DNA of 64,000 nt, from the NCBI RefSeq assembly GCF_001719125.1, contig NZ_CP017006.1, positions 1,736,001-1,800,000 on the forward strand. The letters run 5' to 3'. Source of the DNA: Sulfolobus sp. A20. Lineage in GTDB: Archaea; Thermoproteota; Thermoprotei_A; Sulfolobales; Sulfolobaceae. The notes under the pieces were generated by a model. That model was not told the origin of the DNA, searched no databases, and worked only from the letters and a program-made list of their open reading frames with translations. How positions within the stretch are numbered: the stretch's first letter is position 1; the number at the start of each line of letters is the position of its first letter. Positions 1 to 64,000 of the stretch are shown here, in pieces. The translations under genes and the position numbers were made by a program.

Positions 1-1
1 T

Positions 2-670
2 TGGTATTGTAGATTAGTTGGGGAGAGTTGTTTTGATGAGGATAAGGAGAGAAAAATTATGAGTGAAATATTTAAAAACAATTTCATAGAAGGAGAAGGA
101 TTAATAAATGGAAGATATATAAATAAGCCTAGACCATCAGAAGTGGGAAATATTCCTTACTTTAACAATACTGGATTAATCAACAGGGTTGGAAGTCAGA
201 TGGATACTCCATGGACTGGAGTTGAGTTCGCTTTCGCTTCTCATCTACTTTATCTTGGTATGGAAGATGAAGCTCTTAAAATTCTCAAAGAAGTCTACGA
301 TAGATATGAGACAGCTGGAATGTTTTGGAAACATGTTGAGTGGGGGGCATATTACAGTAGACCATTATCTGCATTTTCAATAACCTTGGCGTATGCTGGT
401 ATTAGTTATGATGGAGGGAGGAAACTGCTTAAGATAAGACCTAAGAAGAAAAATTTCACATGGATAATACTTTTACCCTCTTTTTGGGGGATAATAGACT
501 ACGACGAAGAGAACAGACTAATAAAAATAAAGGTTATAAAAACTAAAGATGGAGTTGCTGATGTTAATGCAATCGAAACAAACTTTCCGATAGGTGACAT
601 AACAATAAATGGAGAAAAAACTAGATTTCCCTTAAGAATAAAGGATGGTGACGAAATCCTAATTAGATGA
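2..670 (+). CDS. GH116-family glycosidase, C-terminal part (5' end outside window)
   Basis: The reading frame is open from base 2, so this is the 3' end of a larger gene and the ATG at 59 is probably internal. About 222 residues are visible. They match the C-terminal half of the GH116 (bile-acid beta-glucosidase/GBA2-like) alpha-barrel: a 'DTPWTGVEFAFAS' helix near residue 70 and a 'HVEWGAYYSRPLSAFS' segment, followed by a short beta-rich tail. The catalytic residues would lie upstream and cannot be checked. Sulfolobus GH116 enzymes act on beta-glucosides, beta-xylosides or N-acetyl-beta-glucosaminides. The convergent GlcNAc-6-phosphate deacetylase next door makes the last plausible (inference). 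The 3' end overlaps that gene by 12 bases tail to tail. Confidence 0.85.
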   Translation, partial: WYCRLVGESCFDEDKERKIMSEIFKNNFIEGEGLINGRYINKPRPSEVGNIPYFNNTGLINRVGSQMDTPWTGVEFAFASHLLYLGMEDEALKILKEVYDRYETAGMFWKHVEWGAYYSRPLSAFSITLAYAGISYDGGRKLLKIRPKKKNFTWIILLPSFWGIIDYDEENRLIKIKVIKTKDGVADVNAIETNFPIGDITINGEKTRFPLRIKDGDEILIR

Positions 671-1750
671 ATATACTACTCTCCCTTCTTTCATAGTTAA
701 CAACACTTTTAGATTTTCATCTAATACAACGAGATCAGCTTTTTTACCCCTTATGATTTCTCCGGCGTCTATCCCTAAAAGACTAGCGGGAGAATAAGTG
801 GAATATGTTATAGCCTTTTTAATTCCCAGAAACTTTGAAACTCTCCTAATGCCTTCATCAAGAGTTATATTACTTCCTACCAGCTTTCCCTCCTTGGAGT
901 AACAAGCGCTATTACAGATTATTTCTTCATCATATAGATAATAACTTCCTAAGTTACTTATCCCTGCTGAGTGTAAAGAGTCAGTAATTAGAATAACTCT
1001 GTCATCACTTTTAGCCATACTAACGAGTTTTATTGCAATATCACTTACATGAACTAAATCGGCTATTATTTCCACGTATATGGGAGTAGTTAGTGAAACT
1101 CCTATTATGCCCGGATCTCTATGATGAAATTCCCTCATAGCATTGAATAAATGTGTTATAGAAGTAGCTCCAAGCCCTATTGCTTCCCTAGTAATTGTTG
1201 CATCTGCATCAGTGTGTCCTAGTGATACTTCGAAGTTTTCCGCTAATTCTTCTATTTCATTATCTTTTAAGATTTCGGGAGCTATAGTAATTCTCTTTAT
1301 TTTAAAAAGTTTTGAAATTTCTAATATTCGGTTATTGTACCTATCACTCAAAAATTTATGAGCTCCTCTTCTCTTTGGATTTAAAAAGGGACCTTCTAGG
1401 TGAATTCCAGGACTTTTGGCTTCGTGAAGAATTTTAGAGACTTTTATCAGTCTATCAATAGAGTCTGAAATAGTAGAGGGAATAAAGGTGGTAACTCCAT
1501 GAGAATAATAAAAACTCTTCATCCTCTCATAATCTTCAACAGTAGCGATCTCATTAACTAAAACCCCACCTATTCCATGAGTGTGAATATCAATCAAACC
1601 AGGGATCGCGTACTTACTGTTAGGAACCCTTATCTCCTCCTTACATATGCCACTGCTTCCAACTCTTGAGATTATATTATCATAAATTACTATGTCATCC
1701 CTTAACGTCTCTAAGGGAGTTATAATCTCTAACCCTCTTATACATATCAT
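659..1750 (-). CDS. nagA: N-acetylglucosamine-6-phosphate deacetylase
   Basis: 363 residues, normal NagA length. It removes acetate from GlcNAc-6-phosphate in the cytoplasm. Amidohydrolase motifs are in order: HTHG (residues 56-59), HLEGPF with the metal-binding Glu118, GHTDA (His179), THLFNAM (His200), LVH (His234) and the catalytic ITDS (Asp257). The ATG overlaps the stop of the upstream SIS-domain gene as ATGA, so the two are translationally coupled. They form the end of an operon that begins with two ABC ATPases. The two enzymes together would turn GlcNAc-6-phosphate into fructose-6-phosphate. No obvious sugar kinase is present in this window, so the source of the phosphosugar is open. 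Confidence 0.92.
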   Translation of the reverse strand: MICIRGLEIITPLETLRDDIVIYDNIISRVGSSGICKEEIRVPNSKYAIPGLIDIHTHGIGGVLVNEIATVEDYERMKSFYYSHGVTTFIPSTISDSIDRLIKVSKILHEAKSPGIHLEGPFLNPKRRGAHKFLSDRYNNRILEISKLFKIKRITIAPEILKDNEIEELAENFEVSLGHTDADATITREAIGLGATSITHLFNAMREFHHRDPGIIGVSLTTPIYVEIIADLVHVSDIAIKLVSMAKSDDRVILITDSLHSAGISNLGSYYLYDEEIICNSACYSKEGKLVGSNITLDEGIRRVSKFLGIKKAITYSTYSPASLLGIDAGEIIRGKKADLVVLDENLKVLLTMKEGRVVYSSN

Positions 1751-2712
1751 TCTCTAACTACCTTAACTAACTTCTCTGGCTTATCTGGATTTAGACCCTT
1801 AGCTAATGCTTTATAAAAAGCTATAAGTTGAACTGGGATGATATAGAGTATTGGCTTCAATAATTCATTAGTTAACGGAATATTTATCTCACATCCTTCA
1901 CATATTCTAATCAATCTTGAATCATAGTGTTTAATCTTATTTATAACTTGAATCTCGTCTTCACTGTTTCCTAAAATTATTACAGTAGTCTGAGGATCTA
2001 GAATTTGCATCGGTCCGTGCAGAAATTCTCTGGATGGATAAGCTTCTGACAGAAGATTCGCTGTCTCTTTCAACTTTAATGAGGCTTCTAATGAGGTAGA
2101 GAATAAAATTCCAGAGCCCAAAACCACTATCTTTTCCGTTAAGAATTGCCCATACTTCCTAAATAATCCTTCCATGGATAAAATTTCATAAACTTTCATT
2201 GATAGATTTTTTATTTCTTCCAATAGTTCATGATTTTTATTATATAACGAGTAAAGAGTAGCTATAGAAACTAGCTGAGCGATGTAGCTTTTAGTTGCCG
2301 CTACTGCCCTCTCTTCACCCGCCTTAGTTAATATACGCTGATCTGCTATTTTGTAAAGAGTGCTATCACGTGTATTAGTGATCGCTAGTATTTTGGCACC
2401 GAATTTCTTGGCATATGTTACTGCATTTACGGTGTCAACACTTTCACCAGATTGACTTATACCTACTACAAGTGTATTTTCGTTTATATCTAAACCTCTC
2501 TTTGTAAACTCTGAAGCTTGTATTGCCTTAGCATTTTTAAATAACATTTCAAAATACATTGAAGCGTGAAAACTAGTACCACTACCTACTACATAAATGT
2601 TTTTAGAGTCCCTAATGAGAGGATTATATTTATAATAATTATTATATACCTCATTCAGAGTGTCTGTTATTACCTTAGGTTCTTCATAAATTTCCTTATG
2701 CATGAAAAACAT
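1747..2712 (-). CDS. Double-SIS-domain sugar-phosphate isomerase/deaminase (GlmS-isomerase/GlmD/AgaS-like)
   Basis: About 321 residues made of two SIS phosphosugar-binding domains. The first is near residue 45 (GSGTSFHASMYF) and the second near 195 (GSGILFSTSLEASLKLKE). There is no N-terminal glutamine amidotransferase domain, so this is not a full GlmS. Archaeal proteins of this build act as glucosamine-6-phosphate deaminases (GlmD type), which fits the following nagA gene. The chosen start is the ATG at 2712. A TTG at 2721 and an ATG at 2703 are alternatives, and a GGTAGGAG-like site lies just upstream. Deaminase is preferred over isomerase on context only; a role in glucosamine synthesis is the alternative. 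Confidence 0.82.
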   Translation of the reverse strand: MFFMHKEIYEEPKVITDTLNEVYNNYYKYNPLIRDSKNIYVVGSGTSFHASMYFEMLFKNAKAIQASEFTKRGLDINENTLVVGISQSGESVDTVNAVTYAKKFGAKILAITNTRDSTLYKIADQRILTKAGEERAVAATKSYIAQLVSIATLYSLYNKNHELLEEIKNLSMKVYEILSMEGLFRKYGQFLTEKIVVLGSGILFSTSLEASLKLKETANLLSEAYPSREFLHGPMQILDPQTTVIILGNSEDEIQVINKIKHYDSRLIRICEGCEINIPLTNELLKPILYIIPVQLIAFYKALAKGLNPDKPEKLVKVVRE

Positions 2713-2740
2713 TCTATTCAACTTTTTGTTCTCCTACCTT

Positions 2741-3727
2741 TTAATTGTTTTTCCCGTAAAGATAACAAGAAACCTTGTGGTTTGCATTAGTATTTATTAA
2801 ACTAGGTTCGTTTTTCCTACACATTTCCATCACAAAAGGGCATCTAAGATTATAAGGACAACCTACCTCAACTCTGGTATAGTCTACCTTAACGTTTTCT
2901 CCGATTACTCTTCTTTCAGATATTACATTTTCGATGCTAGGAGTTATCTTTATCAGATCCTTAGTATAAGGATGAAGAGGGTCTCTCAATATTTCCTCTA
3001 AATCTCCTTCTTCAACTATTCTACCGGCAAACATTATTACTGTCTTGCCTTTATTAACCAAATGATAAAAATATCTAGCTATAGGTATATCATGTGTTAT
3101 AAAAACCATTGATAAATTTAATCTATTCTTTATCTCTGCTAAAATATTAAGTATACCCAACCTTAAAGATGCATCTACCATCGTGACTGGTTCATCAGCA
3201 ATAATCAACTTAGGGTCAAGTGACAAACTCCTCGCAATATTAATTCTTTGTCTCTGTCCGCCTGATAACTGATGAGGAAACTTATTAATGATCTCCTCTT
3301 GTGGAGTTAGTTTAACCATTTCAAGCAATTCAAATATCCTTTTTCTAATCTTGTCTTTATCTAATTTCATCCATCTCTTGATAGGAGCTGATAAGATCTC
3401 TTCTACAGTTTTATTATATGGAAGAGTTGAATACGGATCTTGTGGAATTAATTGAACTTCTCTTCTGTAAGTAGCATAAATTTTCCTCCTATTCTTCCAC
3501 ACATTATATCCCTTATAGATTAGTGAACCCTTAGTAGGTTTTTGCAACCCTACCATTACTCTTCCTAATGTCGTCTTGCCAGCTCCGCTCTCACCTAAAA
3601 CAATTAATAGATCATTCTCTTGAATATTTAAAGAAATATCTTTCAATGCGTAGAATTCCTTCTTTTTAAAAATACCTGACCTATCTTCAAAGATTACTGA
3701 AACTCCATTAAGCTCCATTAGATTCAT
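2741..3727 (-). CDS. Oligopeptide/oligosaccharide ABC transporter ATPase (DppF/OppF type)
   Basis: 328 residues. Walker A GESGAGKT is near residue 45, the signature is LSGGQRQRIN, and Walker B is LIIADEPVTMVD. The second Walker B aspartate is followed by a less usual VTMVD where PTSALD is typical. The C-terminal oligopeptide-transporter extension carries four cysteines (CPYNLRC, MCRK, SCYLY) that can bind an Fe-S cluster in this family. It overlaps the end of the upstream ATPase gene by 20 bases. Together they should form the heterodimeric motor for the permeases at 5278 and 8419. Similar systems in Sulfolobales carry beta-glucan or other oligosaccharides as well as peptides. Confidence 0.9.
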   Translation of the reverse strand: MNLMELNGVSVIFEDRSGIFKKKEFYALKDISLNIQENDLLIVLGESGAGKTTLGRVMVGLQKPTKGSLIYKGYNVWKNRRKIYATYRREVQLIPQDPYSTLPYNKTVEEILSAPIKRWMKLDKDKIRKRIFELLEMVKLTPQEEIINKFPHQLSGGQRQRINIARSLSLDPKLIIADEPVTMVDASLRLGILNILAEIKNRLNLSMVFITHDIPIARYFYHLVNKGKTVIMFAGRIVEEGDLEEILRDPLHPYTKDLIKITPSIENVISERRVIGENVKVDYTRVEVGCPYNLRCPFVMEMCRKNEPSLINTNANHKVSCYLYGKNN

Positions 3728-4661
3728 ATAACCTACACCTAACCTTTCTATCTTTAACCCCTATAAGCTGAGGCAATTCCTTACATCTATCGAAGGCATA
3801 TTCACACCTGCTAAAAAATGGACAACTCTCACTTATTGGAAGACTACTAGCATCCTCTTTGATACTTATTGGTCTTATTTCTCCTCTCACGGGAGGTATT
3901 GATGATATAAGCAGTTTTGTATAAGGATTCAAAGGATCTTTAATGATATTTTCAGCCTTCCCCTCCTCCATAACATAACCTCTGTACATAACTAATAACC
4001 TATCAGCTATTTGAGCTACGTTTAATATATCATGAGTAATGAAAATTATGCTAATTTGTCTCTCTCTATTTATCTCTTTAATTAGCCTAAGAATTAATTC
4101 TTGATTAAGCATGTCTAATGCACTCGTCGGCTCATCCATTATTATGAGCTTCGGGTCTAGAAGTAAACTTAAAGCAATCATAATTCTCTGCTTCATCCCG
4201 CCAGAAAGTTGAAAAGGATACATAGAAAGCACTCTTTTAGGATCTAGTCCTACTGATTTAATTAGCTCATTGACCTTTTCCCTCATTACACTTTCATCCT
4301 TCAATCCATGGCTTTCAGCTATATATTTGAATGAACTATAAACGTTTATAACAGGATTAAGGGCATTTTGACTAGCTTGAGGAACAAATGAAATTTCCTT
4401 CCACATTATCTTCTTAAACTCCTCTAGGCTAACCGATAACAAGTCTGTTCCGTTAAAGAGTATCATACCAGAAACTATTTTACCGGGAGGTTTTATAGCC
4501 CTTATAATAGCATGAGCCAAAGTGCTTTTACCAGATCCACTTTCACCTATAATTCCTAAAATCTCGCCTTTTTCTAAATCAAAGTTCACATCATTTACAG
4601 CTTTAATGATCTTATCGTTTGTTGAATAGACTACACTCAAGTTTAAAACTTCTAATAACAT
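3708..4661 (-). CDS. Oligopeptide/oligosaccharide ABC transporter ATPase (DppD/OppD type)
   Basis: 317 residues. Walker A is GESGSGKS, the signature LSGGMKQRI, Walker B LIIMDEPTSALD, and the switch histidine is in FITHD. The C-terminal Cys motif (CPFFSRC, RCKEL, VRCRLY) marks the oligopeptide subfamily. This is the first gene of a four-gene operon: ATPase, ATPase, SIS enzyme, NagA. AT-rich promoter sequence lies at about 4662-4700. The partner permeases are on the opposite strand, so expression of motor and pore is from separate promoters. Confidence 0.9.
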   Translation of the reverse strand: MLLEVLNLSVVYSTNDKIIKAVNDVNFDLEKGEILGIIGESGSGKSTLAHAIIRAIKPPGKIVSGMILFNGTDLLSVSLEEFKKIMWKEISFVPQASQNALNPVINVYSSFKYIAESHGLKDESVMREKVNELIKSVGLDPKRVLSMYPFQLSGGMKQRIMIALSLLLDPKLIIMDEPTSALDMLNQELILRLIKEINRERQISIIFITHDILNVAQIADRLLVMYRGYVMEEGKAENIIKDPLNPYTKLLISSIPPVRGEIRPISIKEDASSLPISESCPFFSRCEYAFDRCKELPQLIGVKDRKVRCRLYESNGA

Positions 4662-4757
4662 ATGAAACTATAATATGTATATAATACTATAAACGTTTTC
4701 TGTTGATTTAAAAAGCTAGTTGAATGATAAATGCTGTGATTAATTCCTTTAGAAACG

Positions 4758-5103
4758 TTATTGGATTGGTAACTCACCAACTTGCCTAATCCACACAATC
4801 ATTCCCCCAAGATCTAATTTATATGAAATACTGGGAGTTAACCATACAGACGCTTTACGAACCCTAGGATCCTACCCCTCTTAGGATTTTTAACCAACAC
4901 TTATATATTACTAAAGCATCCCTATAACAGTCTTGAGCAAGCTTAGGGTGTAGGTTAAACCTTTCCTTCAAAACTTGATAAGTTGCCTTATGAACTTCCT
5001 TAACTAAGTTCTTCTTCAGTTTATTTTCTTTCAACCAAATAGGTACATATCTTAAACCCATCTCATATCTTTCAACAATGTTGTGTAGGGAGGGATAAGG
5101 GAA
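4758..5103 (-). pseudogene. TnpB (IS200/IS605-type) remnant
   Basis: A degraded piece of an IS605-family OrfB/TnpB gene, N-terminal region. Read on the minus strand, residues such as 'HNIVERYEMGLRYVPIW' and 'HKATYQVLKERFN' are typical of Sulfolobus TnpB. The frame is lost after 'IYKCWLK' near 4890 and resumes in another frame as '[20 protein letters not shown]', ending at a stop at 4758-4760. A stop lies just upstream of 5103. No transposase catalytic region or matching ends remain, so it is immobile. It sits in the gap between the divergent ABC ATPase and permease genes. Confidence 0.8.
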
Positions 5104-5247
5104 TCATAAGGCTAATTGTAGTCTTAATTCCTAACCTACCCTTCTTATTAGCTCCCCTACCCCTAAAATGAAAAGAAAGGAGTTTACACACTTTTCATCC
5201 CCACTTTAAAGGGTGAAGCTTTGCTTATTTTGTAATTATCTTTCCAT

Positions 5248-5258
5248 GAAAAATCTTA
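5248..5258 (+). promoter_or_regulatory. Weak TATA element for the 5278 permease gene
   Basis: An A/T-rich box (gaaaaatctta) is centred about 25 bases before the ATG at 5278, the spacing expected for a leaderless archaeal transcript. It is a poor match to a consensus TATA box. Confidence 0.4.
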
Positions 5259-5277
5259 AGGAGTAGTAGATCAGTTT

Positions 5278-6186
5278 ATGGAAAGATTAAAAAGTATAGG
5301 TAAACCATATTATATTATGAGGAACAAATTTCTGGAATATTTGTATCTAATGTGGGAAAATAGGAAATCGAGAGTTGGATTAATAATAACCGTTTTCTAT
5401 ATTTTAATTGCTGCTATAGGACAAGAAGTGTTTCCCAAAACTTACTCATTGCAAGCTAGCTCTCAGACCATATTTATGCCTCCGCAACTTTCAAACTTTT
5501 ACCTAATTTTTGGCACTGGACCTTTTGCGGAAAGTATATTAATACAACTCATACAAGGAGCTAAATCGGTAGTCGAAGTAAGCTTCTTGGCTGGTCTCTT
5601 CGCGACCTTAATAGGAATAGCTGTGGGAATAACCGCAGGATATCTTGGAGGTATAATAGATAATATTCTAATGGGAATAACTGACATTGTATTAACCTTA
5701 CCTAGTATAATACTAACCGTAATAATAGCTAGTGCATTCAGAACAAGCAATCCCTTCTTCCTCGCTCTCATACTAAGCGTTACCAGTTGGGCTGGTCTAG
5801 CTAGGTCAGTAAGATCGCAAGTACTAGTCGTGAGAAGTTCACCGGCAACTGAGTTACTGAAGGTGTTGGGATTAACTAGAAGGTATATAATTTTCAGAGA
5901 AATAGTACCGTCCTTAGGTTCTTACATTGCAATACATTATATATTTAATGTTGAATCAGCTGTATACTCTGAGGTTGGTCTATATTACCTAGGCGTCCTA
6001 CCATATAATCCAAATAATTGGGGTGCTATGATACAACAAGCCCTTTCTTATGGAGCTGCATTAGGTGGAAAAGCCATATTCTACTTCTTCTTCCCAACTT
6101 TAGCAATAATAGGTTTCATGTCAGGTCTTATACTACTAAGTTACGGAATAGATGAGATTGCAAACCCTAGAATTAGAACCTATTAA
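5278..6186 (+). CDS. ABC transporter permease (DppC/OppC type)
   Basis: 302 residues. An N-terminal cytoplasmic stretch and a membrane anchor near residues 35-50 are followed by a periplasm-facing region and five further membrane segments. The binding-protein-dependent permease loop is around residues 180-215 ('SSPATELLKVLGLTRRYIIFREIVPS', EAA-type). The short N-terminal domain is typical of OppC proteins. It is convergent with the binding-protein gene that follows, from which it is separated by only 46 bases. It is monocistronic, separate from its presumed partner at 8419. The substrate is not readable from sequence; a GlcNAc-containing oligosaccharide is an inference from the neighbours. 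Confidence 0.88.
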   Translation: MERLKSIGKPYYIMRNKFLEYLYLMWENRKSRVGLIITVFYILIAAIGQEVFPKTYSLQASSQTIFMPPQLSNFYLIFGTGPFAESILIQLIQGAKSVVEVSFLAGLFATLIGIAVGITAGYLGGIIDNILMGITDIVLTLPSIILTVIIASAFRTSNPFFLALILSVTSWAGLARSVRSQVLVVRSSPATELLKVLGLTRRYIIFREIVPSLGSYIAIHYIFNVESAVYSEVGLYYLGVLPYNPNNWGAMIQQALSYGAALGGKAIFYFFFPTLAIIGFMSGLILLSYGIDEIANPRIRTY

Positions 6187-6232
6187 AAAAAGTCTTTTTT
6201 AAAAATTTGTCTTTTATATTTTACGTGAATAT
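6187..6232. terminator. Shared bidirectional terminator between convergent genes
   Basis: The 46-base gap between two convergent stop codons holds T-runs readable from both sides (a run of six Ts on the plus strand and A-runs giving Ts on the minus strand). This is the usual form of an archaeal intrinsic terminator. Confidence 0.55.
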
Positions 6233-8323
6233 TTACCTTCTTCTTGTTAGCAAAACTACTACTGCTATAATTATCACTATAATAACCACTATGATAGCAG
6301 CTATTATTGCAAGCGTGTTTGAAACAGCTTTAGTTACTGTTACAGTGCTAGTTGTTGGCACTGTTGTAGTAACAGTAGACGTGGCTACAGAAGTAGTAGT
6401 TGCAGTTGCTGTAGTGGCTACAGTTGCTGTAGTAGTTGCAGTCGTAGTAGCTACAGAAGTTGTAGTAACGATAGTACTCTTATAAAGCGGAACATACCAG
6501 TAGTCTATGAGAGCTTGTAACATTGCCGTACCCCCTATCCCATATTCTGACTCCTGCCATATCCATGAATTAGCTGGAGGGGCATCTAATAACAAGGATG
6601 GGTTGACAATTACATAATTATCAACCTCTACTAATGGTAATACCGGTAATAAGTACTGATTCATGTAATAGGATAACTCTTGATTAGCTTGTATCAATTG
6701 TTGAGTTGTATTAGGAGATTCAGTCTCTTGAAGAAGTTTATAGAAATCTATTACGGTACCGTTAGGTAGAGTTAAGTTTTCATCCCACTGTGTAACATTC
6801 CATGGATATCCACCAAAATACGACAGAACTAGACTCCATGGAGCAGTTTCTGGGGAATAGGAGCTTCCCCAGTTCTCAAACCATAGATCATAACCTGTAC
6901 CATTCTGCCATGCTTGATGCCACTGACTTACTACCGAGTAAATGTTTAATTGTACACTAATACCAAAAGCTTCTAATTCCTTCTGAATTTCCTCCATCAT
7001 AGCTAACGCTTGAGGTGGAGGAGCCCCAGCACCTATAACAAGAGTAAATGGAGTACCGTTAGGATAATACCATTGACCATTCTTCTGATATAAGCCTACA
7101 CTCTCTAGTAATTGAGCTGCCTTAGTGAAATTAACATTATAAGGATTAAGTGAAGACAAATACTGAGGAGACATTAAAAATGAATAGTAGCTCTCATTCG
7201 GAATTGCGTTAGGAATTGACACTGGAGCTGTTAGCGGACCGCCTACAGCTGCAATAGCACTCCTATTTAGTATATATGCGATAGCAGCCCTAACTTGATA
7301 ATACCTTAACCATTGATCTTTCAAATTGTAAGCTAGTGCCCATCCAAAAGGCTGTGGTATCTTGATCAGCTCTAGAGTTGTAGGCAAAGATTCTAATTGT
7401 GTTGGAGATAGCCCAGTAAATCCGGCCCAGTCTAAGGATACTTGCCCGCTTGTTATCGCTGCTGTAGCTAAATCCGATTGTCCATACTGATATAGTATGA
7501 CTTGATTAAATGGTATATACTTAGCGTCAAAATAATAAGGATTCTTATCAAGTACAATCTCACTTGAAGATAACTGTGCAAGGTAAAACGGACCACTATA
7601 GGGATACGTTGTGGGATTAGGTCTGAAATTCTTTATTTCCGTTCTAATGTTATTTATTATTTGTTTAGCCAACTTCATGTTACTGGTATTCTGTATTTTA
7701 GTCCAGTTACCTAATATCTGATTGACTATTGGTTTCCAAACAGAATAAGGTATAATCAGTGCTACAGAACCCAGTCCAGCCGTATTTATTAATGTACAAG
7801 TATATAAAATTGGTGATAACGTATCTTTAGGCCAAGTCTCAACTATAGTATAATTATTTATTACAGTATAATTAGGGAAAGGAGGGGCTCCGAACATGTC
7901 TAACACTAAACAGTCAGCTAATATGTCATATGCAGTTACTGGCTGGCCATTACTCCAGCCAGTATCATTTCTAATAACCAGTGTTACATTTATAGGCTGT
8001 GTAGTCCATACTTGTTGCCAATTGGATGGAGAAAAGTTCCAAGATACTACTAATCCTGGTATCATCTGGGAATTTGTAACGTTCACAATGGCAGAATACG
8101 CGTACAGAAGACCGTAGGTATTGCCACCTAATCCTCCTGCAAATATGTTTGGATTATAAGTAGCAAAAGATGAGTATGCTTCGATGTTTGAGTTATAAAA
8201 GGATAGCGTTAGCGTTGATGGGAAAGCTGAAGTCTGAGACATAGCTAGTGTACCGCTTAAAGAAATTAAGACTACGAAAATTGAAAACAATATACCTATT
8301 TCTGATATTAACTCTTTTTTCAT
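6233..8323 (-). CDS. ABC transporter substrate-binding protein (SBP family 5, stalked and membrane-anchored)
   Basis: 696 residues. An N-terminal signal/anchor segment (about residues 8-30) is followed by a long SBP_bac_5 domain. Typical features include 'WNFSPSNW' near the N terminus and the 'VRAAIAYILNRSAI' segment near residue 345. Residues about 620-665 are almost only Thr, Ser, Ala and Val, a glycosylatable stalk. A C-terminal membrane helix ending in TRRR follows. This build is usual for Sulfolobales cell-surface binding proteins of the Dpp/Opp class. The gene is transcribed against both permease genes that flank it. It is probably the substrate-recognition part of the 2.7-9.4 kb transporter. 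Confidence 0.9.
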   Translation of the reverse strand: MKKELISEIGILFSIFVVLISLSGTLAMSQTSAFPSTLTLSFYNSNIEAYSSFATYNPNIFAGGLGGNTYGLLYAYSAIVNVTNSQMIPGLVVSWNFSPSNWQQVWTTQPINVTLVIRNDTGWSNGQPVTAYDILADCLVLDMFGAPPFPNYTVINNYTIVETWPKDTLSPILYTCTLINTAGLGSVALIIPYSVWKPIVNQILGNWTKIQNTSNMKLAKQIINNIRTEIKNFRPNPTTYPYSGPFYLAQLSSSEIVLDKNPYYFDAKYIPFNQVILYQYGQSDLATAAITSGQVSLDWAGFTGLSPTQLESLPTTLELIKIPQPFGWALAYNLKDQWLRYYQVRAAIAYILNRSAIAAVGGPLTAPVSIPNAIPNESYYSFLMSPQYLSSLNPYNVNFTKAAQLLESVGLYQKNGQWYYPNGTPFTLVIGAGAPPPQALAMMEEIQKELEAFGISVQLNIYSVVSQWHQAWQNGTGYDLWFENWGSSYSPETAPWSLVLSYFGGYPWNVTQWDENLTLPNGTVIDFYKLLQETESPNTTQQLIQANQELSYYMNQYLLPVLPLVEVDNYVIVNPSLLLDAPPANSWIWQESEYGIGGTAMLQALIDYWYVPLYKSTIVTTTSVATTTATTTATVATTATATTTSVATSTVTTTVPTTSTVTVTKAVSNTLAIIAAIIVVIIVIIIAVVVLLTRRR

Positions 8324-8347
8324 AAGATATTATATCCATTTAACCTA

Positions 8348-8398
8348 TTAATAAAATTTATCACAACTTCATTATACGATAGGAAAACACTTATATCT
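8348..8398. promoter_or_regulatory. Divergent promoters for the binding protein (-) and permease (+)
   Basis: On the plus strand a TATA box (cttatatct, 8390-8398) lies about 25 bases before the ATG at 8419. On the minus strand the box at 8348-8355 (ttttatta read in that direction) lies about 27 bases before the ATG at 8323. Both spacings fit leaderless transcripts from a 95-base shared region, so the two genes could be co-regulated. Confidence 0.6.
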
Positions 8399-8418
8399 AC
8401 TCAAAAGTATTAGTATTT

Positions 8419-9420
8419 ATGAATTATAAATGGTTGATTAGAAGAATTGCCTCAGTGATTATTGCAGTATTTGTAACGGTAGTCATAAGTTGGGCTCTGT
8501 TAGAGTATTCTCCGTATTCTCCAGCCAACTACATCATGCAATTCATAAACCCTCAAGATTTCGCCCAAAAACCTGGGCTTTATGCATCACTAGTTCAATA
8601 TCTAAATACGCTAAGACCTCACGGAAACCCTTTTATCAACGCAGTGAATTACATTGGCAATATTCTTCATGGAAATCTTGGTGTATCGATAGTAACTGAT
8701 GTACCGGTGGCAGAGATAATCGCGCAAGCCCTCCCTTGGACCTTATTTATCGTAACCACCTCAATAATAATAAGTTTCTTCGTAGGGATAAGATTAGGTC
8801 AGAAGTTAGCCTATATTAGAGGAAGTAAAACGGACTCAACTTCTACCGTATCTTTATCCATTCTTAGGGCTGTACCGGTTTACGTATATGCTGCCCTTCT
8901 TGTGTTTGTATTGGGCTTCATTTACCACGTTTTTCCTACAGGAGGGGCCTATAGTATTAAAGTAACACCGGGGTTAAACTTGCCATTTATTATCAACGTG
9001 TTATATCATGCTTTTCTTCCGATAGTTACCCTAACTTTAGTTAATCTAGTAGGTTGGATATTACATATGAGGGCTAATACTATAAGCGTATTAGGTGAAG
9101 ATTTCGTAAATTTTGCTGAGATTTCTGGAGTGAAGAAAAATATAATCGAAAGCAAATATATTGGTAAAAACGCAATATTACCCCTTTACACTAGTCTAAT
9201 AATAGCCATAGGATTCTCATTCGGTGGATCCTTATTTGTTGAACAAACCTTTTCTTATCCTGGAGTGGGCAACTTATTGATAACAGCAATAACGTCAAAT
9301 GATTATCCAACCGAGATGGGAGTTTTTATCATCCTAATTGTAGCAGTAATTGTTGGAAATCTAATAGCAGATCTTACTTACTCGTTCTTAGATCCTAGAG
9401 TTAAGGTGGGTGAGGAATGA
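8419..9420 (+). CDS. ABC transporter permease (DppB/OppB type)
   Basis: 333 residues. One membrane helix at residues 10-30 is followed by an external region and then five helices. The cytoplasmic EAA loop is around residues 225-255 ('VNFAEISGVKKNIIESKYIGKNA'), and the C terminus 'YSFLDPRVKVGEE' is the standard OppB ending. It pairs with the OppC-type protein at 5278. Its stop codon overlaps the start of a 58-codon membrane protein gene (ATGA), so the two are co-transcribed and probably translationally coupled. Confidence 0.9.
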   Translation: MNYKWLIRRIASVIIAVFVTVVISWALLEYSPYSPANYIMQFINPQDFAQKPGLYASLVQYLNTLRPHGNPFINAVNYIGNILHGNLGVSIVTDVPVAEIIAQALPWTLFIVTTSIIISFFVGIRLGQKLAYIRGSKTDSTSTVSLSILRAVPVYVYAALLVFVLGFIYHVFPTGGAYSIKVTPGLNLPFIINVLYHAFLPIVTLTLVNLVGWILHMRANTISVLGEDFVNFAEISGVKKNIIESKYIGKNAILPLYTSLIIAIGFSFGGSLFVEQTFSYPGVGNLLITAITSNDYPTEMGVFIILIVAVIVGNLIADLTYSFLDPRVKVGEE

Positions 9421-9593
9421 TGTTAGAGAGCTATAAAACATTATTAGCTATAGGTTATACATTACTACTCTTAGATCTGTTTTCAATAATAATCTATAGG
9501 GGGGCACAAGTTCTTTTCCCACAACTAGTAGTCCTAATATTATCAATCTTCTTAATAGTATATGCTATTGTTCAGATAAAACACTCAAAATAG
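9417..9593 (+). CDS. Small two-helix membrane protein coupled to the permease gene
   Basis: 58 residues starting at an ATG that overlaps the permease stop (ATGA), with a second ATG directly after. It has two predicted membrane helices (about residues 9-24 and 31-51) joined by a short loop with Arg, and a basic C terminus (IKHSK). No family is recognised. The overlap suggests it is a real part of the transporter operon, perhaps a small accessory subunit (inference). Its last 29 bases overlap the tail of the convergent gene ending at 9565. Confidence 0.6.
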   Translation: MMLESYKTLLAIGYTLLLLDLFSIIIYRGAQVLFPQLVVLILSIFLIVYAIVQIKHSK

Positions 9594-10089
9594 CATTTTT
9601 AAACCTATTATCAGTATTAAAAAGATAGTTATATACCACATCTTCTTTACCATTAAAATTTATACTAGAATTAATAAAATGTATTTTAGAATATACTAGT
9701 TCAATATTCTTATTATTACTTAATTTACTTAGAACCATTTTGTATGCTAACTCGTATATTCTGAGAATAGAAGATAAGGTAATCTCCTTCTCCTGCTTTC
9801 TTAAATAATAACCTGGATTATAGAAAATAGATAAAATGGTATCAATACCGTCAATATTTCTTCTATTTCCCTCCATATTATTTAAATCATTATATCCTTC
9901 CTCCATTAGCTCTTTTACCTTTGGTATAGGAATAGGCTCCAATGGTTTTTCAACCATTGCATTCTCTAATACTACATCACGCCTTATCAGTAAAATTCTC
10001 TCATAACTCCTAGTTAGTTTATCTATGAAATAGGCATCTATAAATAAATCGTCACTTACCCTATAGAAAGGAGTAGCTACACTCTTCAT
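9565..10089 (-). CDS. Hypothetical protein, 174 aa
   Basis: No family recognised. It is a soluble, charged protein without signal or membrane segments. It opens with a beta-like stretch (residues 1-40) and has helical sequence from about residue 50 on. It starts 4 bases inside the end of the upstream membrane-protein gene, so the pair is co-transcribed. One Pro-rich stretch, EKPLEPIPIPKVKE, lies near residue 46. Confidence 0.65.
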   Translation of the reverse strand: MKSVATPFYRVSDDLFIDAYFIDKLTRSYERILLIRRDVVLENAMVEKPLEPIPIPKVKELMEEGYNDLNNMEGNRRNIDGIDTILSIFYNPGYYLRKQEKEITLSSILRIYELAYKMVLSKLSNNKNIELVYSKIHFINSSINFNGKEDVVYNYLFNTDNRFKNAILSVLSEQ

Positions 10090-10571
10090 CTCTTCTTCAC
10101 CCTCCTTACGCTTTTACTTAAAGATCTGTAGTACCCAAATGTAAATAAGCTAATAATGATAAATAATGCAGATATCAGATATCCAATTCCCTCAAACCAA
10201 GTATTAATTACCAAAATTTCCAGCGAGACTTTAGTTAAGTTAGTATACGGGAGAGTTCTAAATTGAATATATAGATTACCATTTATGTGAGACAAAAACG
10301 ATATTCTAAACGAAGTAACTGAGTTAGCCAACGGTACTATTTCCGGGCTTATTATGTAAATGTCAACTGGATTAGTAGAATTTCCCTTTATTATTATTGT
10401 ATCCCCTGCTTTAGTAAAAATGGAATATGAGCGAGCACTAGCTTCTGATAATGAGATATAACTAGATACTTTACTAGTTATAGCTGAAGTATATAGATAC
10501 GTAAACAAGGTTAAACCTATACCTAGTAACAGAAACACGAGAAAAATCATGAAAACTGTCCTTCTCTTCAC
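10086..10571 (-). CDS. Hypothetical membrane protein with extracellular domain, 161 aa
   Basis: Two membrane helices (about residues 7-29 and 128-149) enclose a roughly 95-residue external domain rich in beta-like and Ser/Thr/Asn residues. A basic tail (SLSKSVRRVKKR) should stay in the cytoplasm. No family is recognised. It forms a two-gene unit with the soluble protein that overlaps its stop codon. Nothing links it firmly to the ABC transporter beside it. Confidence 0.65.
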   Translation of the reverse strand: MKRRTVFMIFLVFLLLGIGLTLFTYLYTSAITSKVSSYISLSEASARSYSIFTKAGDTIIIKGNSTNPVDIYIISPEIVPLANSVTSFRISFLSHINGNLYIQFRTLPYTNLTKVSLEILVINTWFEGIGYLISALFIIISLFTFGYYRSLSKSVRRVKKR

Positions 10572-10760
10572 ATAACTATTTGTGGTTACTTGCCTAAAAA
10601 TTCTTTATCCAAATTAATAGGCAAATACTTCTAAAGAACGTAAAAATTATTATCAGATTGATTTTCACATCAAAAATTCAAAATGAACTTTATGTTGAGC
10701 TATGACAACTATTAATAGATAAAGAGAACACTTAAAATAAAGAATGATTAGCATTTATGT

Positions 10761-11960
10761 ATGACGAAGATATCTGAAATCGAGGCTTATATTATAGGAA
10801 GAGAAGTTACTAGTGCCCAATGGGCTTCATTAATGGTATTAGTAAAACTCACTACTACCGACGGAAGAGTTGGCTGGGGAGAGACTGTAAGTGCTTTAAG
10901 AGCTGAAGCTGTTTCAAGCTTCGTGAAGAAAATAAATAAGGTGCTTAAAGGTAAAGATGTTTTTGATATCGAGAAAAACAGATTCGAGTGGTATAAACAC
11001 GACTTTAATCATACCATTTCTCTTGAGTCTGTTACTGCTTTGAGTGCTGTTGATATTGCTTCTTGGGATGTTATTGGTAGGGAGTTTGGTTCTCCTATTT
11101 ATAAGTTGTTTGGTGGTTTGTTTAGGGATAAGGTTCAAGTTTACGCTAATGGTTGGTATGAGAATTGTGTTACTCCAGATGATTTTTATAATAGGGCTAA
11201 GGAAGTGGTTAAGATGGGTTATAGGGCTTTAAAATTTGACCCCTTTGGAGACTACTTCGACAATATTGATGAGAAAGGTTTAAGGGAAGCTGAGGAGAGG
11301 GTAAAAGCAGTGAGGGATGCAGTAGGAGAAGAGGTAGAAATACTAATAGAACACCACGGAAGATTCAACGCAAACTCAGCAATAAAAATAGCAAAAAGAC
11401 TAGAAAAATACAACCCAGGGTTCATGGAAGAACCAGTACACCCAGAAGACATACAAGGACTAAAAAAATACAGAAAAAACACAAACCTAAAAATAGCACT
11501 AGGAGAAAGAATAATAAATAAGCATCAAGCCTTAATATTCTTAAAAGAAGAGCTGGTAGATTACCTTCAGATTGACCTATATAGAATTGGTGGAATTACT
11601 GAGGCTAAGAAAGTTGTAGGAGTAGCTGAAATTTTCGACGTTCAGATGGCTTTTCATAACGCACAAGGACCTATATTAAATGCAGCAACACTTCAACTAG
11701 ACGCATCAATACCTAATCTGTACATTCAGGAGTCGTTTTATGACTGGTTTCCTAAGTGGAAAAGGGAGCTAATCTTTGATGGTACTCCAATAAAGGATGG
11801 ATATGCTATTGTACCTAATAAGCCTGGAATAGGTGTAGATGTAAATGAGAAATTAGTAGAGGAGCTAAAGGTTAAAGGGGAAGAGTACTTTAACCCAAAT
11901 GAGCCTGTTTGGGTAGTTAAGGGAACGTGGAGAGGATTCTCAAAGGATTCTATAACATAG
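10761..11960 (+). CDS. Sugar-acid dehydratase, enolase superfamily (D-xylonate/D-gluconate dehydratase type)
   Basis: 399 residues, the length of Sulfolobus gluconate dehydratase and its paralogues. The N-terminal capping domain (1-125) is followed by a TIM barrel. The active-site region carries KFDPFG (near 155), IEHHGRFN (near 195), EEPVHPED (near 220), ALGER (near 248) and FHNAQG (near 298), and the end matches the family ('EEPVWVVKGTW'-like). It would dehydrate a sugar acid to the 2-keto-3-deoxy acid in non-phosphorylating pentose or Entner-Doudoroff breakdown. Which sugar acid is used cannot be read; D-xylonate is my preferred guess for this paralogue. Codon use is strikingly patchy: codons in 11016-11228 end almost only in T or G, and none in 11319-11516 ends in T. 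No SD site is seen at the start. Confidence 0.88.
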   Translation: MTKISEIEAYIIGREVTSAQWASLMVLVKLTTTDGRVGWGETVSALRAEAVSSFVKKINKVLKGKDVFDIEKNRFEWYKHDFNHTISLESVTALSAVDIASWDVIGREFGSPIYKLFGGLFRDKVQVYANGWYENCVTPDDFYNRAKEVVKMGYRALKFDPFGDYFDNIDEKGLREAEERVKAVRDAVGEEVEILIEHHGRFNANSAIKIAKRLEKYNPGFMEEPVHPEDIQGLKKYRKNTNLKIALGERIINKHQALIFLKEELVDYLQIDLYRIGGITEAKKVVGVAEIFDVQMAFHNAQGPILNAATLQLDASIPNLYIQESFYDWFPKWKRELIFDGTPIKDGYAIVPNKPGIGVDVNEKLVEELKVKGEEYFNPNEPVWVVKGTWRGFSKDSIT

Positions 11961-12342
11961 ACGTTAAACAATTTCTTTTATAAGCGTGTATTTTATAAAA
12001 ACTTTTTATTTCATTTCATGATTTATATTTAAATTCAATAATAAGGGAGAAATCAAGGAGAATTTACCGATAATTTTTTAGGGCGTTAAAAAGTGAAAAT
12101 ATAATACAACGATAAAATAAAAAATTTTTAAAGATAACTGGAAAACAAGTGTGAACAACCGCTACTCTAACCTAATAGATCGCGTGTTCGACGTGGAAAA
12201 CTTATGTTAGGACATGCTAAGTGAGCAAGATATTTTGCTCCTCAAATAAATAGCTATAAATTAGATGATTGCATCATATTATTGTCATATACACACTTAT
12301 CAGAAAAAATTTATATAAAAGACTTAAATCACATTACCTACA
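11961..12342. other. Intergenic region without a recognisable gene
   Basis: AT-rich, with stops in all frames. I see no IS ends, tRNA or clear hairpin. A short T-rich stretch after 11961 could end the dehydratase transcript. The only strong signal is a TATA box at its right end, listed with the next feature. Confidence 0.5.
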
Positions 12343-12470
12343 GTGGTTGAAGAGAAGCAGAATTTTATTCAACTAATGGAATTAACACAGTAGTTGATGG
12401 GAAAAACATGAATAACATTATGGCAAATTGTGTATATGACGAAGATCGACTATTTGACGATAACAAATAA
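12310..12470 (+). pseudogene. Possible decayed small gene with an intact promoter
   Basis: A good TATA box (tttatataaa, 12310-12319) is followed 24-28 bases later by a GTG (12343), ideal leaderless spacing. From the GTG only 16 codons are open. In the next frame 39 codons are open (12351-12470) with protein-like composition ('NTVVDGKNMNNIM', 'YDEDRLFDDNK'). A single frameshift near 12353 would join them to about 42 codons. No family is recognised. It could instead be a small RNA promoter or chance. Confidence 0.3.
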
Positions 12471-12497
12471 ATTAATGAAAAAAGATTATATTCACAG

Positions 12498-13061
12498 ATG
12501 ATAAGCCTGATTAAAGATAAGAAGTTATCCCTTAAACCTCTAATATTACCAATGATACTACTCGTAATCGCCTTTAATCCCTATGTTGAAAGTTTAGAAT
12601 TTAAGAGCCCAGCAATTTACATGATTTCACATTACTTAGTGTATTTTTCAGGGATTTATATAGGTTATAACTATTTCAGAGGAGGTATACCTAGCCTTAT
12701 TATAGGACTAATACCCGCTATAATATGGCATGTCCCATATTTCTTTTCTTTAGGAGCCGCTTTCATACTTTATAGGGCTGTTTTAGAAATAACATTGTTT
12801 CTAGGTGGACTTTTAGCTGGTTCTTCTATTAGATACATAAGGTTCTCACTAAGGATTTCACTATTTGCCCTCTGGATGTTAGGAGATAGTGCTCTAGCTA
12901 TAATATTCATAGTTTCTGATCCTATATACTCTAACGCAGAGTATAGCTTCTCTCCTTATCCACCGTCATCTTTGCCTTTAGCAGGAATTGCTATGTTTAT
13001 CGCTATGAATGTATTCCTTGCGTATGTTTTGTCTAAATATATAAAAAGTTTAGTAGGGTAA
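12498..13061 (+). CDS. Hypothetical polytopic membrane protein, 187 aa
   Basis: About five or six membrane helices (roughly residues 15-30, 45-62, 68-85, 88-108, 118-140 and 160-180) with short basic loops. No family is recognised. It runs convergently toward the sox-linked membrane proteins at 13085, from which it is only 23 bases away. No SD site is visible. The ATG at 12498 is the first of the frame. Confidence 0.65.
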   Translation: MISLIKDKKLSLKPLILPMILLVIAFNPYVESLEFKSPAIYMISHYLVYFSGIYIGYNYFRGGIPSLIIGLIPAIIWHVPYFFSLGAAFILYRAVLEITLFLGGLLAGSSIRYIRFSLRISLFALWMLGDSALAIIFIVSDPIYSNAEYSFSPYPPSSLPLAGIAMFIAMNVFLAYVLSKYIKSLVG

Positions 13062-13084
13062 AAAATAAAACTTCACTTTAGAAT

Positions 13085-13486
13085 TTATATCGCATAAAAT
13101 AGTATAGATGAAGTGCAGAATAATGAGCCAAAGAAGCCCAATGCCATTAGATATGAATAGTCCGGATCCAGAGTGCCATAAAATGCTAAACCACCCGCTG
13201 CAGCAATTCCTATGAATATCATGTTTAGAATTGAAAGCAAGTAAACACTTTTCATACCTTCTCTTACACCTTGAGCTAAAATTGCGACTCCAAAAAATGC
13301 TACAAGCATAGCCATAACTATATGGCTGGATAATATTAGAGCTTCAGAGTATTGATTCAATGGAAACTTATCATAAAATAATGTAGAAAGGCCAGCAAAG
13401 AACAATCCGCTCAATAGCACAGTTTCAACTAGAGAAATATATAGCATTAACCTGCTTGGTCTTATTCTAGCTTGAGTAACTGCCAT
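13085..13486 (-). CDS. Four-helix membrane protein, paralogue of its neighbour, downstream of soxL
   Basis: 133 residues from the ATG at 13486, which has a GGAGGGGAG ribosome site. An in-frame TTG at 13510 is less likely. Four membrane helices are visible with few polar loops. Layout and several positions ('LSILNMIF..AAGGLAFYG') parallel the preceding gene product ('ISFLNVLSVLF..AGSFYFGG'), so the two probably arose by tandem duplication. It is the third gene after soxL in one operon. The function is unknown; a structural or quinone-related role beside the Rieske protein is only inferred from position. Confidence 0.75.
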   Translation of the reverse strand: MAVTQARIRPSRLMLYISLVETVLLSGLFFAGLSTLFYDKFPLNQYSEALILSSHIVMAMLVAFFGVAILAQGVREGMKSVYLLSILNMIFIGIAAAGGLAFYGTLDPDYSYLMALGFFGSLFCTSSILFYAI

Positions 13487-13487
13487 C

Positions 13488-13922
13488 TTACTCTCCCCTC
13501 CTAATTGCATATATAATACATCCAGACGCAGTAATAAGTACTAAGACAAATCCCATACCCATTTCCAGTAAATATGATATATCAATTATTCCTCCAAAAT
13601 AAAACGATCCTGCAAAGGCTGCAAATAATACTGACAAAACGTTAAGGAAGGAAATTATGATTATCCCCCTATCCTTATACCTCACAGCAGCTGCTAATAA
13701 TCCTAAGCTTAGTAAAGCAACTAGTATAGCTCCGTATAAATGCATAATAAGAGGAACTCCTTCTAAAGGTAAGTTATATACTGCCATCAACATCCCTCCT
13801 GCATATAAAAAAAGAAGGACTAGTATTTGAGCAGATGCAATAGCTGGGATATAATTCATCTTTGACATAAGCTTTGCCATTTCGTTATATTTTTGATAAA
13901 TAGTATCTATGGGGGATGCCAT
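13488..13922 (-). CDS. Four-helix membrane protein following soxL
   Basis: 144 residues from the ATG at 13922, which has GTGA five bases upstream. A GTG at 13931 overlapping the soxL stop is the alternative. Four membrane helices lie at about residues 27-47, 57-77, 87-108 and 115-138. It is similar in layout to the next gene. It contains no obvious haem-ligand histidine pair and only one membrane histidine (near residue 62). It is co-transcribed with soxL. Confidence 0.75.
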   Translation of the reverse strand: MASPIDTIYQKYNEMAKLMSKMNYIPAIASAQILVLLFLYAGGMLMAVYNLPLEGVPLIMHLYGAILVALLSLGLLAAAVRYKDRGIIIISFLNVLSVLFAAFAGSFYFGGIIDISYLLEMGMGFVLVLITASGCIIYAIRRGE

Positions 13923-13927
13923 AAAGA

Positions 13928-14998
13928 TCACTCAAACGTATTTCCATCATCCTCAAGCTTCGTGTAGCAGTTTGATGGAGTTTGATTAGAGCTTAAAAGC
14001 ATTTTTGGACATCCAGTGCTTTCATCGTAAGATGATAGATAAGCATAACCTTGCAAATCGCTAGAATGTCCTAGAATTGGAGGTGCTTTAAGATTCATTC
14101 CAACTGCATAGAGGAAATCAGTATTAGAGTCCCAGTACAACTGCACGTAAGGTAATGGCCTAACAGTAGGTCCGGTTAATACAGATGCTCCATGATAAGG
14201 ATCATAAGTAGATCCATGGCAGTCACAATGTATAATAGCGGGTGCATTTGCCTGCTGAGCTGCTTGCAATGCAACTGAAGGTATATAATTGGGAGTAGGT
14301 AATCCAACCTTCATATATTTGGGCGGGTAGAAGTGAATTTCCGGTGGAGTACATCCTAAATGCTGACATATTGCTGAGTACGCGACTATTGACTTATGAG
14401 GTCCTACTCCTCCTGGAAATGTGTAAGTTTCACCATTTTCTGGAATGGTAACTGTAGTTGGGGGAATTTCAATTGGATTGTCATTTTCATCACCTAAGTT
14501 TAAGAGGAAGGTTATATCACCCTCCATCGGGTATTGGAATAATAGTATTTCAGGATTATTGACTGGAACTTGAGAAGCCTTTATAGGTTGCCCATCAGAA
14601 TCCACTATAATTATCCAAGGAAACTTGCTTAATGATATTTGAGGCTGATTTAAATAAGAAATTACAGGTATTGCGCTTAGAACAGCCGCAGCACCTATCC
14701 CAATTAAAATACCCTTCAAGAAAGCCCTCCTACTAGGATCTAAAGGACCAACGTTCTTCTCTGCATAATTAAATAAATAGTCCCTACCCTTCTTCACAAA
14801 CTCCTTTTCATCAAACCTGGTCTTAGGGTTTCTCATTTTCCTTATAAGCTTCATTGAGAATATTAAGTCATCACGCTTGATTATTGGAATTCCCTTAGCC
14901 GTAATTCTCACCAATCCATATTTCGCTCTAATCCTTAAAAATTTTATTTTAAAAGTTTCATTGTCATATTTGAATAATAAATATCTTACGGCTTGCAA
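13928..14998 (-). CDS. soxL: Rieske iron-sulfur protein SoxL-like
   Basis: 356 residues from a TTG; no in-frame ATG lies upstream before a stop. Internal ATGs at codons 49 and 55 are possible starts. A Tat-type signal (SRRAFLKG, 89-96) with a hydrophobic segment anchors the C-terminal domain outside the cell. The 2Fe-2S ligands are Cys211-x-His213 and Cys258-xx-His261, with Cys216 and Cys260 able to form the stabilising disulfide. The two motifs are separated by an unusually long 41-residue insert. It transfers electrons from quinol to the terminal oxidase. It is divergent from soxA across 1.1 kb. The 88-residue cytoplasmic N-terminal extension is longer than in typical Rieske proteins. Confidence 0.88.
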   Translation of the reverse strand: MQAVRYLLFKYDNETFKIKFLRIRAKYGLVRITAKGIPIIKRDDLIFSMKLIRKMRNPKTRFDEKEFVKKGRDYLFNYAEKNVGPLDPSRRAFLKGILIGIGAAAVLSAIPVISYLNQPQISLSKFPWIIIVDSDGQPIKASQVPVNNPEILLFQYPMEGDITFLLNLGDENDNPIEIPPTTVTIPENGETYTFPGGVGPHKSIVAYSAICQHLGCTPPEIHFYPPKYMKVGLPTPNYIPSVALQAAQQANAPAIIHCDCHGSTYDPYHGASVLTGPTVRPLPYVQLYWDSNTDFLYAVGMNLKAPPILGHSSDLQGYAYLSSYDESTGCPKMLLSSNQTPSNCYTKLEDDGNTFE

Positions 14999-15001
14999 TG
15001 A

Positions 15002-15028
15002 ATCAATTAAGTGATTGTCTTAATTGAT
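15002..15028. promoter_or_regulatory. Perfect 10-bp inverted repeat at the soxL start
   Basis: Arms 15002-15011 and 15019-15028 (ATCAATTAAG / CTTAATTGAT) flank a 7-base loop, ending four bases before the TTG of soxL. It could be an operator or an mRNA hairpin over the start region. Confidence 0.45.
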
Positions 15029-16060
15029 GGCATAGACATGAAACTCAATTTTAATAATACAAGCAATAGGTCTATGGTTAATATGGAAAATTTTCCAACA
15101 TTGTTATAACAATTTGTAACTAAAAACTAAATAAATATGAAAGATGTTAAATTTACAATATATCCTAAACAGATCGTATCTAATAGTGTAGCCGTCGTAA
15201 AAGTTGTTAGGTACGAGAGTTATATTATTGTACATCCTCTATTAATTTTTTATTGTGCCTAATAGGTAAAATGTTACTAAATAAAGTCCTCATAAGGGTT
15301 AGTAAATTTGTTAAACTTATTCATTCGCTTAATTATCGAGTATCAGAGAAACCTTATAGATTTACAATGGTAAATGCCATATTTAAACGTCGTAGTCTCA
15401 TTTAAATGAATATTTATTAATATCAGACCTTAATGCTCTTATTTAATCATACTGCAGTTAATAAGCTTTAGATTAATATTGCGTAGTTAAACTATTTTTT
15501 ATTAGTACTTAAATAGTCATTCAATCTTCTTCAGTCTCTAAAGGTGTTATTGAACGATGATAGTCAGCTAAATTAATAATTGGTATAACGCGTTTATTTT
15601 TTATTTATTATGAATATGAAAATAAATAAACAAATAAATATATATAAGCACTGACCTTTTCTTGTCCAACTTTAAAATATTAACTAAATAAATACGTTAA
15701 TTTATTTTTCTACATTAAATCTATAAAACCAACATAATGGTTTTCTAGTTTAGTCAGTGTGTGGACAACAATTTCGTCCAACTGTAAAATTTTTTTACTT
15801 GTGCAAGAGTCTATTTTGGAAGAATATTTTCAGCCATCTTGCTATTGTGTTTCTCGTTGAGTTAGGTGAGTGCTAGGAAATCAAACTCATTCAACTACTC
15901 GTCCCAATAAATAAGTCGCCTCACACAAAATACTTTTCGATAATAAAGAAAATTCAATTCATATCAACCAAATTGTTGCCCGCACACAAGTTAGTTTTCC
16001 GAATTTTTTAATTACTAAGCTCAAGAAATGTGTCATAATGTAATTGTTTAAAAATAAAGA
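15029..16060. other. Long non-coding gap between soxL and soxABCD
   Basis: About 1 kb of AT-rich DNA with stops in all frames and no recognisable gene or IS remnant. It holds an imperfect direct repeat (15664-15681 and 15775-15792, 16 of 18 bases matching around 'gtccaact') and several AT palindromes. It may carry regulatory sites for the divergent sox operons or an unrecognised small RNA. Confidence 0.45.
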
Positions 16061-16068
16061 TTTATAAA
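16061..16068 (+). promoter_or_regulatory. soxABCD promoter TATA box
   Basis: tttataaa, about 30 bases before the soxA start. The predicted transcript start near 16090 leaves a very short leader holding GGTGA. Confidence 0.6.
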
Positions 16069-16095
16069 CCCTAACATTGATGTATACTTAAGGTG

Positions 16096-16611
16096 ATGTT
16101 TTTGGATATTAAAGAACATGCTGAAGAAGCGTGGTTTATAGTTATGTTAATTTTGGTAGCAGTATTCTTTAGTTGGAACGTCTACTATATTCTAACTGGA
16201 AAGAGTTTCAGTTTAAGATATGGTTTACCTTGTTTTACGGGATTACCAAAACAAGCTCAAGAAGCAGTAAAGTATTTCGATTCTCACCCACCACCCCCAG
16301 GGCAGTACTCTGAAGTAATAAATGGTATGTTAATAGTAAATCTAACGGCAACTCAGTATAACTGGACACCCAGTGTGATAATTGCCAATGAAAGTGAACC
16401 AGTTATTTTAATAATTAACTCTCCCCAAGTAGACACTGGGTTTTATTTAAGGTTGCCGAATGGAATAATAAATGTGAATAACGTTCCCGGGATAACGAGT
16501 TATGTATATTTTGTAACCCCTAATCAACCCGGCAATTACACATGGAGAAATGCTGAATATGATGGATATGCCTCTTCATATATGACTGGAACTCTGGAGG
16601 TGGTACCATGA
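16096..16611 (+). CDS. soxA: Quinol oxidase subunit II (SoxA-like)
   Basis: 171 residues. One N-terminal membrane helix (about 15-35) is followed by an external cupredoxin domain. The region where cytochrome c oxidases bind CuA is present as a fold but without the ligands. 'DTGFYLRL' stands where DxxHSF is usual and 'NAEYDGYASSYMTG' where the two-Cys/His/Met loop belongs. So it is a quinol oxidase subunit. GGTGATG at the start makes ATG 16096 or GTG 16093 possible. Its stop overlaps the soxB ATG by four bases. Confidence 0.9.
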   Translation: MFLDIKEHAEEAWFIVMLILVAVFFSWNVYYILTGKSFSLRYGLPCFTGLPKQAQEAVKYFDSHPPPPGQYSEVINGMLIVNLTATQYNWTPSVIIANESEPVILIINSPQVDTGFYLRLPNGIINVNNVPGITSYVYFVTPNQPGNYTWRNAEYDGYASSYMTGTLEVVP

Positions 16612-18134
16612 GCTTAATGGATAGGATTAAAAATGTGGCAATTCCAAAAGATACCCTAGGTGTAGTTTGGCTATATACTATAGGCTCTATATTTTGGCTA
16701 GGTGTTCTAGGAATAGCAGCTATGAATCTTAGAACATTCCTAACTTATCCCCATAACTCTCCAAACGTAGGAGAGTTGTACTATAGCGCTTTAACTATTC
16801 ATGGATGGGCAGGTATGTTAGCATTTGTGCCATTTGCTGCTGCTGCAGTTATTGCTTTTTCTATGTATAAAAGTAAGCTATCAATAGTTCATACAAAATT
16901 AATGGCATTATACTTCTGGTTAGCAAGCCTCTTCTTAGGTATAGCCATGGCAGGAAGTCCGGATATGGGATGGTATATGTATCCTCCGCTAGCTATAGAA
17001 TCCAATAGTCAGTTTCACGCTTTTCTATTCTATACCACTCCAGCCTTAATGGGAATGGCATACTTAGTCCTTACTTTAGCTTTCGTCTTACAAACCGCAT
17101 CATTTATTACGTTGATAGTTGACGCGTATGCTACAAAGCCAAAGGATCAAAGGTTAAACATATTTGCAGCATATGGTGTAGCATTTGCAATAGTTATTGC
17201 TATAACTCTCCCTGCTTTAGCAGCATCCACATTATGGTATGTTTTACACTTCTTCGCAGGGATTCCAGTAAATCCTTTACTATGGGCATTATTGTTCTGG
17301 TTCTATGGTCATCCTGTAGTTTATTACGTTCCCTTCCCATTATTTGGCGCATTATACTATTATATACCAATATATGCTGGAAGACCATTATTTAGTGAAA
17401 AATGGGCTAGGTGGAATATTTATCTATTGTCGATAGGTACTATGTTAATTTGGGTACATCACCTACAGACTTGGCCATTACCTATTGGGTTAAGAATCTG
17501 GGTGAATTTATCTACCCTAATTCTAGCCTCAGGTTCCGGTTTAACGGTGATGAATTTAGGCTTAACTATATTGACTTCCCAGAAGTATAATTGGAAAGAC
17601 CCAGTAGGGATGGGAGCATTAATTGCACTTATTGGATTCATATTAGCTGGAGTTCAAGCATTAGTTTTACCAGAAAATTCAATAAATGCAATATTTCATA
17701 ACACATATTACGTAGTCGGACATTTTCACTTAATGATCTGGACCCTCATAGTCATGGGCTTTACCACGGTATTCTTGGATATGATAAAAAGCACGCTTAC
17801 TGGATATAACTTTAGTGAGCAAGCTTCAAAGTGGATGAGAGTAGGAATGATCTGGTGGACAGTGCCATTCATAGGAGTAGGTTATGCAATGTCTGTCGCA
17901 GGTTATTTAGGATTCTTAAGAAGAATGATAGCCTATCCGATAATTTTCCAGCCGTACAACCTTATAGAGTCTTTCTTGGCTGAAGTGGGAATACCCGGGT
18001 TACTTGTGACGTTATTCGTAGGAATATTCGATGCACTGGCTTATGCGTCTAAGCAAACAGTTTTTTCAGCTCCTCCACCTTCCTCTTCCCTTACTATGCA
18101 GGTTAATGGAAATGAGGTGAAAAAAGTTGGTTGA
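16608..18134 (+). CDS. soxB: Haem-copper quinol oxidase subunit I (SoxB-like)
   Basis: 508 residues with about 12 membrane helices. It carries the ligands of the oxygen-reducing centre: His65 and His374 for the low-spin haem, His372 for the high-spin haem, and His235, His284 and His285 for CuB, with Tyr239 four residues after His235 (HPVVY). The HPEVY glutamate of A-type enzymes is Val, as in B-type oxidases. It reduces oxygen to water in the membrane with electrons from caldariella quinol. ATGA overlap with soxA. The C terminus overlaps the soxC start, which has its own GAGGTGA site. Confidence 0.95.
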   Translation: MSLMDRIKNVAIPKDTLGVVWLYTIGSIFWLGVLGIAAMNLRTFLTYPHNSPNVGELYYSALTIHGWAGMLAFVPFAAAAVIAFSMYKSKLSIVHTKLMALYFWLASLFLGIAMAGSPDMGWYMYPPLAIESNSQFHAFLFYTTPALMGMAYLVLTLAFVLQTASFITLIVDAYATKPKDQRLNIFAAYGVAFAIVIAITLPALAASTLWYVLHFFAGIPVNPLLWALLFWFYGHPVVYYVPFPLFGALYYYIPIYAGRPLFSEKWARWNIYLLSIGTMLIWVHHLQTWPLPIGLRIWVNLSTLILASGSGLTVMNLGLTILTSQKYNWKDPVGMGALIALIGFILAGVQALVLPENSINAIFHNTYYVVGHFHLMIWTLIVMGFTTVFLDMIKSTLTGYNFSEQASKWMRVGMIWWTVPFIGVGYAMSVAGYLGFLRRMIAYPIIFQPYNLIESFLAEVGIPGLLVTLFVGIFDALAYASKQTVFSAPPPSSSLTMQVNGNEVKKVG

Positions 18135-19833
18135 ACAAGAGAAAAAAGGAATTATAGATACCATTTTAGATAGAGTAGGAATTAATGAAGCGCCATTATT
18201 TCGAACTCCAGATTATATGTACAATATATCCTACTGGCTAGGTGCCATGGTCGCAGCTTCATTTGCATATACTGTAATTACGGGCCTATTCTTACTATTA
18301 TATTATCAACCTGCTTTCGCTTATCAATCTACTCAAAGTATAATTAACGGCGTGCCTTATGGTCCTGTGTTATTATTTAGTCACTTATATGGAGCATACA
18401 TTATGATCCTATTAGCCTATATCCATATGTTCAGAAACTTCTATAAAGGAGCATATAAAAAGCCTAGAGAACTACAATGGGTAACTGGCGTAATTTTACT
18501 TGCTTTAACACTAGGTGCTTCGTTCTTTGGATATAGTTTGGTAAGTGATGTACTAGGTGTGAATGCAATAGATATAGGAAGCGAATTGCTTGTGGGAACC
18601 GGAATACCCGGCGCTTCAACGATAGTTGGCTGGTTATTTGGTCCAGGTGGAAGTGCGGCACTCTCATCTAATCCATTAGTAAGATCTGAGTTATTTGATA
18701 GGCTGTTAGGTTGGCACATAATTCTAGTATTCTTAATAGGTGTTGTATTCCTATTCCATTTCATGCTGTCTGAGAGGTATGGAATGACGCCTAGAAGTAG
18801 TGATAAGCCTAAGGTCCCAGCATATTATACTAAAGAGGAGCAAATGAGGTTTAATGAATGGTGGCCTAGGAATTTTGTATACATGCTATCCATAGTTCTA
18901 TTAACATGGGGTATAATATTATTTGTACCCAACTTATTAGCAAATATAAATGGTTTACCCATCGTTATTAATCCTCATCCGGCACCACAAGCAGGATCTC
19001 CTCAAGCAGTTAGTGTAGAGCCTTATCCTCCATGGTTCTTCTTATTCTTATACAAGTTCGTAGACTTCTTATTGCCTAACGGAATGCCGATTACGCCGAT
19101 ACTAGTATTGGCAATATTAGTAGTAGGTTTAGTAATACTTATGCTTTTGCCATTCTTAGATCCTTCAGACTACATTAGTGTAGCCAGAAGGAAATTCTGG
19201 ACTTGGATAATGAGCACACTAGCAATATATCTTATTGAACTATCTATATGGGGATACTTACAACCTGGTGTTCCAGAACCAACTACTGCCCAGATAGAAT
19301 ACTTAGGTCCACCATTAGTAATAATAGGCTTAATAGTTTATCTATGGCCCACCAAAGGCAATACAAATAATGCAGGGGGAGGGAATATTAACTTGGTAAA
19401 AGCTCATAACACTACTAAGGTAATTAAAATGAACATTACGCCATTAGAGATATTATTGGGTGCTGTTGGTGCTTTATCTTTCTCTGCTACATTATTCAAC
19501 TTTATTGAGTTTCCAACAATCGTTAACGGCATAATCTTAATCCCTCTAGGATTATTTGTGGCATATATGCTAAGGAGAGTTGCAGCTTATATTTTAGGTA
19601 GAAAGCCCATTGCAGCAGTAGGTAGTCAAGTTGGTTACAGCTGGAAGAAGAGGGCTGCCTTTTATGGAATAATAGTAATTTTTGTAGTCTCACTATTCTT
19701 ACTAGGATTGATGTGGACCTTACCAAGTATAGGACCTAAGGCTACGTACGCAGGAATGGACTTAGGTGTAATACTTATGTTATGGGGTATTGGAGTTCAA
19801 TTATATCATTATGAGGTCTACGTTAAGGAGTGA
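18127..19833 (+). CDS. soxC: Cytochrome b subunit of the SoxABCD complex (SoxC-like)
   Basis: 568 residues from a TTG at 18127, with a clear GAGGTGA at 18114-18120. The N-terminal half is a cytochrome b. Its haem histidines are His86/His100 (13 apart) and His197/His211 (13 apart), which coordinate two haems between helices. The C-terminal part holds about six more helices, including a region after residue 420 not typical of mitochondrial cytochrome b. It passes electrons from quinol within the SoxABCD supercomplex. Third gene of the operon. Confidence 0.93.
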   Translation: MVEQEKKGIIDTILDRVGINEAPLFRTPDYMYNISYWLGAMVAASFAYTVITGLFLLLYYQPAFAYQSTQSIINGVPYGPVLLFSHLYGAYIMILLAYIHMFRNFYKGAYKKPRELQWVTGVILLALTLGASFFGYSLVSDVLGVNAIDIGSELLVGTGIPGASTIVGWLFGPGGSAALSSNPLVRSELFDRLLGWHIILVFLIGVVFLFHFMLSERYGMTPRSSDKPKVPAYYTKEEQMRFNEWWPRNFVYMLSIVLLTWGIILFVPNLLANINGLPIVINPHPAPQAGSPQAVSVEPYPPWFFLFLYKFVDFLLPNGMPITPILVLAILVVGLVILMLLPFLDPSDYISVARRKFWTWIMSTLAIYLIELSIWGYLQPGVPEPTTAQIEYLGPPLVIIGLIVYLWPTKGNTNNAGGGNINLVKAHNTTKVIKMNITPLEILLGAVGALSFSATLFNFIEFPTIVNGIILIPLGLFVAYMLRRVAAYILGRKPIAAVGSQVGYSWKKRAAFYGIIVIFVVSLFLLGLMWTLPSIGPKATYAGMDLGVILMLWGIGVQLYHYEVYVKE

Positions 19834-19839
19834 TGCTCG

Positions 19840-19962
19840 ATGACTAGGCTAGGAATAGCCATTTTAAGTTTAATACTAGGCGCTACAGCATTCATGGCTG
19901 GATTTATGGCGTATAACCTTCTGTGGGACTCAGTTAGGTTAATCACAATACTGGTGAGGTGA
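19840..19962 (+). CDS. soxD: Small SoxD-like subunit, 40 aa
   Basis: 40 residues: a single hydrophobic helix (about 5-25) with Trp29 and a basic C terminus. It lies six bases after soxC, at the position and size of the known small SoxD subunit of Sulfolobus acidocaldarius. It is too short for most gene callers. The identity rests mainly on position and size. Confidence 0.8.
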   Translation: MTRLGIAILSLILGATAFMAGFMAYNLLWDSVRLITILVR

Positions 19963-19964
19963 AG

Positions 19965-20159
19965 ATGAATAAAGTATCATTAGCAGGAGTTATTGCAGGT
20001 ATTGTAGCTATATTTTTTATAGCAATATCAGTCCCATTGGATTTTGTCTCTTCCAGAGCAATAGGTGATGGATTAACAAGCATCATAATGGCTAGCATTT
20101 ACATGATATTAACAGCAATAGTCTTTCTAGTTCTGTTTAGGGGTATAAATAAGATATAA
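19965..20159 (+). CDS. Second small sox-operon membrane protein
   Basis: 64 residues from ATG 19965 (GTG 19959 is an alternative overlapping soxD). Two membrane helices lie at about 7-25 and 38-58. It starts two bases after the soxD stop, with GGTGA just upstream. It fits the extra small gene reported after soxD in related clusters. Its exact role in the oxidase is unknown. Confidence 0.72.
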   Translation: MNKVSLAGVIAGIVAIFFIAISVPLDFVSSRAIGDGLTSIIMASIYMILTAIVFLVLFRGINKI

Positions 20160-20734
20160 ATTTAAGATATATTCTATTTTTTTGATAACTAATACGCGTA
20201 AATAATTAACATTTTTTGCTTATTAGCTTCGGTACTATATAATAAAATCTATCATATTCGCTATTAAATTGAACAATATTTAGCAATGACTTTAAATAGA
20301 TAACGCTTCCTAAATAATTTTATCCATCTTAAGTATAGATAATAACTTATTTGATATTGTATAAACAAAATTTTTACATAGTATAAACCCTCATGAGGAA
20401 GGGTGAATTGAGGTTTATAATGAAGAAAATTTTTGATAGATTATTCCTCTTTTAAGACTAGAGGCAATTAACAAGCTTTATGAAATTTACGAGCTGGCGA
20501 GTGGAATTCTCGCTTAAATATCTATAAGCAATCATTATAAAATATCATCTGAATTAGGCAATTTTATGCTATTACAAAATCTTAATATAATAATAGTGAA
20601 AAAGTTAAAATCTTAAAGCCCTCTATCGTTAACGAGTTAGTTATCCTACGTTTCTAGTCTTAACGTATAGTGGGTAATTTAAGCAGTTTATCAACAATAA
20701 AATTCGGTATTCTAAAAATCATTTTTTGGAGTAA
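20160..20734. other. Intergenic region with a possible structured element
   Basis: No gene over 40 codons is convincing. A short open stretch (about 20452-20517, 'RLEAINKLYEIYELA'-like) has no start and may be a remnant. The region contains a stem at 20383-20421, listed separately, and a small hairpin at 20497-20513 (GCGAG / CTCGC). The rest is AT-rich with stops in all frames. Confidence 0.4.
20383..20421 (+). other. Stem-loop element of unknown function
   Basis: ATAAACC(C)TCA at 20383-20393 can pair with TGAGGTTTAT at 20412-20421, a 10-bp stem with one bulged C, around a purine-rich loop. A 10-bp palindrome CCTCATGAGG (20389-20398) overlaps its left arm and could form the alternative structure. 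It could be a small RNA, a protein site or chance. Confidence 0.3.
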
Positions 20735-20744
20735 TTTTATATAA
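20735..20744 (+). promoter_or_regulatory. TATA box for the PAP2 phosphatase gene
   Basis: ttttatataa centred 24 bases before the ATG at 20763, leaderless spacing. Confidence 0.6.
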
Positions 20745-20762
20745 CTCTAAGGTATAGAGAAG

Positions 20763-21461
20763 ATGTCCATGGTCATAAAGTGGAAATATGTTTTCATAAT
20801 ATACGCCATTTATTTGGTAATTTCGGCAATTATTAAAGTGATAGGTGAAAAGAGCTTTCCAGGGAACGTTTACCTCTTTCATCTCATTAATGATGCTCAG
20901 ATTTCTCCGTTAAACCCAATCATGGTTTTCTTCTCCAAGTACGGGAGGGAATATATATGGATACCTGTAACAGCCATATTGTTTATAGTTGGTGGTAAAT
21001 ATAGAAGATCTTCATTACTACTCGTAGGTGGATTCATAATAGCTATTATCTTAGGAGAGATCTCAAAATATGCTATGGCTCAGCCTAGACCATTTCTAGA
21101 ACTAAGTCACGTAAATTTGCTGGTCCCTAAGCCTACAGATTTCTCTTATCCTTCTGGCCATGCACTAATCGTGAGTGTAGGAGCTGTAATTGTGCTCCTT
21201 ACATTACCATATTATATTTCAATTCCACTTTTAGTTGAAGCTTTAATAGTCAGTTATTCTCGAGTCTATGTGGGAGTACATTGGCCCTTAGATGTTTTAG
21301 CTGGATGGATACTTGGAATTGCAATAGGACTAACTGCCATAAACCTTGAGAACTTTATCAATAAAATATACTATAAAGTTTCTGTAAGTGTACTTAACTC
21401 AATTCACAAGAATAGTATTTACAGAAAAAATGATAAAACTAATTATTGTCAAATTGATTAG
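20763..21461 (+). CDS. PAP2-family membrane phosphatase
   Basis: 232 residues with about six membrane helices. The three acid-phosphatase motifs are present: KYAMAQPRP (Lys and Arg-Pro), PSGH, and SRVYVGVHWPLD (Arg, His, Asp). Enzymes of this type remove phosphate from lipid pyrophosphates such as dolichyl or polyprenyl pyrophosphate, recycling the glycan carrier at the outer face of the membrane. The substrate cannot be decided between lipid pyrophosphate and phosphatidate-like lipids. The first ATG is used because the TATA box lies at leaderless distance. Monocistronic. Confidence 0.88.
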   Translation: MSMVIKWKYVFIIYAIYLVISAIIKVIGEKSFPGNVYLFHLINDAQISPLNPIMVFFSKYGREYIWIPVTAILFIVGGKYRRSSLLLVGGFIIAIILGEISKYAMAQPRPFLELSHVNLLVPKPTDFSYPSGHALIVSVGAVIVLLTLPYYISIPLLVEALIVSYSRVYVGVHWPLDVLAGWILGIAIGLTAINLENFINKIYYKVSVSVLNSIHKNSIYRKNDKTNYCQID

Positions 21462-21673
21462 TAAAAGTTTATTAATTACTGCTAATTATCCTTAGTTATT
21501 TATCATATTTAAAAGGACTTTTTTAAGATTTGCTTAGAACTATAGCATGAGAGACAATCAGACTCTTCCTCGTTTATCCCCATTAAATCTAATTAAGCTT
21601 CCATACAGAATTATTATACCTTACATATCTAGAGAGGGAAGAAATTTATCTTATCTTATAAATATATTATAAC

Positions 21674-22159
21674 GTGAGAAGGAAACTTTCTGACTTAGAG
21701 TATAGAGCGCTTGAAATTTTAAGAGAAGATTCTAGGATAAGCGCAAGCGAGCTAGCTAAAAGACTAAACGTAAGTAGAAGCACTGCAACTAAACTCATAA
21801 CAAGACTAAGGGAAAAGGGGGTTAAATTTACTATTGAATTTATGTCTGAATCGTTCATTGGCTTCGTTATATCAGAAGAGTGCAATGGTGAATGCTATAA
21901 ATTGCTCGATGGAAGGTATATGAATCTAGTTAGAGCTAACACGCTAGACGAATTGCAAATCAAATTGAGTCAGATAAAAGGTAAAGAGATTACTTTCTTA
22001 GCTAGGAATGATTTTACATTAAAATGTGATTATTGCGGAAAAGAAATACATGATAGCCCAATAACGTTTAGAATGGGTAGGAGGGTTTACTATGCGTGCT
22101 GTAGTTCTTGCCTAGAGGGAATAAAGAAAAAATTTGCACGTAGGATCGTTAGTAAATAG
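21674..22159 (+). CDS. copR: Copper-responsive regulator with Lrp-type HTH and TRASH domain (CopR)
   Basis: 161 residues from a GTG. The N-terminal winged HTH (residues 1-55, 'SASELAKRLNVSRSTATKLITRL') is followed by a TRASH domain (about 115-150) with Cys ligands CDYCGKE and YACCSSC. This combination defines the archaeal copper regulator upstream of copM/copA. The literature uses both copT and copR for the regulator gene. A strong inverted repeat lies between this gene and copM and is probably its operator. A further half-site (TTGCACGTA, 22134-22142) sits inside the 3' end of this gene. Confidence 0.92.
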   Translation: MRRKLSDLEYRALEILREDSRISASELAKRLNVSRSTATKLITRLREKGVKFTIEFMSESFIGFVISEECNGECYKLLDGRYMNLVRANTLDELQIKLSQIKGKEITFLARNDFTLKCDYCGKEIHDSPITFRMGRRVYYACCSSCLEGIKKKFARRIVSK

Positions 22160-22178
22160 AGCTAATTATGTGTTCATT

Positions 22179-22208
22179 TTGCACGTAAATTTTTAGTTTT
22201 ACGTTCAA
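22179..22208. promoter_or_regulatory. Probable CopR operator upstream of copM-copA
   Basis: Inverted repeat TTGCACGTAAA (22179-22189) and TTTACGTTCAA (22198-22208), 10 of 11 positions symmetric. The centres are 19 bases apart, about two helical turns, which fits a dimeric HTH protein. The ATG of copM is 48 bases downstream and TATA-like sequence lies between. The half-site TTGCACGTA recurs at 22134-22142 in direct orientation. Confidence 0.7.
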
Positions 22209-22255
22209 TATGACGCAAGATAAAAATCTTAATGCCATACTCTATATATTATCTT

Positions 22256-22420
22256 ATGATTGATCCAGTATGTGGAATGGAAGTAGACGAGAAGAGCAAA
22301 TATAAGACAATGTATAAGGGAAAGATGTATTATTTCTGTTCAGCAGGTTGTCTTAGAGAATTTCAGAAAAATCCAGAGGAGTACTTAAGGGGAGGACCTA
22401 AGGGAATGCCCAATGGATAA
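22256..22420 (+). CDS. copM: TRASH-domain copper metallochaperone (CopM/CopT)
   Basis: 54 residues from the ATG at 22256 (MIDPVCGMEVDE). An upstream GTG- or ATG-like start would add residues not found in the family. It is one TRASH/YHS-like metal-binding domain: Cys in DPVCGM, then YYFCSAGCLREF, with a short Gly-rich tail. It is thought to hand copper to the export ATPase. The gene ends inside the copA start (ATGGATAA overlap), so translation is coupled. Confidence 0.88.
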   Translation: MIDPVCGMEVDEKSKYKTMYKGKMYYFCSAGCLREFQKNPEEYLRGGPKGMPNG

Positions 22421-24620
22421 AGAGGAGGAGCTAAAAATAATAGGAATGCATTGTGCAACGTGCGTGTTAACAGTATCAAAATCATTAAAAAGTGTAAGAG
22501 GTGTAAGGGATGCTGAAGTAAACTTAGCTACTGGTACAGCTAAGGTCATATTATCAGATAGCGTTAGAGTAAAGGACTTGATAAGGGCGGTAAGAAAGGC
22601 TGGCTATGATGTTGCAACTGATAGATTTACAATTAGAGTTGAAGTCAATCCAGAGGAATTACCAAAAATTGAGAAGAAATTAATCGAAACTAAAGGAGTA
22701 ATAGATGTAAATTCTAATGCAAGCCTAGGTACTATAACGATAGAATACAATCCCTTAGTTATAACCAAAGAAGATATACTGAGAGAAGCTAAGATTAAGG
22801 GAGAGATATTAAGTTCTGAGAAAAGCGAGAAGGATATAACTTATAGGGAATTTAAAGACTTATCAAGAAGATTAATTGTTGGTATTATTTTTTCGATTCT
22901 ATCTCTCGTATTCACACACTACTCATTATTTTTATCTATACCAGTAGTATATTACTCTGGTCTGAGGTTTCATAGAGGAGCGTATAGAGCGTTGAAAAAT
23001 AAATCAACTAACATGGATGTTTTAGTATCATTATCATCAAATGTAATGTGGATATCCAGCATATTTTTACCTAATCATCCGTTCTTCATGGACTCAGCTT
23101 TACTGATTACTTTCGTATTAATTGGCAAGACTTTAGAGGCTTACATCAAAGCTAGGATGAGTTCTGATATCATCGTAGAACCATATAAGGCTAGGTTAAA
23201 GGATGGGAGATTAGTTGATTCAAGTAAGTTAAATGTTGGCGACGTGATAATAGTGAAATCAGGTGAGAGAATCCCCGCTGATGGAATTATAGATAATGGA
23301 GAAGGAGAAGTCGACGAATCAATATTAACTGGGGAACAGAAACCAGTATTAAAGAAGAAGGGTGACAGTGTATTAGCGGGAAGTGTTTTAGCTAATGGTT
23401 ATCTAGAAATCTACGTTACAAGGAATTGGGATAGAAGTTATATAATGCAATTAACCCAAACTGTTAGGGAAGCCTATAACGCTAGAGTATCCATACAAGG
23501 TTTAGTAGATAAGGTCTCTGAAGTATTTGTACCAACCATAATTACAATTTCCATTATAACTTTTCTAACGTGGAGATTCTTACTACATTCCACGATAATA
23601 TCTTCCCTACTATTTAGCGTAGCCGTTTTAGCTGTAGCTTGTCCTTGTGCTTTGGGATTAGCGACCCCTATGGCTATATTAGTTAGAGTTCATAGGTCAT
23701 TAAAGAGAGGAATAGTTTTTAGGGACGGTAACGTTCTAGAGGAGCTAAAGAACGTAAACTTAGTCATATTTGATAAGACTGGTACGATTACTGAAGGAAA
23801 GTATTCAATAGTGAGCAAAAAGGAATTCATTGAAGGGGCTTTTGAATTGGCTTCTATAGCTGAGTCAAAGAGTAACCATCCCATAGCTAGGGCTTTTCCC
23901 ACAATTAATGGGATAGTTGAGACATTTGAAGAATTTCCTGGTAGAGGTATATATGCGAGAGTTAACGGAAATGATGTAATTGTTGGAAATAAGGATTTCG
24001 TACTAAATAATTGTGAGTGGAATGTTGAAGATAAAGAAGGGGATATACTCATTTGCGTAAATAATAAGGCGGGAGGAATACTAAGTGTTAGAGATAAGAT
24101 TAGGGAAGAAGCTAAAGACGTGATAAACTTTCTCAAGTATAAGAAAATTAACGTTGTTATAGCCACGGGAGATCATAGTGAACAAGTTGAAGAGATAGCG
24201 AATGAGTTGGGCATTAAGTATTATAAAGGTCTTACCCCGGAAGATAAAGTTGATCTAGTTAGAAAATTCAAAGATGAGGGTTATAAGGTAATGTTTGTAG
24301 GAGATGGTGTTAACGATGCGATAGCGATAAAAGAAGCTGATGTTGGTGTTGCCATATACAGCGGAACAGAATTAGCTAAGAGTGCAGGAAAAGTGATTAT
24401 TAGGTCATTGAAAGATATTGAAGAACTCTTCCGTGAATCTAATTTAGCTATTAGAAAAGTAAAGGAGAATCTTGCATGGGCTTTTGGATATAACATAATA
24501 ATGGTACCGTTAGCTTCTGGCTTACTATATCCTTATATATTCCTACCTCCGGAATATGCTGCACTAGCTATGAGCTTTAGTAGTGTAATAGTTAGCTTAT
24601 GGTCCCTAGTTCCCATATAG
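22413..24620 (+). CDS. copA: Copper-exporting P1B-type ATPase CopA
   Basis: 735 residues. The N-terminal HMA domain has GMHCATC (Cys14, Cys17). A second ferredoxin-like HMA domain (about 70-130) has no CxxC, so it cannot bind metal the usual way. Eight membrane helices include the CPC metal site (VACPCALG). The catalytic motifs are TGEQKPV (actuator), DKTGTITEG (phosphorylation Asp), SNHPIA (P1B His-Pro) and GDGVNDA. It exports Cu+ from the cytoplasm. Last gene of the cop operon, transcribed from the operator region before copM. Confidence 0.95.
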   Translation: MDKEEELKIIGMHCATCVLTVSKSLKSVRGVRDAEVNLATGTAKVILSDSVRVKDLIRAVRKAGYDVATDRFTIRVEVNPEELPKIEKKLIETKGVIDVNSNASLGTITIEYNPLVITKEDILREAKIKGEILSSEKSEKDITYREFKDLSRRLIVGIIFSILSLVFTHYSLFLSIPVVYYSGLRFHRGAYRALKNKSTNMDVLVSLSSNVMWISSIFLPNHPFFMDSALLITFVLIGKTLEAYIKARMSSDIIVEPYKARLKDGRLVDSSKLNVGDVIIVKSGERIPADGIIDNGEGEVDESILTGEQKPVLKKKGDSVLAGSVLANGYLEIYVTRNWDRSYIMQLTQTVREAYNARVSIQGLVDKVSEVFVPTIITISIITFLTWRFLLHSTIISSLLFSVAVLAVACPCALGLATPMAILVRVHRSLKRGIVFRDGNVLEELKNVNLVIFDKTGTITEGKYSIVSKKEFIEGAFELASIAESKSNHPIARAFPTINGIVETFEEFPGRGIYARVNGNDVIVGNKDFVLNNCEWNVEDKEGDILICVNNKAGGILSVRDKIREEAKDVINFLKYKKINVVIATGDHSEQVEEIANELGIKYYKGLTPEDKVDLVRKFKDEGYKVMFVGDGVNDAIAIKEADVGVAIYSGTELAKSAGKVIIRSLKDIEELFRESNLAIRKVKENLAWAFGYNIIMVPLASGLLYPYIFLPPEYAALAMSFSSVIVSLWSLVPI

Positions 24621-24700
24621 ATACTGCACTCTTCATAATAAGTTAAATAAAGTTGAACAGAAGATATTATAAAACACTTACCTTGAATAACTTAAAAACT

Positions 24701-25150
24701 TTAACTCTGAGCATTGACTACAATTTCTTTCTTATTATTAGCAGAATCCTCTTGTTTCTTCTTAGCTTCTACTTTTGAGAGGATATAATTAATTGCTCTT
24801 TGTAACTCAGCCTTATGTTTAGTAGTAATATGTTTCTCTAACTTAGCTTCATCTATCTTCTCGTTACATATTAAGCATGTATAAAGTGTATCTGTCTTGT
24901 AAACTATAGGGCTCACTTTTGCATTTGACTCCTTTATCAACTTTATTAACTTTCTAGCTTTTCCTTCACTTCCAACTTTCTCCACGAATCTCATAATATT
25001 TCCTCTGATCGTATGCTTCGTTATGTTATATTTGTGGGCTAATACGCTAGGTCTTTCTCCTTCAACTAGATAACTATAAATAGCATCTACTACATATGCT
25101 TTATCCGCTAACATCTTTATTGCTAAGTATTTTATACTCTCATTGGTCAT
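24701..25150 (-). CDS. HTH plus C2H2 zinc-finger protein
   Basis: 149 residues. Residues 1-60 are helical with an HTH-like stretch ('PSVLAHKYNITKHTIRGNIMRF'). Residues 85-115 form a C2H2 finger (CLICNEKIDEAKLEKHITTKH), and a Lys-rich tail follows. It is probably a DNA-binding regulator. No cognate site can be assigned. It is monocistronic and ends close to copA, convergently, but a link to copper is not supported by sequence. Confidence 0.75.
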   Translation of the reverse strand: MTNESIKYLAIKMLADKAYVVDAIYSYLVEGERPSVLAHKYNITKHTIRGNIMRFVEKVGSEGKARKLIKLIKESNAKVSPIVYKTDTLYTCLICNEKIDEAKLEKHITTKHKAELQRAINYILSKVEAKKKQEDSANNKKEIVVNAQS

Positions 25151-25348
25151 ACATAAAATATTCTCCTAGGAGTTTTTAAACCTTTCTATTATAACTACTT
25201 TATACTTATACCCTATTATAACTATCATACGAGTGATACAATTGAAATTATATCGATTATCAAACCAATGATCTTATCACATCTGATAAGTAAAATGTTA
25301 AGCTTATATAAGAAAAGTTTAATTTCGATATCGTCAAATATTTAACTA

Positions 25349-26284
25349 ATGACGATTGAAGTTGTCAACATTTCAAAGATCTTTAAAATAAGAAGAAAAG
25401 TAATTAAAGCATTAGATGACGTAACGTTTAAAATCGAGAAGAAAAGTATAGGAGCCCTTGTAGGACCAAACGGTGCTGGTAAGACTACTTTGATAAAGAT
25501 CCTCTCCACACTATTAATACCCACAACAGGGGATGCAATAGTAAATGGGTATAGCGTGACAAGAGAAGAGAAGAAAGTTAGAGAATCCATAGGCTTGGTA
25601 ACTGTTAGTGAAAGATTGTTTTACTACAGATTGACAGCATTGGAGAACTTAATATTTTTCGCCAGTTTACAGAACTTATCATTATCAGATGCTAAAAAAA
25701 GGGCAAATGAGTTATTAGAGTTAGTAGGATTATCAGAGTGGGCTAATATACCATATATGAAGTTTAGTACAGGGATGCAGAGGAAACTAGCCTTAGCAAG
25801 AGCATTAATAACTGATCCTCCAATTTTATTGCTTGACGAACCTACATTAGGTTTGGATCCTCTTTCAGCAAGAATGTTTAGAGATCTCGTGAGGAGAATT
25901 AGTAGAGAAAAGACTGTTTTGCTCACTTCACATTATATGAAAGACATAGAGGAACTAGCTGAAAAAATTATACTTCTCAAAAAAGGTAAGGTTTTAGTAG
26001 AAGGGACAAGAGAAACTCTTAAGAACTATTTGGGTAAAGTAGTTGAGGTAGAGGTAGGCGACTATCCTACTGCGTTAGGAAAATATGTGATAGAAACTAG
26101 CAGAGACTATTATGTGTTGAGAGTTCCGGAAAAGGAATTAGATGAACTTAAGGACTACAGAATTATCAAAGAAGAAGATCCTTCATTAGAGGATGTTTAC
26201 GTTTATCTCATAGGAGACGTTGAGGATTCTGCAAGGTTAGAAGCCGTTAGAAGAGGTGGGAGGTGGGGTAGAGGATGGGAATAA
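25349..26284 (+). CDS. ABC-2 type exporter ATPase
   Basis: 311 residues. Walker A GPNGAGKT (near 39), signature [15 protein letters not shown], Walker [14 protein letters not shown], switch SHY in 'LTSHYMKD'. The C-terminal 80 residues are the usual extension of drug or polysaccharide exporter ATPases. Its end overlaps the permease gene by 10 bases, so the two form one exporter. The substrate (drug, antibiotic or lipid) is unknown. Confidence 0.92.
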
Positions 26285-27078
26285 GTGGAAAATTATATTC
26301 TTTCCTATACCTTAGAGGATTTAGAGTATGGGTTTCATACAGAACTCAAACTGTCCTAACGGTATTAGGCTGGGTTCTGCCAGTGTTTACTTATTATTTT
26401 GTAGGAACTTCTTTAGGAAATAGATTAGTTACTGAAATAGGAGTTAAAGATTATACAGCATTCTTTACGGTAGGCTTAGCTTTTCAAGGCTATGTATCGT
26501 CTGTAATTTCTACGATAAGCCAGAGACTGAGAAATGAACAACTTTATGGAACTATAGAGTATTATGTAATTTCTAGAACTGGAACCATTGGTTTTCTATT
26601 ATATTCTGCTTTATGGGGATTAGTATTAAATACCGTTAATGCTGTCGTAATACTCGCAATAGGATACGCTTTAGGAGCTGATTACCACATTAATATTTTA
26701 AGCACTCTATTAATACTTGTTCTACTACTTATATCTACTCTAGGAATAGGAATGCTCGCGGGAGCTGTAACCATGATAACCAAACAAGGTAATCCCATTT
26801 CACTATTCTTTAACACTTTCACTAACTTACTAGCAGGAACAGTATTTCCTATTACTGTTCTACCAATATACATTAGATACATTAGTTATGCGATACCATT
26901 AACGTGGGCACTACAGGGATTAAGAGAGTCTACACTTGAAGGACTGTCGATTTCAAAATTAGGGAATACAATTATAATCTTGATAATTTTTGATTTGATT
27001 TTAATCCCCTTAGGAGTATTATCATATAATTATGCGTTTAAAAAAGCTAGGGAGAAAGGAAGTCTTAGTGAATATTAA
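26275..27078 (+). CDS. ABC-2 type exporter membrane subunit
   Basis: 267 residues with about six membrane helices and the ABC-2 C-terminal pattern ('[20 protein letters not shown]' followed by '[12 protein letters not shown]'). It overlaps the ATPase gene and uses its own ATG. It would form the exporter pore as a homodimer. Sequence does not reveal the cargo. Confidence 0.9.
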
Positions 27079-27189
27079 AGAATATTATATTATACAAATG
27101 TAGATTTGGATGTATAATTAAACGTTGTTTCTACATATAGATTTTTAAACCATCCATCCAAAATTTACTAATAAGCGGGGCAATAAGAC

Positions 27190-27531
27190 ATGATGTCTGA
27201 TACTGAACTTGAAGATCACATCATAAAAATTGCAAGAACATTAAATATATTTAATTTTAGGGCATATAATATCAGCATAGTTTCGGACTATCAAAAATTC
27301 CTAGAATTAATCCTTCCAAAGAATGTGACAAACATATTAGTGGTATTACCTTTAGATGGGAACCGTTTAGTCAATCAGATTAAGGAGGCAATAAGTAAAG
27401 TTAGACCTGCCTCATCACTCACCATTATGTACAGTAAAAACATTAATCAAAAAATGTACATAGGATACTGCTCTTCTACTGATAAAGTAACTAAACAGAA
27501 TTTAGATAGTTTAACTGAATCTACTAGATAA
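27190..27531 (+). CDS. Hypothetical protein, 113 aa
   Basis: No family recognised. It is soluble, with alternating helix and strand sequence. The stretch 'NVTNILVVLPLDGNRLVNQIKEA' suggests a Rossmann-like or alpha/beta fold. Two starts (ATG 27190 and 27193) are adjacent. It stands alone 111 bases after the exporter operon and has its own AT-rich promoter. Confidence 0.6.
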   Translation: MMSDTELEDHIIKIARTLNIFNFRAYNISIVSDYQKFLELILPKNVTNILVVLPLDGNRLVNQIKEAISKVRPASSLTIMYSKNINQKMYIGYCSSTDKVTKQNLDSLTESTR

Positions 27532-27831
27532 AATATTTTAATTAATAAATACCTAATGCTTCTATAGTTAAAAACTCATCTAAATCTATACTTTCTCTAT
27601 ATAACATCTTACATCACATTAACTATTACTCTCATATACTTATAAATAATTGCAATACTAAGTACTAGACAACTGTCTAATAAATTTGAACAGAGAATGT
27701 GAGTAAACTTAGTACTACAATAAAATTACTTACAATCATTTGCATAATTGTAATTGGAATATTTTTCCCATAATGATCTACTCTGCGCCCTAAAGGGCTA
27801 TGTCTAAAGTGTTACTACCCTTCAAGAGTTA
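27532..27831. other. Intergenic region, no gene seen
   Basis: AT-rich, stops in all frames. The only structure is the small GC-rich hairpin at 27787-27798 beside the TnpB remnant. Confidence 0.5.
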
Positions 27832-28012
27832 CTATGTTATAGAGATAAAGTAAAGAGCCTTGTTGGACGTGTTAATGACATTATCTATTCCCAGTTCCAT
27901 AATATTTAAAGCACAATTAACGTCTAAACGCAGTTTATGACTTTAAGAGTAGTTTACAATAGGCCTTCTCTTAACTTTAACATTATGAAAAGCACAGATG
28001 AAAGTATTATTT
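27832..28012 (-). pseudogene. TnpB C-terminal remnant
   Basis: Minus-strand reading gives 'CAFHNVKVKRRPIVNYS', a stop, and then 'SHKLRLDVNCALNIMELGI', which matches the zinc-ribbon/RuvC-III end of IS605-family TnpB with a deletion between the two pieces. The reading frame ends at 27832. A small hairpin (GCCC-TAAA-GGGC, 27787-27798) lies downstream and could be a leftover of the element's right end. Nothing intact remains. Confidence 0.7.
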
Positions 28013-28172
28013 TTAATTGTCAAGTATGTCTAGGTTTAGGAAAACAAATCGCTTAGCTTAGAAATGATTAAGCTAACCATTAAATCGATTATAATTTGTA
28101 GATTCATAAACTCGGTAAAAATATAAATAATCATTTTAGCTCATTATAAAAATATTTAATAAAAAATCCTTA

Positions 28173-28742
28173 TTATTTTTCACAAATATCATATGCCTCT
28201 TTTATCAATTGCTCCGCTAAGCTTTTATCCACTTTAGCAGAGTACCTATACTTCTCATGAACTACATGCACTTCCATGTCTGTACTCTTTTCGCCTTGTA
28301 AGTCAAAAGTTAAATACTGAACTGTTGAAAATTCTCTTCCCTGCTCCCTTCCTCCCTCAGGGTCTCCTTGAATTAATTTGGTTCCTACTTTTAAGAAGAC
28401 CGAATTATATATCCCCTTGAGGTTATCATAAACCCAATCTAAATCCTTAAAATCATGAGCGTAAATGTACAGAGATGCCTTTATCTTTCCATCACATGGT
28501 AATAGCGTAGAGTAGATTTTAATCTCCTCTAAGATATCTTCCTTTCTATCCTTTTTGTCTAGATAAACCATTTCTTGAATCTGATGTAGAATGGTATCCT
28601 TATTCTCAAATAATAAAGATAATCTATCTCCTAACTCTATCCTTCTCTTGTTCTTAACTTCTACAATTCTTCTTATCCTATCTAATCTGACCTTTTCATA
28701 AGTCTGCCATGGTAAAATTTCATCTAAAGTTATTTTAACCAT
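28173..28742 (-). CDS. DUF3501 protein
   Basis: 189 residues, family DUF3501. It is soluble, with a charged N-terminal half ('DEILPWQTYEKVRLDRIRRIVE') and a conserved C-terminal core. It overlaps the upstream Fe-S protein gene by 8 bases. DUF3501, a CCG-domain Fe-S protein and rubrerythrin are a known recurring trio in aerobic bacteria and archaea, suggesting a joint role in peroxide or redox stress. The molecular role of DUF3501 is not established. Confidence 0.85.
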   Translation of the reverse strand: MVKITLDEILPWQTYEKVRLDRIRRIVEVKNKRRIELGDRLSLLFENKDTILHQIQEMVYLDKKDRKEDILEEIKIYSTLLPCDGKIKASLYIYAHDFKDLDWVYDNLKGIYNSVFLKVGTKLIQGDPEGGREQGREFSTVQYLTFDLQGEKSTDMEVHVVHEKYRYSAKVDKSLAEQLIKEAYDICEK

Positions 28743-29922
28743 TTTTCATCGCCTCTTTTAAGATTTGAATTGGATGTAAAGGCTTCTTATTCGAAGCTTT
28801 TTCTATTTGAAGTCCAGCTAACGGACATTCCGTTGAAAAAACATTCGCACTACTCTGTTTAAATGATTCCATCATTTTACTTCCAACTCTCTTAGCTGTA
28901 TCATAGTTCCTTAAACCCCACCCACCATCAATACCAGAACAACCCTTATCGGATATTTCGACTTTAGCTCCCATTTGTCTTAATAGTCTTACACCAGGAT
29001 AACCTAGCTGTAAATATCTTAGATGGCATGGAGGATGATAGTAAACAGACTTCTCGAATTTTCCCTTTAGGTCTATTTTACCATCATTTTTGAGCTTTAA
29101 TAAGTATTCCAAAGCATCATAAACTTTGGGAACTTTTTGGTCTAATACCCTTTCATATTCCTTAATCATCAAAGTACACGTAGGAATAGGAGATACTATA
29201 TCATAACCTTGTTCTATAAGCTGCCTAATAAGAGAAAGGTTATATTCAGCGTTTTTCTTTAATCTATCTATATCTCCAGAGTCTAGCATAGGTGCTCCGC
29301 AACACAAAAATCTGGGTATTACAACTTCTATACCTAAACTATTATAAACTTCAATTATATCTTCTCCTATTTCAGTAAAGAAATTTTCGACTAGACATGT
29401 TGGAAATAATGCTACTTTTGCTTTGGGATTATCAATTTTCTTGGGTTTTACCTTTTCTCTTAAACCCTTTTCTGCAACCGGTAATGTAGGTGCCTCTCTA
29501 TGAATTCCTAAGAGCTCTTTACTTTTCTCCATAATATTTTTAGCTAACGGTCTAGCTAAAGCAACCCCATCTAACATTTCAAAAAGAAAGTCTCTGAGAG
29601 TTAACCCTCTCTTTTTCTTGTAGTATAGCCAGCTCCACTCCATTAAGCTGGGGAAATCCATGCTAAACTCATGGGGAGGAGTGTAAGGACAATTGACATA
29701 ACACATCTTACAATGGAAACACTTAGATGCTACATCAAAGAGATCATCTAATGTTAAGTTTTTAGGTTGTTTCTTATCAGTGTATTCAAATAACGTAGGA
29801 AATGCGTCACAATAATTAAAACACCTTCTACAGCCGTGACATATACTAGCTTGTCTTATAAACTCAGATAATAACTTATTCGAGTCAAAAAAAGAAGGAT
29901 TACTTGGATTTAAAGAATACAT
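28735..29922 (-). CDS. Fe-S oxidoreductase with two CCG domains (GlpC/HdrD-like)
   Basis: 395 residues. Two 4Fe-4S motifs near the N terminus (CHGCRRCFNYC at 28-38 and CFHCKMCYVNC near 72-83) are followed by two cysteine-rich CCG domains ('LCCGAP', 'CSGIDGGW', 'STECPLAG'). Proteins of this build pass electrons to a disulfide or quinone. The gene starts at ATG overlapping the rubrerythrin stop (TAATG) and is followed by DUF3501. It is likely the reductase of the neighbouring rubrerythrin (inference). Confidence 0.9.
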   Translation of the reverse strand: MYSLNPSNPSFFDSNKLLSEFIRQASICHGCRRCFNYCDAFPTLFEYTDKKQPKNLTLDDLFDVASKCFHCKMCYVNCPYTPPHEFSMDFPSLMEWSWLYYKKKRGLTLRDFLFEMLDGVALARPLAKNIMEKSKELLGIHREAPTLPVAEKGLREKVKPKKIDNPKAKVALFPTCLVENFFTEIGEDIIEVYNSLGIEVVIPRFLCCGAPMLDSGDIDRLKKNAEYNLSLIRQLIEQGYDIVSPIPTCTLMIKEYERVLDQKVPKVYDALEYLLKLKNDGKIDLKGKFEKSVYYHPPCHLRYLQLGYPGVRLLRQMGAKVEISDKGCSGIDGGWGLRNYDTAKRVGSKMMESFKQSSANVFSTECPLAGLQIEKASNKKPLHPIQILKEAMKNG

Positions 29923-30356
29923 TATTTGCCTCCCTTTAACATATTAAGGGCGTTCGTGAACTTCTCTGCGTGACTCTTTTCTGCTCTAGCTAATGTCTCA
30001 AACCACTCTGCAACCTCATTAAATCCTTCCTCTCTCGCTACTTTAGCATAGCCTGGATACATTTGGGTCCATTCATAAGTCTCTCCAGCTATAGCAGACT
30101 CTAACATTTGCTCTAAAGTTCCTATTGGTTTATCAGTTGCTGGATCTCCTATTCCTCCTTGTCTTATGAAGTCTAAGTGCCCAAAAGCGTGAGCGGTTTC
30201 TCCTTCAGCTATGCTTCTCAACAATCCCGCTAATTCGGGATATCCTTCTTCATCAGCTCTTTTTGCAAAATATAAGTATCTTCTATTTGCCATTGCTTCT
30301 CCACAGAAAGCATTTTTTAGATTCACGGCAGTTTTGGTTCCTTTAAGCTCTTTCAT
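29922..30356 (-). CDS. Rubrerythrin without rubredoxin domain (sulerythrin type)
   Basis: 144 residues, the length of Sulfolobus sulerythrin. It is a four-helix ferritin-like bundle with the diiron ligands in two ExxH motifs ('EGETAHAFGH' and 'RAEKSHAEKF') plus Glu residues in 'FCGEAMANRRY' and 'AGETYEW'. The C-terminal rubredoxin domain of classical rubrerythrin is absent. It probably reduces hydrogen peroxide with electrons from the neighbouring Fe-S protein. First gene of the trio. Confidence 0.92.
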   Translation of the reverse strand: MKELKGTKTAVNLKNAFCGEAMANRRYLYFAKRADEEGYPELAGLLRSIAEGETAHAFGHLDFIRQGGIGDPATDKPIGTLEQMLESAIAGETYEWTQMYPGYAKVAREEGFNEVAEWFETLARAEKSHAEKFTNALNMLKGGK

Positions 30357-30438
30357 GTTTTCACGCTATAATGAATTAGTATCGATAGTTTTTAAAAGTT
30401 TCTCTCATTACTATATAGAAGTGTTTATTAGAGAAAAA

Positions 30439-30927
30439 CTATTCTAATCTATAAGCCAGCTTAGACTTAGATATAGCTAAGAAAAATACTCCAATAATTA
30501 TTAGAATAGTAGGTATATAGAATCGAGGTTCCGGAGCTAGAAAATACATGAAGTTCGTAAATATTGCTATATAAAACAATATTAATGATAAAACAGTTAA
30601 TACAACACCAGTAGCACAAAACGCTACATTAAATGTATAATACGTGAACACATCCTGCCAATCAACTTTTTGAGAATCTACAACTACACCTAATCCTTTC
30701 ATAAAGACTAATGATTCCTTTTCACCGAATATCGCAAAACCATTCATCTTATTAAATCCCAGCTCTCTTGCCTCTTCATTTCCTCTCTTAAGATTAAAAT
30801 TAATGACCTCAGCTAATTTAGCAGGATTTTCAACATTCCTACTCTCTATTATCTTCCCTTGTTCATCAATCTTAATATGGCCTACATACCCCTTCAGTTT
30901 ATCTATTCCCCTTTTTATACTAACCAT
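30439..30927 (-). CDS. Roadblock/LC7-like protein with two membrane helices (DUF2173-like)
   Basis: 162 residues. The N-terminal 95 residues look like a small roadblock/longin domain ('VGHIKIDEQGKII' strand, 'ELGFNKMNGFAIFGE', 'SLVFMKGLGVVVD'). The C-terminal 60 residues form two membrane helices. The soluble part is clearly paralogous to the product of the upstream gene, which it overlaps. Such proteins regulate small GTPases or act as scaffolds in archaea; none is encoded nearby. Confidence 0.6.
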   Translation of the reverse strand: MVSIKRGIDKLKGYVGHIKIDEQGKIIESRNVENPAKLAEVINFNLKRGNEEARELGFNKMNGFAIFGEKESLVFMKGLGVVVDSQKVDWQDVFTYYTFNVAFCATGVVLTVLSLILFYIAIFTNFMYFLAPEPRFYIPTILIIIGVFFLAISKSKLAYRLE

Positions 30928-31246
30928 TTCTTATCACTACTCCCCTTAATGCATTTTTAATTAACATATCCCAATTTGTAGCCCTTGCGTCAGTAAAAAT
31001 TATGTAACCATCAATGAATACTAATCCTAAATTATCCAAAATCATCGCGAAACCTTTAAGAGGTTCTAGAAATGATAGCTCTTTTGCCTCCTCCTTACCT
31101 ATCCTAATATTCTCAAATATTATACTAACTAACTTATTAAAGTCGATATTAACATCCTCACCATCAATTTTTATAATTTTATCTCCCTCAAGCTTATAAA
31201 CTGCAATAACGCCAGGAATATTAATAATAGGTACCAAATTTCCCAC
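30920..31246 (-). CDS. Roadblock/LC7-like protein, paralogue of its neighbour
   Basis: 108 residues from a GTG. Strand-helix pattern with 'GKEEAKELSFLEPLKGFAMI' and 'LGLVFIDGYIIFTD' parallels residues 45-90 of the next gene. It lacks the membrane helices. The two genes overlap by 8 bases and should be co-expressed, so a soluble/membrane heterodimer is possible. Confidence 0.6.
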   Translation of the reverse strand: MGNLVPIINIPGVIAVYKLEGDKIIKIDGEDVNIDFNKLVSIIFENIRIGKEEAKELSFLEPLKGFAMILDNLGLVFIDGYIIFTDARATNWDMLIKNALRGVVIRNG

Positions 31247-31356
31247 TAATCATTAATATCGCTAATCAAGTTAAAAAATTTTACTCCAAATAATTAAAAA
31301 ATAGCAAGAATCTTACTATGTATTGAATAAAATAAAATTTTATTTAAAAAATTATA

Positions 31357-33606
31357 TTATTTCTTACTTAAAATGACCTTTAAGATCTCTTCTGGTGTAG
31401 TGGGAGTTTTGGTAAATCTCGCTCCAACAGCATCTTCTAACGCACGAATGATAGCCGCAGGACCTACAATTAGCGCAGCTTCGCCAACACCTTTACTACC
31501 TGTCGGATAATTGGATGTATGATACTGTTCAGCAAAGATTGATGTAAACTTGGGAGATTCCACTGCTGTAGGAACATAATAATCAGCATAGCTTACTATT
31601 AACTGACCGTTTTCATTAAGTATAGCTTGTTCATATAAAGCTTGACCGACTGCTTGTACACCTCCCCCGTGGATTTGTGACTCCGCTAAGGCAGGATTAA
31701 TTACTTTCCCTATATCATCATAAGCTCTGTATTCCACTACTCTAGCTATTCCGGTTTCATCTACTTCAACTACAGCTACATGAACACCATATGGAAAAGT
31801 GACGTCATTCTCATAGATCAGTTTTTCTACTAAACCAGGTTCATGACTTCTGTAAGCTAAATTAGCTACATCATCCCAGCTCATCTTCTTACTTGGATCA
31901 CTCCTCAATTTGAATTCTCCTTTTTCGTATTGAACCTCTTGAACATCTACGTTCCAAGTAGACGCAGCTATTCTCTTCATTTTATCTAGTATCTTCTCGG
32001 CAGCTTTTAACGCTGCGGAACCACCTATTGTTACTGATCTTGAGCCATAAGTTCCCATGCTGGCAGGTACTGCATCGGTATCTCCCCAAATAACTCTTAT
32101 CCTTTCGATTGGTATTTGGAAGGCATCAGCTACTAACTGGGCGATTGCAGTTTCAGTACCTTGCCCATGTGGTGTAGTGCCGGTTACTATTAAAACGTCT
32201 CCTCTTTCATCTACTCTGACTTCTGCATACTCCCAAGGACCAAAACTGCACACCTCTAAGTAAAACGCTAATCCTACACCTACCCTGTGTCCTTTTCTCC
32301 TCTCTTCTTCAGCCCATTTCTTCAATTCATAATATTGCAGCCTTTTTACGCCTTCTTTTAATGCTCCAACATAGTCTCCAGAATCATATCTCATTCCAAA
32401 TGGATTTGTATAAGGTAGTTCTGTCACTAGGTTCTTCTCTCTAACAGTAACGTCATCTAAGCCTAATTCGTCTGCTACAGTACTCATTATCCTCTCGATT
32501 ATGTAAGTAGCCTCTGGTCTACTAGCTCCCCTATACATAGTTATAGGTGGAGTATTAGTATATACTGCAACACTCTCTAGACTTAAATTACGTATTTTAT
32601 ATGGTCCAGGTATCATCATTGGTATTATTAATGGCTGTATGCCTGCAGTTACTGTTATGTATGCCCCTAAATCTAAGAGTAGTTTGCCTCTAATACCTAA
32701 TATTGTCCCATCTTTCTTAACTGCGACTTCTCCCTTGAATATATTATGCCTCGCCTCACTAGCTAACATCTCTTCGGTTCTTGTTGCAGTCCACCTAATT
32801 GGCCTCCCGAGAATAATTGATGATGCAACTACAGCTAACTCCTCTGGCATTAAGTGTACCTTACTACCGAAAGCTCCTCCTACATCTGGCATTGAAACTT
32901 TTATCTTACTTTCTGGTATACCAAAGATCCTAGAGAACTCTAAGCGCATGAAGTGAGGAACTTGAGTAGAGTACCATACACTTAACGTTCCTCCTTCATA
33001 TCTAGATATTATACCTCTAGGTTCCATAGGGTTTGGAATTAATCTTTCGTTTATCGCCTCAACATTAACTACCTTATCTGCTTCATTAAATGCCTTTTCT
33101 ACTTCTCCCGCTTTGAACGGTATCTTGTATGAAATATTAGTCTTCAACTCATCATGTACTATGACCTGATCCTTCTCAGCCTCTTCCATTTTAGTTACTG
33201 CCTTAATAGGTTCATAATCCACTACCACTTTATCGATAGCATCTCTAACAGCATATTTATCTTGTCCTATCACAACCGCTACAGGTTCTCCTATATACTT
33301 TACTTTATTTTCTGGGAAAGCTTTTCTTTCAACATATCTAAAAGCTTTAAGGTCAATATACGTAGGCCAGGGTCTTATACCTCCTTTCAATAATGGATTT
33401 ATTTCTTTTGCTGTTAGAACAGCTACAATTCCATTGACTTTTAAGGCATCACTAACATCTATTCTTTTAATATAGGCGTGTGGATATGTACTTCTTACGA
33501 AGCCAGCGTATAATGCTGGTATTCTTATATCATCTACATAATTACTCCTTCCGGTTATGAATTTTTCGTCATATAATCTTTTAACCGATTTTCCGACATA
33601 ACTCAT
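31357..33606 (-). CDS. Molybdenum aldehyde oxidoreductase, large subunit (xanthine dehydrogenase family)
   Basis: 749 residues, a full-length CutA/CoxL-type large subunit. The molybdopterin regions include GGAFGSK (near 244) and [12 protein letters not shown] (near 355), the latter matching aldehyde-oxidase-like rather than CODH form-I (AYRCSFR) sequences. The catalytic Glu is in [13 protein letters not shown] near the C terminus. It oxidises an aldehyde to the acid. In Sulfolobus the comparable enzyme acts on glyceraldehyde in sugar breakdown. Operon order is medium, small, large subunit, with overlaps of 1 and 4 bases. Confidence 0.9.
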
Positions 33607-34094
33607 GCTCTCAACCTCTTGGACGCATCTATTACCGCCCTAATTATATTTTGATAACCGGTACATCTGCAAATATTCCCATGTAAACCATCCCTTATTT
33701 CTTCTTCCGATGGATTAGGATTTTGCTTTAGTAAAAAGTATGTTTGCATTATCATTCCAGAAGTACAGAAACCACATTGTAAAGCAAAATTATCTCTGAA
33801 TGCTTCTTGAATTGGATGTAATTTAGAATCGACTGATAAGCCTTCAATAGTAGTGATTTCAGAACCATCAGCCTGGACAGCAAAAATTGTGCAAGATTTA
33901 ACTGACTTACCATCAAGTAATACTGTACAAGCCCCACAAGTAGTAGTATCACATCCAACCTTTGTTCCGGTTAGACCTAGCTCATCCCTAATGAAGTCCA
34001 CTAACAACATCCTAGGACTAACATACCTTTCATACCAAACCCCATTAACCTTAACTCTAACCTTAACTTTGTCTCCCTTGTTAACGACTTGCAT
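33603..34094 (-). CDS. Aldehyde oxidoreductase small subunit, two 2Fe-2S clusters
   Basis: 163 residues. The plant-ferredoxin-like cluster has [15 protein letters not shown] and the helical-domain cluster has CGFCTSGM and CRCTGYQNI. This is the complete set for the xanthine dehydrogenase family. It passes electrons from the molybdenum centre to the FAD subunit. It is encoded between the medium and large subunits. Confidence 0.94.
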
Positions 34095-34942
34095 CAGCCC
34101 ATCACCTCCTTTAAAGCCTTTCTAGTTATAACCTTCATAACTTCCTTCCTATACCACGAACTCCCTCTAGTATCAGAGGGGGGATTAACTTGACTAGAAA
34201 CCTTACTTACTATGTCCTCTATTAAAGAATCATCTAATGACTTACCTATTGCACCTTTTTCTACTTCTATTGGCCTAAACGGTTTATCGGAAACTCCAGC
34301 ATACGCTAATCTAATATCCTCTATATCCCTTCCTTTCATTTTGATTGCTAAAGCTAAAGATACCAATGCATAGTCTCCAGCCCTTCTCACAACTTTCTTG
34401 TAAGTCGTATAATAACCCTCTAAATTAGGTAATACTATTTCTGTTATCAGTTCTCCCTTCTTTACATCAGTAGTGAAAGCTCCCTTAAAGAAATCTAAAG
34501 CCTTAACTGACCTACTACCAGAAGAAGATGTGAGGACTATTTCAGCGTCTAGAGCTGTTAAAACAGTAGGAACGTCTGAAGAAGGATCAGCGTTTCCTAC
34601 ACTACCTCCTATAGTTCCTAAATTCCTCACTTGCATATCTCCAACTAATCTAACTGCCTGATATAAGAGAGGAACGTTTATCTTTATAGTATCATTCTTA
34701 AGTACTTCATAGTATCTGGTTAAGGCTCCAATTTTAGTTGAATTAAAACCACTTCTAACGTAACTAAGGTCTTTAATTGGGTTCAGATCAACTATGTAAT
34801 TAGGTGAAATTACACGAAGTTTTAACATGGGTATTAAACTTTGACCGCCAGCTAAGGGTCTGGCATCGTCTTGCGAATCCAAAAATTTTGTTGCCTCATC
34901 CACACTATTTACACGCACATATGTAAAATCTGGTGGGTACAC
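34094..34942 (-). CDS. Aldehyde oxidoreductase medium subunit (FAD binding)
   Basis: 282 residues with the FAD-binding signatures [12 protein letters not shown] (near 31) and [14 protein letters not shown] (near 108), then a CO-dehydrogenase flavoprotein C-terminal domain. First gene of the operon. The ATG lies about 27 bases from a good TATA box (forward 34964-34974), so the message is leaderless. Confidence 0.93.
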
Positions 34943-34963
34943 ATGTTAGATATGCGTGTTGAG

Positions 34964-34974
34964 TATTTATTTTA
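34964..34974 (-). promoter_or_regulatory. TATA box of the aldehyde oxidoreductase operon
   Basis: Reads taaaataaata on the minus strand, centred 27 bases before the ATG at 34942, fitting a leaderless start. Confidence 0.6.
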
Positions 34975-35035
34975 TCGAGTTAAAAGTGTTTAATTAAAGT
35001 AAAATTTGAGTAAATTCTTTTTCTCCCAATATGAA

Positions 35036-35049
35036 TTCTTAATTAAGAA
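35036..35049. promoter_or_regulatory. 14-bp perfect palindrome upstream of the aldehyde oxidoreductase operon
   Basis: TTCTTAATTAAGAA, fully symmetric, about 70 bases upstream of the TATA box and downstream of the SelD-like stop. It could be an activator site or part of a terminator. Its AT-only core means chance is also plausible. Confidence 0.35.
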
Positions 35050-35155
35050 GTTCAACTTTAATAAGTACTCTATCAAAAATTTTTCAATAAACATACTTTG
35101 TCGAGTAAGTAAGTATAAATATGTTAAATAAGAAATATTTAGAACTAGAAATATT

Positions 35156-36550
35156 TCATCTTATCTTGAATTGTCTCAATACATTATTCCTATGAATAAA
35201 TTTAGTAATGGTTGATGGTACAATCACGTTTCCCTCTCCTTTTCCAATAACTTTACCAATAATGTAGGGTTCGTAGCCTTTAGACTTCAACTCATCATAT
35301 AAATCTTCTATTACTTTTTTATGAGCAAAGATTACTATAGCACCATTAGTGCCAGCAGTTGAATTTGGAATAATGAAGTTCTCAGTTGCGAATTCATGAA
35401 TATCAGGATCTAAGACGGGAATTTCAGTTAATTCTACATCTACTTGAGCCTTTTGGGCGAATTCCTTTATAACAAATAACCCTGGTCCAGTAACGTCGGT
35501 AGTCATAGCTATATGAGACTCTTCTTCAAAAGGATGCCCAAAATTAGGTAAGTATTCGTAAATGATTTTAGCCACTTCAATGTTGGGAACTCTCATGAAG
35601 TTTATGGCTTTCTTTTTAACCTCTTCAACCCTACTTATTGTTATTCCCTTCTCTTCTAGGTTTTCTATCAGCTCTGGTACCGTAAGTAGCCACATATAAA
35701 CGTTAATTGGAGTTAACTCTCCCACTGGTCTAGTAACTAATATTTCCATCTTCTCATTAACCTTGTTATAGAATGTTGGCAGTTCATGATCCGATTTCCC
35801 TATAGTCGTAGCTCCTATCATTAATGTCTTAGTACTGGGTTGTATATCATCTAATAATTCGATGGAATATTTCCTAGAATAATTAATAAAATTGTTGAGT
35901 AACTGGGTCTTTAACTCATCGATTGGAGCATCAGCTACTGGAATCATCTTCAAATCTTGAAATACACCTTTCGTAAATAAGTCATTAAACGAATTAGACA
36001 CTCCCACATCGACTTGCATTTGTGAACCTGGATCATCTAAGGGATCGACAATTTGAATTGTATCATTATTAGCAACCGTGTATGATTTCTCTTTTTCTCC
36101 ATCAAGTCTGAATAAATCTAGTACAGCAACTTCTCCTTTAGGATTAGTAGTTACAATTGAGTGCCCTTTTCCTATAGTTAATTTCCTAGAGGTTTTGATT
36201 GAAGTATAGACTCTTATTAAGAAATCAGCGAATTTCTCTGGACTTCCTGCAGTTTCTTGGTTTACTTGAATTAAGCTTATTGCTCTGTCGGCATCAAATT
36301 CTCCAGAATTTATCACTCTTTTTACTGTGATATTTTTTCTTGTTACAAAAATATCGGCATCTTCTCTTGGTAATATTTCAATATTTCTTTTAGCCAACTC
36401 TGAATTGATTTTCCCTAAAGCCGGATAGACTGTATCTATTAAGTCAACTTTAACTGCACAACCAGTTGCTAGAGATAAAGGGTTCAATCCCATTTTTTTA
36501 TACTTTTCTAGGTTCTCTCTAAACTTATCAATTAATTTATCAATAGACAT
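35156..36550 (-). CDS. SelD-like / AIR-synthase-related protein
   Basis: 464 residues from the ATG at 36550 (an in-frame TTG precedes it). The N terminus has '[11 protein letters not shown]', matching the selenophosphate-synthetase motif GxGCxCK with the first Cys and the Lys kept and the second Cys replaced by Val. Downstream are an AIR-synthase-like N domain and a C-terminal domain ('[15 protein letters not shown]'). ATP-dependent phosphoryl transfer is likely, but Sulfolobales do not make selenocysteine, so the substrate is probably not selenide. The sulfur-relay genes beside it suggest a sulfur compound (inference). Confidence 0.75.
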
Positions 36551-36693
36551 CAAGTACTAGTTTATCTTTAACGGGGTTAAAAACTTTCCCGATAAATTTT
36601 TAACAGATATCATATCTATTATTATAAATAAAAATAGTTTAGAAAACACAAAATTCCGACATACTTATATTCTTGATGTGTAAGGCATAGATT

Positions 36694-37110
36694 GTGACCC
36701 AAATAACTGAGAGGAGAACTCCATATTATGCTAACATCCAAAGTGTTCCGCCATCCATAGTTAGAAGACTTATTAAAAGTAATGCTATTAAAATAATTGA
36801 TATAAGACAGCCTTGGGAATACGAAGATCATCACATACCTGGATCAGTATTGATACCTTTAGACTATATTGATGATTTATTACCACTATTCCTTACCAAA
36901 ATTAACACTAACTCATTCGCAATAGTATGTGAACATGCTAATAGATCTACTTGGTTAATATTTAATAAACCTTATCTCTTTGAGGGATATAAGGTTTACA
37001 ACATGCTAGGTGGGATGGAGTTATGGATTAGAATGGGATACGAGGTAGATAAGGGTATAGATGATAATGGCACTTTATGGTATAAGCTACTTTTAGGAAA
37101 GACTAAATAA
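36694..37110 (+). CDS. Rhodanese-domain protein
   Basis: 138 residues from a GTG lying about 26 bases after a TATA-like stretch near 36667. Single rhodanese domain: 'IDIRQPWEYEDHHIPGSVLIP' and active-site loop CEHANRS with Cys near 86. It would carry persulfide sulfur. It is divergent from the SelD-like gene (144-base shared promoter region) and upstream of a winged-helix regulator, at the edge of the sulfur-relay cluster. Confidence 0.88.
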   Translation: MTQITERRTPYYANIQSVPPSIVRRLIKSNAIKIIDIRQPWEYEDHHIPGSVLIPLDYIDDLLPLFLTKINTNSFAIVCEHANRSTWLIFNKPYLFEGYKVYNMLGGMELWIRMGYEVDKGIDDNGTLWYKLLLGKTK

Positions 37111-37183
37111 AAGACAAGTTATTTATTACATATTCTTTGCACTTATCGATAGTCTTAAAAAAGACGTAATAAAAATAAAATTG

Positions 37184-37420
37184 ATGGAGAGACTACCCCC
37201 GTCTGCTAAACTCGTATTAAAGATACTACTGGAAAAGAAAGTTGTAAGATTTAAGGAACTGAGAGAGGAAACCCATTTACCTACTAGAACGTTACATTAT
37301 GCCCTAAAGATTCTTAAAGAAAAAGGAGTTGTAAAAACGTTACCTTGCCTAGATGATGCCAGAGAAAGAATATATTCACTTTTAGAAGTTGAAGAATGCT
37401 ACAAACTTTTTAATGACTAA
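37184..37420 (+). CDS. Small winged-helix regulator (MarR/ArsR-like)
   Basis: 78 residues from ATG 37184; a TTG directly before is possible. HTH: 'VVRFKELREETHLPTRTLHYALKILKEKGVV' (residues 20-50). Two cysteines (CLDD and EECYK) could sense redox or sulfur state, but that is speculation. It lies 73 bases after the rhodanese gene and overlaps the convergent gene by 4 bases. Confidence 0.8.
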   Translation: MERLPPSAKLVLKILLEKKVVRFKELREETHLPTRTLHYALKILKEKGVVKTLPCLDDARERIYSLLEVEECYKLFND

Positions 37421-37767
37421 TATTCCATTTCCTCAGCATACATTTCCTCATCTAGTTCTTCTTTTACATTCTTCTTTATCTCCTCTAAGTGTTCAAGAAC
37501 TTCTTTTAAATTATTATAACCGGTAGGCATATATTTCAATCTACCGTATGACATCATATAAGAACCTGGGCATAAGAATTTTTGCCTTACAACTATAGCA
37601 TCGGCGTTTAAATCTAGAATAACTGCCATTGTTGCCTCCTTGCTACCTATACCAGGATTCTCGTACTGTTCTACTTCTTTCTTCTCCTCATCTATAATTC
37701 CTATAATTTCTGCCTGATCTAGAGGTTTTAATTCTTGATTTCTATCGTACGTTAAAGCTATTCTCAT
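37417..37767 (-). CDS. NifX/NifB-like (dinitrogenase Fe-Mo cofactor biosynthesis fold) protein
   Basis: 116 residues from ATG 37767, with GTGA five bases upstream; GTG 37776 is the alternative. The strand-helix pattern (MRIALTYDR, 'AEIIGIIDEEKKEVE', 'ATMAVILDLNADAIVVRQ', CPGS, 'YNNLKEVLEHLEEI') resembles the NifX/NifB/MTH1175 fold. It ends with a very acidic tail. In non-nitrogen-fixers such proteins bind Fe-S or metal clusters. Beside DsrE/TusA/SQR-like genes it may handle a sulfur or metal-sulfur intermediate (inference). Confidence 0.6.
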   Translation of the reverse strand: MRIALTYDRNQELKPLDQAEIIGIIDEEKKEVEQYENPGIGSKEATMAVILDLNADAIVVRQKFLCPGSYMMSYGRLKYMPTGYNNLKEVLEHLEEIKKNVKEELDEEMYAEEMEY

Positions 37768-37834
37768 AGGTTTCACTCTTTCATCTTTCTCTTAAATATT
37801 TTGTGATCAACATATTTAGAAAAATTAGGAAAAA

Positions 37835-38959
37835 TTATCTTGGTGTGAACTCTTTGCCTATAGCTCTAACTAGAGTAAATAAAACCCCTAGTCCTCTCTG
37901 AACTTCTGGATCTGATAATAATCTGATTAGACCACCTATAGAAACTTGAGGAGGGGATTCCAAACTCTTTTTAACTTCTTCTGACGTCATAGCCCTCATT
38001 ATCTTGTAAGGCACTTCACTAAACGTGTATTCCAGAAAGTCCATAGCCTTAGGATAGACTTCCAGAAATTGTGAAACATATTCTGATATGTGAGTAATAG
38101 CTTCATCATTTAACATATCCCTTAAAGTCTTAGCAGCATATGCTAAGTTTAGTACTACATCTAAAGCTCCGTTGTTATTTAATTCTTCAACTTTTTCTAA
38201 TACGTCGTTCACTAAGTTTAATCTCTTCATAGCCCTCTTTATTGAATGTATTGTTGTGTCATCCATTTCCTTCATGATTTCAAGAAGATTGGAAACATAT
38301 TTGCCTAGGTTTTGTATAGCGTCATCATTCAACATATCTCGCATTGTCTTACCAATATAAGCATAATTAACTAAAACATCTAATGTACCATCACTCTTCA
38401 TTTGCTCTAACCTATTAATTAAGTCTGAAATCGTTGAAGACTTTTCTAATACCTGCTTTAATGGATCTAAATGATTACTAACTACCTTTAATAGTTCTAG
38501 TGAGCCAGAGAGTGTACTTGCTATAGTTTGAATAGCTTCGTCATTTAACATGTCTTTCATGGTTTTAAGAGTGTACGAGGCATTAACTAGAACATCTAAA
38601 GTTCCATCATCCTTCATCATCTTTACCTTATCCAAAACATCAGATAAAGTGCTCATATTATGAATGACTTTCATCGTATCATGAAAGACTTCAGGCTGTG
38701 AAATAACCTTACCTACTTCAAGAAGGGATGAGGTAATTGTGCCTAGGTTTTGTATAGCGTCATCATTCAACATATCTCGCATTGTCTTACCAATATAAGC
38801 ATAATTAACTAAAACATCAAGAGCCCCGGACTCTTTCAGCTCATTGACTTTCTTTAGGACTTCATTTAAGGCAGGAGTCAGATCAATAAGCTCAGCTAAT
38901 TCTTCTATCTTCTTCTCATCAATCTTTGATGCTAACTTCTCTAAGTTGATGACTTGCAT
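37835..38959 (-). CDS. DUF1641 repeat protein
   Basis: 374 residues from ATG 38959 (GTG 38968 is possible). It contains four copies of a roughly 75-residue helical unit centred on 'G(A/T)LDVLVNxAY..KTM(R/K)DMLND(D/E)AI', then a C-terminal region. Copies 1 and 3 are identical over 26 codons because of a 79-bp perfect DNA repeat. No membrane helices. DUF1641 proteins accompany formate dehydrogenase or Hdr/SQR-like genes. Here the protein follows DsrE and SQR-like genes in one operon. A scaffold role is an inference from the repeats. Confidence 0.8.
38302..38380 (-). repeat. 79-bp perfect direct repeat, copy A (inside DUF1641 gene)
   Basis: Identical base for base to 38740-38818. It encodes the conserved core of the third protein repeat. 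The identity ends abruptly at both edges. Confidence 0.9.
38740..38818 (-). repeat. 79-bp perfect direct repeat, copy B (inside DUF1641 gene)
   Basis: Same sequence as 38302-38380, 438 bases away in the same reading frame; encodes the core of the first protein repeat. Confidence 0.9.
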
Positions 38960-38961
38960 AT

Positions 38962-39342
38962 TTACCACACCGAGACTATTTGTCCTCCTTCCACATCCAT
39001 TGCAAATGTAGTTATACCGGCTATCTCATCAATTAAATCTATGTAATCCTCCTTAGCATAGTTGAACAATTTACTTGCATAGGAACAAGCGTAAATCTTA
39101 ACTTTTCCACTCTTCTTTGCTTTCCTAAATAAGCCTATATAATCCTCTTCTTTTTTCTCCACCATAGTCTTAGATGACATATCTTCAGTTTTTACCTCGG
39201 GGTTCTTGGTAAAAGCTCTAACTGCATCCATAGTTAAAAAAACATAAACTTCATCTCCCATTGATGATATAATCACCGATGTCATTGCAGCATAAGCTAA
39301 TCTCGACCTCTCATTAGAGCCCACTATTATACCAGTCTTCAT
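38962..39342 (-). CDS. DsrE-family sulfurtransferase
   Basis: 126 residues. DsrE/DsrF-like alpha/beta fold, starting '[22 protein letters not shown]' style, with Cys in '[12 protein letters not shown]' at the usual active-site position. It lies between SQR-like and DUF1641 genes in a tight operon (spacings of about 1 base). It probably passes persulfide sulfur with the TusA encoded upstream. Confidence 0.85.
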
Positions 39343-39343
39343 T

Positions 39344-40501
39344 TCACACCACAGCTTTTGCTGTAACAGTCCAATACATCTTATTGTACATTATTTTACC
39401 CCACCAGTGCACGTAAGAAGGTGGTGGTGGGCTTTCATTCATAGTATAACTAAATCTAATATACGTAGCTTGGTCAGTTCCAGTGGCTATATAACATAAT
39501 ACGTCTCCGCCATAGTGCTTTACACCTAAGTTACCCTTAATGTCATTAGCGATATTATGGGCTACAGTGTAAGATTCAAAGTCTGCTGTTGAACCAGCTT
39601 TTGACACTGGCAAATCTGTTGCATCACCCATTACATAAACGTTAGAGTGATCTTTCATTCTAAGTGTAAATTTATCAGTTGGTATCCATCTTCTTCTATC
39701 ACCAATTCCAGAATCTCCTATTACCTTAGCTCCCATGTTAGGAGGTATCCCTATTAATAAGTCATACTTAATTTTTTCACCTTCTTGGGACTCTATTATC
39801 TTCTCTGACGGATTAACACTTGTTACGGTAAATGGGGAGTGAACCTCTATCCCTCTTTCCTCAAATAACTTTAACATGAACTTATTAGTTATTGGTCTAC
39901 CGAATACTCCTTGTACTGGATAAGTATAGATAATTTTCGTCTTATCCCTAATTCCTCTCTTTCTTAAATAATCATCTAGAATTAGAGTATTCTCTAAAGG
40001 TGCTACAGGACATCTGTGAGGAAGCCTAGCAGTATTTACTACTACCGTTCCCCCTTGGAACTTCTCTATTGCCTCTCTCATTTTTACAGCATCATCGTAT
40101 TCATAAAATGAAACTGATCCTGCCCTATAACCGGGAATCTCATCCCACGTGTATTCTACACCCGTAGTAATCACTAAATAGTCATAACTATGGGATACAC
40201 CATCTGCTGTAACAACAGTATGGTTCGCAGGATCTATTTTCGTTATTGTACCTTTCTCCCCATGTATAAACTTAACACTAGAGTCTAATAGTTCACTTTC
40301 TTTCTTTACCAGTTCGCCCGGTGTCTCTAATCCATAAGCCACTAACAATTGACCAGGTAAGTATATATGTTCGTCAGTTTTATTAAGAACAACTAGTTCT
40401 ACCTCTCCTTTATGAATTTCATGATGTAATTTCTGAGCTAGTCTATTCGCTATTATCGTACCGCCTATATTTCCTCCTGCAATTATAATCCTTTTAGCCA
40501 T
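39344..40501 (-). CDS. FAD-dependent sulfide:quinone oxidoreductase-like protein
   Basis: 385 residues. N-terminal Rossmann motif GGNIGG, second nucleotide motif 'VMGDATDLP' near 300. Cys in HRCPVAP (near 163) and Cys in '[12 protein letters not shown]' (near 340) sit where SQR has its two redox cysteines. The C-terminal membrane-binding helices of true SQR are not obvious. It could oxidise sulfide or a protein persulfide. It is encoded between TusA and DsrE, so a role in protein-bound sulfur oxidation is plausible. Confidence 0.85.
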
Positions 40502-40511
40502 TCCATTTCAC

Positions 40512-40745
40512 CTATTTCGAAACTAATAAAATGTATTTGTTACCTTCTTGTGATTCTTGAACAATCTTCACGCCTCTTTTCTTTGCCCATAATGTAATAT
40601 CCTTCTTAGTTGCTTCATCTCCTAGAATAACTTTAACAGCTTCACCTTCTCTTAACTCATCAATAACACTAGAGAGTTCTCCAATAGGCCCAGCGCATGA
40701 TGAACTTGTTAGATCTAATTCTTTATATATCTTTAAGGAGCTCAT
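40512..40745 (-). CDS. TusA/SirA-type sulfur carrier
   Basis: 77 residues. 'LDLTSSSCAGPIGELSSVIDEL' carries the TusA Cys with Gly-Pro following (CAGP instead of the classical CPxP). The rest fits the two-layer TusA fold. First gene of the TusA - SQR-like - DsrE - DUF1641 operon. A TATA-like box (forward about 40762-40770) lies near leaderless spacing. It would receive and donate persulfide sulfur. Confidence 0.88.
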   Translation of the reverse strand: MSSLKIYKELDLTSSSCAGPIGELSSVIDELREGEAVKVILGDEATKKDITLWAKKRGVKIVQESQEGNKYILLVSK

Positions 40746-41137
40746 TTTTCCAATCCCTAATATTATATATTACTTAGTTGTTTTTAAATATTACGTTTTC
40801 ATCAAGAATATATATATTGGAGAATATTATTATTTAATTTAGTTTTATCTAAATATATATCCCAATAACAATAAAAGTATATTTAAACTGTTTGTATCTT
40901 AAACTATTGCTCATTACTGAAAAATTTTTAAAATATCATTTACAAAACTTTTTGAGTCCTTTGAATTATAGATTTGCAACTCCATATCTATTCAAGAGTT
41001 AAGTGTAGTTTTCACATGACTTATTGGAAATAGATCTCTAATTTTAATTTGAGCTTTCTAATATTTTCTATAATAATACACGGTGGGCAAGATTTTGGGA
41101 AAACTTTATATATAAGTAAGGCAGAAGATGATGCACT
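40746..41137. promoter_or_regulatory. Divergent promoter region between TusA and DsrE genes
   Basis: 392 bases, very AT-rich, no ORF. A good TATA box (tttatata, 41105-41112) lies about 29 bases before the DsrE ATG at 41138. On the minus strand a TATA-like box at about 40762-40770 serves the TusA gene. I see no clear operator in the remainder. Confidence 0.55.
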
Positions 41138-41500
41138 ATGAGTAAGTTATTATTCATAATACTTAATGATCCAAGTAATCTTGCGGAATCTATTAAAGCT
41201 GCACATACGTTACACTATGCTGTAGAATTAAAAGAGAAGGGTCATGAAGTTTACGTTTACTTTGATGGTTTAGGCACTAAAATTCCTATAAGTGACAGTC
41301 CTTACAAGGGATTAAAACCGGCTTACGAACGTGCGTTACAAAAAGGAATAATCTTAGGAGCTTGTGGATATTGTGCCTCTCCCCCTCACCTTAACATAAA
41401 GGATAAATTACCAAAAAGTATTCAGTTAATCGGCGATGAAGAACATCATTACGCCTTTACAGACTTAGTCGACAAGGGTTTTCAAATAATAATATCATAA
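41138..41500 (+). CDS. DsrE-family sulfurtransferase
   Basis: 120 residues of DsrE fold, with two Cys in 'LGACGYCASPP' (near residues 73-77) where the family has its active Cys. It is divergent from the TusA operon, from which it may receive sulfur. The leaderless promoter is well placed. Distinct from the other DsrE at 38962 (low similarity). Confidence 0.86.
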   Translation: MSKLLFIILNDPSNLAESIKAAHTLHYAVELKEKGHEVYVYFDGLGTKIPISDSPYKGLKPAYERALQKGIILGACGYCASPPHLNIKDKLPKSIQLIGDEEHHYAFTDLVDKGFQIIIS

Positions 41501-41556
41501 TTCTTTTATCCTTAAAGAGGAGAGTAATCATTTTTCATATCTTCGTATTATATCCA

Positions 41557-42855
41557 TCACTCCTTAATAACTACTCTTTTTGACTTCCCTTCAAATCTAG
41601 GTAGCTCTCCTCTACTTACAAATTCCACCTCTGGAGTAACAAATGCAACTGTCCTAATTTCTTCTATTAATTTTTCTCTTAATTCTTCGGATGGTTTTTC
41701 AGTTTCTACTTTAATTATTAATCTATGATCTCTAGTACTCTTATCAATAATAACTTGGTATTCTGATATTTCCTCATGCTCCATTATGACCCGATTAATT
41801 GCAGTGGGAAATAATTTAACACCTTTATAGAATATTACATCATCTATTCTTCCCTTTAACATATGTATCTTAGGGTAAGGTATTTCATCATCGCTCTCAA
41901 TCATAGTTGTTACATCTCTAGTTCTATATCTAACTAGTGGCATAGCTTCCTTAGTTAAAGTAGTAATAACTAATTCCCCCTCTTCGCCTTCTGAAACTCT
42001 TTCGCCAGTTTCTGGATCAATTATCTCAATCACATAATGATCAGTCCAAATATGCATCCACTCATGATCGTCATAAGGGCATTCTTGAGCTACACCAGGT
42101 CCTAAAGCCTCTGTTGAGCCATAAATCTCTAAAGCCTTCCCTCCTCTCTTTTTTAAGCCTAGTTCAGTTTCTATCCTCTCTAACATCTCTTTAGACATAG
42201 CTTCAGCTCCCGGTATTGCTAGCCTTAGTTCTAAATCTTTTTCAACATCTATACCTAGCCTCACAAGAGTCTCAGCAACTAGTAACTCGTAAGATGGAGT
42301 GCCCGTGATTACTGTAGCCTTAAATTCCTTTAGTGCTCTAGCTAAAGCCTCAGTTCTTCCGGTACTCCATGGTATTACCTTAGCTCCAACTCTCTGTATA
42401 CCTTGATGTAAACCTATACCTCCAGTAAAGAGACCATAACCATAAATGTTCATAACTATGTCTCTCTTATTAACACCAGCTGTAGTTAGAGATCTCGCTA
42501 CTAGATTAGTCCAGGTTTGTATATCCTTCCACGTGTAAGCGTTTACTGTAGGAACTCCAGTAGTGCCTGAGGTCATATGCCATCCAACTAGTTCATCAAA
42601 AGGTACAGTCAAGAATTCACCTCCATCTGGATAAGCATATTTCCTTAAATCGTCCTTAGTAGTAAATGGGATTTTTGCCAAATCTTCTATACTTCTAACG
42701 TCCTCTGGTTTTAGTCCTTTCTCCTTAAATATCTTGTGATAAAAACTGGAACTTTCATAAACCTTTCTAATTAATCTCCTTAACCTGAAATTTTGAATGT
42801 ACTTTATTTCATCCTTAGTTAAAGATTTAGGATTTATCTCATCGTATTCAAACAT
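41557..42855 (-). CDS. Phenylacetate-CoA ligase-like AMP-forming enzyme (PaaK family)
   Basis: 432 residues, PaaK length. Motifs: 'TSGTTGVPTV' (AMP binding, near 94), 'YGSTEALGPGVAQEC' (near 245), 'YRTRDVT' (near 311), then the PaaK C-terminal domain ('AFVTPEVEFVSRGELPRFEGKSKRV'). It activates an aromatic or other carboxylic acid to its CoA ester. It overlaps the DUF35 gene by 8 bases and lies in an operon with the thiolase. The acid is not certain. Confidence 0.88.
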   Translation of the reverse strand: MFEYDEINPKSLTKDEIKYIQNFRLRRLIRKVYESSSFYHKIFKEKGLKPEDVRSIEDLAKIPFTTKDDLRKYAYPDGGEFLTVPFDELVGWHMTSGTTGVPTVNAYTWKDIQTWTNLVARSLTTAGVNKRDIVMNIYGYGLFTGGIGLHQGIQRVGAKVIPWSTGRTEALARALKEFKATVITGTPSYELLVAETLVRLGIDVEKDLELRLAIPGAEAMSKEMLERIETELGLKKRGGKALEIYGSTEALGPGVAQECPYDDHEWMHIWTDHYVIEIIDPETGERVSEGEEGELVITTLTKEAMPLVRYRTRDVTTMIESDDEIPYPKIHMLKGRIDDVIFYKGVKLFPTAINRVIMEHEEISEYQVIIDKSTRDHRLIIKVETEKPSEELREKLIEEIRTVAFVTPEVEFVSRGELPRFEGKSKRVVIKE

Positions 42856-43243
42856 GATTTACTACCTCTGCAATTAGCCTAACCCCATCTGAGGTTATTC
42901 TAACTTTAGCTCCAACCTTGGGTTCACCTTTTATCCATGCCATTAAGTTATTTCCATCATTAGTTCTTATAATTCCAATGACATAGTTATCATAGTTTTC
43001 GAATCCCTGTGGTTTCTGATACACTATACTGTAAGTCATAATTTCTCCTTCATTACTTTGTAATTTTATCCAGTCCATCTCGCTCTTACCACAATTAAAA
43101 CAATCCTTCTGAGGAGGAAAATAAACTGAGCCACAATTCTTACATTTAGTTCCTAGTATTTCTCCTCTCTTTAGGGCCTCGAGAAACTCTTCTGGATATT
43201 TAATCTTATATTTCAAATTTAAGGGAATAGCATCAACCTGCAT
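42848..43243 (-). CDS. DUF35 OB-fold protein with zinc ribbon
   Basis: 131 residues. A zinc ribbon (CKNCGSVYFPPQKDCFNCG, near 32-50) is followed by an OB-fold. In archaea DUF35 proteins bind thiolases and HMG-CoA synthases and bridge their active sites. It starts four bases after the thiolase stop, so the pair should form one complex. Confidence 0.9.
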   Translation of the reverse strand: MQVDAIPLNLKYKIKYPEEFLEALKRGEILGTKCKNCGSVYFPPQKDCFNCGKSEMDWIKLQSNEGEIMTYSIVYQKPQGFENYDNYVIGIIRTNDGNNLMAWIKGEPKVGAKVRITSDGVRLIAEVVNHV

Positions 43244-43247
43244 TTTT

Positions 43248-44411
43248 TCACCTCCTTAAAATCATAACATAAGCGAAGTGCCCGGTACCACCAACGTTAT
43301 GAACTAAGCCTACATAATTCTTTAATGGTTGTTGCAAAGGACCAGCCTCATCCCTTAACTGTTTTGTTATTTCGTATATCATTGATAAGCCAGTGGCTCC
43401 AAGAGGATGACCCTTAGCTTTTAAACCTCCAAACAAATTAACTCCCACCTTACCGCCTTTCTCGCTTTGACCCTCTTGAATAAATTTACCTCCTGCACCT
43501 TTCTTTACGAATCCTAAATCCTCGTAACCCATGATTTCTGCTATAGTAAATGCGTCATGTACTGTAGCAACTTCAACTTGATTTGGATTTATTTTTGCCA
43601 TCTGGTACGCTTGGTGAGACGCTAATTGAGTAGCCTTAAACCCTGTCCACTCTCCTCTTTTAGCAACGTAAGCATAATCGTTGGCATATCCAATTCCAGT
43701 TACCCACACCGGCGTATCAATCTTTAACTCCTTTATTTTCTCCTCAGATGCAAAAATCGCGGTTGCAGAACCATCACTAATTGGGCAGGAATCTAAAAGT
43801 TTTATTGGCCACGATACAACTCTAGATTTTAAAACGTCGTCTACTGTTATCGGCTTCTGGAAATGAGCTTTAGGATTTAATGAACCGTATTTATGTGCCT
43901 TCACGGCAACTAAAGCCATTTGTTCTTCAGTGGTTCCATAAACTGCCATATGCCTTGTAGCGTAAAGAGCGTAATATGTAGGGAATGTAGTTCCATAAAA
44001 ATGATATTCCCACTGATAGTTTCCTCCCCTTCCTCCTATTGCCAATGAAGTTGAAGTATCAACTTCTGTCATCTTATCAACCCCTACAGCCATTGCTATA
44101 TCTGCTAATCCCGACGCTACAGCAGTATACGCAGTTAAAGCTGCGGCTAGTCCAGTAGCACACATAGCCTCTACTCTCATAGGCACCTTTCCTGTCAATC
44201 CAGAGTATTCCGCAACTAGGGGAGCAGGATATAACTCAATGCCTCTGTAAGCTGTACTTCCTACTACTACAAAATTAACGTCTCTTTGAGTTATACCACT
44301 ATCGTTAAACGCCTCCTTAATAGACTCCCACGCTAACTCTTGTACAGAAACATCATCTCTTCTTCCAAACTTAGAATTGCCAACTCCTATGATGCCTACT
44401 CTTCTTATCAT
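43248..44411 (-). CDS. Thiolase (acetyl-CoA acetyltransferase, SCP-x type)
   Basis: 387 residues. Nucleophile Cys in 'VEAMCATGLAAA' (near 83), 'VATVHDAFTIAEI' (His near 285), 'LFGGLKAKGHPLGATG' (His near 338). The last catalytic Cys of degradative thiolases is replaced in 'VGLVHNVGGTGHFA', as in SCP-x-like archaeal thiolases. First gene of the thiolase-DUF35-ligase operon. It could cleave a 3-ketoacyl-CoA from aromatic or fatty acid breakdown, or serve acetoacetyl-CoA synthesis. Confidence 0.88.
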   Translation of the reverse strand: MIRRVGIIGVGNSKFGRRDDVSVQELAWESIKEAFNDSGITQRDVNFVVVGSTAYRGIELYPAPLVAEYSGLTGKVPMRVEAMCATGLAAALTAYTAVASGLADIAMAVGVDKMTEVDTSTSLAIGGRGGNYQWEYHFYGTTFPTYYALYATRHMAVYGTTEEQMALVAVKAHKYGSLNPKAHFQKPITVDDVLKSRVVSWPIKLLDSCPISDGSATAIFASEEKIKELKIDTPVWVTGIGYANDYAYVAKRGEWTGFKATQLASHQAYQMAKINPNQVEVATVHDAFTIAEIMGYEDLGFVKKGAGGKFIQEGQSEKGGKVGVNLFGGLKAKGHPLGATGLSMIYEITKQLRDEAGPLQQPLKNYVGLVHNVGGTGHFAYVMILRR

Positions 44412-44437
44412 AACTAAACATTTTGTAGATATTAAAC

Positions 44438-44447
44438 TATATAAACT
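44438..44447 (+). promoter_or_regulatory. TATA box of the crotonase operon
   Basis: ctatataaac, which places a transcript start near 44468 and favours ATG 44485 over ATG 44464 for the first gene. Confidence 0.5.
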
Positions 44448-44484
44448 TTAATGGGCAAACTATATGTGGGGGAATAGCATATAT

Positions 44485-45267
44485 ATGTATAATACAATAC
44501 AAGTAGAAGTTAGGGAAAATATAGGAATTATAAAATTGAATAGACCAGATAAATTAAATTCTATAAACTTTCAAATGGTTGACGAATTGGTAAAAGCCTT
44601 GGAGGAAATTGAGAACAACAATAGCATAAAAGTAGTAATAATTACCGGTAATGGAAAGGCTTTCTCAGCAGGAGCAGATGTAAAAGAGATGTCCGAGACT
44701 TCTCTTGAATACATTATCAAAAAAGGTCATATGCCATTATGGGAAAAATTGCGAAGTTTTAAAAAACCAATTATAGCTGCATTAAACGGTGTTGCAGCTG
44801 GGGGAGGACTAGAACTTGCAATGGCATGCGACATAATTATTGCAGCAGAGTCTGCTAAACTAGGTCAGCCCGAAATAAACTTAGGTATAATACCGGGGGC
44901 AGGGGGGACGCAAAGACTTACTAGAGCAATTGGCAAATATAGGGCTATGGAATTAGTATTAACTGGAAAGCTAATAAGTTCCAGAGAAGCTGAGGCTTAT
45001 GGTCTAGTAAATAAAGTAGTACCAGATAACTCTCTACTTGATGAAGCTATAAAGTTAGGTAAACAAATAGCAGAAAAACCAATGATCTCATTAATGTTAG
45101 CGAAAGAAGCTGTAAGTAAAGCTTGGGAGACTACACTTCAGCAAGGTTTAGATATTGAGAGAAGGAATTTTTATCTAACGTTAACTACTCAAGAGGCAAA
45201 GGAAGGCATGAGAGCGTTTCTTGAGAAGAGAAAACCGAGGTGGGAAGATGATAAAAGTGGAAAATAA
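44485..45267 (+). CDS. Enoyl-CoA hydratase (crotonase family)
   Basis: 260 residues from ATG 44485; ATG 44464 is possible. Oxyanion-hole motif 'AFSAGADVKEM' (near 63). Both catalytic Glu are kept: 'GGGLELAMACD' and 'LGQPEINLGIIPGAGG'. So it should be a true hydratase. Divergent from the thiolase operon. It overlaps the next crotonase gene by 20 bases, consistent with coupled translation. Confidence 0.9.
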   Translation: MYNTIQVEVRENIGIIKLNRPDKLNSINFQMVDELVKALEEIENNNSIKVVIITGNGKAFSAGADVKEMSETSLEYIIKKGHMPLWEKLRSFKKPIIAALNGVAAGGGLELAMACDIIIAAESAKLGQPEINLGIIPGAGGTQRLTRAIGKYRAMELVLTGKLISSREAEAYGLVNKVVPDNSLLDEAIKLGKQIAEKPMISLMLAKEAVSKAWETTLQQGLDIERRNFYLTLTTQEAKEGMRAFLEKRKPRWEDDKSGK

Positions 45268-45997
45268 AGATGGGTACTCAATAATCACTTTGAGTAGACC
45301 GGAAAAATTAAATGCACTAAACTTAGAAATGAGAAGAGAGCTAATTAGCAAAATTAAAGAGGTTAATTCAAATTCTACAGCTAGAGCAGTAATTATAACA
45401 GGTGAAGGAAGGGCTTTCTGCGTTGGGGCTGATGTTACCGAAATGCCTGAAGATATAATTGACGATTTGAGGCAAACCTTCTACCCCATAATAAGAGAAA
45501 TCAGATTCTCGGATAAAATATACATATCTGCTATAAATGGAGTAGCAGCTGGTGCATGTATAGGTATTGCCTTATCAACTGATTTCAGATTCGCTAAAAA
45601 GGATGTTAAATTCGTGACAGCTTTTCAAAGATTAGGTTTAACTTCAGACACTGGAGTAGCCTACTTTCTACTGAAATTAGCTAGGGATCAGAAGGCTTAT
45701 GAGATGGCTGTATTAGGTGGAGAGTTCACTGCTGAGGAAGCGGAAAAGTGGGGGATATTAAAGGTTAGTGAAAATCCTATCGAGGACGCTGAAAACCTTG
45801 CAAGAAAGATTGTAAATGGACCGTACCAATCTTACGTGGCAGGAAAGAAAATGGCTAACTTAGTTTTGTATAGAGATTTGGAGAGCTTCCTTGAATACGA
45901 ATCATCAATCCAAGGTTACTTAGGCAAGACTGAAGACTTTAAGGAAGGAGTAATGGCTTTTAGAGAAAAAAGAGAGCCTAAGTTTAAGGGAATATGA
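45248..45997 (+). CDS. Crotonase-family isomerase (PaaG-like)
   Basis: 249 residues from ATG 45248 with GAGGTGGG just upstream. Oxyanion motif 'AFCVGADVTEM' is kept, but the two hydratase Glu are replaced ('GACIGIALSTD' and 'TAFQRLGLTSDTG'). The Asp in the last motif is the catalytic residue of PaaG-type isomerases ('GLxPDxG'). So it more likely isomerises a double bond or ring epoxide-CoA than hydrates. It lies between a hydratase and a PaaI-like thioesterase. Confidence 0.85.
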   Translation: MIKVENKDGYSIITLSRPEKLNALNLEMRRELISKIKEVNSNSTARAVIITGEGRAFCVGADVTEMPEDIIDDLRQTFYPIIREIRFSDKIYISAINGVAAGACIGIALSTDFRFAKKDVKFVTAFQRLGLTSDTGVAYFLLKLARDQKAYEMAVLGGEFTAEEAEKWGILKVSENPIEDAENLARKIVNGPYQSYVAGKKMANLVLYRDLESFLEYESSIQGYLGKTEDFKEGVMAFREKREPKFKGI

Positions 45998-45998
45998 A

Positions 45999-46367
45999 AT
46001 GCCCAAAGATAGCCCATTTACAAAATTTTTGAATATTAATTTGGAAGAAATCAAGGAAGGATATGTTAGAGTTTCTGCAATAGTGTCTGAGAACGTACTT
46101 AATTTGCATGGATTCGCTCATGGATCCTTCATTTTCGCCTTAGCTGATACGGCATTTGAGTATGTAAGTAATTTTTCACGGGATTCAGTGGCTCTTCATG
46201 TAGATGTAGACTTTAGGAGACCAGCTACTAAAGGAGAAAAAATAGTTGCAGAAGCATTTGAAGAAAACCAAGGTAAAACCACATCTTTGTATAGGATAGT
46301 AGTCAAAAACTCTGAAGGAAAAACCATTGCTTATTTGACAGCACTAGCTTACCATCTGGACAAGTAA
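45999..46367 (+). CDS. PaaI-like hotdog thioesterase
   Basis: 122 residues, one hotdog domain. 'LHGFAHGSFIFALADTAFEYVSN' matches the PaaI motif (HGxxxFALAD). It hydrolyses CoA esters that stall a pathway, typically hydroxylated phenylacetyl-CoAs in aromatic degradation. It starts one base after the preceding stop, last gene of the crotonase operon. Confidence 0.88.
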   Translation: MPKDSPFTKFLNINLEEIKEGYVRVSAIVSENVLNLHGFAHGSFIFALADTAFEYVSNFSRDSVALHVDVDFRRPATKGEKIVAEAFEENQGKTTSLYRIVVKNSEGKTIAYLTALAYHLDK

Positions 46368-46482
46368 TTGATTACTCCTCTTATAAAAAAGTGAATTAAT
46401 GTTATTTTTCAATAGTATGCAAATTATATTTTATAACCGAAATCCTTATAAGTCATGAAAAATACATATATATGGTGATCTG

Positions 46483-47493
46483 ATGGATATAAATTATGAA
46501 AATGATCCAATATATCCCACTGACAACGTATATCCGCCCATGTGGAACTTTGACGATGAAAAAGCTATGAAACTATATAGAAGGGCTAAAAAAGAGCAAT
46601 GGGACGAAGAGGATTTAGATTGGAAGGGATATGAGGAAATTATCTCTGGTTTAGATAGAAAGCAAAGACTAGCCTTAGCTTATTGGTGGGCATTATTATC
46701 TAACTTTGATAACGCAACTCCAGTATTCGCTTATGCACTAGTCAAAGCTGCCGAGAAGAAACTACCAGTTACGGTAAAGGCTTTGTTGAGTACCATAACC
46801 TTTGATGAGAATAGACATAACATACTATGCGGGCTTGCAATAGAGAAGGCTATGAAAGGATTCCCATTTAACTTTAAGCCTCAAGACGATTTAGAAAGAA
46901 AAGCTATGCTTAACGTCGAGTGGGTCTGGTGGAATGGTTCTAGGTATTGGAAGGGATATTTAGAAGCATACAACAAGTATACTTTAGACATATTGTTCAC
47001 CTCATTCATGATGGGCGAAGCAGCAGCTGTTTCAGTTTTCAGTGGGATGAAGGATAAAAGTAGGATACCTGCTTTTAGTGAAGCGTTTAAGAGGTTAACG
47101 GTCGATGAGACCAGACACTATGCCTTTACACACCTTATATTAACTAACAACATAGCTCAAATGAACGATGAAAAGAAAAAGTTTGTAACTAAACAAATAA
47201 GGGCGGGTTTTGTATTCTTATCTCTAATAACCTACAAGGCCCCTAAAGAGTTTTGGAAATTACCACCATGGTATCAAGAGGTTCATCAAAAAATGGAGGA
47301 AATTGCTAATTCAGCAGGATTAGGATTACCTAGTATAGAGGAGAGAGAGAAGATATGGAGAGAAGCTGTTTCAAGAGTAGCCGGAAATCTAAAGAGGTTT
47401 AACGTTAAAGTACCATCAATGCCAGAGATAGGTATTAACGGGGAAGAGGACGTAGAAATTAAAGAAGACGAATTAGTTGCAGTCATGTTCTAA
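46483..47493 (+). CDS. Ferritin-like diiron-carboxylate protein
   Basis: 336 residues, mostly helical. Diiron ligand motifs: 'TFDENRHN' (ExxH, near 110), 'MGEAAAVSVF' (Glu near 178) and 'VDETRHYAF' (ExxH, near 207). The first helix has 'LLSNFDNATPVF', without a clear Glu, so one iron ligand is unusual. The long C-terminal tail is acidic. It is probably an oxygen-activating enzyme (hydroxylase, epoxidase, desaturase or R2-like). It has its own promoter and GGTGATC site, 115 bases after the thioesterase gene. Next to the Paa-like genes an aryl-CoA epoxidase role is tempting but unproven. Confidence 0.7.
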   Translation: MDINYENDPIYPTDNVYPPMWNFDDEKAMKLYRRAKKEQWDEEDLDWKGYEEIISGLDRKQRLALAYWWALLSNFDNATPVFAYALVKAAEKKLPVTVKALLSTITFDENRHNILCGLAIEKAMKGFPFNFKPQDDLERKAMLNVEWVWWNGSRYWKGYLEAYNKYTLDILFTSFMMGEAAAVSVFSGMKDKSRIPAFSEAFKRLTVDETRHYAFTHLILTNNIAQMNDEKKKFVTKQIRAGFVFLSLITYKAPKEFWKLPPWYQEVHQKMEEIANSAGLGLPSIEEREKIWREAVSRVAGNLKRFNVKVPSMPEIGINGEEDVEIKEDELVAVMF

Positions 47494-47551
47494 TCATATT
47501 AGCTAGAAAGGGACTGGCACGCCATACTCATGAAGTAGTTTTCTAATCTTA

Positions 47552-47573
47552 TATTTCAATTTTAATTGAAATA
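47552..47573. terminator. Inverted repeat after the diiron gene
   Basis: Arms 47552-47560 and 47565-47573 (TATTTCAAT / ATTGAAATA) pair over 9 bp around a 4-base loop. AT-rich. Position suits a transcript end or an operator for the next gene. Confidence 0.4.
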
Positions 47574-47685
47574 CTTGATTATATGCTTGTTTCCATTTTA
47601 ATTAGATAAATAGTTAAGTTATCGTTTTTTTGTAAAAATTTTCACATAATAAACTTTTTTACTAAGTACTCAAGTGATATAAATA

Positions 47686-48633
47686 ATGGAGAAGAACTTA
47701 AGGAGAATTCAGAAAATCAAAGGTGGAAGTTACATTATTACATTACCTCCAGATTGGGTTAGACGAAATGGTCTAGATGCAAAAAGCGAGGTTATAGTAA
47801 TTGAAAGAGATGGAGAATTGGTAGTAAAACCTTTTAGAACATATAATGATAAAAAGACAATCGACTTGAAAAACAGTGGCAATGATATCGATACTATAAA
47901 ATACCTTATAAACGTGTATTACATGCAAGGAGTGTCTCAAATAGAACTTACATCAGACTCTGTTATTCCAATTGAAATCAAGAATGAGTTGAAAAAATTA
48001 CAACTATATTTACCTGGATTAGAAGTAGAAAATGAAAGTTTCAATTATATTAGACTTAAGGTAAAAGATAACTTAAACCTTGACATAATCGAGGAAATGA
48101 AAAACTTTTCATTAAAACTTCTAACCTTATTAGAAGATTTAGAAAAAGTTATAGCTAAACCGAATAAACAGATGGCTATTGATCTTAAAAATAGATCTGA
48201 AGATTTGAATAGAGTATATAACATTTTAATCAGAGAGATAGCTTTAGTCTCTCAAGAAGAGGAAAGATTTGAACAAAATAAAATCACGTCAGTTAGGGAT
48301 CTAATTCTTTACGCGATCGCAATGAGAGATATGGGACGAATGTTGTCACATATAAGAACCACATCAACAATTCTTTCAATATGTACTAATATTTCACATG
48401 AATACCAAAATATAGTTTCTCAGCTCATTCTAATGTTCAAAGACTCCTTAGAAGTCTTCTTTAACCAAAACTTAAACTATATTAAGGAAATTAGGGACAA
48501 GATGAAAGAGATTAGCAAGATAGCGGATTCATTAGATGGTGAATGTAAAGAACTCGGAAAGGAGTTAGTCAGAATAGGCAGTTACTGTGTAGCTCTAATG
48601 GATGATGGAGTTCATAAGAGTGTAAAACTATGA
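47686..48633 (+). CDS. AbrB-PhoU phosphate-uptake-type regulator
   Basis: 315 residues. N-terminal SpoVT/AbrB swapped-hairpin DNA-binding domain ('GGSYIITLPPDWVRRNGLDAKSEV', 1-45) is followed by PhoU-like helical bundles. Archaeal proteins of this build regulate phosphate uptake or other transport. It stands alone just upstream of the dipeptide-type ABC operon. No phosphate transporter is nearby, so its target is unclear. Confidence 0.85.
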   Translation: MEKNLRRIQKIKGGSYIITLPPDWVRRNGLDAKSEVIVIERDGELVVKPFRTYNDKKTIDLKNSGNDIDTIKYLINVYYMQGVSQIELTSDSVIPIEIKNELKKLQLYLPGLEVENESFNYIRLKVKDNLNLDIIEEMKNFSLKLLTLLEDLEKVIAKPNKQMAIDLKNRSEDLNRVYNILIREIALVSQEEERFEQNKITSVRDLILYAIAMRDMGRMLSHIRTTSTILSICTNISHEYQNIVSQLILMFKDSLEVFFNQNLNYIKEIRDKMKEISKIADSLDGECKELGKELVRIGSYCVALMDDGVHKSVKL

Positions 48634-48803
48634 AAACTGTTTTCTAATAATTTAACCATTTATATATTTAACCTAACTTAATCTGACATTTTAATAAATT
48701 ATTTTCAAATAATTTCCCTAAAAAATTGAACGATAAATAAATGTCAATAATTCGTTAGGATAAACTTTTTAAATTTCTAAAGGAAAAAAGAATGGGATAG
48801 GTT

Positions 48804-50951
48804 ATGTCCCAGAACATCAAAGCTTTCTTACCAATATTAATAATGATAGTAGGATTCCTAATATCACCTATATTTTTGCTTCAAAGTAGTGCAGCAACCA
48901 CGATAACTATAGCACCATCTAATAGTTCGATACTTGTTGATGTATCACAGACAGTTCCACCAGACGCACTAGATCCTGCAACTGGATTTTATGTGCAGGA
49001 CGGACCATTGTTCAATGCTATATTCCAGGAACTCGTAGAATATAATGGCTCTAATTATTTGCAAGTAGTTCCGGTAATAGCTCAGAATTGGAGCACATCT
49101 AATTACGAGAACTGGACGTTCTTCATAAGACAAGGAGTTTACTTCCCAGACGGAGTACAAGTCAACGCGTCAACAGTATGGTTCTCATTATATAGGACAA
49201 TATTGATGGGTCAAGGTCCGGGTGTATCAAACTATATAGAACTATTATTTAATGCCACACAGTATGGTCAAACTGGCTATGCTTTACCTTGGGGAGTAGC
49301 TAATGCAATCCAACAAGTTACCGGTTTACCAACTACTAAAAATGCTACATTAGCTGCACAAGTCCTAGCATCTATCCTATCACACTTCAACGCAAACAAT
49401 CAAACAATTCAGAAGATAATGGAATACCCATACCAAGCAGTAGTTGTTAAAGGACCATATGAGGTAGAAATAAACACACTAGAACCCTACAGAGACTTCC
49501 TACTAGACTTGGCAAACTGGTGGGGAGCAATAGTAAACCCAGTATACGTAGACCAACACGGAGGAGTACAACCAAACAGTGCAAATTCATATATAAATGA
49601 TAACGGAATGAACGGAACTGGTCCATACGTAATAAAGTATGTAGGACCTAGTCTATCAGAGATCTTACTTGTCAAGAATCCTCATTACTGGGCTCAAAAT
49701 ATAGCTAATATACCAACAGTAGCAGAGCCAGCTCACATACCTATTATTGATATCAAGTACGGTTTATCTCATACTGATAGAGTTGAAGATTTCGCAACGA
49801 ATCAAGCACAAATTTCATACGTTTCCCTACCCTTCCTTCAGCAGATGTACTCAGCATATGAATATAATAAATATGTAAGCTTTAACCAGGTATTTCTTAA
49901 TTTAGGCTATCAAGCTGCGGTTTTCTATCTCTCACTAAACATGCAAGTGTTCCCAACTAATATTACTCCCTTCAGACAAGCTATCGCTTATGCAATTAAC
50001 TACTCTGCATTATTAAGCATATTCAAATTCCAGAACCAAACGCTTGCCATAAACTATTTAGGTCCAATTTCTCCAGTATTCCCAGTTTATAATGAAGTAA
50101 TGCAACTTGATGATTTACATCCATTCACTTATAACCCATCACTAGCATTACACTACTTAAATGAAGCTGGATACGAAGGTCATTTCTATGTCGTATTGCC
50201 AAATGGAACAGCAATAGGCGATACAAATGGTAGCCAATTACCGACTCTTACCATTTATGCTTTAGCACCCGTTAATGAGTTAGAACAAGAAGAACTGACT
50301 ATAATACAAGAGAATTTACAAAGAATAGGAATTTCTACTTCTATAAAATATGTTTTACCATCGGTAACTGATAATTGGGTTACTCCAAGTGGGACACCAG
50401 CCATAGTTGATCTAGGATGGTATCCAGACTGGCCAGACCCTATATTCCAAGAGTTAATAGCACAAACCGATGTACTATATGGAGGAATATCTGGCAATTT
50501 GGCATGGGTTAATATTTCAACATTACAACAGATATACAATACATTACCATTCTTAACTAACCAGACACAACAGACATTAGAGGTTGCTAAAGTATATAAG
50601 ATACTGTATCAAGAAGTTCCCTATGTTTACTTACCTAACCCAGTAAACTACTATTTCGTGCAACCATATGTAAAGAATTTCGTGTATAATCCATTTATTG
50701 GATATTACTATAATCTAATGTACTATCAACCTTACACTGTAACCATAACTCAAACCACTACTACAACGAGCCCTACACCATTAACTACCACTAGTACAAC
50801 AACAAGTACTATGACAATGCCATCAATGACATCTACAAGCACAAGTAATAATTCGACATTAGTATATGCTGCTATTGGTATCGTAGTTGTGATCATCGTA
50901 ATAGTAGCTGTTGTTGTATTGCTTAGAAGAAGAGGAGGACCTGGATTCTAA
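48804..50951 (+). CDS. ABC transporter substrate-binding protein (SBP family 5, stalked)
   Basis: 715 residues. Signal/anchor at 8-30, then an SBP_bac_5 domain, a Thr/Ser/Met/Pro stalk (about 655-690) and a C-terminal membrane helix with a basic end. Same build as the binding protein at 6233, but only distantly related in sequence. First gene of a five-gene operon (binding protein, two permeases, two ATPases). Codons in 49455-49578 use A- and C-ending codons only, unlike the rest. The substrate (peptide or oligosaccharide) is unknown. Confidence 0.9.
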   Translation: MSQNIKAFLPILIMIVGFLISPIFLLQSSAATTITIAPSNSSILVDVSQTVPPDALDPATGFYVQDGPLFNAIFQELVEYNGSNYLQVVPVIAQNWSTSNYENWTFFIRQGVYFPDGVQVNASTVWFSLYRTILMGQGPGVSNYIELLFNATQYGQTGYALPWGVANAIQQVTGLPTTKNATLAAQVLASILSHFNANNQTIQKIMEYPYQAVVVKGPYEVEINTLEPYRDFLLDLANWWGAIVNPVYVDQHGGVQPNSANSYINDNGMNGTGPYVIKYVGPSLSEILLVKNPHYWAQNIANIPTVAEPAHIPIIDIKYGLSHTDRVEDFATNQAQISYVSLPFLQQMYSAYEYNKYVSFNQVFLNLGYQAAVFYLSLNMQVFPTNITPFRQAIAYAINYSALLSIFKFQNQTLAINYLGPISPVFPVYNEVMQLDDLHPFTYNPSLALHYLNEAGYEGHFYVVLPNGTAIGDTNGSQLPTLTIYALAPVNELEQEELTIIQENLQRIGISTSIKYVLPSVTDNWVTPSGTPAIVDLGWYPDWPDPIFQELIAQTDVLYGGISGNLAWVNISTLQQIYNTLPFLTNQTQQTLEVAKVYKILYQEVPYVYLPNPVNYYFVQPYVKNFVYNPFIGYYYNLMYYQPYTVTITQTTTTTSPTPLTTTSTTTSTMTMPSMTSTSTSNNSTLVYAAIGIVVVIIVIVAVVVLLRRRGGPGF

Positions 50952-51066
50952 ATTATTTTTTTATTATTCTAATTCTCTATAATAATATGTCCATAACTTA
51001 TAAGCCAGCTTAATATACCTAGTAAATTATATTAATGGCTTTAAACTGTATTAAAATGAGCGTGGT

Positions 51067-52098
51067 ATGTCATTAAATATTGTCTTCTTTATTATTAGAA
51101 GAATTATAAATGCTTTAATCACGCTCTTATTGCTAATTATACTTGTTTTTATCATGATTCACGTGATAGCACCTAATCCATTAGCGCTAGCTAGACTATA
51201 CACTGGACCTCATGCTACTTATACTCAGTTGGAGCAAGTAGCTAAGGAGTATGGCTTAAATAAACCACTATACGTGCAAATAGTCAATTATATCATAAAT
51301 GTTTTTCACGGAAATTTAGGAATTGATCCGACTTACAAGGTACCAGTTATAGATTTGATAGGAAAGTATCTCCCGAGGACCCTAGAATTAGTTATACCAG
51401 CTACTATCTTGTCAGTAATTATTGGACTCATAACTGGGGCAATAGCTGCATCTAATAGAAATAATCCATTAGATTATTTGGTACGTGGAGTTTACTTAGT
51501 TACTTGGGCATCTCCTCCTTTTTTTGTGGCTACGATACTTCAATTGGTAATTGCCTATTATTTGAGATTATTACCGGCTACAGGTACCGTAAATCCCACT
51601 CTTACCCCACCGAAGCCATTAACTCCATTTCCTTTGCTAAATGCGATATTATCTGCTGATTGGCCATATCTTTCGAGCCTAGTACATCATATGGTTCTAC
51701 CAGTAATTGCGATAGCTTTAGTAACGTTTGGAATTGTAACTAGAATTGCGAGAGCTTCTATGCTAGATTATATGGAGTCAGATTTTGCGAGATTAAGTTT
51801 CATGAAGGGGTTAAGTAGAAGAAGAGTAGTTTATGGTGTAGTATTACGAAACGCTTCAATACCTTTAGTTACACTAATTGCCTTATTATTTGGATATTCT
51901 GTCGCTGGAGCTGTAGTGATAGAAGATGTATTTCAATATCACGGAATGGGTTACTTCATTACACAAGCAATTGAAGGTTTAGATTATACTTCGGTGTTAG
52001 GAACTACCATAATAGTAGGAATTTCAATTATAATAGCTAATTTGATAGCTGATATTCTTTATGGAGTACTTGATCCTAGGGTGAGGATAGTTGAGTGA
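51067..52098 (+). CDS. ABC transporter permease (DppB/OppB type)
   Basis: 343 residues, six membrane helices, first helix at 15-35. EAA loop near 235-265 ('DFARLSFMKGLSRRRVVYGVVLRNA') and the OppB ending 'LDPRVRIVE'. It overlaps the next permease gene by 8 bases. Also has a Pro-rich external loop (near 175-195, 'TPPKPLTPFP'). Confidence 0.92.
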   Translation: MSLNIVFFIIRRIINALITLLLLIILVFIMIHVIAPNPLALARLYTGPHATYTQLEQVAKEYGLNKPLYVQIVNYIINVFHGNLGIDPTYKVPVIDLIGKYLPRTLELVIPATILSVIIGLITGAIAASNRNNPLDYLVRGVYLVTWASPPFFVATILQLVIAYYLRLLPATGTVNPTLTPPKPLTPFPLLNAILSADWPYLSSLVHHMVLPVIAIALVTFGIVTRIARASMLDYMESDFARLSFMKGLSRRRVVYGVVLRNASIPLVTLIALLFGYSVAGAVVIEDVFQYHGMGYFITQAIEGLDYTSVLGTTIIVGISIIIANLIADILYGVLDPRVRIVE

Positions 52099-52987
52099 AA
52101 GCTATGGAATTAAGTTCATGCTTAAGGCACTGATCAGAGACAAGGCTGGATTACTAGGGCTTATAATAGTTTTACTATTCCTAGTATGGTCTTTTATTCA
52201 AGGTATTCTAGAAATACTATCGGGATATCTCAAGAACCCACAATTAGGCTATATTTTGCTACCACATAATCCGTTTAAATATGATCTCAGCTTGGCTTTC
52301 CAACCCCCATCTTCCCAATTCCTCTTAGGCACAAATGCAGAAGGAGAGGATATATTGTCACGTATGCTATATGCGATGCCTAGGGATGCTCTCGTAGCTG
52401 TGGTGGTAGTTTTTTCAGCAATAGTTATAGGGGGTATACTTGGAATTTTAGCGGGATATCTGGGAGGAATAGTAGATGAAATAGTGATGAGAGTAACTGA
52501 TGCGTTCTTATCTTTGCCAGCATTAATATTAGTCATAGCAATAACAGTTCCCTTGAGAGCAACGTTCTTAGCTGTGATATTGGGCTTAGCAGTAGTCTGG
52601 TGGCCGACGTACGCTAGGTTTTACAGAGCACAAACATTAAGGATAAAAAATATGGACTATATATCCGCAGCTAAGTTAAGTAACGTATCTTCATTTCAGT
52701 TACTTTACAGATATATATTCTTAAACTCTATCGATCCTATATTAGCGTATGCAGCTTTAGACTTTGGAAATGTAATCTTAACCTATTCTACGCTAGCTTT
52801 TCTAGGAATTGGAGTAACTCCACCAATACCAGAATTAGGTGCTATGGCTGCTGACGGTTTATCCGGCTTACCGCAATATTGGTGGTGGGCAGTTTTTCCA
52901 GGTTTAGCTATATTAATTATAGTTGTGGGATTTGTATTGCTTGGTGATAGATTACAGGACGTAATTGCAGGTAGAATTGTTTACTAG
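52091..52987 (+). CDS. ABC transporter permease (DppC/OppC type)
   Basis: 298 residues from a TTG at 52091 (ribosome site GTGAGG just upstream), overlapping the preceding stop. N-terminal helix near 20-35, external region, and five helices. EAA loop near 190-220 ('MDYISAAKLSNVSSFQLLYRYIF'). Next gene begins with a GGTGATG junction. Confidence 0.9.
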   Translation: MSESYGIKFMLKALIRDKAGLLGLIIVLLFLVWSFIQGILEILSGYLKNPQLGYILLPHNPFKYDLSLAFQPPSSQFLLGTNAEGEDILSRMLYAMPRDALVAVVVVFSAIVIGGILGILAGYLGGIVDEIVMRVTDAFLSLPALILVIAITVPLRATFLAVILGLAVVWWPTYARFYRAQTLRIKNMDYISAAKLSNVSSFQLLYRYIFLNSIDPILAYAALDFGNVILTYSTLAFLGIGVTPPIPELGAMAADGLSGLPQYWWWAVFPGLAILIIVVGFVLLGDRLQDVIAGRIVY

Positions 52988-52990
52988 GTG

Positions 52991-53962
52991 ATGAAGTTGT
53001 TACTCCAGGTAAAAAATCTGAACGTTTATTACAATACATTACTCGGATGGGTAAAGGTTTTAGATAATGCGAGTATAGAAGTAGAAAAGGGAGAGATAGT
53101 AAGTATAGTAGGAGAGAGTGGATCTGGTAAGTCTACACTTGGTCATGCAATAGCTAGAATACTTCCCCCAAATTCTAGGATTAGTGGAGATATAATAATA
53201 GATAATGTGAACTTAGCTAAGTTAAAAGAGAGTGAGCTACAGAGGTATAGAGGAACATGGGTTTTCATGATATTTCAGAACCCACTAAATAGTCTGAATC
53301 CTGTTAAAAAGGTTGGTTTTCAGCTACTAGAAGCATGTAAAATTAGACACCAAAGGGAAGGGAAAAAAGTAGGTGAAGAAGATTTGATGAAAGAAGTTAT
53401 AGAGGTATTGAAGGATTTAAGGTTACCGGACCCATATGCAATAATTGACAGATACCCACATCAGCTTTCTGGTGGTCAAGTTCAAAGAATTGTCATTGGA
53501 ATGGCTTTGCTCCTTAAGCCTAAATTACTTATAGCTGACGAACCTACTTCCGCACTAGACGTAACAATACAAGCACAAGTAGTGAATTTGTTTAAGCAAT
53601 TAAATAAGGAGTTAGGTACAAGCATCCTTTTCATAACTCATGACATTTCATTGGCTTATGTAATAGCTGATAGGATAATAGTAATGTATGCAGGCAGAAT
53701 AATGGAAGATGGAAATATAGAGGAAGTTTTAAAGTCTCCGATGCATCCTTATTCACAAGGATTAGTAGCTAGTATACCCAAGGGAAGTAAAGATCAAGGA
53801 AGGCTGAGTGCAATACCAGGTAATCCTCCTTCGTTCTTTGCTTTACCATTAGGTTGTAAATTTAATCCAAGGTGCGATAAAGTGATGGATGTGTGCAGAC
53901 AAAAGGAGCCTCCTCTAATAGAAAAGAATGGTAGAAGGGTGAGGTGTTGGTTATATGAGTGA
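52991..53962 (+). CDS. ABC transporter ATPase (DppD/OppD type)
   Basis: 323 residues from ATG 52991; GTG 52988 is possible and forms the GGTGA site. Walker A GESGSGKS, signature LSGGQVQRI, Walker B LLIADEPTSALD, and the four-Cys oligopeptide-transporter tail (CKFNPRC, VCRQ, VRCWLY). Overlaps the next ATPase gene by 8 bases. Confidence 0.93.
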   Translation: MKLLLQVKNLNVYYNTLLGWVKVLDNASIEVEKGEIVSIVGESGSGKSTLGHAIARILPPNSRISGDIIIDNVNLAKLKESELQRYRGTWVFMIFQNPLNSLNPVKKVGFQLLEACKIRHQREGKKVGEEDLMKEVIEVLKDLRLPDPYAIIDRYPHQLSGGQVQRIVIGMALLLKPKLLIADEPTSALDVTIQAQVVNLFKQLNKELGTSILFITHDISLAYVIADRIIVMYAGRIMEDGNIEEVLKSPMHPYSQGLVASIPKGSKDQGRLSAIPGNPPSFFALPLGCKFNPRCDKVMDVCRQKEPPLIEKNGRRVRCWLYE

Positions 53963-54926
53963 CAACATTCTCTATAAAACTGTTGGACTTAAGAAATACT
54001 ATCTAGCTAAAAAAAGAGGAATTCTAGAATCAATAAGTAAGCAACCACCAATTTATGTTAAAGCGTTAGATGGTATTTCGATAGAGATTAAAAAGGGGGA
54101 AACTTTAGGTGTAGTAGGAGAAAGCGGATCTGGTAAAACAACCTTAGGTAAGATTTTAGCAACATTAGAAAAACCTACTGAAGGACATCTATTTTTCATG
54201 GGAAGACCGGTTAACAATGGTAATGAAGAATACGTTAGGAAGAAAGTACACATGGTATTTCAAAATCCAGCTACTTCTGTAAATCCTAGAATGAGAGTTA
54301 AAGACATTGTTAAGGAAGGTATGAAGAGTAAAAATGATCAAAAGGTAAAGGAATTGTTGAAAGAAGTTGGACTAGACTACGATTACGTTAAGGATAAATA
54401 TCCTAGAGAGCTTTCCGGTGGTCAGCTACAAAGAGTTGCTATCGCAAGGGCATTAGCTAAGGAGCCAGAGTTCCTTATACTAGATGAACCTACATCAGCT
54501 TTAGACGCTTCAGTTCAGGCGCAGATATTAAATTTACTTGCTGATCTTCAGAAAGAGAGAAATTTAACATATTTATTCATTACACATAATATTTCTGTTG
54601 CAAAATTTATATCAAATAGAGTAATAATTATGTATGCTGGGAAGCTAGTAGAAGAGGGAAATAGTAGTGAAGTGATTTCTGAACCAATGCATCCATATAC
54701 CCAAGCCTTATTAAATTCAGTACCAGATTTAAATAGAAAACAACTTAAACCACCATCTGGTGAAGTACCCAGCTTAATAAATCCTCCTAAAGGATGTAGG
54801 TTCCACCCTAGATGTCCTATGGCTATGGAGGTATGTAAAAATAATGAACCTCCCTTGGTGGAAGTAAATGGGAGAAAAGTCGCTTGTTGGTTGTACGAAA
54901 CCAACTGGAAGAAGACTTCTAGTTGA
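53955..54926 (+). CDS. ABC transporter ATPase (DppF/OppF type)
   Basis: 323 residues. Walker A GESGSGKT, signature LSGGQLQRV, Walker B FLILDEPTSALD, tail Cys set (CRFHPRC, VCKN, VACWLY). It completes the operon. Its 3' end overlaps by 59 bases with the next reading frame, so that gene may start inside it. Confidence 0.93.
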   Translation: MSDNILYKTVGLKKYYLAKKRGILESISKQPPIYVKALDGISIEIKKGETLGVVGESGSGKTTLGKILATLEKPTEGHLFFMGRPVNNGNEEYVRKKVHMVFQNPATSVNPRMRVKDIVKEGMKSKNDQKVKELLKEVGLDYDYVKDKYPRELSGGQLQRVAIARALAKEPEFLILDEPTSALDASVQAQILNLLADLQKERNLTYLFITHNISVAKFISNRVIIMYAGKLVEEGNSSEVISEPMHPYTQALLNSVPDLNRKQLKPPSGEVPSLINPPKGCRFHPRCPMAMEVCKNNEPPLVEVNGRKVACWLYETNWKKTSS

Positions 54927-55275
54927 AGGTACAATTATACTAATAATTTTTTCATTATTTTTAGAGATTACTAGCATAATTAATTACTTAATATTTGTAG
55001 TCATTTGGTATGTAATACTCTGCATGATAATTTTGTGGTTTAAGAACCATACTTATTGTATTTATGGAAATGAAGTAGTAGTGAAGTCAGCTTTCTCAGA
55101 AAAAAGGGTTAAGCTTAGTGATTTGAAAGATATTTTTGTTTCTCAAGGTCCTATAGCGAGGAGATTAGGCTGTGGATCGATATATATAGTACCAAATTCT
55201 GGTAAGATAACCGTATTGATGGATATAAAAAATCCTGATGAATTCTTTCAAAAAATTAAAAATTCGTTATCTTAA
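54868..55275 (+). CDS. Small membrane protein with PH-like domain
   Basis: 135 residues if it begins at ATG 54868. Two adjacent membrane helices (about 20-60) are followed by a soluble domain whose strands ('YCIYGNEVVVKSAFSEKRVKL', 'GCGSIYIVPNSGKITVLMDIKNPDEFFQKI') resemble bacterial PH-like (YdbT/YdbS) domains. The start is uncertain because it overlaps the ATPase gene. Role unknown. Confidence 0.6.
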   Translation: MGEKSLVGCTKPTGRRLLVEGTIILIIFSLFLEITSIINYLIFVVIWYVILCMIILWFKNHTYCIYGNEVVVKSAFSEKRVKLSDLKDIFVSQGPIARRLGCGSIYIVPNSGKITVLMDIKNPDEFFQKIKNSLS

Positions 55276-55276
55276 C

Positions 55277-55744
55277 TTATAGTTTAGAAATAACCTGCCT
55301 AATTTCTTCATAATTAGGCTCTTTGCCAGGATCTTCAGAAACCCACTTATATCTGATTATCCCATTCTTATCTATAACAAATACCGATCTCTTAGCTAAA
55401 ACATATCCCTTCAATATTGGTAATTCTCCAGCTACTCCATAAGCTTTAACTGCTTCTCTGCTAAAATCACTAAGTACTGTAAAATTGAGCTTATTCTGCT
55501 CTTTGAACGCTTTATTACTGAATGGAGGATCTACACTTATACCAATCACAGTAGCATTAAATTCATTGAACTTTGCTAAAGAATCTCTAAAAGTGCACAT
55601 CTCCTTGGTACATACTGAGGTAAAGGCTGCTGGATAAAAGGCTAATACGACTACTTTTCCTTTAAAATCACTGGGTATCTTTACTTTTTTCAAGTCAGTA
55701 TCTACTAATTCTACTTCTGGTGCTTTATCTCCTACTTCTACCAT
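55277..55744 (-). CDS. bcp: Peroxiredoxin, Bcp type
   Basis: 155 residues. Peroxidatic Cys45 in 'FTSVCTKEMCTFRD', resolving Cys50 five residues on, the atypical two-Cys Bcp arrangement. It reduces peroxides with thioredoxin-like donors. Sulfolobus has several Bcp paralogues; length and this spacing fit them. It ends one base from the convergent PH-like gene. Monocistronic. Confidence 0.92.
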   Translation of the reverse strand: MVEVGDKAPEVELVDTDLKKVKIPSDFKGKVVVLAFYPAAFTSVCTKEMCTFRDSLAKFNEFNATVIGISVDPPFSNKAFKEQNKLNFTVLSDFSREAVKAYGVAGELPILKGYVLAKRSVFVIDKNGIIRYKWVSEDPGKEPNYEEIRQVISKL

Positions 55745-55802
55745 ACTACACTCGTATATGATTCAGAATATAAAAAGCTAAATATGGAAAATTTTAAAAT
55801 GT

Positions 55803-56696
55803 TTAAGCATTAACTGCTAACACAGGTATTTTAATTTCCGCTTCTCTGGAATCCTTTAATACCCTCACCTTTATATAAGAACCTACTTTATTTTCTAATA
55901 TTGCTATTAGATCACTAGGTGAGGTAATATCCATATCATCTATCTTTAATATAACATCACCCTTTTCTATCCCATACTTATAAGCGCTTCCAGCTGGATC
56001 TACATTTACGACAAGTAACCCATTAGTCTTTTTTATACCCAGATACGTTGCTAAAGCTTTATTTAGTTTCGTCACTGATATGCCGATATAAGGTCTTACG
56101 TATCTACCAAATCGCATAACGTTATTAACGAAACTTATAACTAGCTTAGACGGTATTGCGAAACCAATGTTTTGAGCATTTCTAATCATCGCTGTCACTA
56201 CGCCTACAACCTCACCTTTTTCGTTGACTAATGGACCACCACTATTCCCCGGATTTACCGCTGCATCAGTTTGAATAACATAAACTGGAGATCCGATTGG
56301 AGACATAATAGTCCTTTCTTCACTGCTGATTATTCCCATGCTAACACTATATAACCCTAAAGGATTACCTACTGCTAACACAACTTCTCCCGTTCTATAC
56401 TTAGTTGATAACTTAAGAGAGGGTAAACTAAGACTAGTTCTCAATATTGCTAAATCATGAAAAGGATTTACAGCAACAACTTCTACATCATCTCTGAAAC
56501 CATCCTCTGATATTGCTATTATATCTCTAGCGCTTTCAATAACGTGATAGGACGTTATTAGAAGATTTTTCTCTATTGAGAAGCCAGAACCTATACCTTC
56601 AGCGACTTGAGGTGTAAAAAATTCATCTAATGTAACTTGTCTAGTCAATATTGTAACTACTGCTGGAGTTACCTTTTCCACTAAATCTTCATACAT
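55803..56696 (-). CDS. HtrA/Deg-type serine protease with one PDZ domain
   Basis: 297 residues. Trypsin-like domain with catalytic His51 (ITSYHV), Asp81 (HDLAIL) and Ser152 (NPGNSGGP), then one PDZ domain (about 200-290). There is no visible signal peptide, so it may act in the cytoplasm. It degrades or refolds damaged proteins. Monocistronic, 58 bases before the peroxiredoxin gene in the same direction. Confidence 0.92.
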   Translation of the reverse strand: MYEDLVEKVTPAVVTILTRQVTLDEFFTPQVAEGIGSGFSIEKNLLITSYHVIESARDIIAISEDGFRDDVEVVAVNPFHDLAILRTSLSLPSLKLSTKYRTGEVVLAVGNPLGLYSVSMGIISSEERTIMSPIGSPVYVIQTDAAVNPGNSGGPLVNEKGEVVGVVTAMIRNAQNIGFAIPSKLVISFVNNVMRFGRYVRPYIGISVTKLNKALATYLGIKKTNGLLVVNVDPAGSAYKYGIEKGDVILKIDDMDITSPSDLIAILENKVGSYIKVRVLKDSREAEIKIPVLAVNA

Positions 56697-56852
56697 AATT
56701 TATCATAACTATTACGCAAGAATCGTATTTATTTATGTGTTTCTTAGAAGCTAGCTATTTTTCTTAATCCGGAACTTAATTCGGCATAGTTTTGTTGCAA
56801 AATAGATCCGTTACTAAATTTCATCTAACGGAGAAATACAAAGATTAGTAAC

Positions 56853-56862
56853 TCGAAATTTC
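56853..56862. promoter_or_regulatory. 10-bp palindrome upstream of the sugar ABC operon
   Basis: CGAAATTTCG, symmetric, about 85 bases before the TATA-like stretch (56942-56950) of the binding-protein gene. A possible operator; the length is too short to exclude chance. Confidence 0.3.
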
Positions 56863-56979
56863 GTTATAGTATGTTTCTTCTAAGGTTAGATACAAGTAAT
56901 TTTAAATTCAATACAAAACGGGAGTAGAGTTGATAAGGATAGATAAAAATTTAAGCATTATGTGAGAAGGAAACAAGAA

Positions 56980-58404
56980 ATGAAGGGAATTTCTAAAAGT
57001 ATAATCGCCATAATAATAGTTATAATAGTCATCATAGCTATATTAGGTGCTTACTTAGTTCTAACATCCCATAAGCCCACTACTTCAACTACTACCTCGC
57101 CTGCTATAACATCTAGTGTTACCCTCACTGTGGTTACTTTTTCAGGTGAATCAGCTCAATTTATTCAATATGCAGGCGAATTATTCTCACAAGAGCATCC
57201 TGGCGTAACAGTTAAGGTCATTACGTATCCATTCAGTAATTATATTGATCAAGAACTTTCCGCGCTAGAAAGCCATTCAAGTGAGTATGATATAATAGGT
57301 TTCACGTCAACCTCTGCCCAAAGAGTAGCTCCATACTTGTTACCCCTAAATACTTCATTATTTAATATGACAGATCTCATAGGACCACAAGAAGCATTTG
57401 GAGGAATTATCTACAACTCTACTCTAGGTAAAAATATAACAATTGGAATAGCATATGAAACAGCAGTTTACTTAATGGCTTACAAACCTTCTATATTTCA
57501 AAACGCTACTTTAGCTAATGAATTTTATCAAGAATATCATATAAGTTTTAATCCATCTACATGGCAAAACTGGACTGATGTATTAGATGCTGATCAATTC
57601 TTAGTATCCCACAATATCACTAAATATGGTTTTCTGATAGATGATCACGTAGCTCATGGCATCATAGATGCTTATCCAGCTGTTTTTGGGTGGTATTATG
57701 CTAGAAATAATACACTGAACCATGGTTTAGTCGGAGGTATTCCAGGGTTTAACATAATGTTTGAAGGTTACATACCCCCTGGTTTCTCCTTCCCCCTTCC
57801 GTCCTTTAACTCGACATCTGGCTTAGAAGCTTTAGAAGTTTACAAATCACTAATAAGTTATGAACCTTCTCCGTCTTCAATTCAAATAAGCTATGATAAT
57901 CTAGCGCAATTTTATCCAGATGCTGCTGGAGCTTTCCTCTTTACCAGTCAGCTATCATCATTTAACACGTCTCAGTTACAAGACACTTACTTGGCTCCAT
58001 TGCCTGGAGGCTATGCTGAAACCGGGACTGACTTCTTAGGTATAAGTAAATATTCTACGCACGTAGAATTGGCAGAAGAATTTCTAGCTTTCTTAGTCTC
58101 TCCTAAGGTTCAAACTATCGCTTTTCTAAAGTTCAGCAAGTTCCCAGTATCGAAAGAAGCTTTCCTAAATTTAATATCAAATACTTCACTACCAACTTAT
58201 GAGAGGGAATGGCTTTCAGCGGTTTATAATGCGTCGTTAAACGCTTGGGCTAACCCACCTAATATTCCACCTACTTATATCTCACTAATTAGTGACTTCA
58301 ATAGTCAAGTTTATAATTACTTAACCGGTCAAACATCAGCTCAACAAGCTTTACAGACAGCAGCCTCAGATTGGGTCCAAGCAGAAGCATCGTATTATGG
58401 GTAA
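56980..58404 (+). CDS. Sugar ABC transporter binding protein (SBP family 1) with archaellin-type signal
   Basis: 474 residues from ATG 56980; GTG 56962 would add six. The N-terminal Lys-Gly-Ile-Ser before a hydrophobic stretch ('GISKSIIAIIIVIIVI') matches the PibD (class III) processing site found in Sulfolobus sugar-binding proteins. A Thr/Ser linker (residues 35-50) precedes an extracellular solute-binding domain 1. Operon: binding protein, ATPase, fused permease. The substrate could be a trehalose/maltose-type sugar, given the TreT gene downstream (inference). Confidence 0.88.
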   Translation: MKGISKSIIAIIIVIIVIIAILGAYLVLTSHKPTTSTTTSPAITSSVTLTVVTFSGESAQFIQYAGELFSQEHPGVTVKVITYPFSNYIDQELSALESHSSEYDIIGFTSTSAQRVAPYLLPLNTSLFNMTDLIGPQEAFGGIIYNSTLGKNITIGIAYETAVYLMAYKPSIFQNATLANEFYQEYHISFNPSTWQNWTDVLDADQFLVSHNITKYGFLIDDHVAHGIIDAYPAVFGWYYARNNTLNHGLVGGIPGFNIMFEGYIPPGFSFPLPSFNSTSGLEALEVYKSLISYEPSPSSIQISYDNLAQFYPDAAGAFLFTSQLSSFNTSQLQDTYLAPLPGGYAETGTDFLGISKYSTHVELAEEFLAFLVSPKVQTIAFLKFSKFPVSKEAFLNLISNTSLPTYEREWLSAVYNASLNAWANPPNIPPTYISLISDFNSQVYNYLTGQTSAQQALQTAASDWVQAEASYYG

Positions 58405-58409
58405 AAGTT

Positions 58410-59354
58410 ATGAGCGTCGAGATAGAGAGACTGTCTAAAAAATATGGTAGTAATTATGCAATAAGGGAAGTAAGCCTAAAAGTAGAAAAGGGAGAATTTT
58501 TTATAATATTAGGTCCTTCTGGTTCTGGGAAAACTACGTTCTTACGTTGCATTGCAGGTTTAGAGAAAGTGGATAGTGGGAAAATATTAATAGATAATAA
58601 GGATGTTACTAATTTGCCACCTGGAAAAAGAGATATAGCAATGGTTTTTCAAAACTTTGCTCTTTATCCTAATAAGACAGTTTATGAAAATCTTTCGATG
58701 CCTATAGAGCGTTTTGATAAGTCAGAGAGAGAGAACATAATTATTGAAGTGTCTAAAAGATTAGGAATATATGAGTTACTAGACAGATATCCTTCAGAGT
58801 TGTCTGGTGGGCAGCAACAAAGAGTGGGTTTAGCAAGGGCTCTAGTTAGAAAACCAAAGGTATTTTTAATGGATGAACCGTTATCAAATTTAGATGCACC
58901 ACAAAGGATGTCCGCGAGAAGATTAATCAAAGAAATTCAGATCGAGAACTCAATCACTACCCTTTACGTTACACACGACCAGACTGAAGCGATGGCGTTA
59001 GCAGATAAGATAGCGATAATCGATAAGGGGCAGATCATCCAAATCGGATCACCAGAAGAGATATACCAAAATCCTGTTAACTCCTTCGTCGCGTCTTTCT
59101 TCGGAAATCCACCTATGAGCATAATGGATGGTAAGGTGATAGGCTTAGAAGGGAAAATAGGTATTAGGGCTGAAGACGTTATTTTGGGCGAGGGGAGGTA
59201 TAAGGGTGTAGTAAAAGACGTAGAATTTTGGGGGGATAGATACTTGATATATATATCGTTTAATGATCAAGAAATAAGGGCTTTCTCTAAGAATAAACTC
59301 AAAATTAATCAAGAAATTAAGTTCAATTTGATTAGTATAAAGAGGTTAGAATGA
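58410..59354 (+). CDS. Sugar ABC transporter ATPase (MalK/GlcV-like)
   Basis: 314 residues from ATG 58410, five bases after the preceding stop. Walker A GPSGSGKT, signature LSGGQQQRV, Walker B FLMDEPLSNLD, switch His in YVTHDQTEA. The C-terminal regulatory (TOBE) part is short ('GIRAEDVILGE'). It powers the fused permease encoded next; ATPase and permease genes abut without a gap. Confidence 0.92.
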   Translation: MSVEIERLSKKYGSNYAIREVSLKVEKGEFFIILGPSGSGKTTFLRCIAGLEKVDSGKILIDNKDVTNLPPGKRDIAMVFQNFALYPNKTVYENLSMPIERFDKSERENIIIEVSKRLGIYELLDRYPSELSGGQQQRVGLARALVRKPKVFLMDEPLSNLDAPQRMSARRLIKEIQIENSITTLYVTHDQTEAMALADKIAIIDKGQIIQIGSPEEIYQNPVNSFVASFFGNPPMSIMDGKVIGLEGKIGIRAEDVILGEGRYKGVVKDVEFWGDRYLIYISFNDQEIRAFSKNKLKINQEIKFNLISIKRLE

Positions 59355-61001
59355 ATGAAGTACTCCTCGCCTTATTTGGTTTATATCATCGCTTTTGGTT
59401 TCCTTCCTTTCATATATACGTTTATTTTCTTAGGAGTAAATTTTGATAAGGCTTTTACTGGGTTTTCTCTAGTACCATTCCCAAAAATAGTATATAATAC
59501 TTTATATTTCTCTTTATTAACAGCATTTTTCTCCTCTATAATTGGAACTTTCTTGGCAGTAGGCGTAGATATGTTAAGTAAGGGGAAGAGGCTAATTTCT
59601 CTCTTGGTTATGTTACCTTACACGATTCCTTTTACTTCTTCTGCACTAATTTGGACAATAAGCCTCTACGGAAATTATGGTTGGTTTTCTTATTTATTTG
59701 GATTAAGATATGACCCACTTTACTTCTCTTCAACAGCCCTAATTGCGGTAACCGGTGTAAGTATCTGGTCTTCAATACCAATGCCTTTTTTAATCATGTT
59801 ATCTACTCTAAGATCAATACCTAATTATGTTAAGGAAGCTTCGAAAATAGATAATCTTCCATTATCTGAATACTATTTTAGAGTAGCTTTACCGATGGCT
59901 GGAAAAGCTTTCTGGATATCGTTTCTCTTAGAGTTTATAATAGCTTTAGGTAACTTTGATTTGCCATATGTTTTAACCTCAGGTGGTCCATCATATTCCA
60001 CAACTACATTATCGCTTTTAGTGTATGACGAAATGTTTTCTTTAGGTAACTTCTCTGGAGGAGCTTTAGCTGCAGCTATCCTTAGTGTATTCGCTACTAT
60101 ACCATCTATCGCACTATTAATGTTGTTGAGAAGTAAGAAATCTGGATGGTTATCTTTAAATATAAAAATACCGGATAAAATATTCAAAGTAATTATATTT
60201 ATATTTCTTGCTATTGTCACATTTTTCATGGATTTCCCTATTTACTGGATGTTTTTAGTCGCATTTAGAAGTGCATCCTTAGATTTCCGCTATCCTCCAA
60301 TTATAATACCAGAAGATCTTACTGCAAAGTATTTTATGCAAGCAATTTTAAGTTCTATACCTTACATGATCTCAAGTATAATAGTAGCAATTTCTGCCTC
60401 ATTGATAACCGTATTACTTTCACTACCTTCAGCCTATGAGATATCTAAGGGGAAATTAAGATGGTTGTTACCAGTCTCAATCTACCTATATTCTTTACCC
60501 TCTACGTCCTTCGTAATACCACTGTATATATTTTTCTCCAATACAAATTTGCTGAATACTTGGGAGGCATTAATAATTTCAACACCAATATTTACTGCAA
60601 CTTTCGCAGTTTGGTTATTCTTTAACTATTTCTTAGGATTCCCTAAAGCATATGAAGACGCTGCAGAAGTTTTCTCGATTAAGAGAAAGCTGACTAGAAT
60701 AATAATGCCCTTATCTAGGACTACTTTATTTTCAGTACTTTTATTATCCTTTATATTCAATTGGCATTTATTGTTTTATCCATTAATATTTACTCAAACT
60801 CCGTATAATTTTTCTTTTCCTCCACAAGGGGCTCAAACTATAACAATATTTGCATTACTGGCTATAGGAAACGAAAGTATAAACTGGGGGCTATTGGCTT
60901 CTTCAGCACTTGTTGCATCATTTCCAGTTATGATTTTGACCTTAATAGCATTAGATAGAGTATTAAGAGGAGGATATGAGGGAGGATTAAAGTTTGTATA
61001 G
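59355..61001 (+). CDS. Fused double ABC permease
   Basis: 548 residues with about twelve membrane helices. Two binding-protein-dependent permease units are joined in one chain. EAA loops: 'EASKIDNLPLSEYYFRVALP' (about 160-180) and 'EDAAEVFSIKRKLTRIIMP' (about 435-455). Such fusion is usual for FbpB/ThiP-like iron or thiamine permeases, whereas sugar systems normally have two separate genes. Here the partner binding protein is of the sugar type. Confidence 0.88.
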   Translation: MKYSSPYLVYIIAFGFLPFIYTFIFLGVNFDKAFTGFSLVPFPKIVYNTLYFSLLTAFFSSIIGTFLAVGVDMLSKGKRLISLLVMLPYTIPFTSSALIWTISLYGNYGWFSYLFGLRYDPLYFSSTALIAVTGVSIWSSIPMPFLIMLSTLRSIPNYVKEASKIDNLPLSEYYFRVALPMAGKAFWISFLLEFIIALGNFDLPYVLTSGGPSYSTTTLSLLVYDEMFSLGNFSGGALAAAILSVFATIPSIALLMLLRSKKSGWLSLNIKIPDKIFKVIIFIFLAIVTFFMDFPIYWMFLVAFRSASLDFRYPPIIIPEDLTAKYFMQAILSSIPYMISSIIVAISASLITVLLSLPSAYEISKGKLRWLLPVSIYLYSLPSTSFVIPLYIFFSNTNLLNTWEALIISTPIFTATFAVWLFFNYFLGFPKAYEDAAEVFSIKRKLTRIIMPLSRTTLFSVLLLSFIFNWHLLFYPLIFTQTPYNFSFPPQGAQTITIFALLAIGNESINWGLLASSALVASFPVMILTLIALDRVLRGGYEGGLKFV

Positions 61002-61089
61002 CTATGATTATAATATACTGAAATTTCACTCAATGAAACTTTAAAGATAACGATAGACTTTTTAAGGAAGAAACACTGATACTGAATTG

Positions 61090-61593
61090 ATGAATAAACT
61101 ATTAATTGCAGGTGTAATTTTAATAATACTAATAGCTGGAGGGTTATATGGTTACTATTATTTTTCTACTGGAACAGTAAAAATATACTTGCAAGATGCT
61201 CCTAGTAGTTCACAGTTGCTAAAAATATACCTAACAATTTCATCAATCATGATACATAGAACTAATTCAACCAACAGTTCAGCTTGGATAACAATATCTA
61301 ATAAGACAATAACCGTATTACTCAGTTCAAATATGACGTTCTTAACTTCAGCTAGAATACCAGCAGGTGAATATAATGAAATATTTTTGCAAATATCAGC
61401 TGCACAAGTTACTATAGGAAATGTTAACGTTTCAGCTAAACTGCCTAGTGAAGTTCTTAAAATACATATTATAAATGGTATGGATTTGAAAGGAGGTTCT
61501 ACTGAATCACTTTTGATTAGTTTCCCACATATCGCATACGCTAACGGTCAAGTGATAATAAGCCCGTCTATTACAGCTCAAGTCATTAGTTAA
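61090..61593 (+). CDS. Exported DUF4382-like protein
   Basis: 167 residues from ATG 61090 (a TTG precedes it). N-terminal membrane helix (5-25), then an external domain beginning 'TGTVKIYLQDAPSSSQLLKIYLTISSIMIH', matching the DUF4382 opening. Many Ser/Thr/Asn residues suggest glycosylation. No Cys lipobox. It lies 88 bases after the permease gene in the same direction, so a transporter-associated surface role is possible. Confidence 0.7.
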   Translation: MNKLLIAGVILIILIAGGLYGYYYFSTGTVKIYLQDAPSSSQLLKIYLTISSIMIHRTNSTNSSAWITISNKTITVLLSSNMTFLTSARIPAGEYNEIFLQISAAQVTIGNVNVSAKLPSEVLKIHIINGMDLKGGSTESLLISFPHIAYANGQVIISPSITAQVIS

Positions 61594-61701
61594 GTTTTCA
61601 GCAAAATAAAAACTCTAAATTAAGCTGTTCCATTTTTTTGAAATTGACAAGCTATTGTAACATTAATAGCACTTTTAAATATAAACTCCTTTTGGCATCT
61701 T

Positions 61702-61986
61702 ATGCAATATATTTGTCCTTCGTGTAATACTAATGCTTATTCAATTACCTCTCTTAAGAAGCATTTTAGAAAATCTCACTTGAGCAAGTGTGAAATTTGT
61801 AATTATGTTAGCAAGAACGTAGTTCATCATTATAGAAGGTTAGCATTACAAGGTGATGAAAAACATTTAGTATTATGGTACCTTTCAACTAACTTAAAGG
61901 ACTCAGAAATAAAGGTAGAGCTGAAGAAAAGAGCAGTCTATTTATTAAGACGTAATTATATAGCAGAAGAGGTAGTCATAAGTTAG
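61702..61986 (+). CDS. Small C2H2 zinc-finger protein
   Basis: 94 residues. C2H2 finger CPSCNTNAYSITSLKKHFRKSH (5-26) followed directly by CEICNYVSKNVVHHYRR, which could form a second CxxC...HH site. C-terminal half helical and basic. Likely a nucleic-acid-binding regulator; target unknown. Confidence 0.75.
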   Translation: MQYICPSCNTNAYSITSLKKHFRKSHLSKCEICNYVSKNVVHHYRRLALQGDEKHLVLWYLSTNLKDSEIKVELKKRAVYLLRRNYIAEEVVIS

Positions 61987-62090
61987 ATAAGTTCTTACTT
62001 ATCTGAGAAAAAAGAATTTATTCAAATTAGGTAAAAATTATTCGACGATACGATATGAAGTTAGGTTAATAAAAGTTTATGTACATATAA

Positions 62091-62753
62091 ATGTATATGA
62101 TGGATTTAGATTCTAAAGGAAAAGGTATGCCTTTTGAATTCTATGGAGCTTACTATCCACCTATATACTCTAAGCTAAAGGCTAAAAACTTGAGAGAGCT
62201 GGTAATAGGTATAAGAAACGCCGATAAGTACTCATTATTTTATCACGTTTTTCATCCCATTTTCTCCTCTCACTTAATCCCTGAAGAATACTCAAATGAT
62301 TTCGCTCACTGGATAGCCGAAAACCTTGGCTATAAGGAATTGGCTGAGTTAGTCTCTGACATCCCCGGAGCAGAGCCTAGAACCGTTGAAGATATTAGAA
62401 AAGATCTAATTGAAATTCTGGAGCCTAGAGCAGATGATAAAATAGCGTTATATCCCTTTGTTTTCATTTCTTGCAGACCAATAGTATATAAAACAAATTA
62501 TAGCGCAAATACTTTAGCAGAATTTCTTGATTTAATACAGCAAATTCCATCTAGATCCCTAGTATGGCATTTTGTGGCAAAAAGGGTCTTAGGATATTCT
62601 AAGAGAAATGATTTCTCTGAATGGATAGAAATGAATTTTGGTTTGACAGATGTAGCTGAGGCTTTGAGCAAATTAGATCCTCAAACGTACGTTAATGAAG
62701 AAATTCTTAGGAAAGATATAATCAAAACGTTAGAGAGGGGGTTGTTAAAATGA
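62091..62753 (+). CDS. DUF5752 protein linked to trehalose synthase
   Basis: 220 residues (starts at 62091, 62097 and 62100 are all in frame; TATA near 62073 favours the later ones). Two related halves: 'SLFYHVFHPIFSSHLIPEEYSNDFAHWIAENLGYKELAE' and 'SLVWHFVAKRVLGYSKRNDFSEWIEMNFGLTDVAEALS'. Family DUF5752, often found beside or fused to TreT. Overlaps the TreT gene by four bases. Molecular role unknown; perhaps a TreT partner. Confidence 0.8.
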   Translation: MYMMDLDSKGKGMPFEFYGAYYPPIYSKLKAKNLRELVIGIRNADKYSLFYHVFHPIFSSHLIPEEYSNDFAHWIAENLGYKELAELVSDIPGAEPRTVEDIRKDLIEILEPRADDKIALYPFVFISCRPIVYKTNYSANTLAEFLDLIQQIPSRSLVWHFVAKRVLGYSKRNDFSEWIEMNFGLTDVAEALSKLDPQTYVNEEILRKDIIKTLERGLLK

Positions 62754-63955
62754 TAGAAAAATATGAGAAATTTATAGGGGAACACGAGCTGGATGCAATA
62801 TTCAGAATTGCTGAAAAAATAAAGGATTTGTCTATTTTACACGTGAACTCAACAAAGGCAGGAGGAGGAGTTGCTGAAATATTGAACAGAATGGTTCCAT
62901 TGATGAAGGAATTAGGGCTCAATGTAGATTGGAAGGTAATTAAGGGGGATAGCGATTTTTTTAATGTTACGAAATCTTTTCACAACGCACTACAAAACGG
63001 CGTAGGTAATATAACAGAGGATTACTTTAAAATATATGATAAATGGCAAGAGGCTAACCTATCTGAGGTACCAATGGATTACGATATAATGTTTATACAT
63101 GATCCTCAACCAGCTGGACTTGTAAGATTTAAGAAAGGCAATAGCAAATGGATTTGGAGATGTCATATTGATATTTCAAACCCTTATCAGCCTGTGTGGA
63201 ATTTTTTGAAAAAATATATTTCCCAATATGATAGCGCGATCATATCAGTACCGTCATTCGGAAGAGATGATCTAGAAATTCCTCAGTTCATAATTCCTCC
63301 TTCAATAGATCCCTTGAGTATTAAAAATAGGCCTATTCCGGATACTACAATATTAAGGATATTACATAAGTTTGATTTGTCTGAGGAAAAACCTTTAGTT
63401 ACGCAAGTATCTAGATTTGATTACGCTAAAGATCCTTTAGGTGTCATTCAAGCGTATAAAATGGCAAAGAGACATGTGGATATTCAATTATTATATGTTG
63501 GAAGTCCAGCTACTGATGATCCTGAAGGTGAAAAAGTATATAATGAAGTTGTTAAAGCCTCACAAGGTGATAAGGACATTCATTTATTATTGTTACCACC
63601 CTATAGTGATTTAGAAATAAACGCCTTTCAAAGAGCTTCAACGGTGGTAATGCAAAAGTCAATAAAGGAGGGTTTTGGATTGACTGTTAGTGAAGCCATG
63701 TGGAAAAAGAAGCCTGTCATAGGAGGAAACACTGGGGGAATACCATTACAAGTCATTAATGGGATTACTGGATTCTTGGTAAACAGCCCACAAGGTGCTT
63801 CGCATTATATTATCTATCTTATAAGAAACAAAAAAGTTAGAGAGGAAATAGGGAGGAGAGCTAAGGAACATGTGAGAAGAAACTTCTTGATTACTAGAGA
63901 GCTGAGAGATTATTTAATGACAATATCATATGTGGCAAATAAATTCTCGGAATGA
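62750..63955 (+). CDS. treT: Trehalose glycosyltransferring synthase, TreT (GT4)
   Basis: 401 residues, two Rossmann domains of a GT-B retaining transferase. 'VNSTKAGGGVAEIL' near 30 and 'RCHIDISNP' near 140 are typical of TreT. 'VSRFDYAKDPLGVIQAYKMA' (near 220) and 'KSIKEGFGLTVSEAMWKKKPVI' (near 300) hold the donor-binding residues. It joins glucose from a nucleotide sugar to free glucose to make trehalose. Coupled to the DUF5752 gene. Confidence 0.92.
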   Translation: MIEKYEKFIGEHELDAIFRIAEKIKDLSILHVNSTKAGGGVAEILNRMVPLMKELGLNVDWKVIKGDSDFFNVTKSFHNALQNGVGNITEDYFKIYDKWQEANLSEVPMDYDIMFIHDPQPAGLVRFKKGNSKWIWRCHIDISNPYQPVWNFLKKYISQYDSAIISVPSFGRDDLEIPQFIIPPSIDPLSIKNRPIPDTTILRILHKFDLSEEKPLVTQVSRFDYAKDPLGVIQAYKMAKRHVDIQLLYVGSPATDDPEGEKVYNEVVKASQGDKDIHLLLLPPYSDLEINAFQRASTVVMQKSIKEGFGLTVSEAMWKKKPVIGGNTGGIPLQVINGITGFLVNSPQGASHYIIYLIRNKKVREEIGRRAKEHVRRNFLITRELRDYLMTISYVANKFSE

Positions 63956-64000
63956 TTTTTCTACAAATATTATCAGATGGATGCAAAAATGCTTATAAAT
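63956..64000. other. Window end, no gene
   Basis: The last 45 bases follow the TreT stop; too short to judge. Confidence 0.5.

Follow-up and report, generated by a model that had tools for sequence, protein, structure and literature searches.

A SelD-like gene beside a putative persulfide unit in Sulfolobus sp. A20 and its sulfur-carrier partners across archaea

The window analysed here, a stretch of 64,000 nucleotides from Sulfolobus sp. A20, carries a SelD-like gene whose product is, by its sequence, a textbook member of the NCBIfam family NF038049, and this gene lies among sulfur genes that form two modules side by side rather than one unit of nine. Across archaea, genes of this family are normally found with TusA, a sulfur carrier, and with genes for an acylphosphatase and a transporter of the thiosulfate/selenium type. 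The reading we favor, at a probability of roughly 0.45, is that a persulfide unit sits next to a SelD-like, ATP-dependent sulfur activator that would be fed by TusA and would most likely make a thiophosphate-type donor. Since the family, its TusA, DsrE and rhodanese neighbors and the thiophosphate proposal were all described by Li et al. in 2014 (PMC4210487), the finding is in its essentials a rediscovery: the ATP-driven activation of sulfur suggested in the earlier note is reasonable, agreeing with the fold, the residues and the TusA linkage, but had already been published, and the note's "undescribed pathway" does not apply to the SelD-like family.

The SelD-like gene occupies 35156..36553 on the minus strand, with a probable ATG start at 36550, just past the listed TTG. 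Its product matched the profile SelD_rel_HyperS (NF038049, "SelD-related putative sulfur metabolism protein") over residues 10-464 with 734.6 bits against a cut-off of 250. The Cys and Lys that the earlier note recognized from the SelD motif are indeed kept, and the resemblance extends to the whole C-x-x-K motif (T-G-C32-A-V-K35) and to an aligned set of metal-binding Asp residues; C32 is the only Cys in the protein. Residues C17, K20, D51, D68, N87, D91 and D227 of E. coli SelD aligned to C32, K35, D146, D164, N187, D191 and D353, with D146 and D164 being assigned by reading a low-identity alignment and predicted strands without an inspected superposition, and all seven were invariant in 36 homologs from many families.

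The AlphaFold model of the protein (pLDDT 92.8) has the predicted fold of SelD. Its best matches among solved structures were selenophosphate synthetases (3fd6_B, Z 28.6, 320 residues aligned, rmsd 3.0, 18% identity), followed by HypE (Z 24.0), ThiL-type (21.4) and PurM-type (19.6) folds, and Foldseek matched it to 3fd5_B at 2e-17. With SelD/SEPHS enzymes (E. coli 3u0o, A. aeolicus 2yye, human SEPHS1 3fd5) the protein has in common the fold, the C-x-x-K motif, the Asn and the aligned metal-binding Asp residues, but it differs from them in its 16-19% identity, in scoring far under the cut-offs of SelD models (TIGR00476, 13.1 vs. 125; PRK14105, 50.4 vs. 291) and in an additional segment of ~100 residues. 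This extension (protein residues 36-142; 36128..36448, minus strand), which is absent from E. coli SelD, follows the Cys/Lys loop and precedes the ATP-binding hairpin; when folded alone, it gave a model of middling confidence (pLDDT 84.6) that had no match in the PDB.

All nine genes of the proposed sulfur-relay cluster were present as open reading frames, and most of their family labels were matched by profiles, although the "NifX-like" label found no library match and the second DsrE-like label only a marginal one. The description of one dense cluster, however, was overstated. Four genes on the minus strand are tightly packed, with gaps of 10, 1 and -7 bp: a TusA family carrier (40512..40745; PF01206, 8.6e-16) opens the unit, followed by a flavoprotein resembling SQR/FCSD (39344..40501; FCSD_central/Pyr_redox) and a DsrE family sulfur carrier (38962..39342; PF02635, 5e-13), and a repeat-rich DUF1641 protein (37835..38968; PF07849, 4e-16) closes it. 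TusA has a single Cys, in CAGP instead of the usual CPxP motif, DsrE also has one and the DUF1641 protein none, while the only two cysteines of the SQR-like protein, C164 and C336, are a putative redox pair by analogy with FCSD. The best NCBIfam match of the SQR-like protein was the type III SQR model NF049943, an exception-level selenoprotein model, at 347.6 bits and below the cut-off of 525. The gene for the 119-residue "NifX-like" protein (37417..37776, minus strand) comes next after 58 bp; this protein has one conserved Cys (FLCPGSYM) and gave no significant match to Pfam, NCBIfam or PDB sequences, those of NifX/NafY type included.

On the strand opposite to this unit lie a single-domain rhodanese gene (36694..37110; PF00581, 3.8e-13), whose product has one Cys, in CEHANRS, and, 3' of it, a gene for a small winged-helix protein (37181..37420; PF13412, 5e-5) that runs convergently into the NifX-like gene and overlaps it at its end. 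The rhodanese and SelD-like genes diverge across 140 bp, and the SelD-like gene is a transcription unit of its own; downstream of it on the same strand are genes for the alpha, gamma and beta subunits of glyceraldehyde dehydrogenase, a molybdenum hydroxylase (31357..34942). The second DsrE-like gene, which encodes a CGYC motif, forms a separate unit on the plus strand (41138..41500; PF02635 at E 0.07 only). Scanning for bacterial sigma-70 promoters gave fewer sites than in shuffled sequences, as expected for a bacterial consensus in an archaeal host. TATA-like stretches upstream of the SelD-like, TusA and NifX-like genes were noted by eye only.

DsrE and TusA carriers within a sulfur cluster of Sulfolobales are also found in the DsrE3A-DsrE2B-TusA-Hdr trafficking system of Metallosphaera cuprina (PMC4175335), but the carriers in the window accompany SQR and DUF1641 genes rather than Hdr genes, and the TusA motif is CAGP. 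The sulfur-responsive genes listed in a 2024 study in mBio (PMC11323534) include sqr-alt, aphC, sirA and hypE; we infer that these four correspond to this locus, the text of that paper being without locus tags.

We compared 83 distinct loci of SelD-like genes, whose counts refer to related loci and not to independent events. A TusA gene touched the SelD-like gene on the same strand (<=60 bp) in 44 loci, 35 times upstream and 9 times downstream and with CPxP in every case, and lay within 500 bp in 59; this linkage recurred across many archaeal lineages. Because TusA genes are few among the roughly 1,500-3,000 genes of a genome, adjacency by chance would be expected in well under 1% of cases. 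An acylphosphatase accompanied the SelD-like gene in 44 of the 83 loci (adjacent in 25, fused in 19), and a YedE-type transporter, with three cysteines conserved in 18/22, 22/22 and 21/22 sequences, lay within 3 kb in 21. CysO, a cysteine synthase homologous to O-phosphoserine sulfhydrylase (1wkv, E 7.6e-73), was within 3 kb in seven loci and in both orientations. Outside Sulfolobaceae, DUF1641 and the NifX-like gene are not general companions of SelD-like.

These loci depart from the published account in several ways. Li et al. limited the family to Sulfolobales, Thermoproteales and hyperthermophilic sulfur reducers and reported the acylphosphatase only as a fusion (PMC4210487). While our set agrees with theirs in the Cys/Lys and Asp residues and in the TusA (SirA), DsrE (Prx-like) and rhodanese neighbors, it also includes marine and groundwater Thaumarchaeota and other MAGs, stand-alone acylphosphatases, YedE-type transporters and CysO. 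The archaeal transporter, with its three conserved cysteines and adjoining CPxP TusA, also resembles the bacterially characterized YeeE (TsuA)-YeeD (TsuB) pair, which imports and cleaves thiosulfate (PMC11073785), but the archaeal operons add the SelD-like gene and the acylphosphatase, and A20 has no close YeeE/YedE homolog in its genome (best E 2e-9).

Sulfur activation is supported by the SelD-fold model, the invariant aligned catalytic residues and the TusA linkage in many archaeal lineages, and an ATP-using activator of TusA-delivered sulfur is the most likely predicted function of the SelD-like protein. In the two-module reading, the TusA-SQR-DsrE-DUF1641 genes would form a Sulfolobaceae persulfide unit in which, going by the families, the SQR-like flavoprotein may oxidize sulfide or a thiol to a persulfide or polysulfide that would pass to the DsrE and TusA carriers. 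The SelD-like protein would then act as an ATP-dependent, selenophosphate synthetase-like enzyme on (per)sulfide from a TusA family carrier, most likely producing a thiophosphate-type donor (ATP + HS- + H2O -> SPO3 + AMP + Pi) that could be used to make cysteine or other thiolated products. We infer sulfur rather than selenium as the substrate, TusA as the donor, thiophosphate as the product and the destination of that product. To our knowledge, thiophosphate is not established as a metabolic intermediate (inorganic sulfur donor), and our literature search found no report of an enzyme assay for the NF038049 family. The separation of the SelD-like and TusA genes into different operons in A20 also speaks against the two-module reading, as do the lack of a close YedE homolog in that genome and the selenium-named best matches of the transporters and SelD-adjacent TusA proteins. 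A broader proposal, which we consider rather unlikely, is that archaea widely use a YedE/TusA/SelD-like/acylphosphatase operon for the import of thiosulfate-type sulfur and its ATP-dependent activation as thiophosphate, feeding cysteine synthesis and other thiolations in hyperthermophiles and mesophilic marine archaea alike. Since CysO often occurs in the absence of SelD-like (52 of 74 CysO genomes), a role in cysteine synthesis would not be universal; strict co-occurrence of SelD-like with CysO or with molybdenum hydroxylases was not seen.

That the SelD-like protein is instead a selenophosphate synthetase for an unrecognized use of selenium appears improbable. The bacterial YedE-YedF-SelD set (PMC5322559) has a parallel in several archaeal lineages, where the same three kinds of gene adjoin and could be a divergent version of it, the residues of SelD chemistry are retained, and the transporters and SelD-adjacent TusA proteins have selenium-named models as their best matches. 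However, these matches fall below the cut-offs (YedE, 122/350; YedF, 68/79), the archaeal loci have SelD-like in place of SelD, TusA without the DsrE domain of YedF and an added acylphosphatase, and YeeE/YeeD homologs also serve thiosulfate. The TIGR00476 score likewise argues against SelD itself, and sulfur enzymes (rhodanese, CysO and Sat) adjoin SelD-like in many lineages. Searches for the three selenium-trait markers SecS, MnmH (SelU) and YqeB gave no match over cut-off in 10 SelD-like carriers and none in the A20 genome, while control genomes were positive, in contrast with the selenium-trait context of SelD/SEPHS and in keeping with the earlier description of an organism without selenoproteins.

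A single sulfur-oxidation pathway comprising the whole nine-gene stretch seems slightly less probable still. In three loci from two further Sulfolobaceae genera, TusA-SQR-(DsrE)-DUF1641 runs contiguously into SelD-like on one strand, and in four other loci the SQR-DUF1641 genes are 6-9 kb from it. However, almost all Sulfolobaceae have TusA-SQR-DUF1641 and the NifX-like gene, and a genus represented by three genomes keeps SQR, TusA, DUF1641 and the NifX-like gene without SelD-like, which lends no support to joint action of all nine. We rejected the NifX-like gene as a system member because it was found in all 25 Sulfolobaceae genomes searched irrespective of SelD-like. The most regular neighbor of SelD-like within Sulfolobaceae is the rhodanese gene; in most other families SelD-like occurs with TusA and acylphosphatase and without an adjoining SQR or DUF1641 gene, and in A20 the parts are split over separate strands.

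We give somewhat less credence again to the idea that molybdenum hydroxylases, with the neighboring glyceraldehyde dehydrogenase as one candidate, receive their terminal sulfido ligand from sulfur activated by SelD-like. Bacterial orphan SelD accompanies Se-dependent molybdenum hydroxylases (PMC2276186). In the window's genus and one other locus, SelD-like immediately precedes the genes for glyceraldehyde dehydrogenase, three more loci have another molybdenum hydroxylase gene beside it, and such genes are enriched in carriers (31/46 vs. 53/253), but lineage confounds this enrichment, PF02738 is absent from 15 of the 46 carriers and two genomes of the genus without SelD-like hold 5-6 molybdenum hydroxylases. 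Equally doubtful is a HypE-like dehydratase acting with the acylphosphatase on carbamoyl- or acyl-phosphate instead of inorganic sulfur, for although HypE is the next-best fold and HypF carries a domain like the acylphosphatase found in 44 of 83 loci, HypE works via a C-terminal Cys while the sole Cys here sits in the SelD position, SelD structures score higher and TIGR02124 gave 21.8 vs. 251.6.

The presence of the SelD-like family beyond hyperthermophiles makes the sulfur-respiration explanation in the literature less convincing, and the comparison provides a concrete set of partners, namely TusA as the immediate neighbor together with an acylphosphatase, a YedE-type transporter and CysO. 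The compact YedE-TusA-SelD-like-acylphosphatase loci would be better experimental systems than Sulfolobus. If thiophosphate is made, sulfur would have, as selenium has in selenophosphate, an activated donor bound to phosphorus.

The SelD-like protein (window 35156-36553, minus strand) matched the 'SelD-related putative sulfur metabolism protein' family NF038049 (NCBIfam) at 734.6 bits (cut-off 250) and the SelD model at 13 bits (125 required). Its AlphaFold model was confident (pLDDT 92.8), and the top solved relatives of this model, in searches that included Foldseek, were selenophosphate synthetases (VIA Z 28.6 over 320 residues, 18% identity), followed by HypE (24.0), ThiL-type (21.4), and PurM-type (19.6) structures. 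C32, K35, D146, D164, N187, D191, and D353 were invariant in 36 homologs. Direct alignment to E. coli SelD (from NC_000913.3) paired C32/K35 with C17/K20, N187/D191 with N87/D91, and D353 with D227; because the automatic alignment was gapped around D146 and D164, these were read manually, and their hairpin spacing suggests correspondence to D51 and D68. Residues 36-142 (~100) lack a counterpart in SelD, and this segment, folded alone (model pLDDT 84.6), had no PDB match. The listed ORF begins with TTG, although the ATG immediately following is the likelier start.

The earlier note suggested ATP-driven sulfur activation by the SelD-like protein, perhaps by way of a thiophosphate-like intermediate, and that this locus could encode an undescribed sulfur pathway. 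Li et al. 2014 had described the family in Sulfolobales and Thermoproteales, including its SelD residues, its SirA-like (TusA), Prx-like (DsrE), and rhodanese neighbours, and the acylphosphatase fusion in Thermoproteales, and had proposed thiophosphate synthesis (PMC4210487), an account restated in a 2022 review (PMC9312934). The idea was thus a rediscovery, albeit an independent one, and the locus is real but, in the sense of being already described, ordinary.

A genome-wide scan together with 40 retrieved neighbourhoods yielded 83 distinct SelD-like loci, which are not independent because they share descent. In 44 of them the immediate neighbour was a same-strand TusA within 60 bp, often with a 4-bp overlap, and all 44 of these TusA proteins carried CPxP. 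Acylphosphatase was fused to the SelD-like protein in 19/83 loci and encoded by the next gene in 25/83. A YedE-type transporter lay within 3 kb in 21/83, commonly in the order YedE-TusA-SelD-like-acylphosphatase; CysO was also within 3 kb, in 7/83. CysO is homologous to 1wkv, an archaeal cysteine synthase with a crystal structure (the Aeropyrum O-phosphoserine sulfhydrylase). Two-domain rhodaneses occurred nearby in Thaumarchaeota. TusA was within 500 bp in 59/83 loci. Gene order and orientation differed across loci while the partners were retained. Many SelD-adjacent TusA proteins in loci L061-L088 have a second motif with an extra Cys, DNPPSCENVP, replaced in Thaumarchaeota by the Cys-free DHLPST/DHMPST. 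A20 also has two distant CPGP-type TusA genes encoding an identical protein (genome 200667-200876, L222:4668-4877; 1475493-1475702, L223:5494-5703), and several sister genomes have near-identical second copies of the window TusA.

Selenium was the alternative substrate to consider. The best-scoring models for the SelD-linked transporter and TusA were the selenium-named YedE and YedF, both below cut-off, and bacterial YedE-YedF-SelD is a selenium gene set (PMC5322559); the related YeeE/YeeD pair, however, moves and cleaves thiosulfate (PMC11073785). The SelD-like neighbours are mostly sulfur enzymes, and none of SecS, MnmH, and YqeB scored over cut-off in the 10 carriers searched, A20 among them, whereas the searches did detect them in control genomes. 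Sulfur is well ahead as the substrate, if not proven.

All nine ORFs of the earlier note were found in the A20 genome, a single contig of 2,688,317 bp (PMC5127849), and most gene labels held at family level, the exceptions being NifX-like (assigned by eye only) and the second DsrE (41138-41500, plus strand; a weak match). The genes are split over several transcription units. TusA (40512-40745), SQR-like (39344-40501), DsrE (38962-39342), and DUF1641 (37835-38968) form a minus-strand unit with gaps of 10, 1, and -7 bp, followed 58 bp on by NifX-like (37417-37776); the plus strand carries the rhodanese (36694-37110), divergent from the SelD-like gene across 140 bp, and the winged-helix gene (37181-37420). 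The 119-aa NifX-like product matched no Pfam or NCBIfam model, is conserved in 25/25 Sulfolobaceae genomes searched, and has a single conserved Cys, in FLCPGSYM.

The comparison did not support one combined pathway of all nine genes. Among 41 related genomes, the SelD-like gene was absent from one Sulfolobaceae genus (G008, G017, G024) that retains the SQR, TusA, DUF1641, and NifX-like genes. Close homologs of the window SQR were found in 24/25 Sulfolobaceae genomes, the exception being G019. The SQR set adjoins the SelD-like gene in three genera, directly in loci L056, L058, and L059, whereas in L050, L051, and the window three genes separate DUF1641 from SelD-like. Since the SQR set is kept without SelD-like and adjoins it in three genera, the two are joinable neighbours rather than a single fixed pathway. 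G019, which keeps SelD-like, has a decayed TusA-SQR-DUF1641 remnant (contig C3, ~178985-179323), in which an in-frame stop interrupts TusA and only a piece of DUF1641 survives.

SelD-like genes were present in 46/299 Thermoproteota genomes, and a named scan added marine and groundwater Thaumarchaeota, Nitrososphaerales, Baldrarchaeota, Geothermarchaeota, and Euryarchaeota-labelled MAGs, a wider range than the published hyperthermophile-only picture. One Marinimicrobia-labelled MAG (L212) probably reflects contamination. Four marine thaumarchaeal loci (L190, L191, L194, L200) share a long neighbourhood with YedE, TusA, a two-domain rhodanese, and several unidentified families. A divergent SelD-like family (L084, L085, L086; genomes of 2.7-3.2 Mb; 236-267 bits to NF038049) is divergently oriented beside CysH and ATP sulfurylase; its C-x-x-K motif is degraded (GCSNE, DCSNE, NFSNE), so SelD chemistry appears unlikely there.

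As possible clients, Mo-hydroxylase genes adjoin SelD-like in several Sulfolobaceae and occurred in 31/46 carriers versus 53/253 other genomes, more than expected by chance, although lineage confounds this test; 15/46 carriers had no Mo-hydroxylase gene. CysO co-occurrence was weaker (22/46 versus 52/253). The SelD-adjacent Mo-hydroxylase genes (window 31357-34942, minus strand; L052, L066, L067) differ between genera, as do their orientations.

Our best guess, from family, predicted fold, invariant residues, and gene linkage, is that the SelD-like protein is a Mg-ATP-dependent maker of a thiophosphate-type donor from TusA sulfur. A TusA persulfide would be charged from thiosulfate through the transporter/rhodanese or, in Sulfolobaceae, from SQR/DsrE; its sulfur would pass to the C32 site, where Mg-ATP would be used to form the donor. 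The listing of sqr-alt, aphC, sirA, and hypE as sulfur-responsive genes (PMC11323534) hints at expression evidence for this locus, the gene identities being putative. With the family itself already described, the useful addition here is the wider operon logic around the SelD-like gene.
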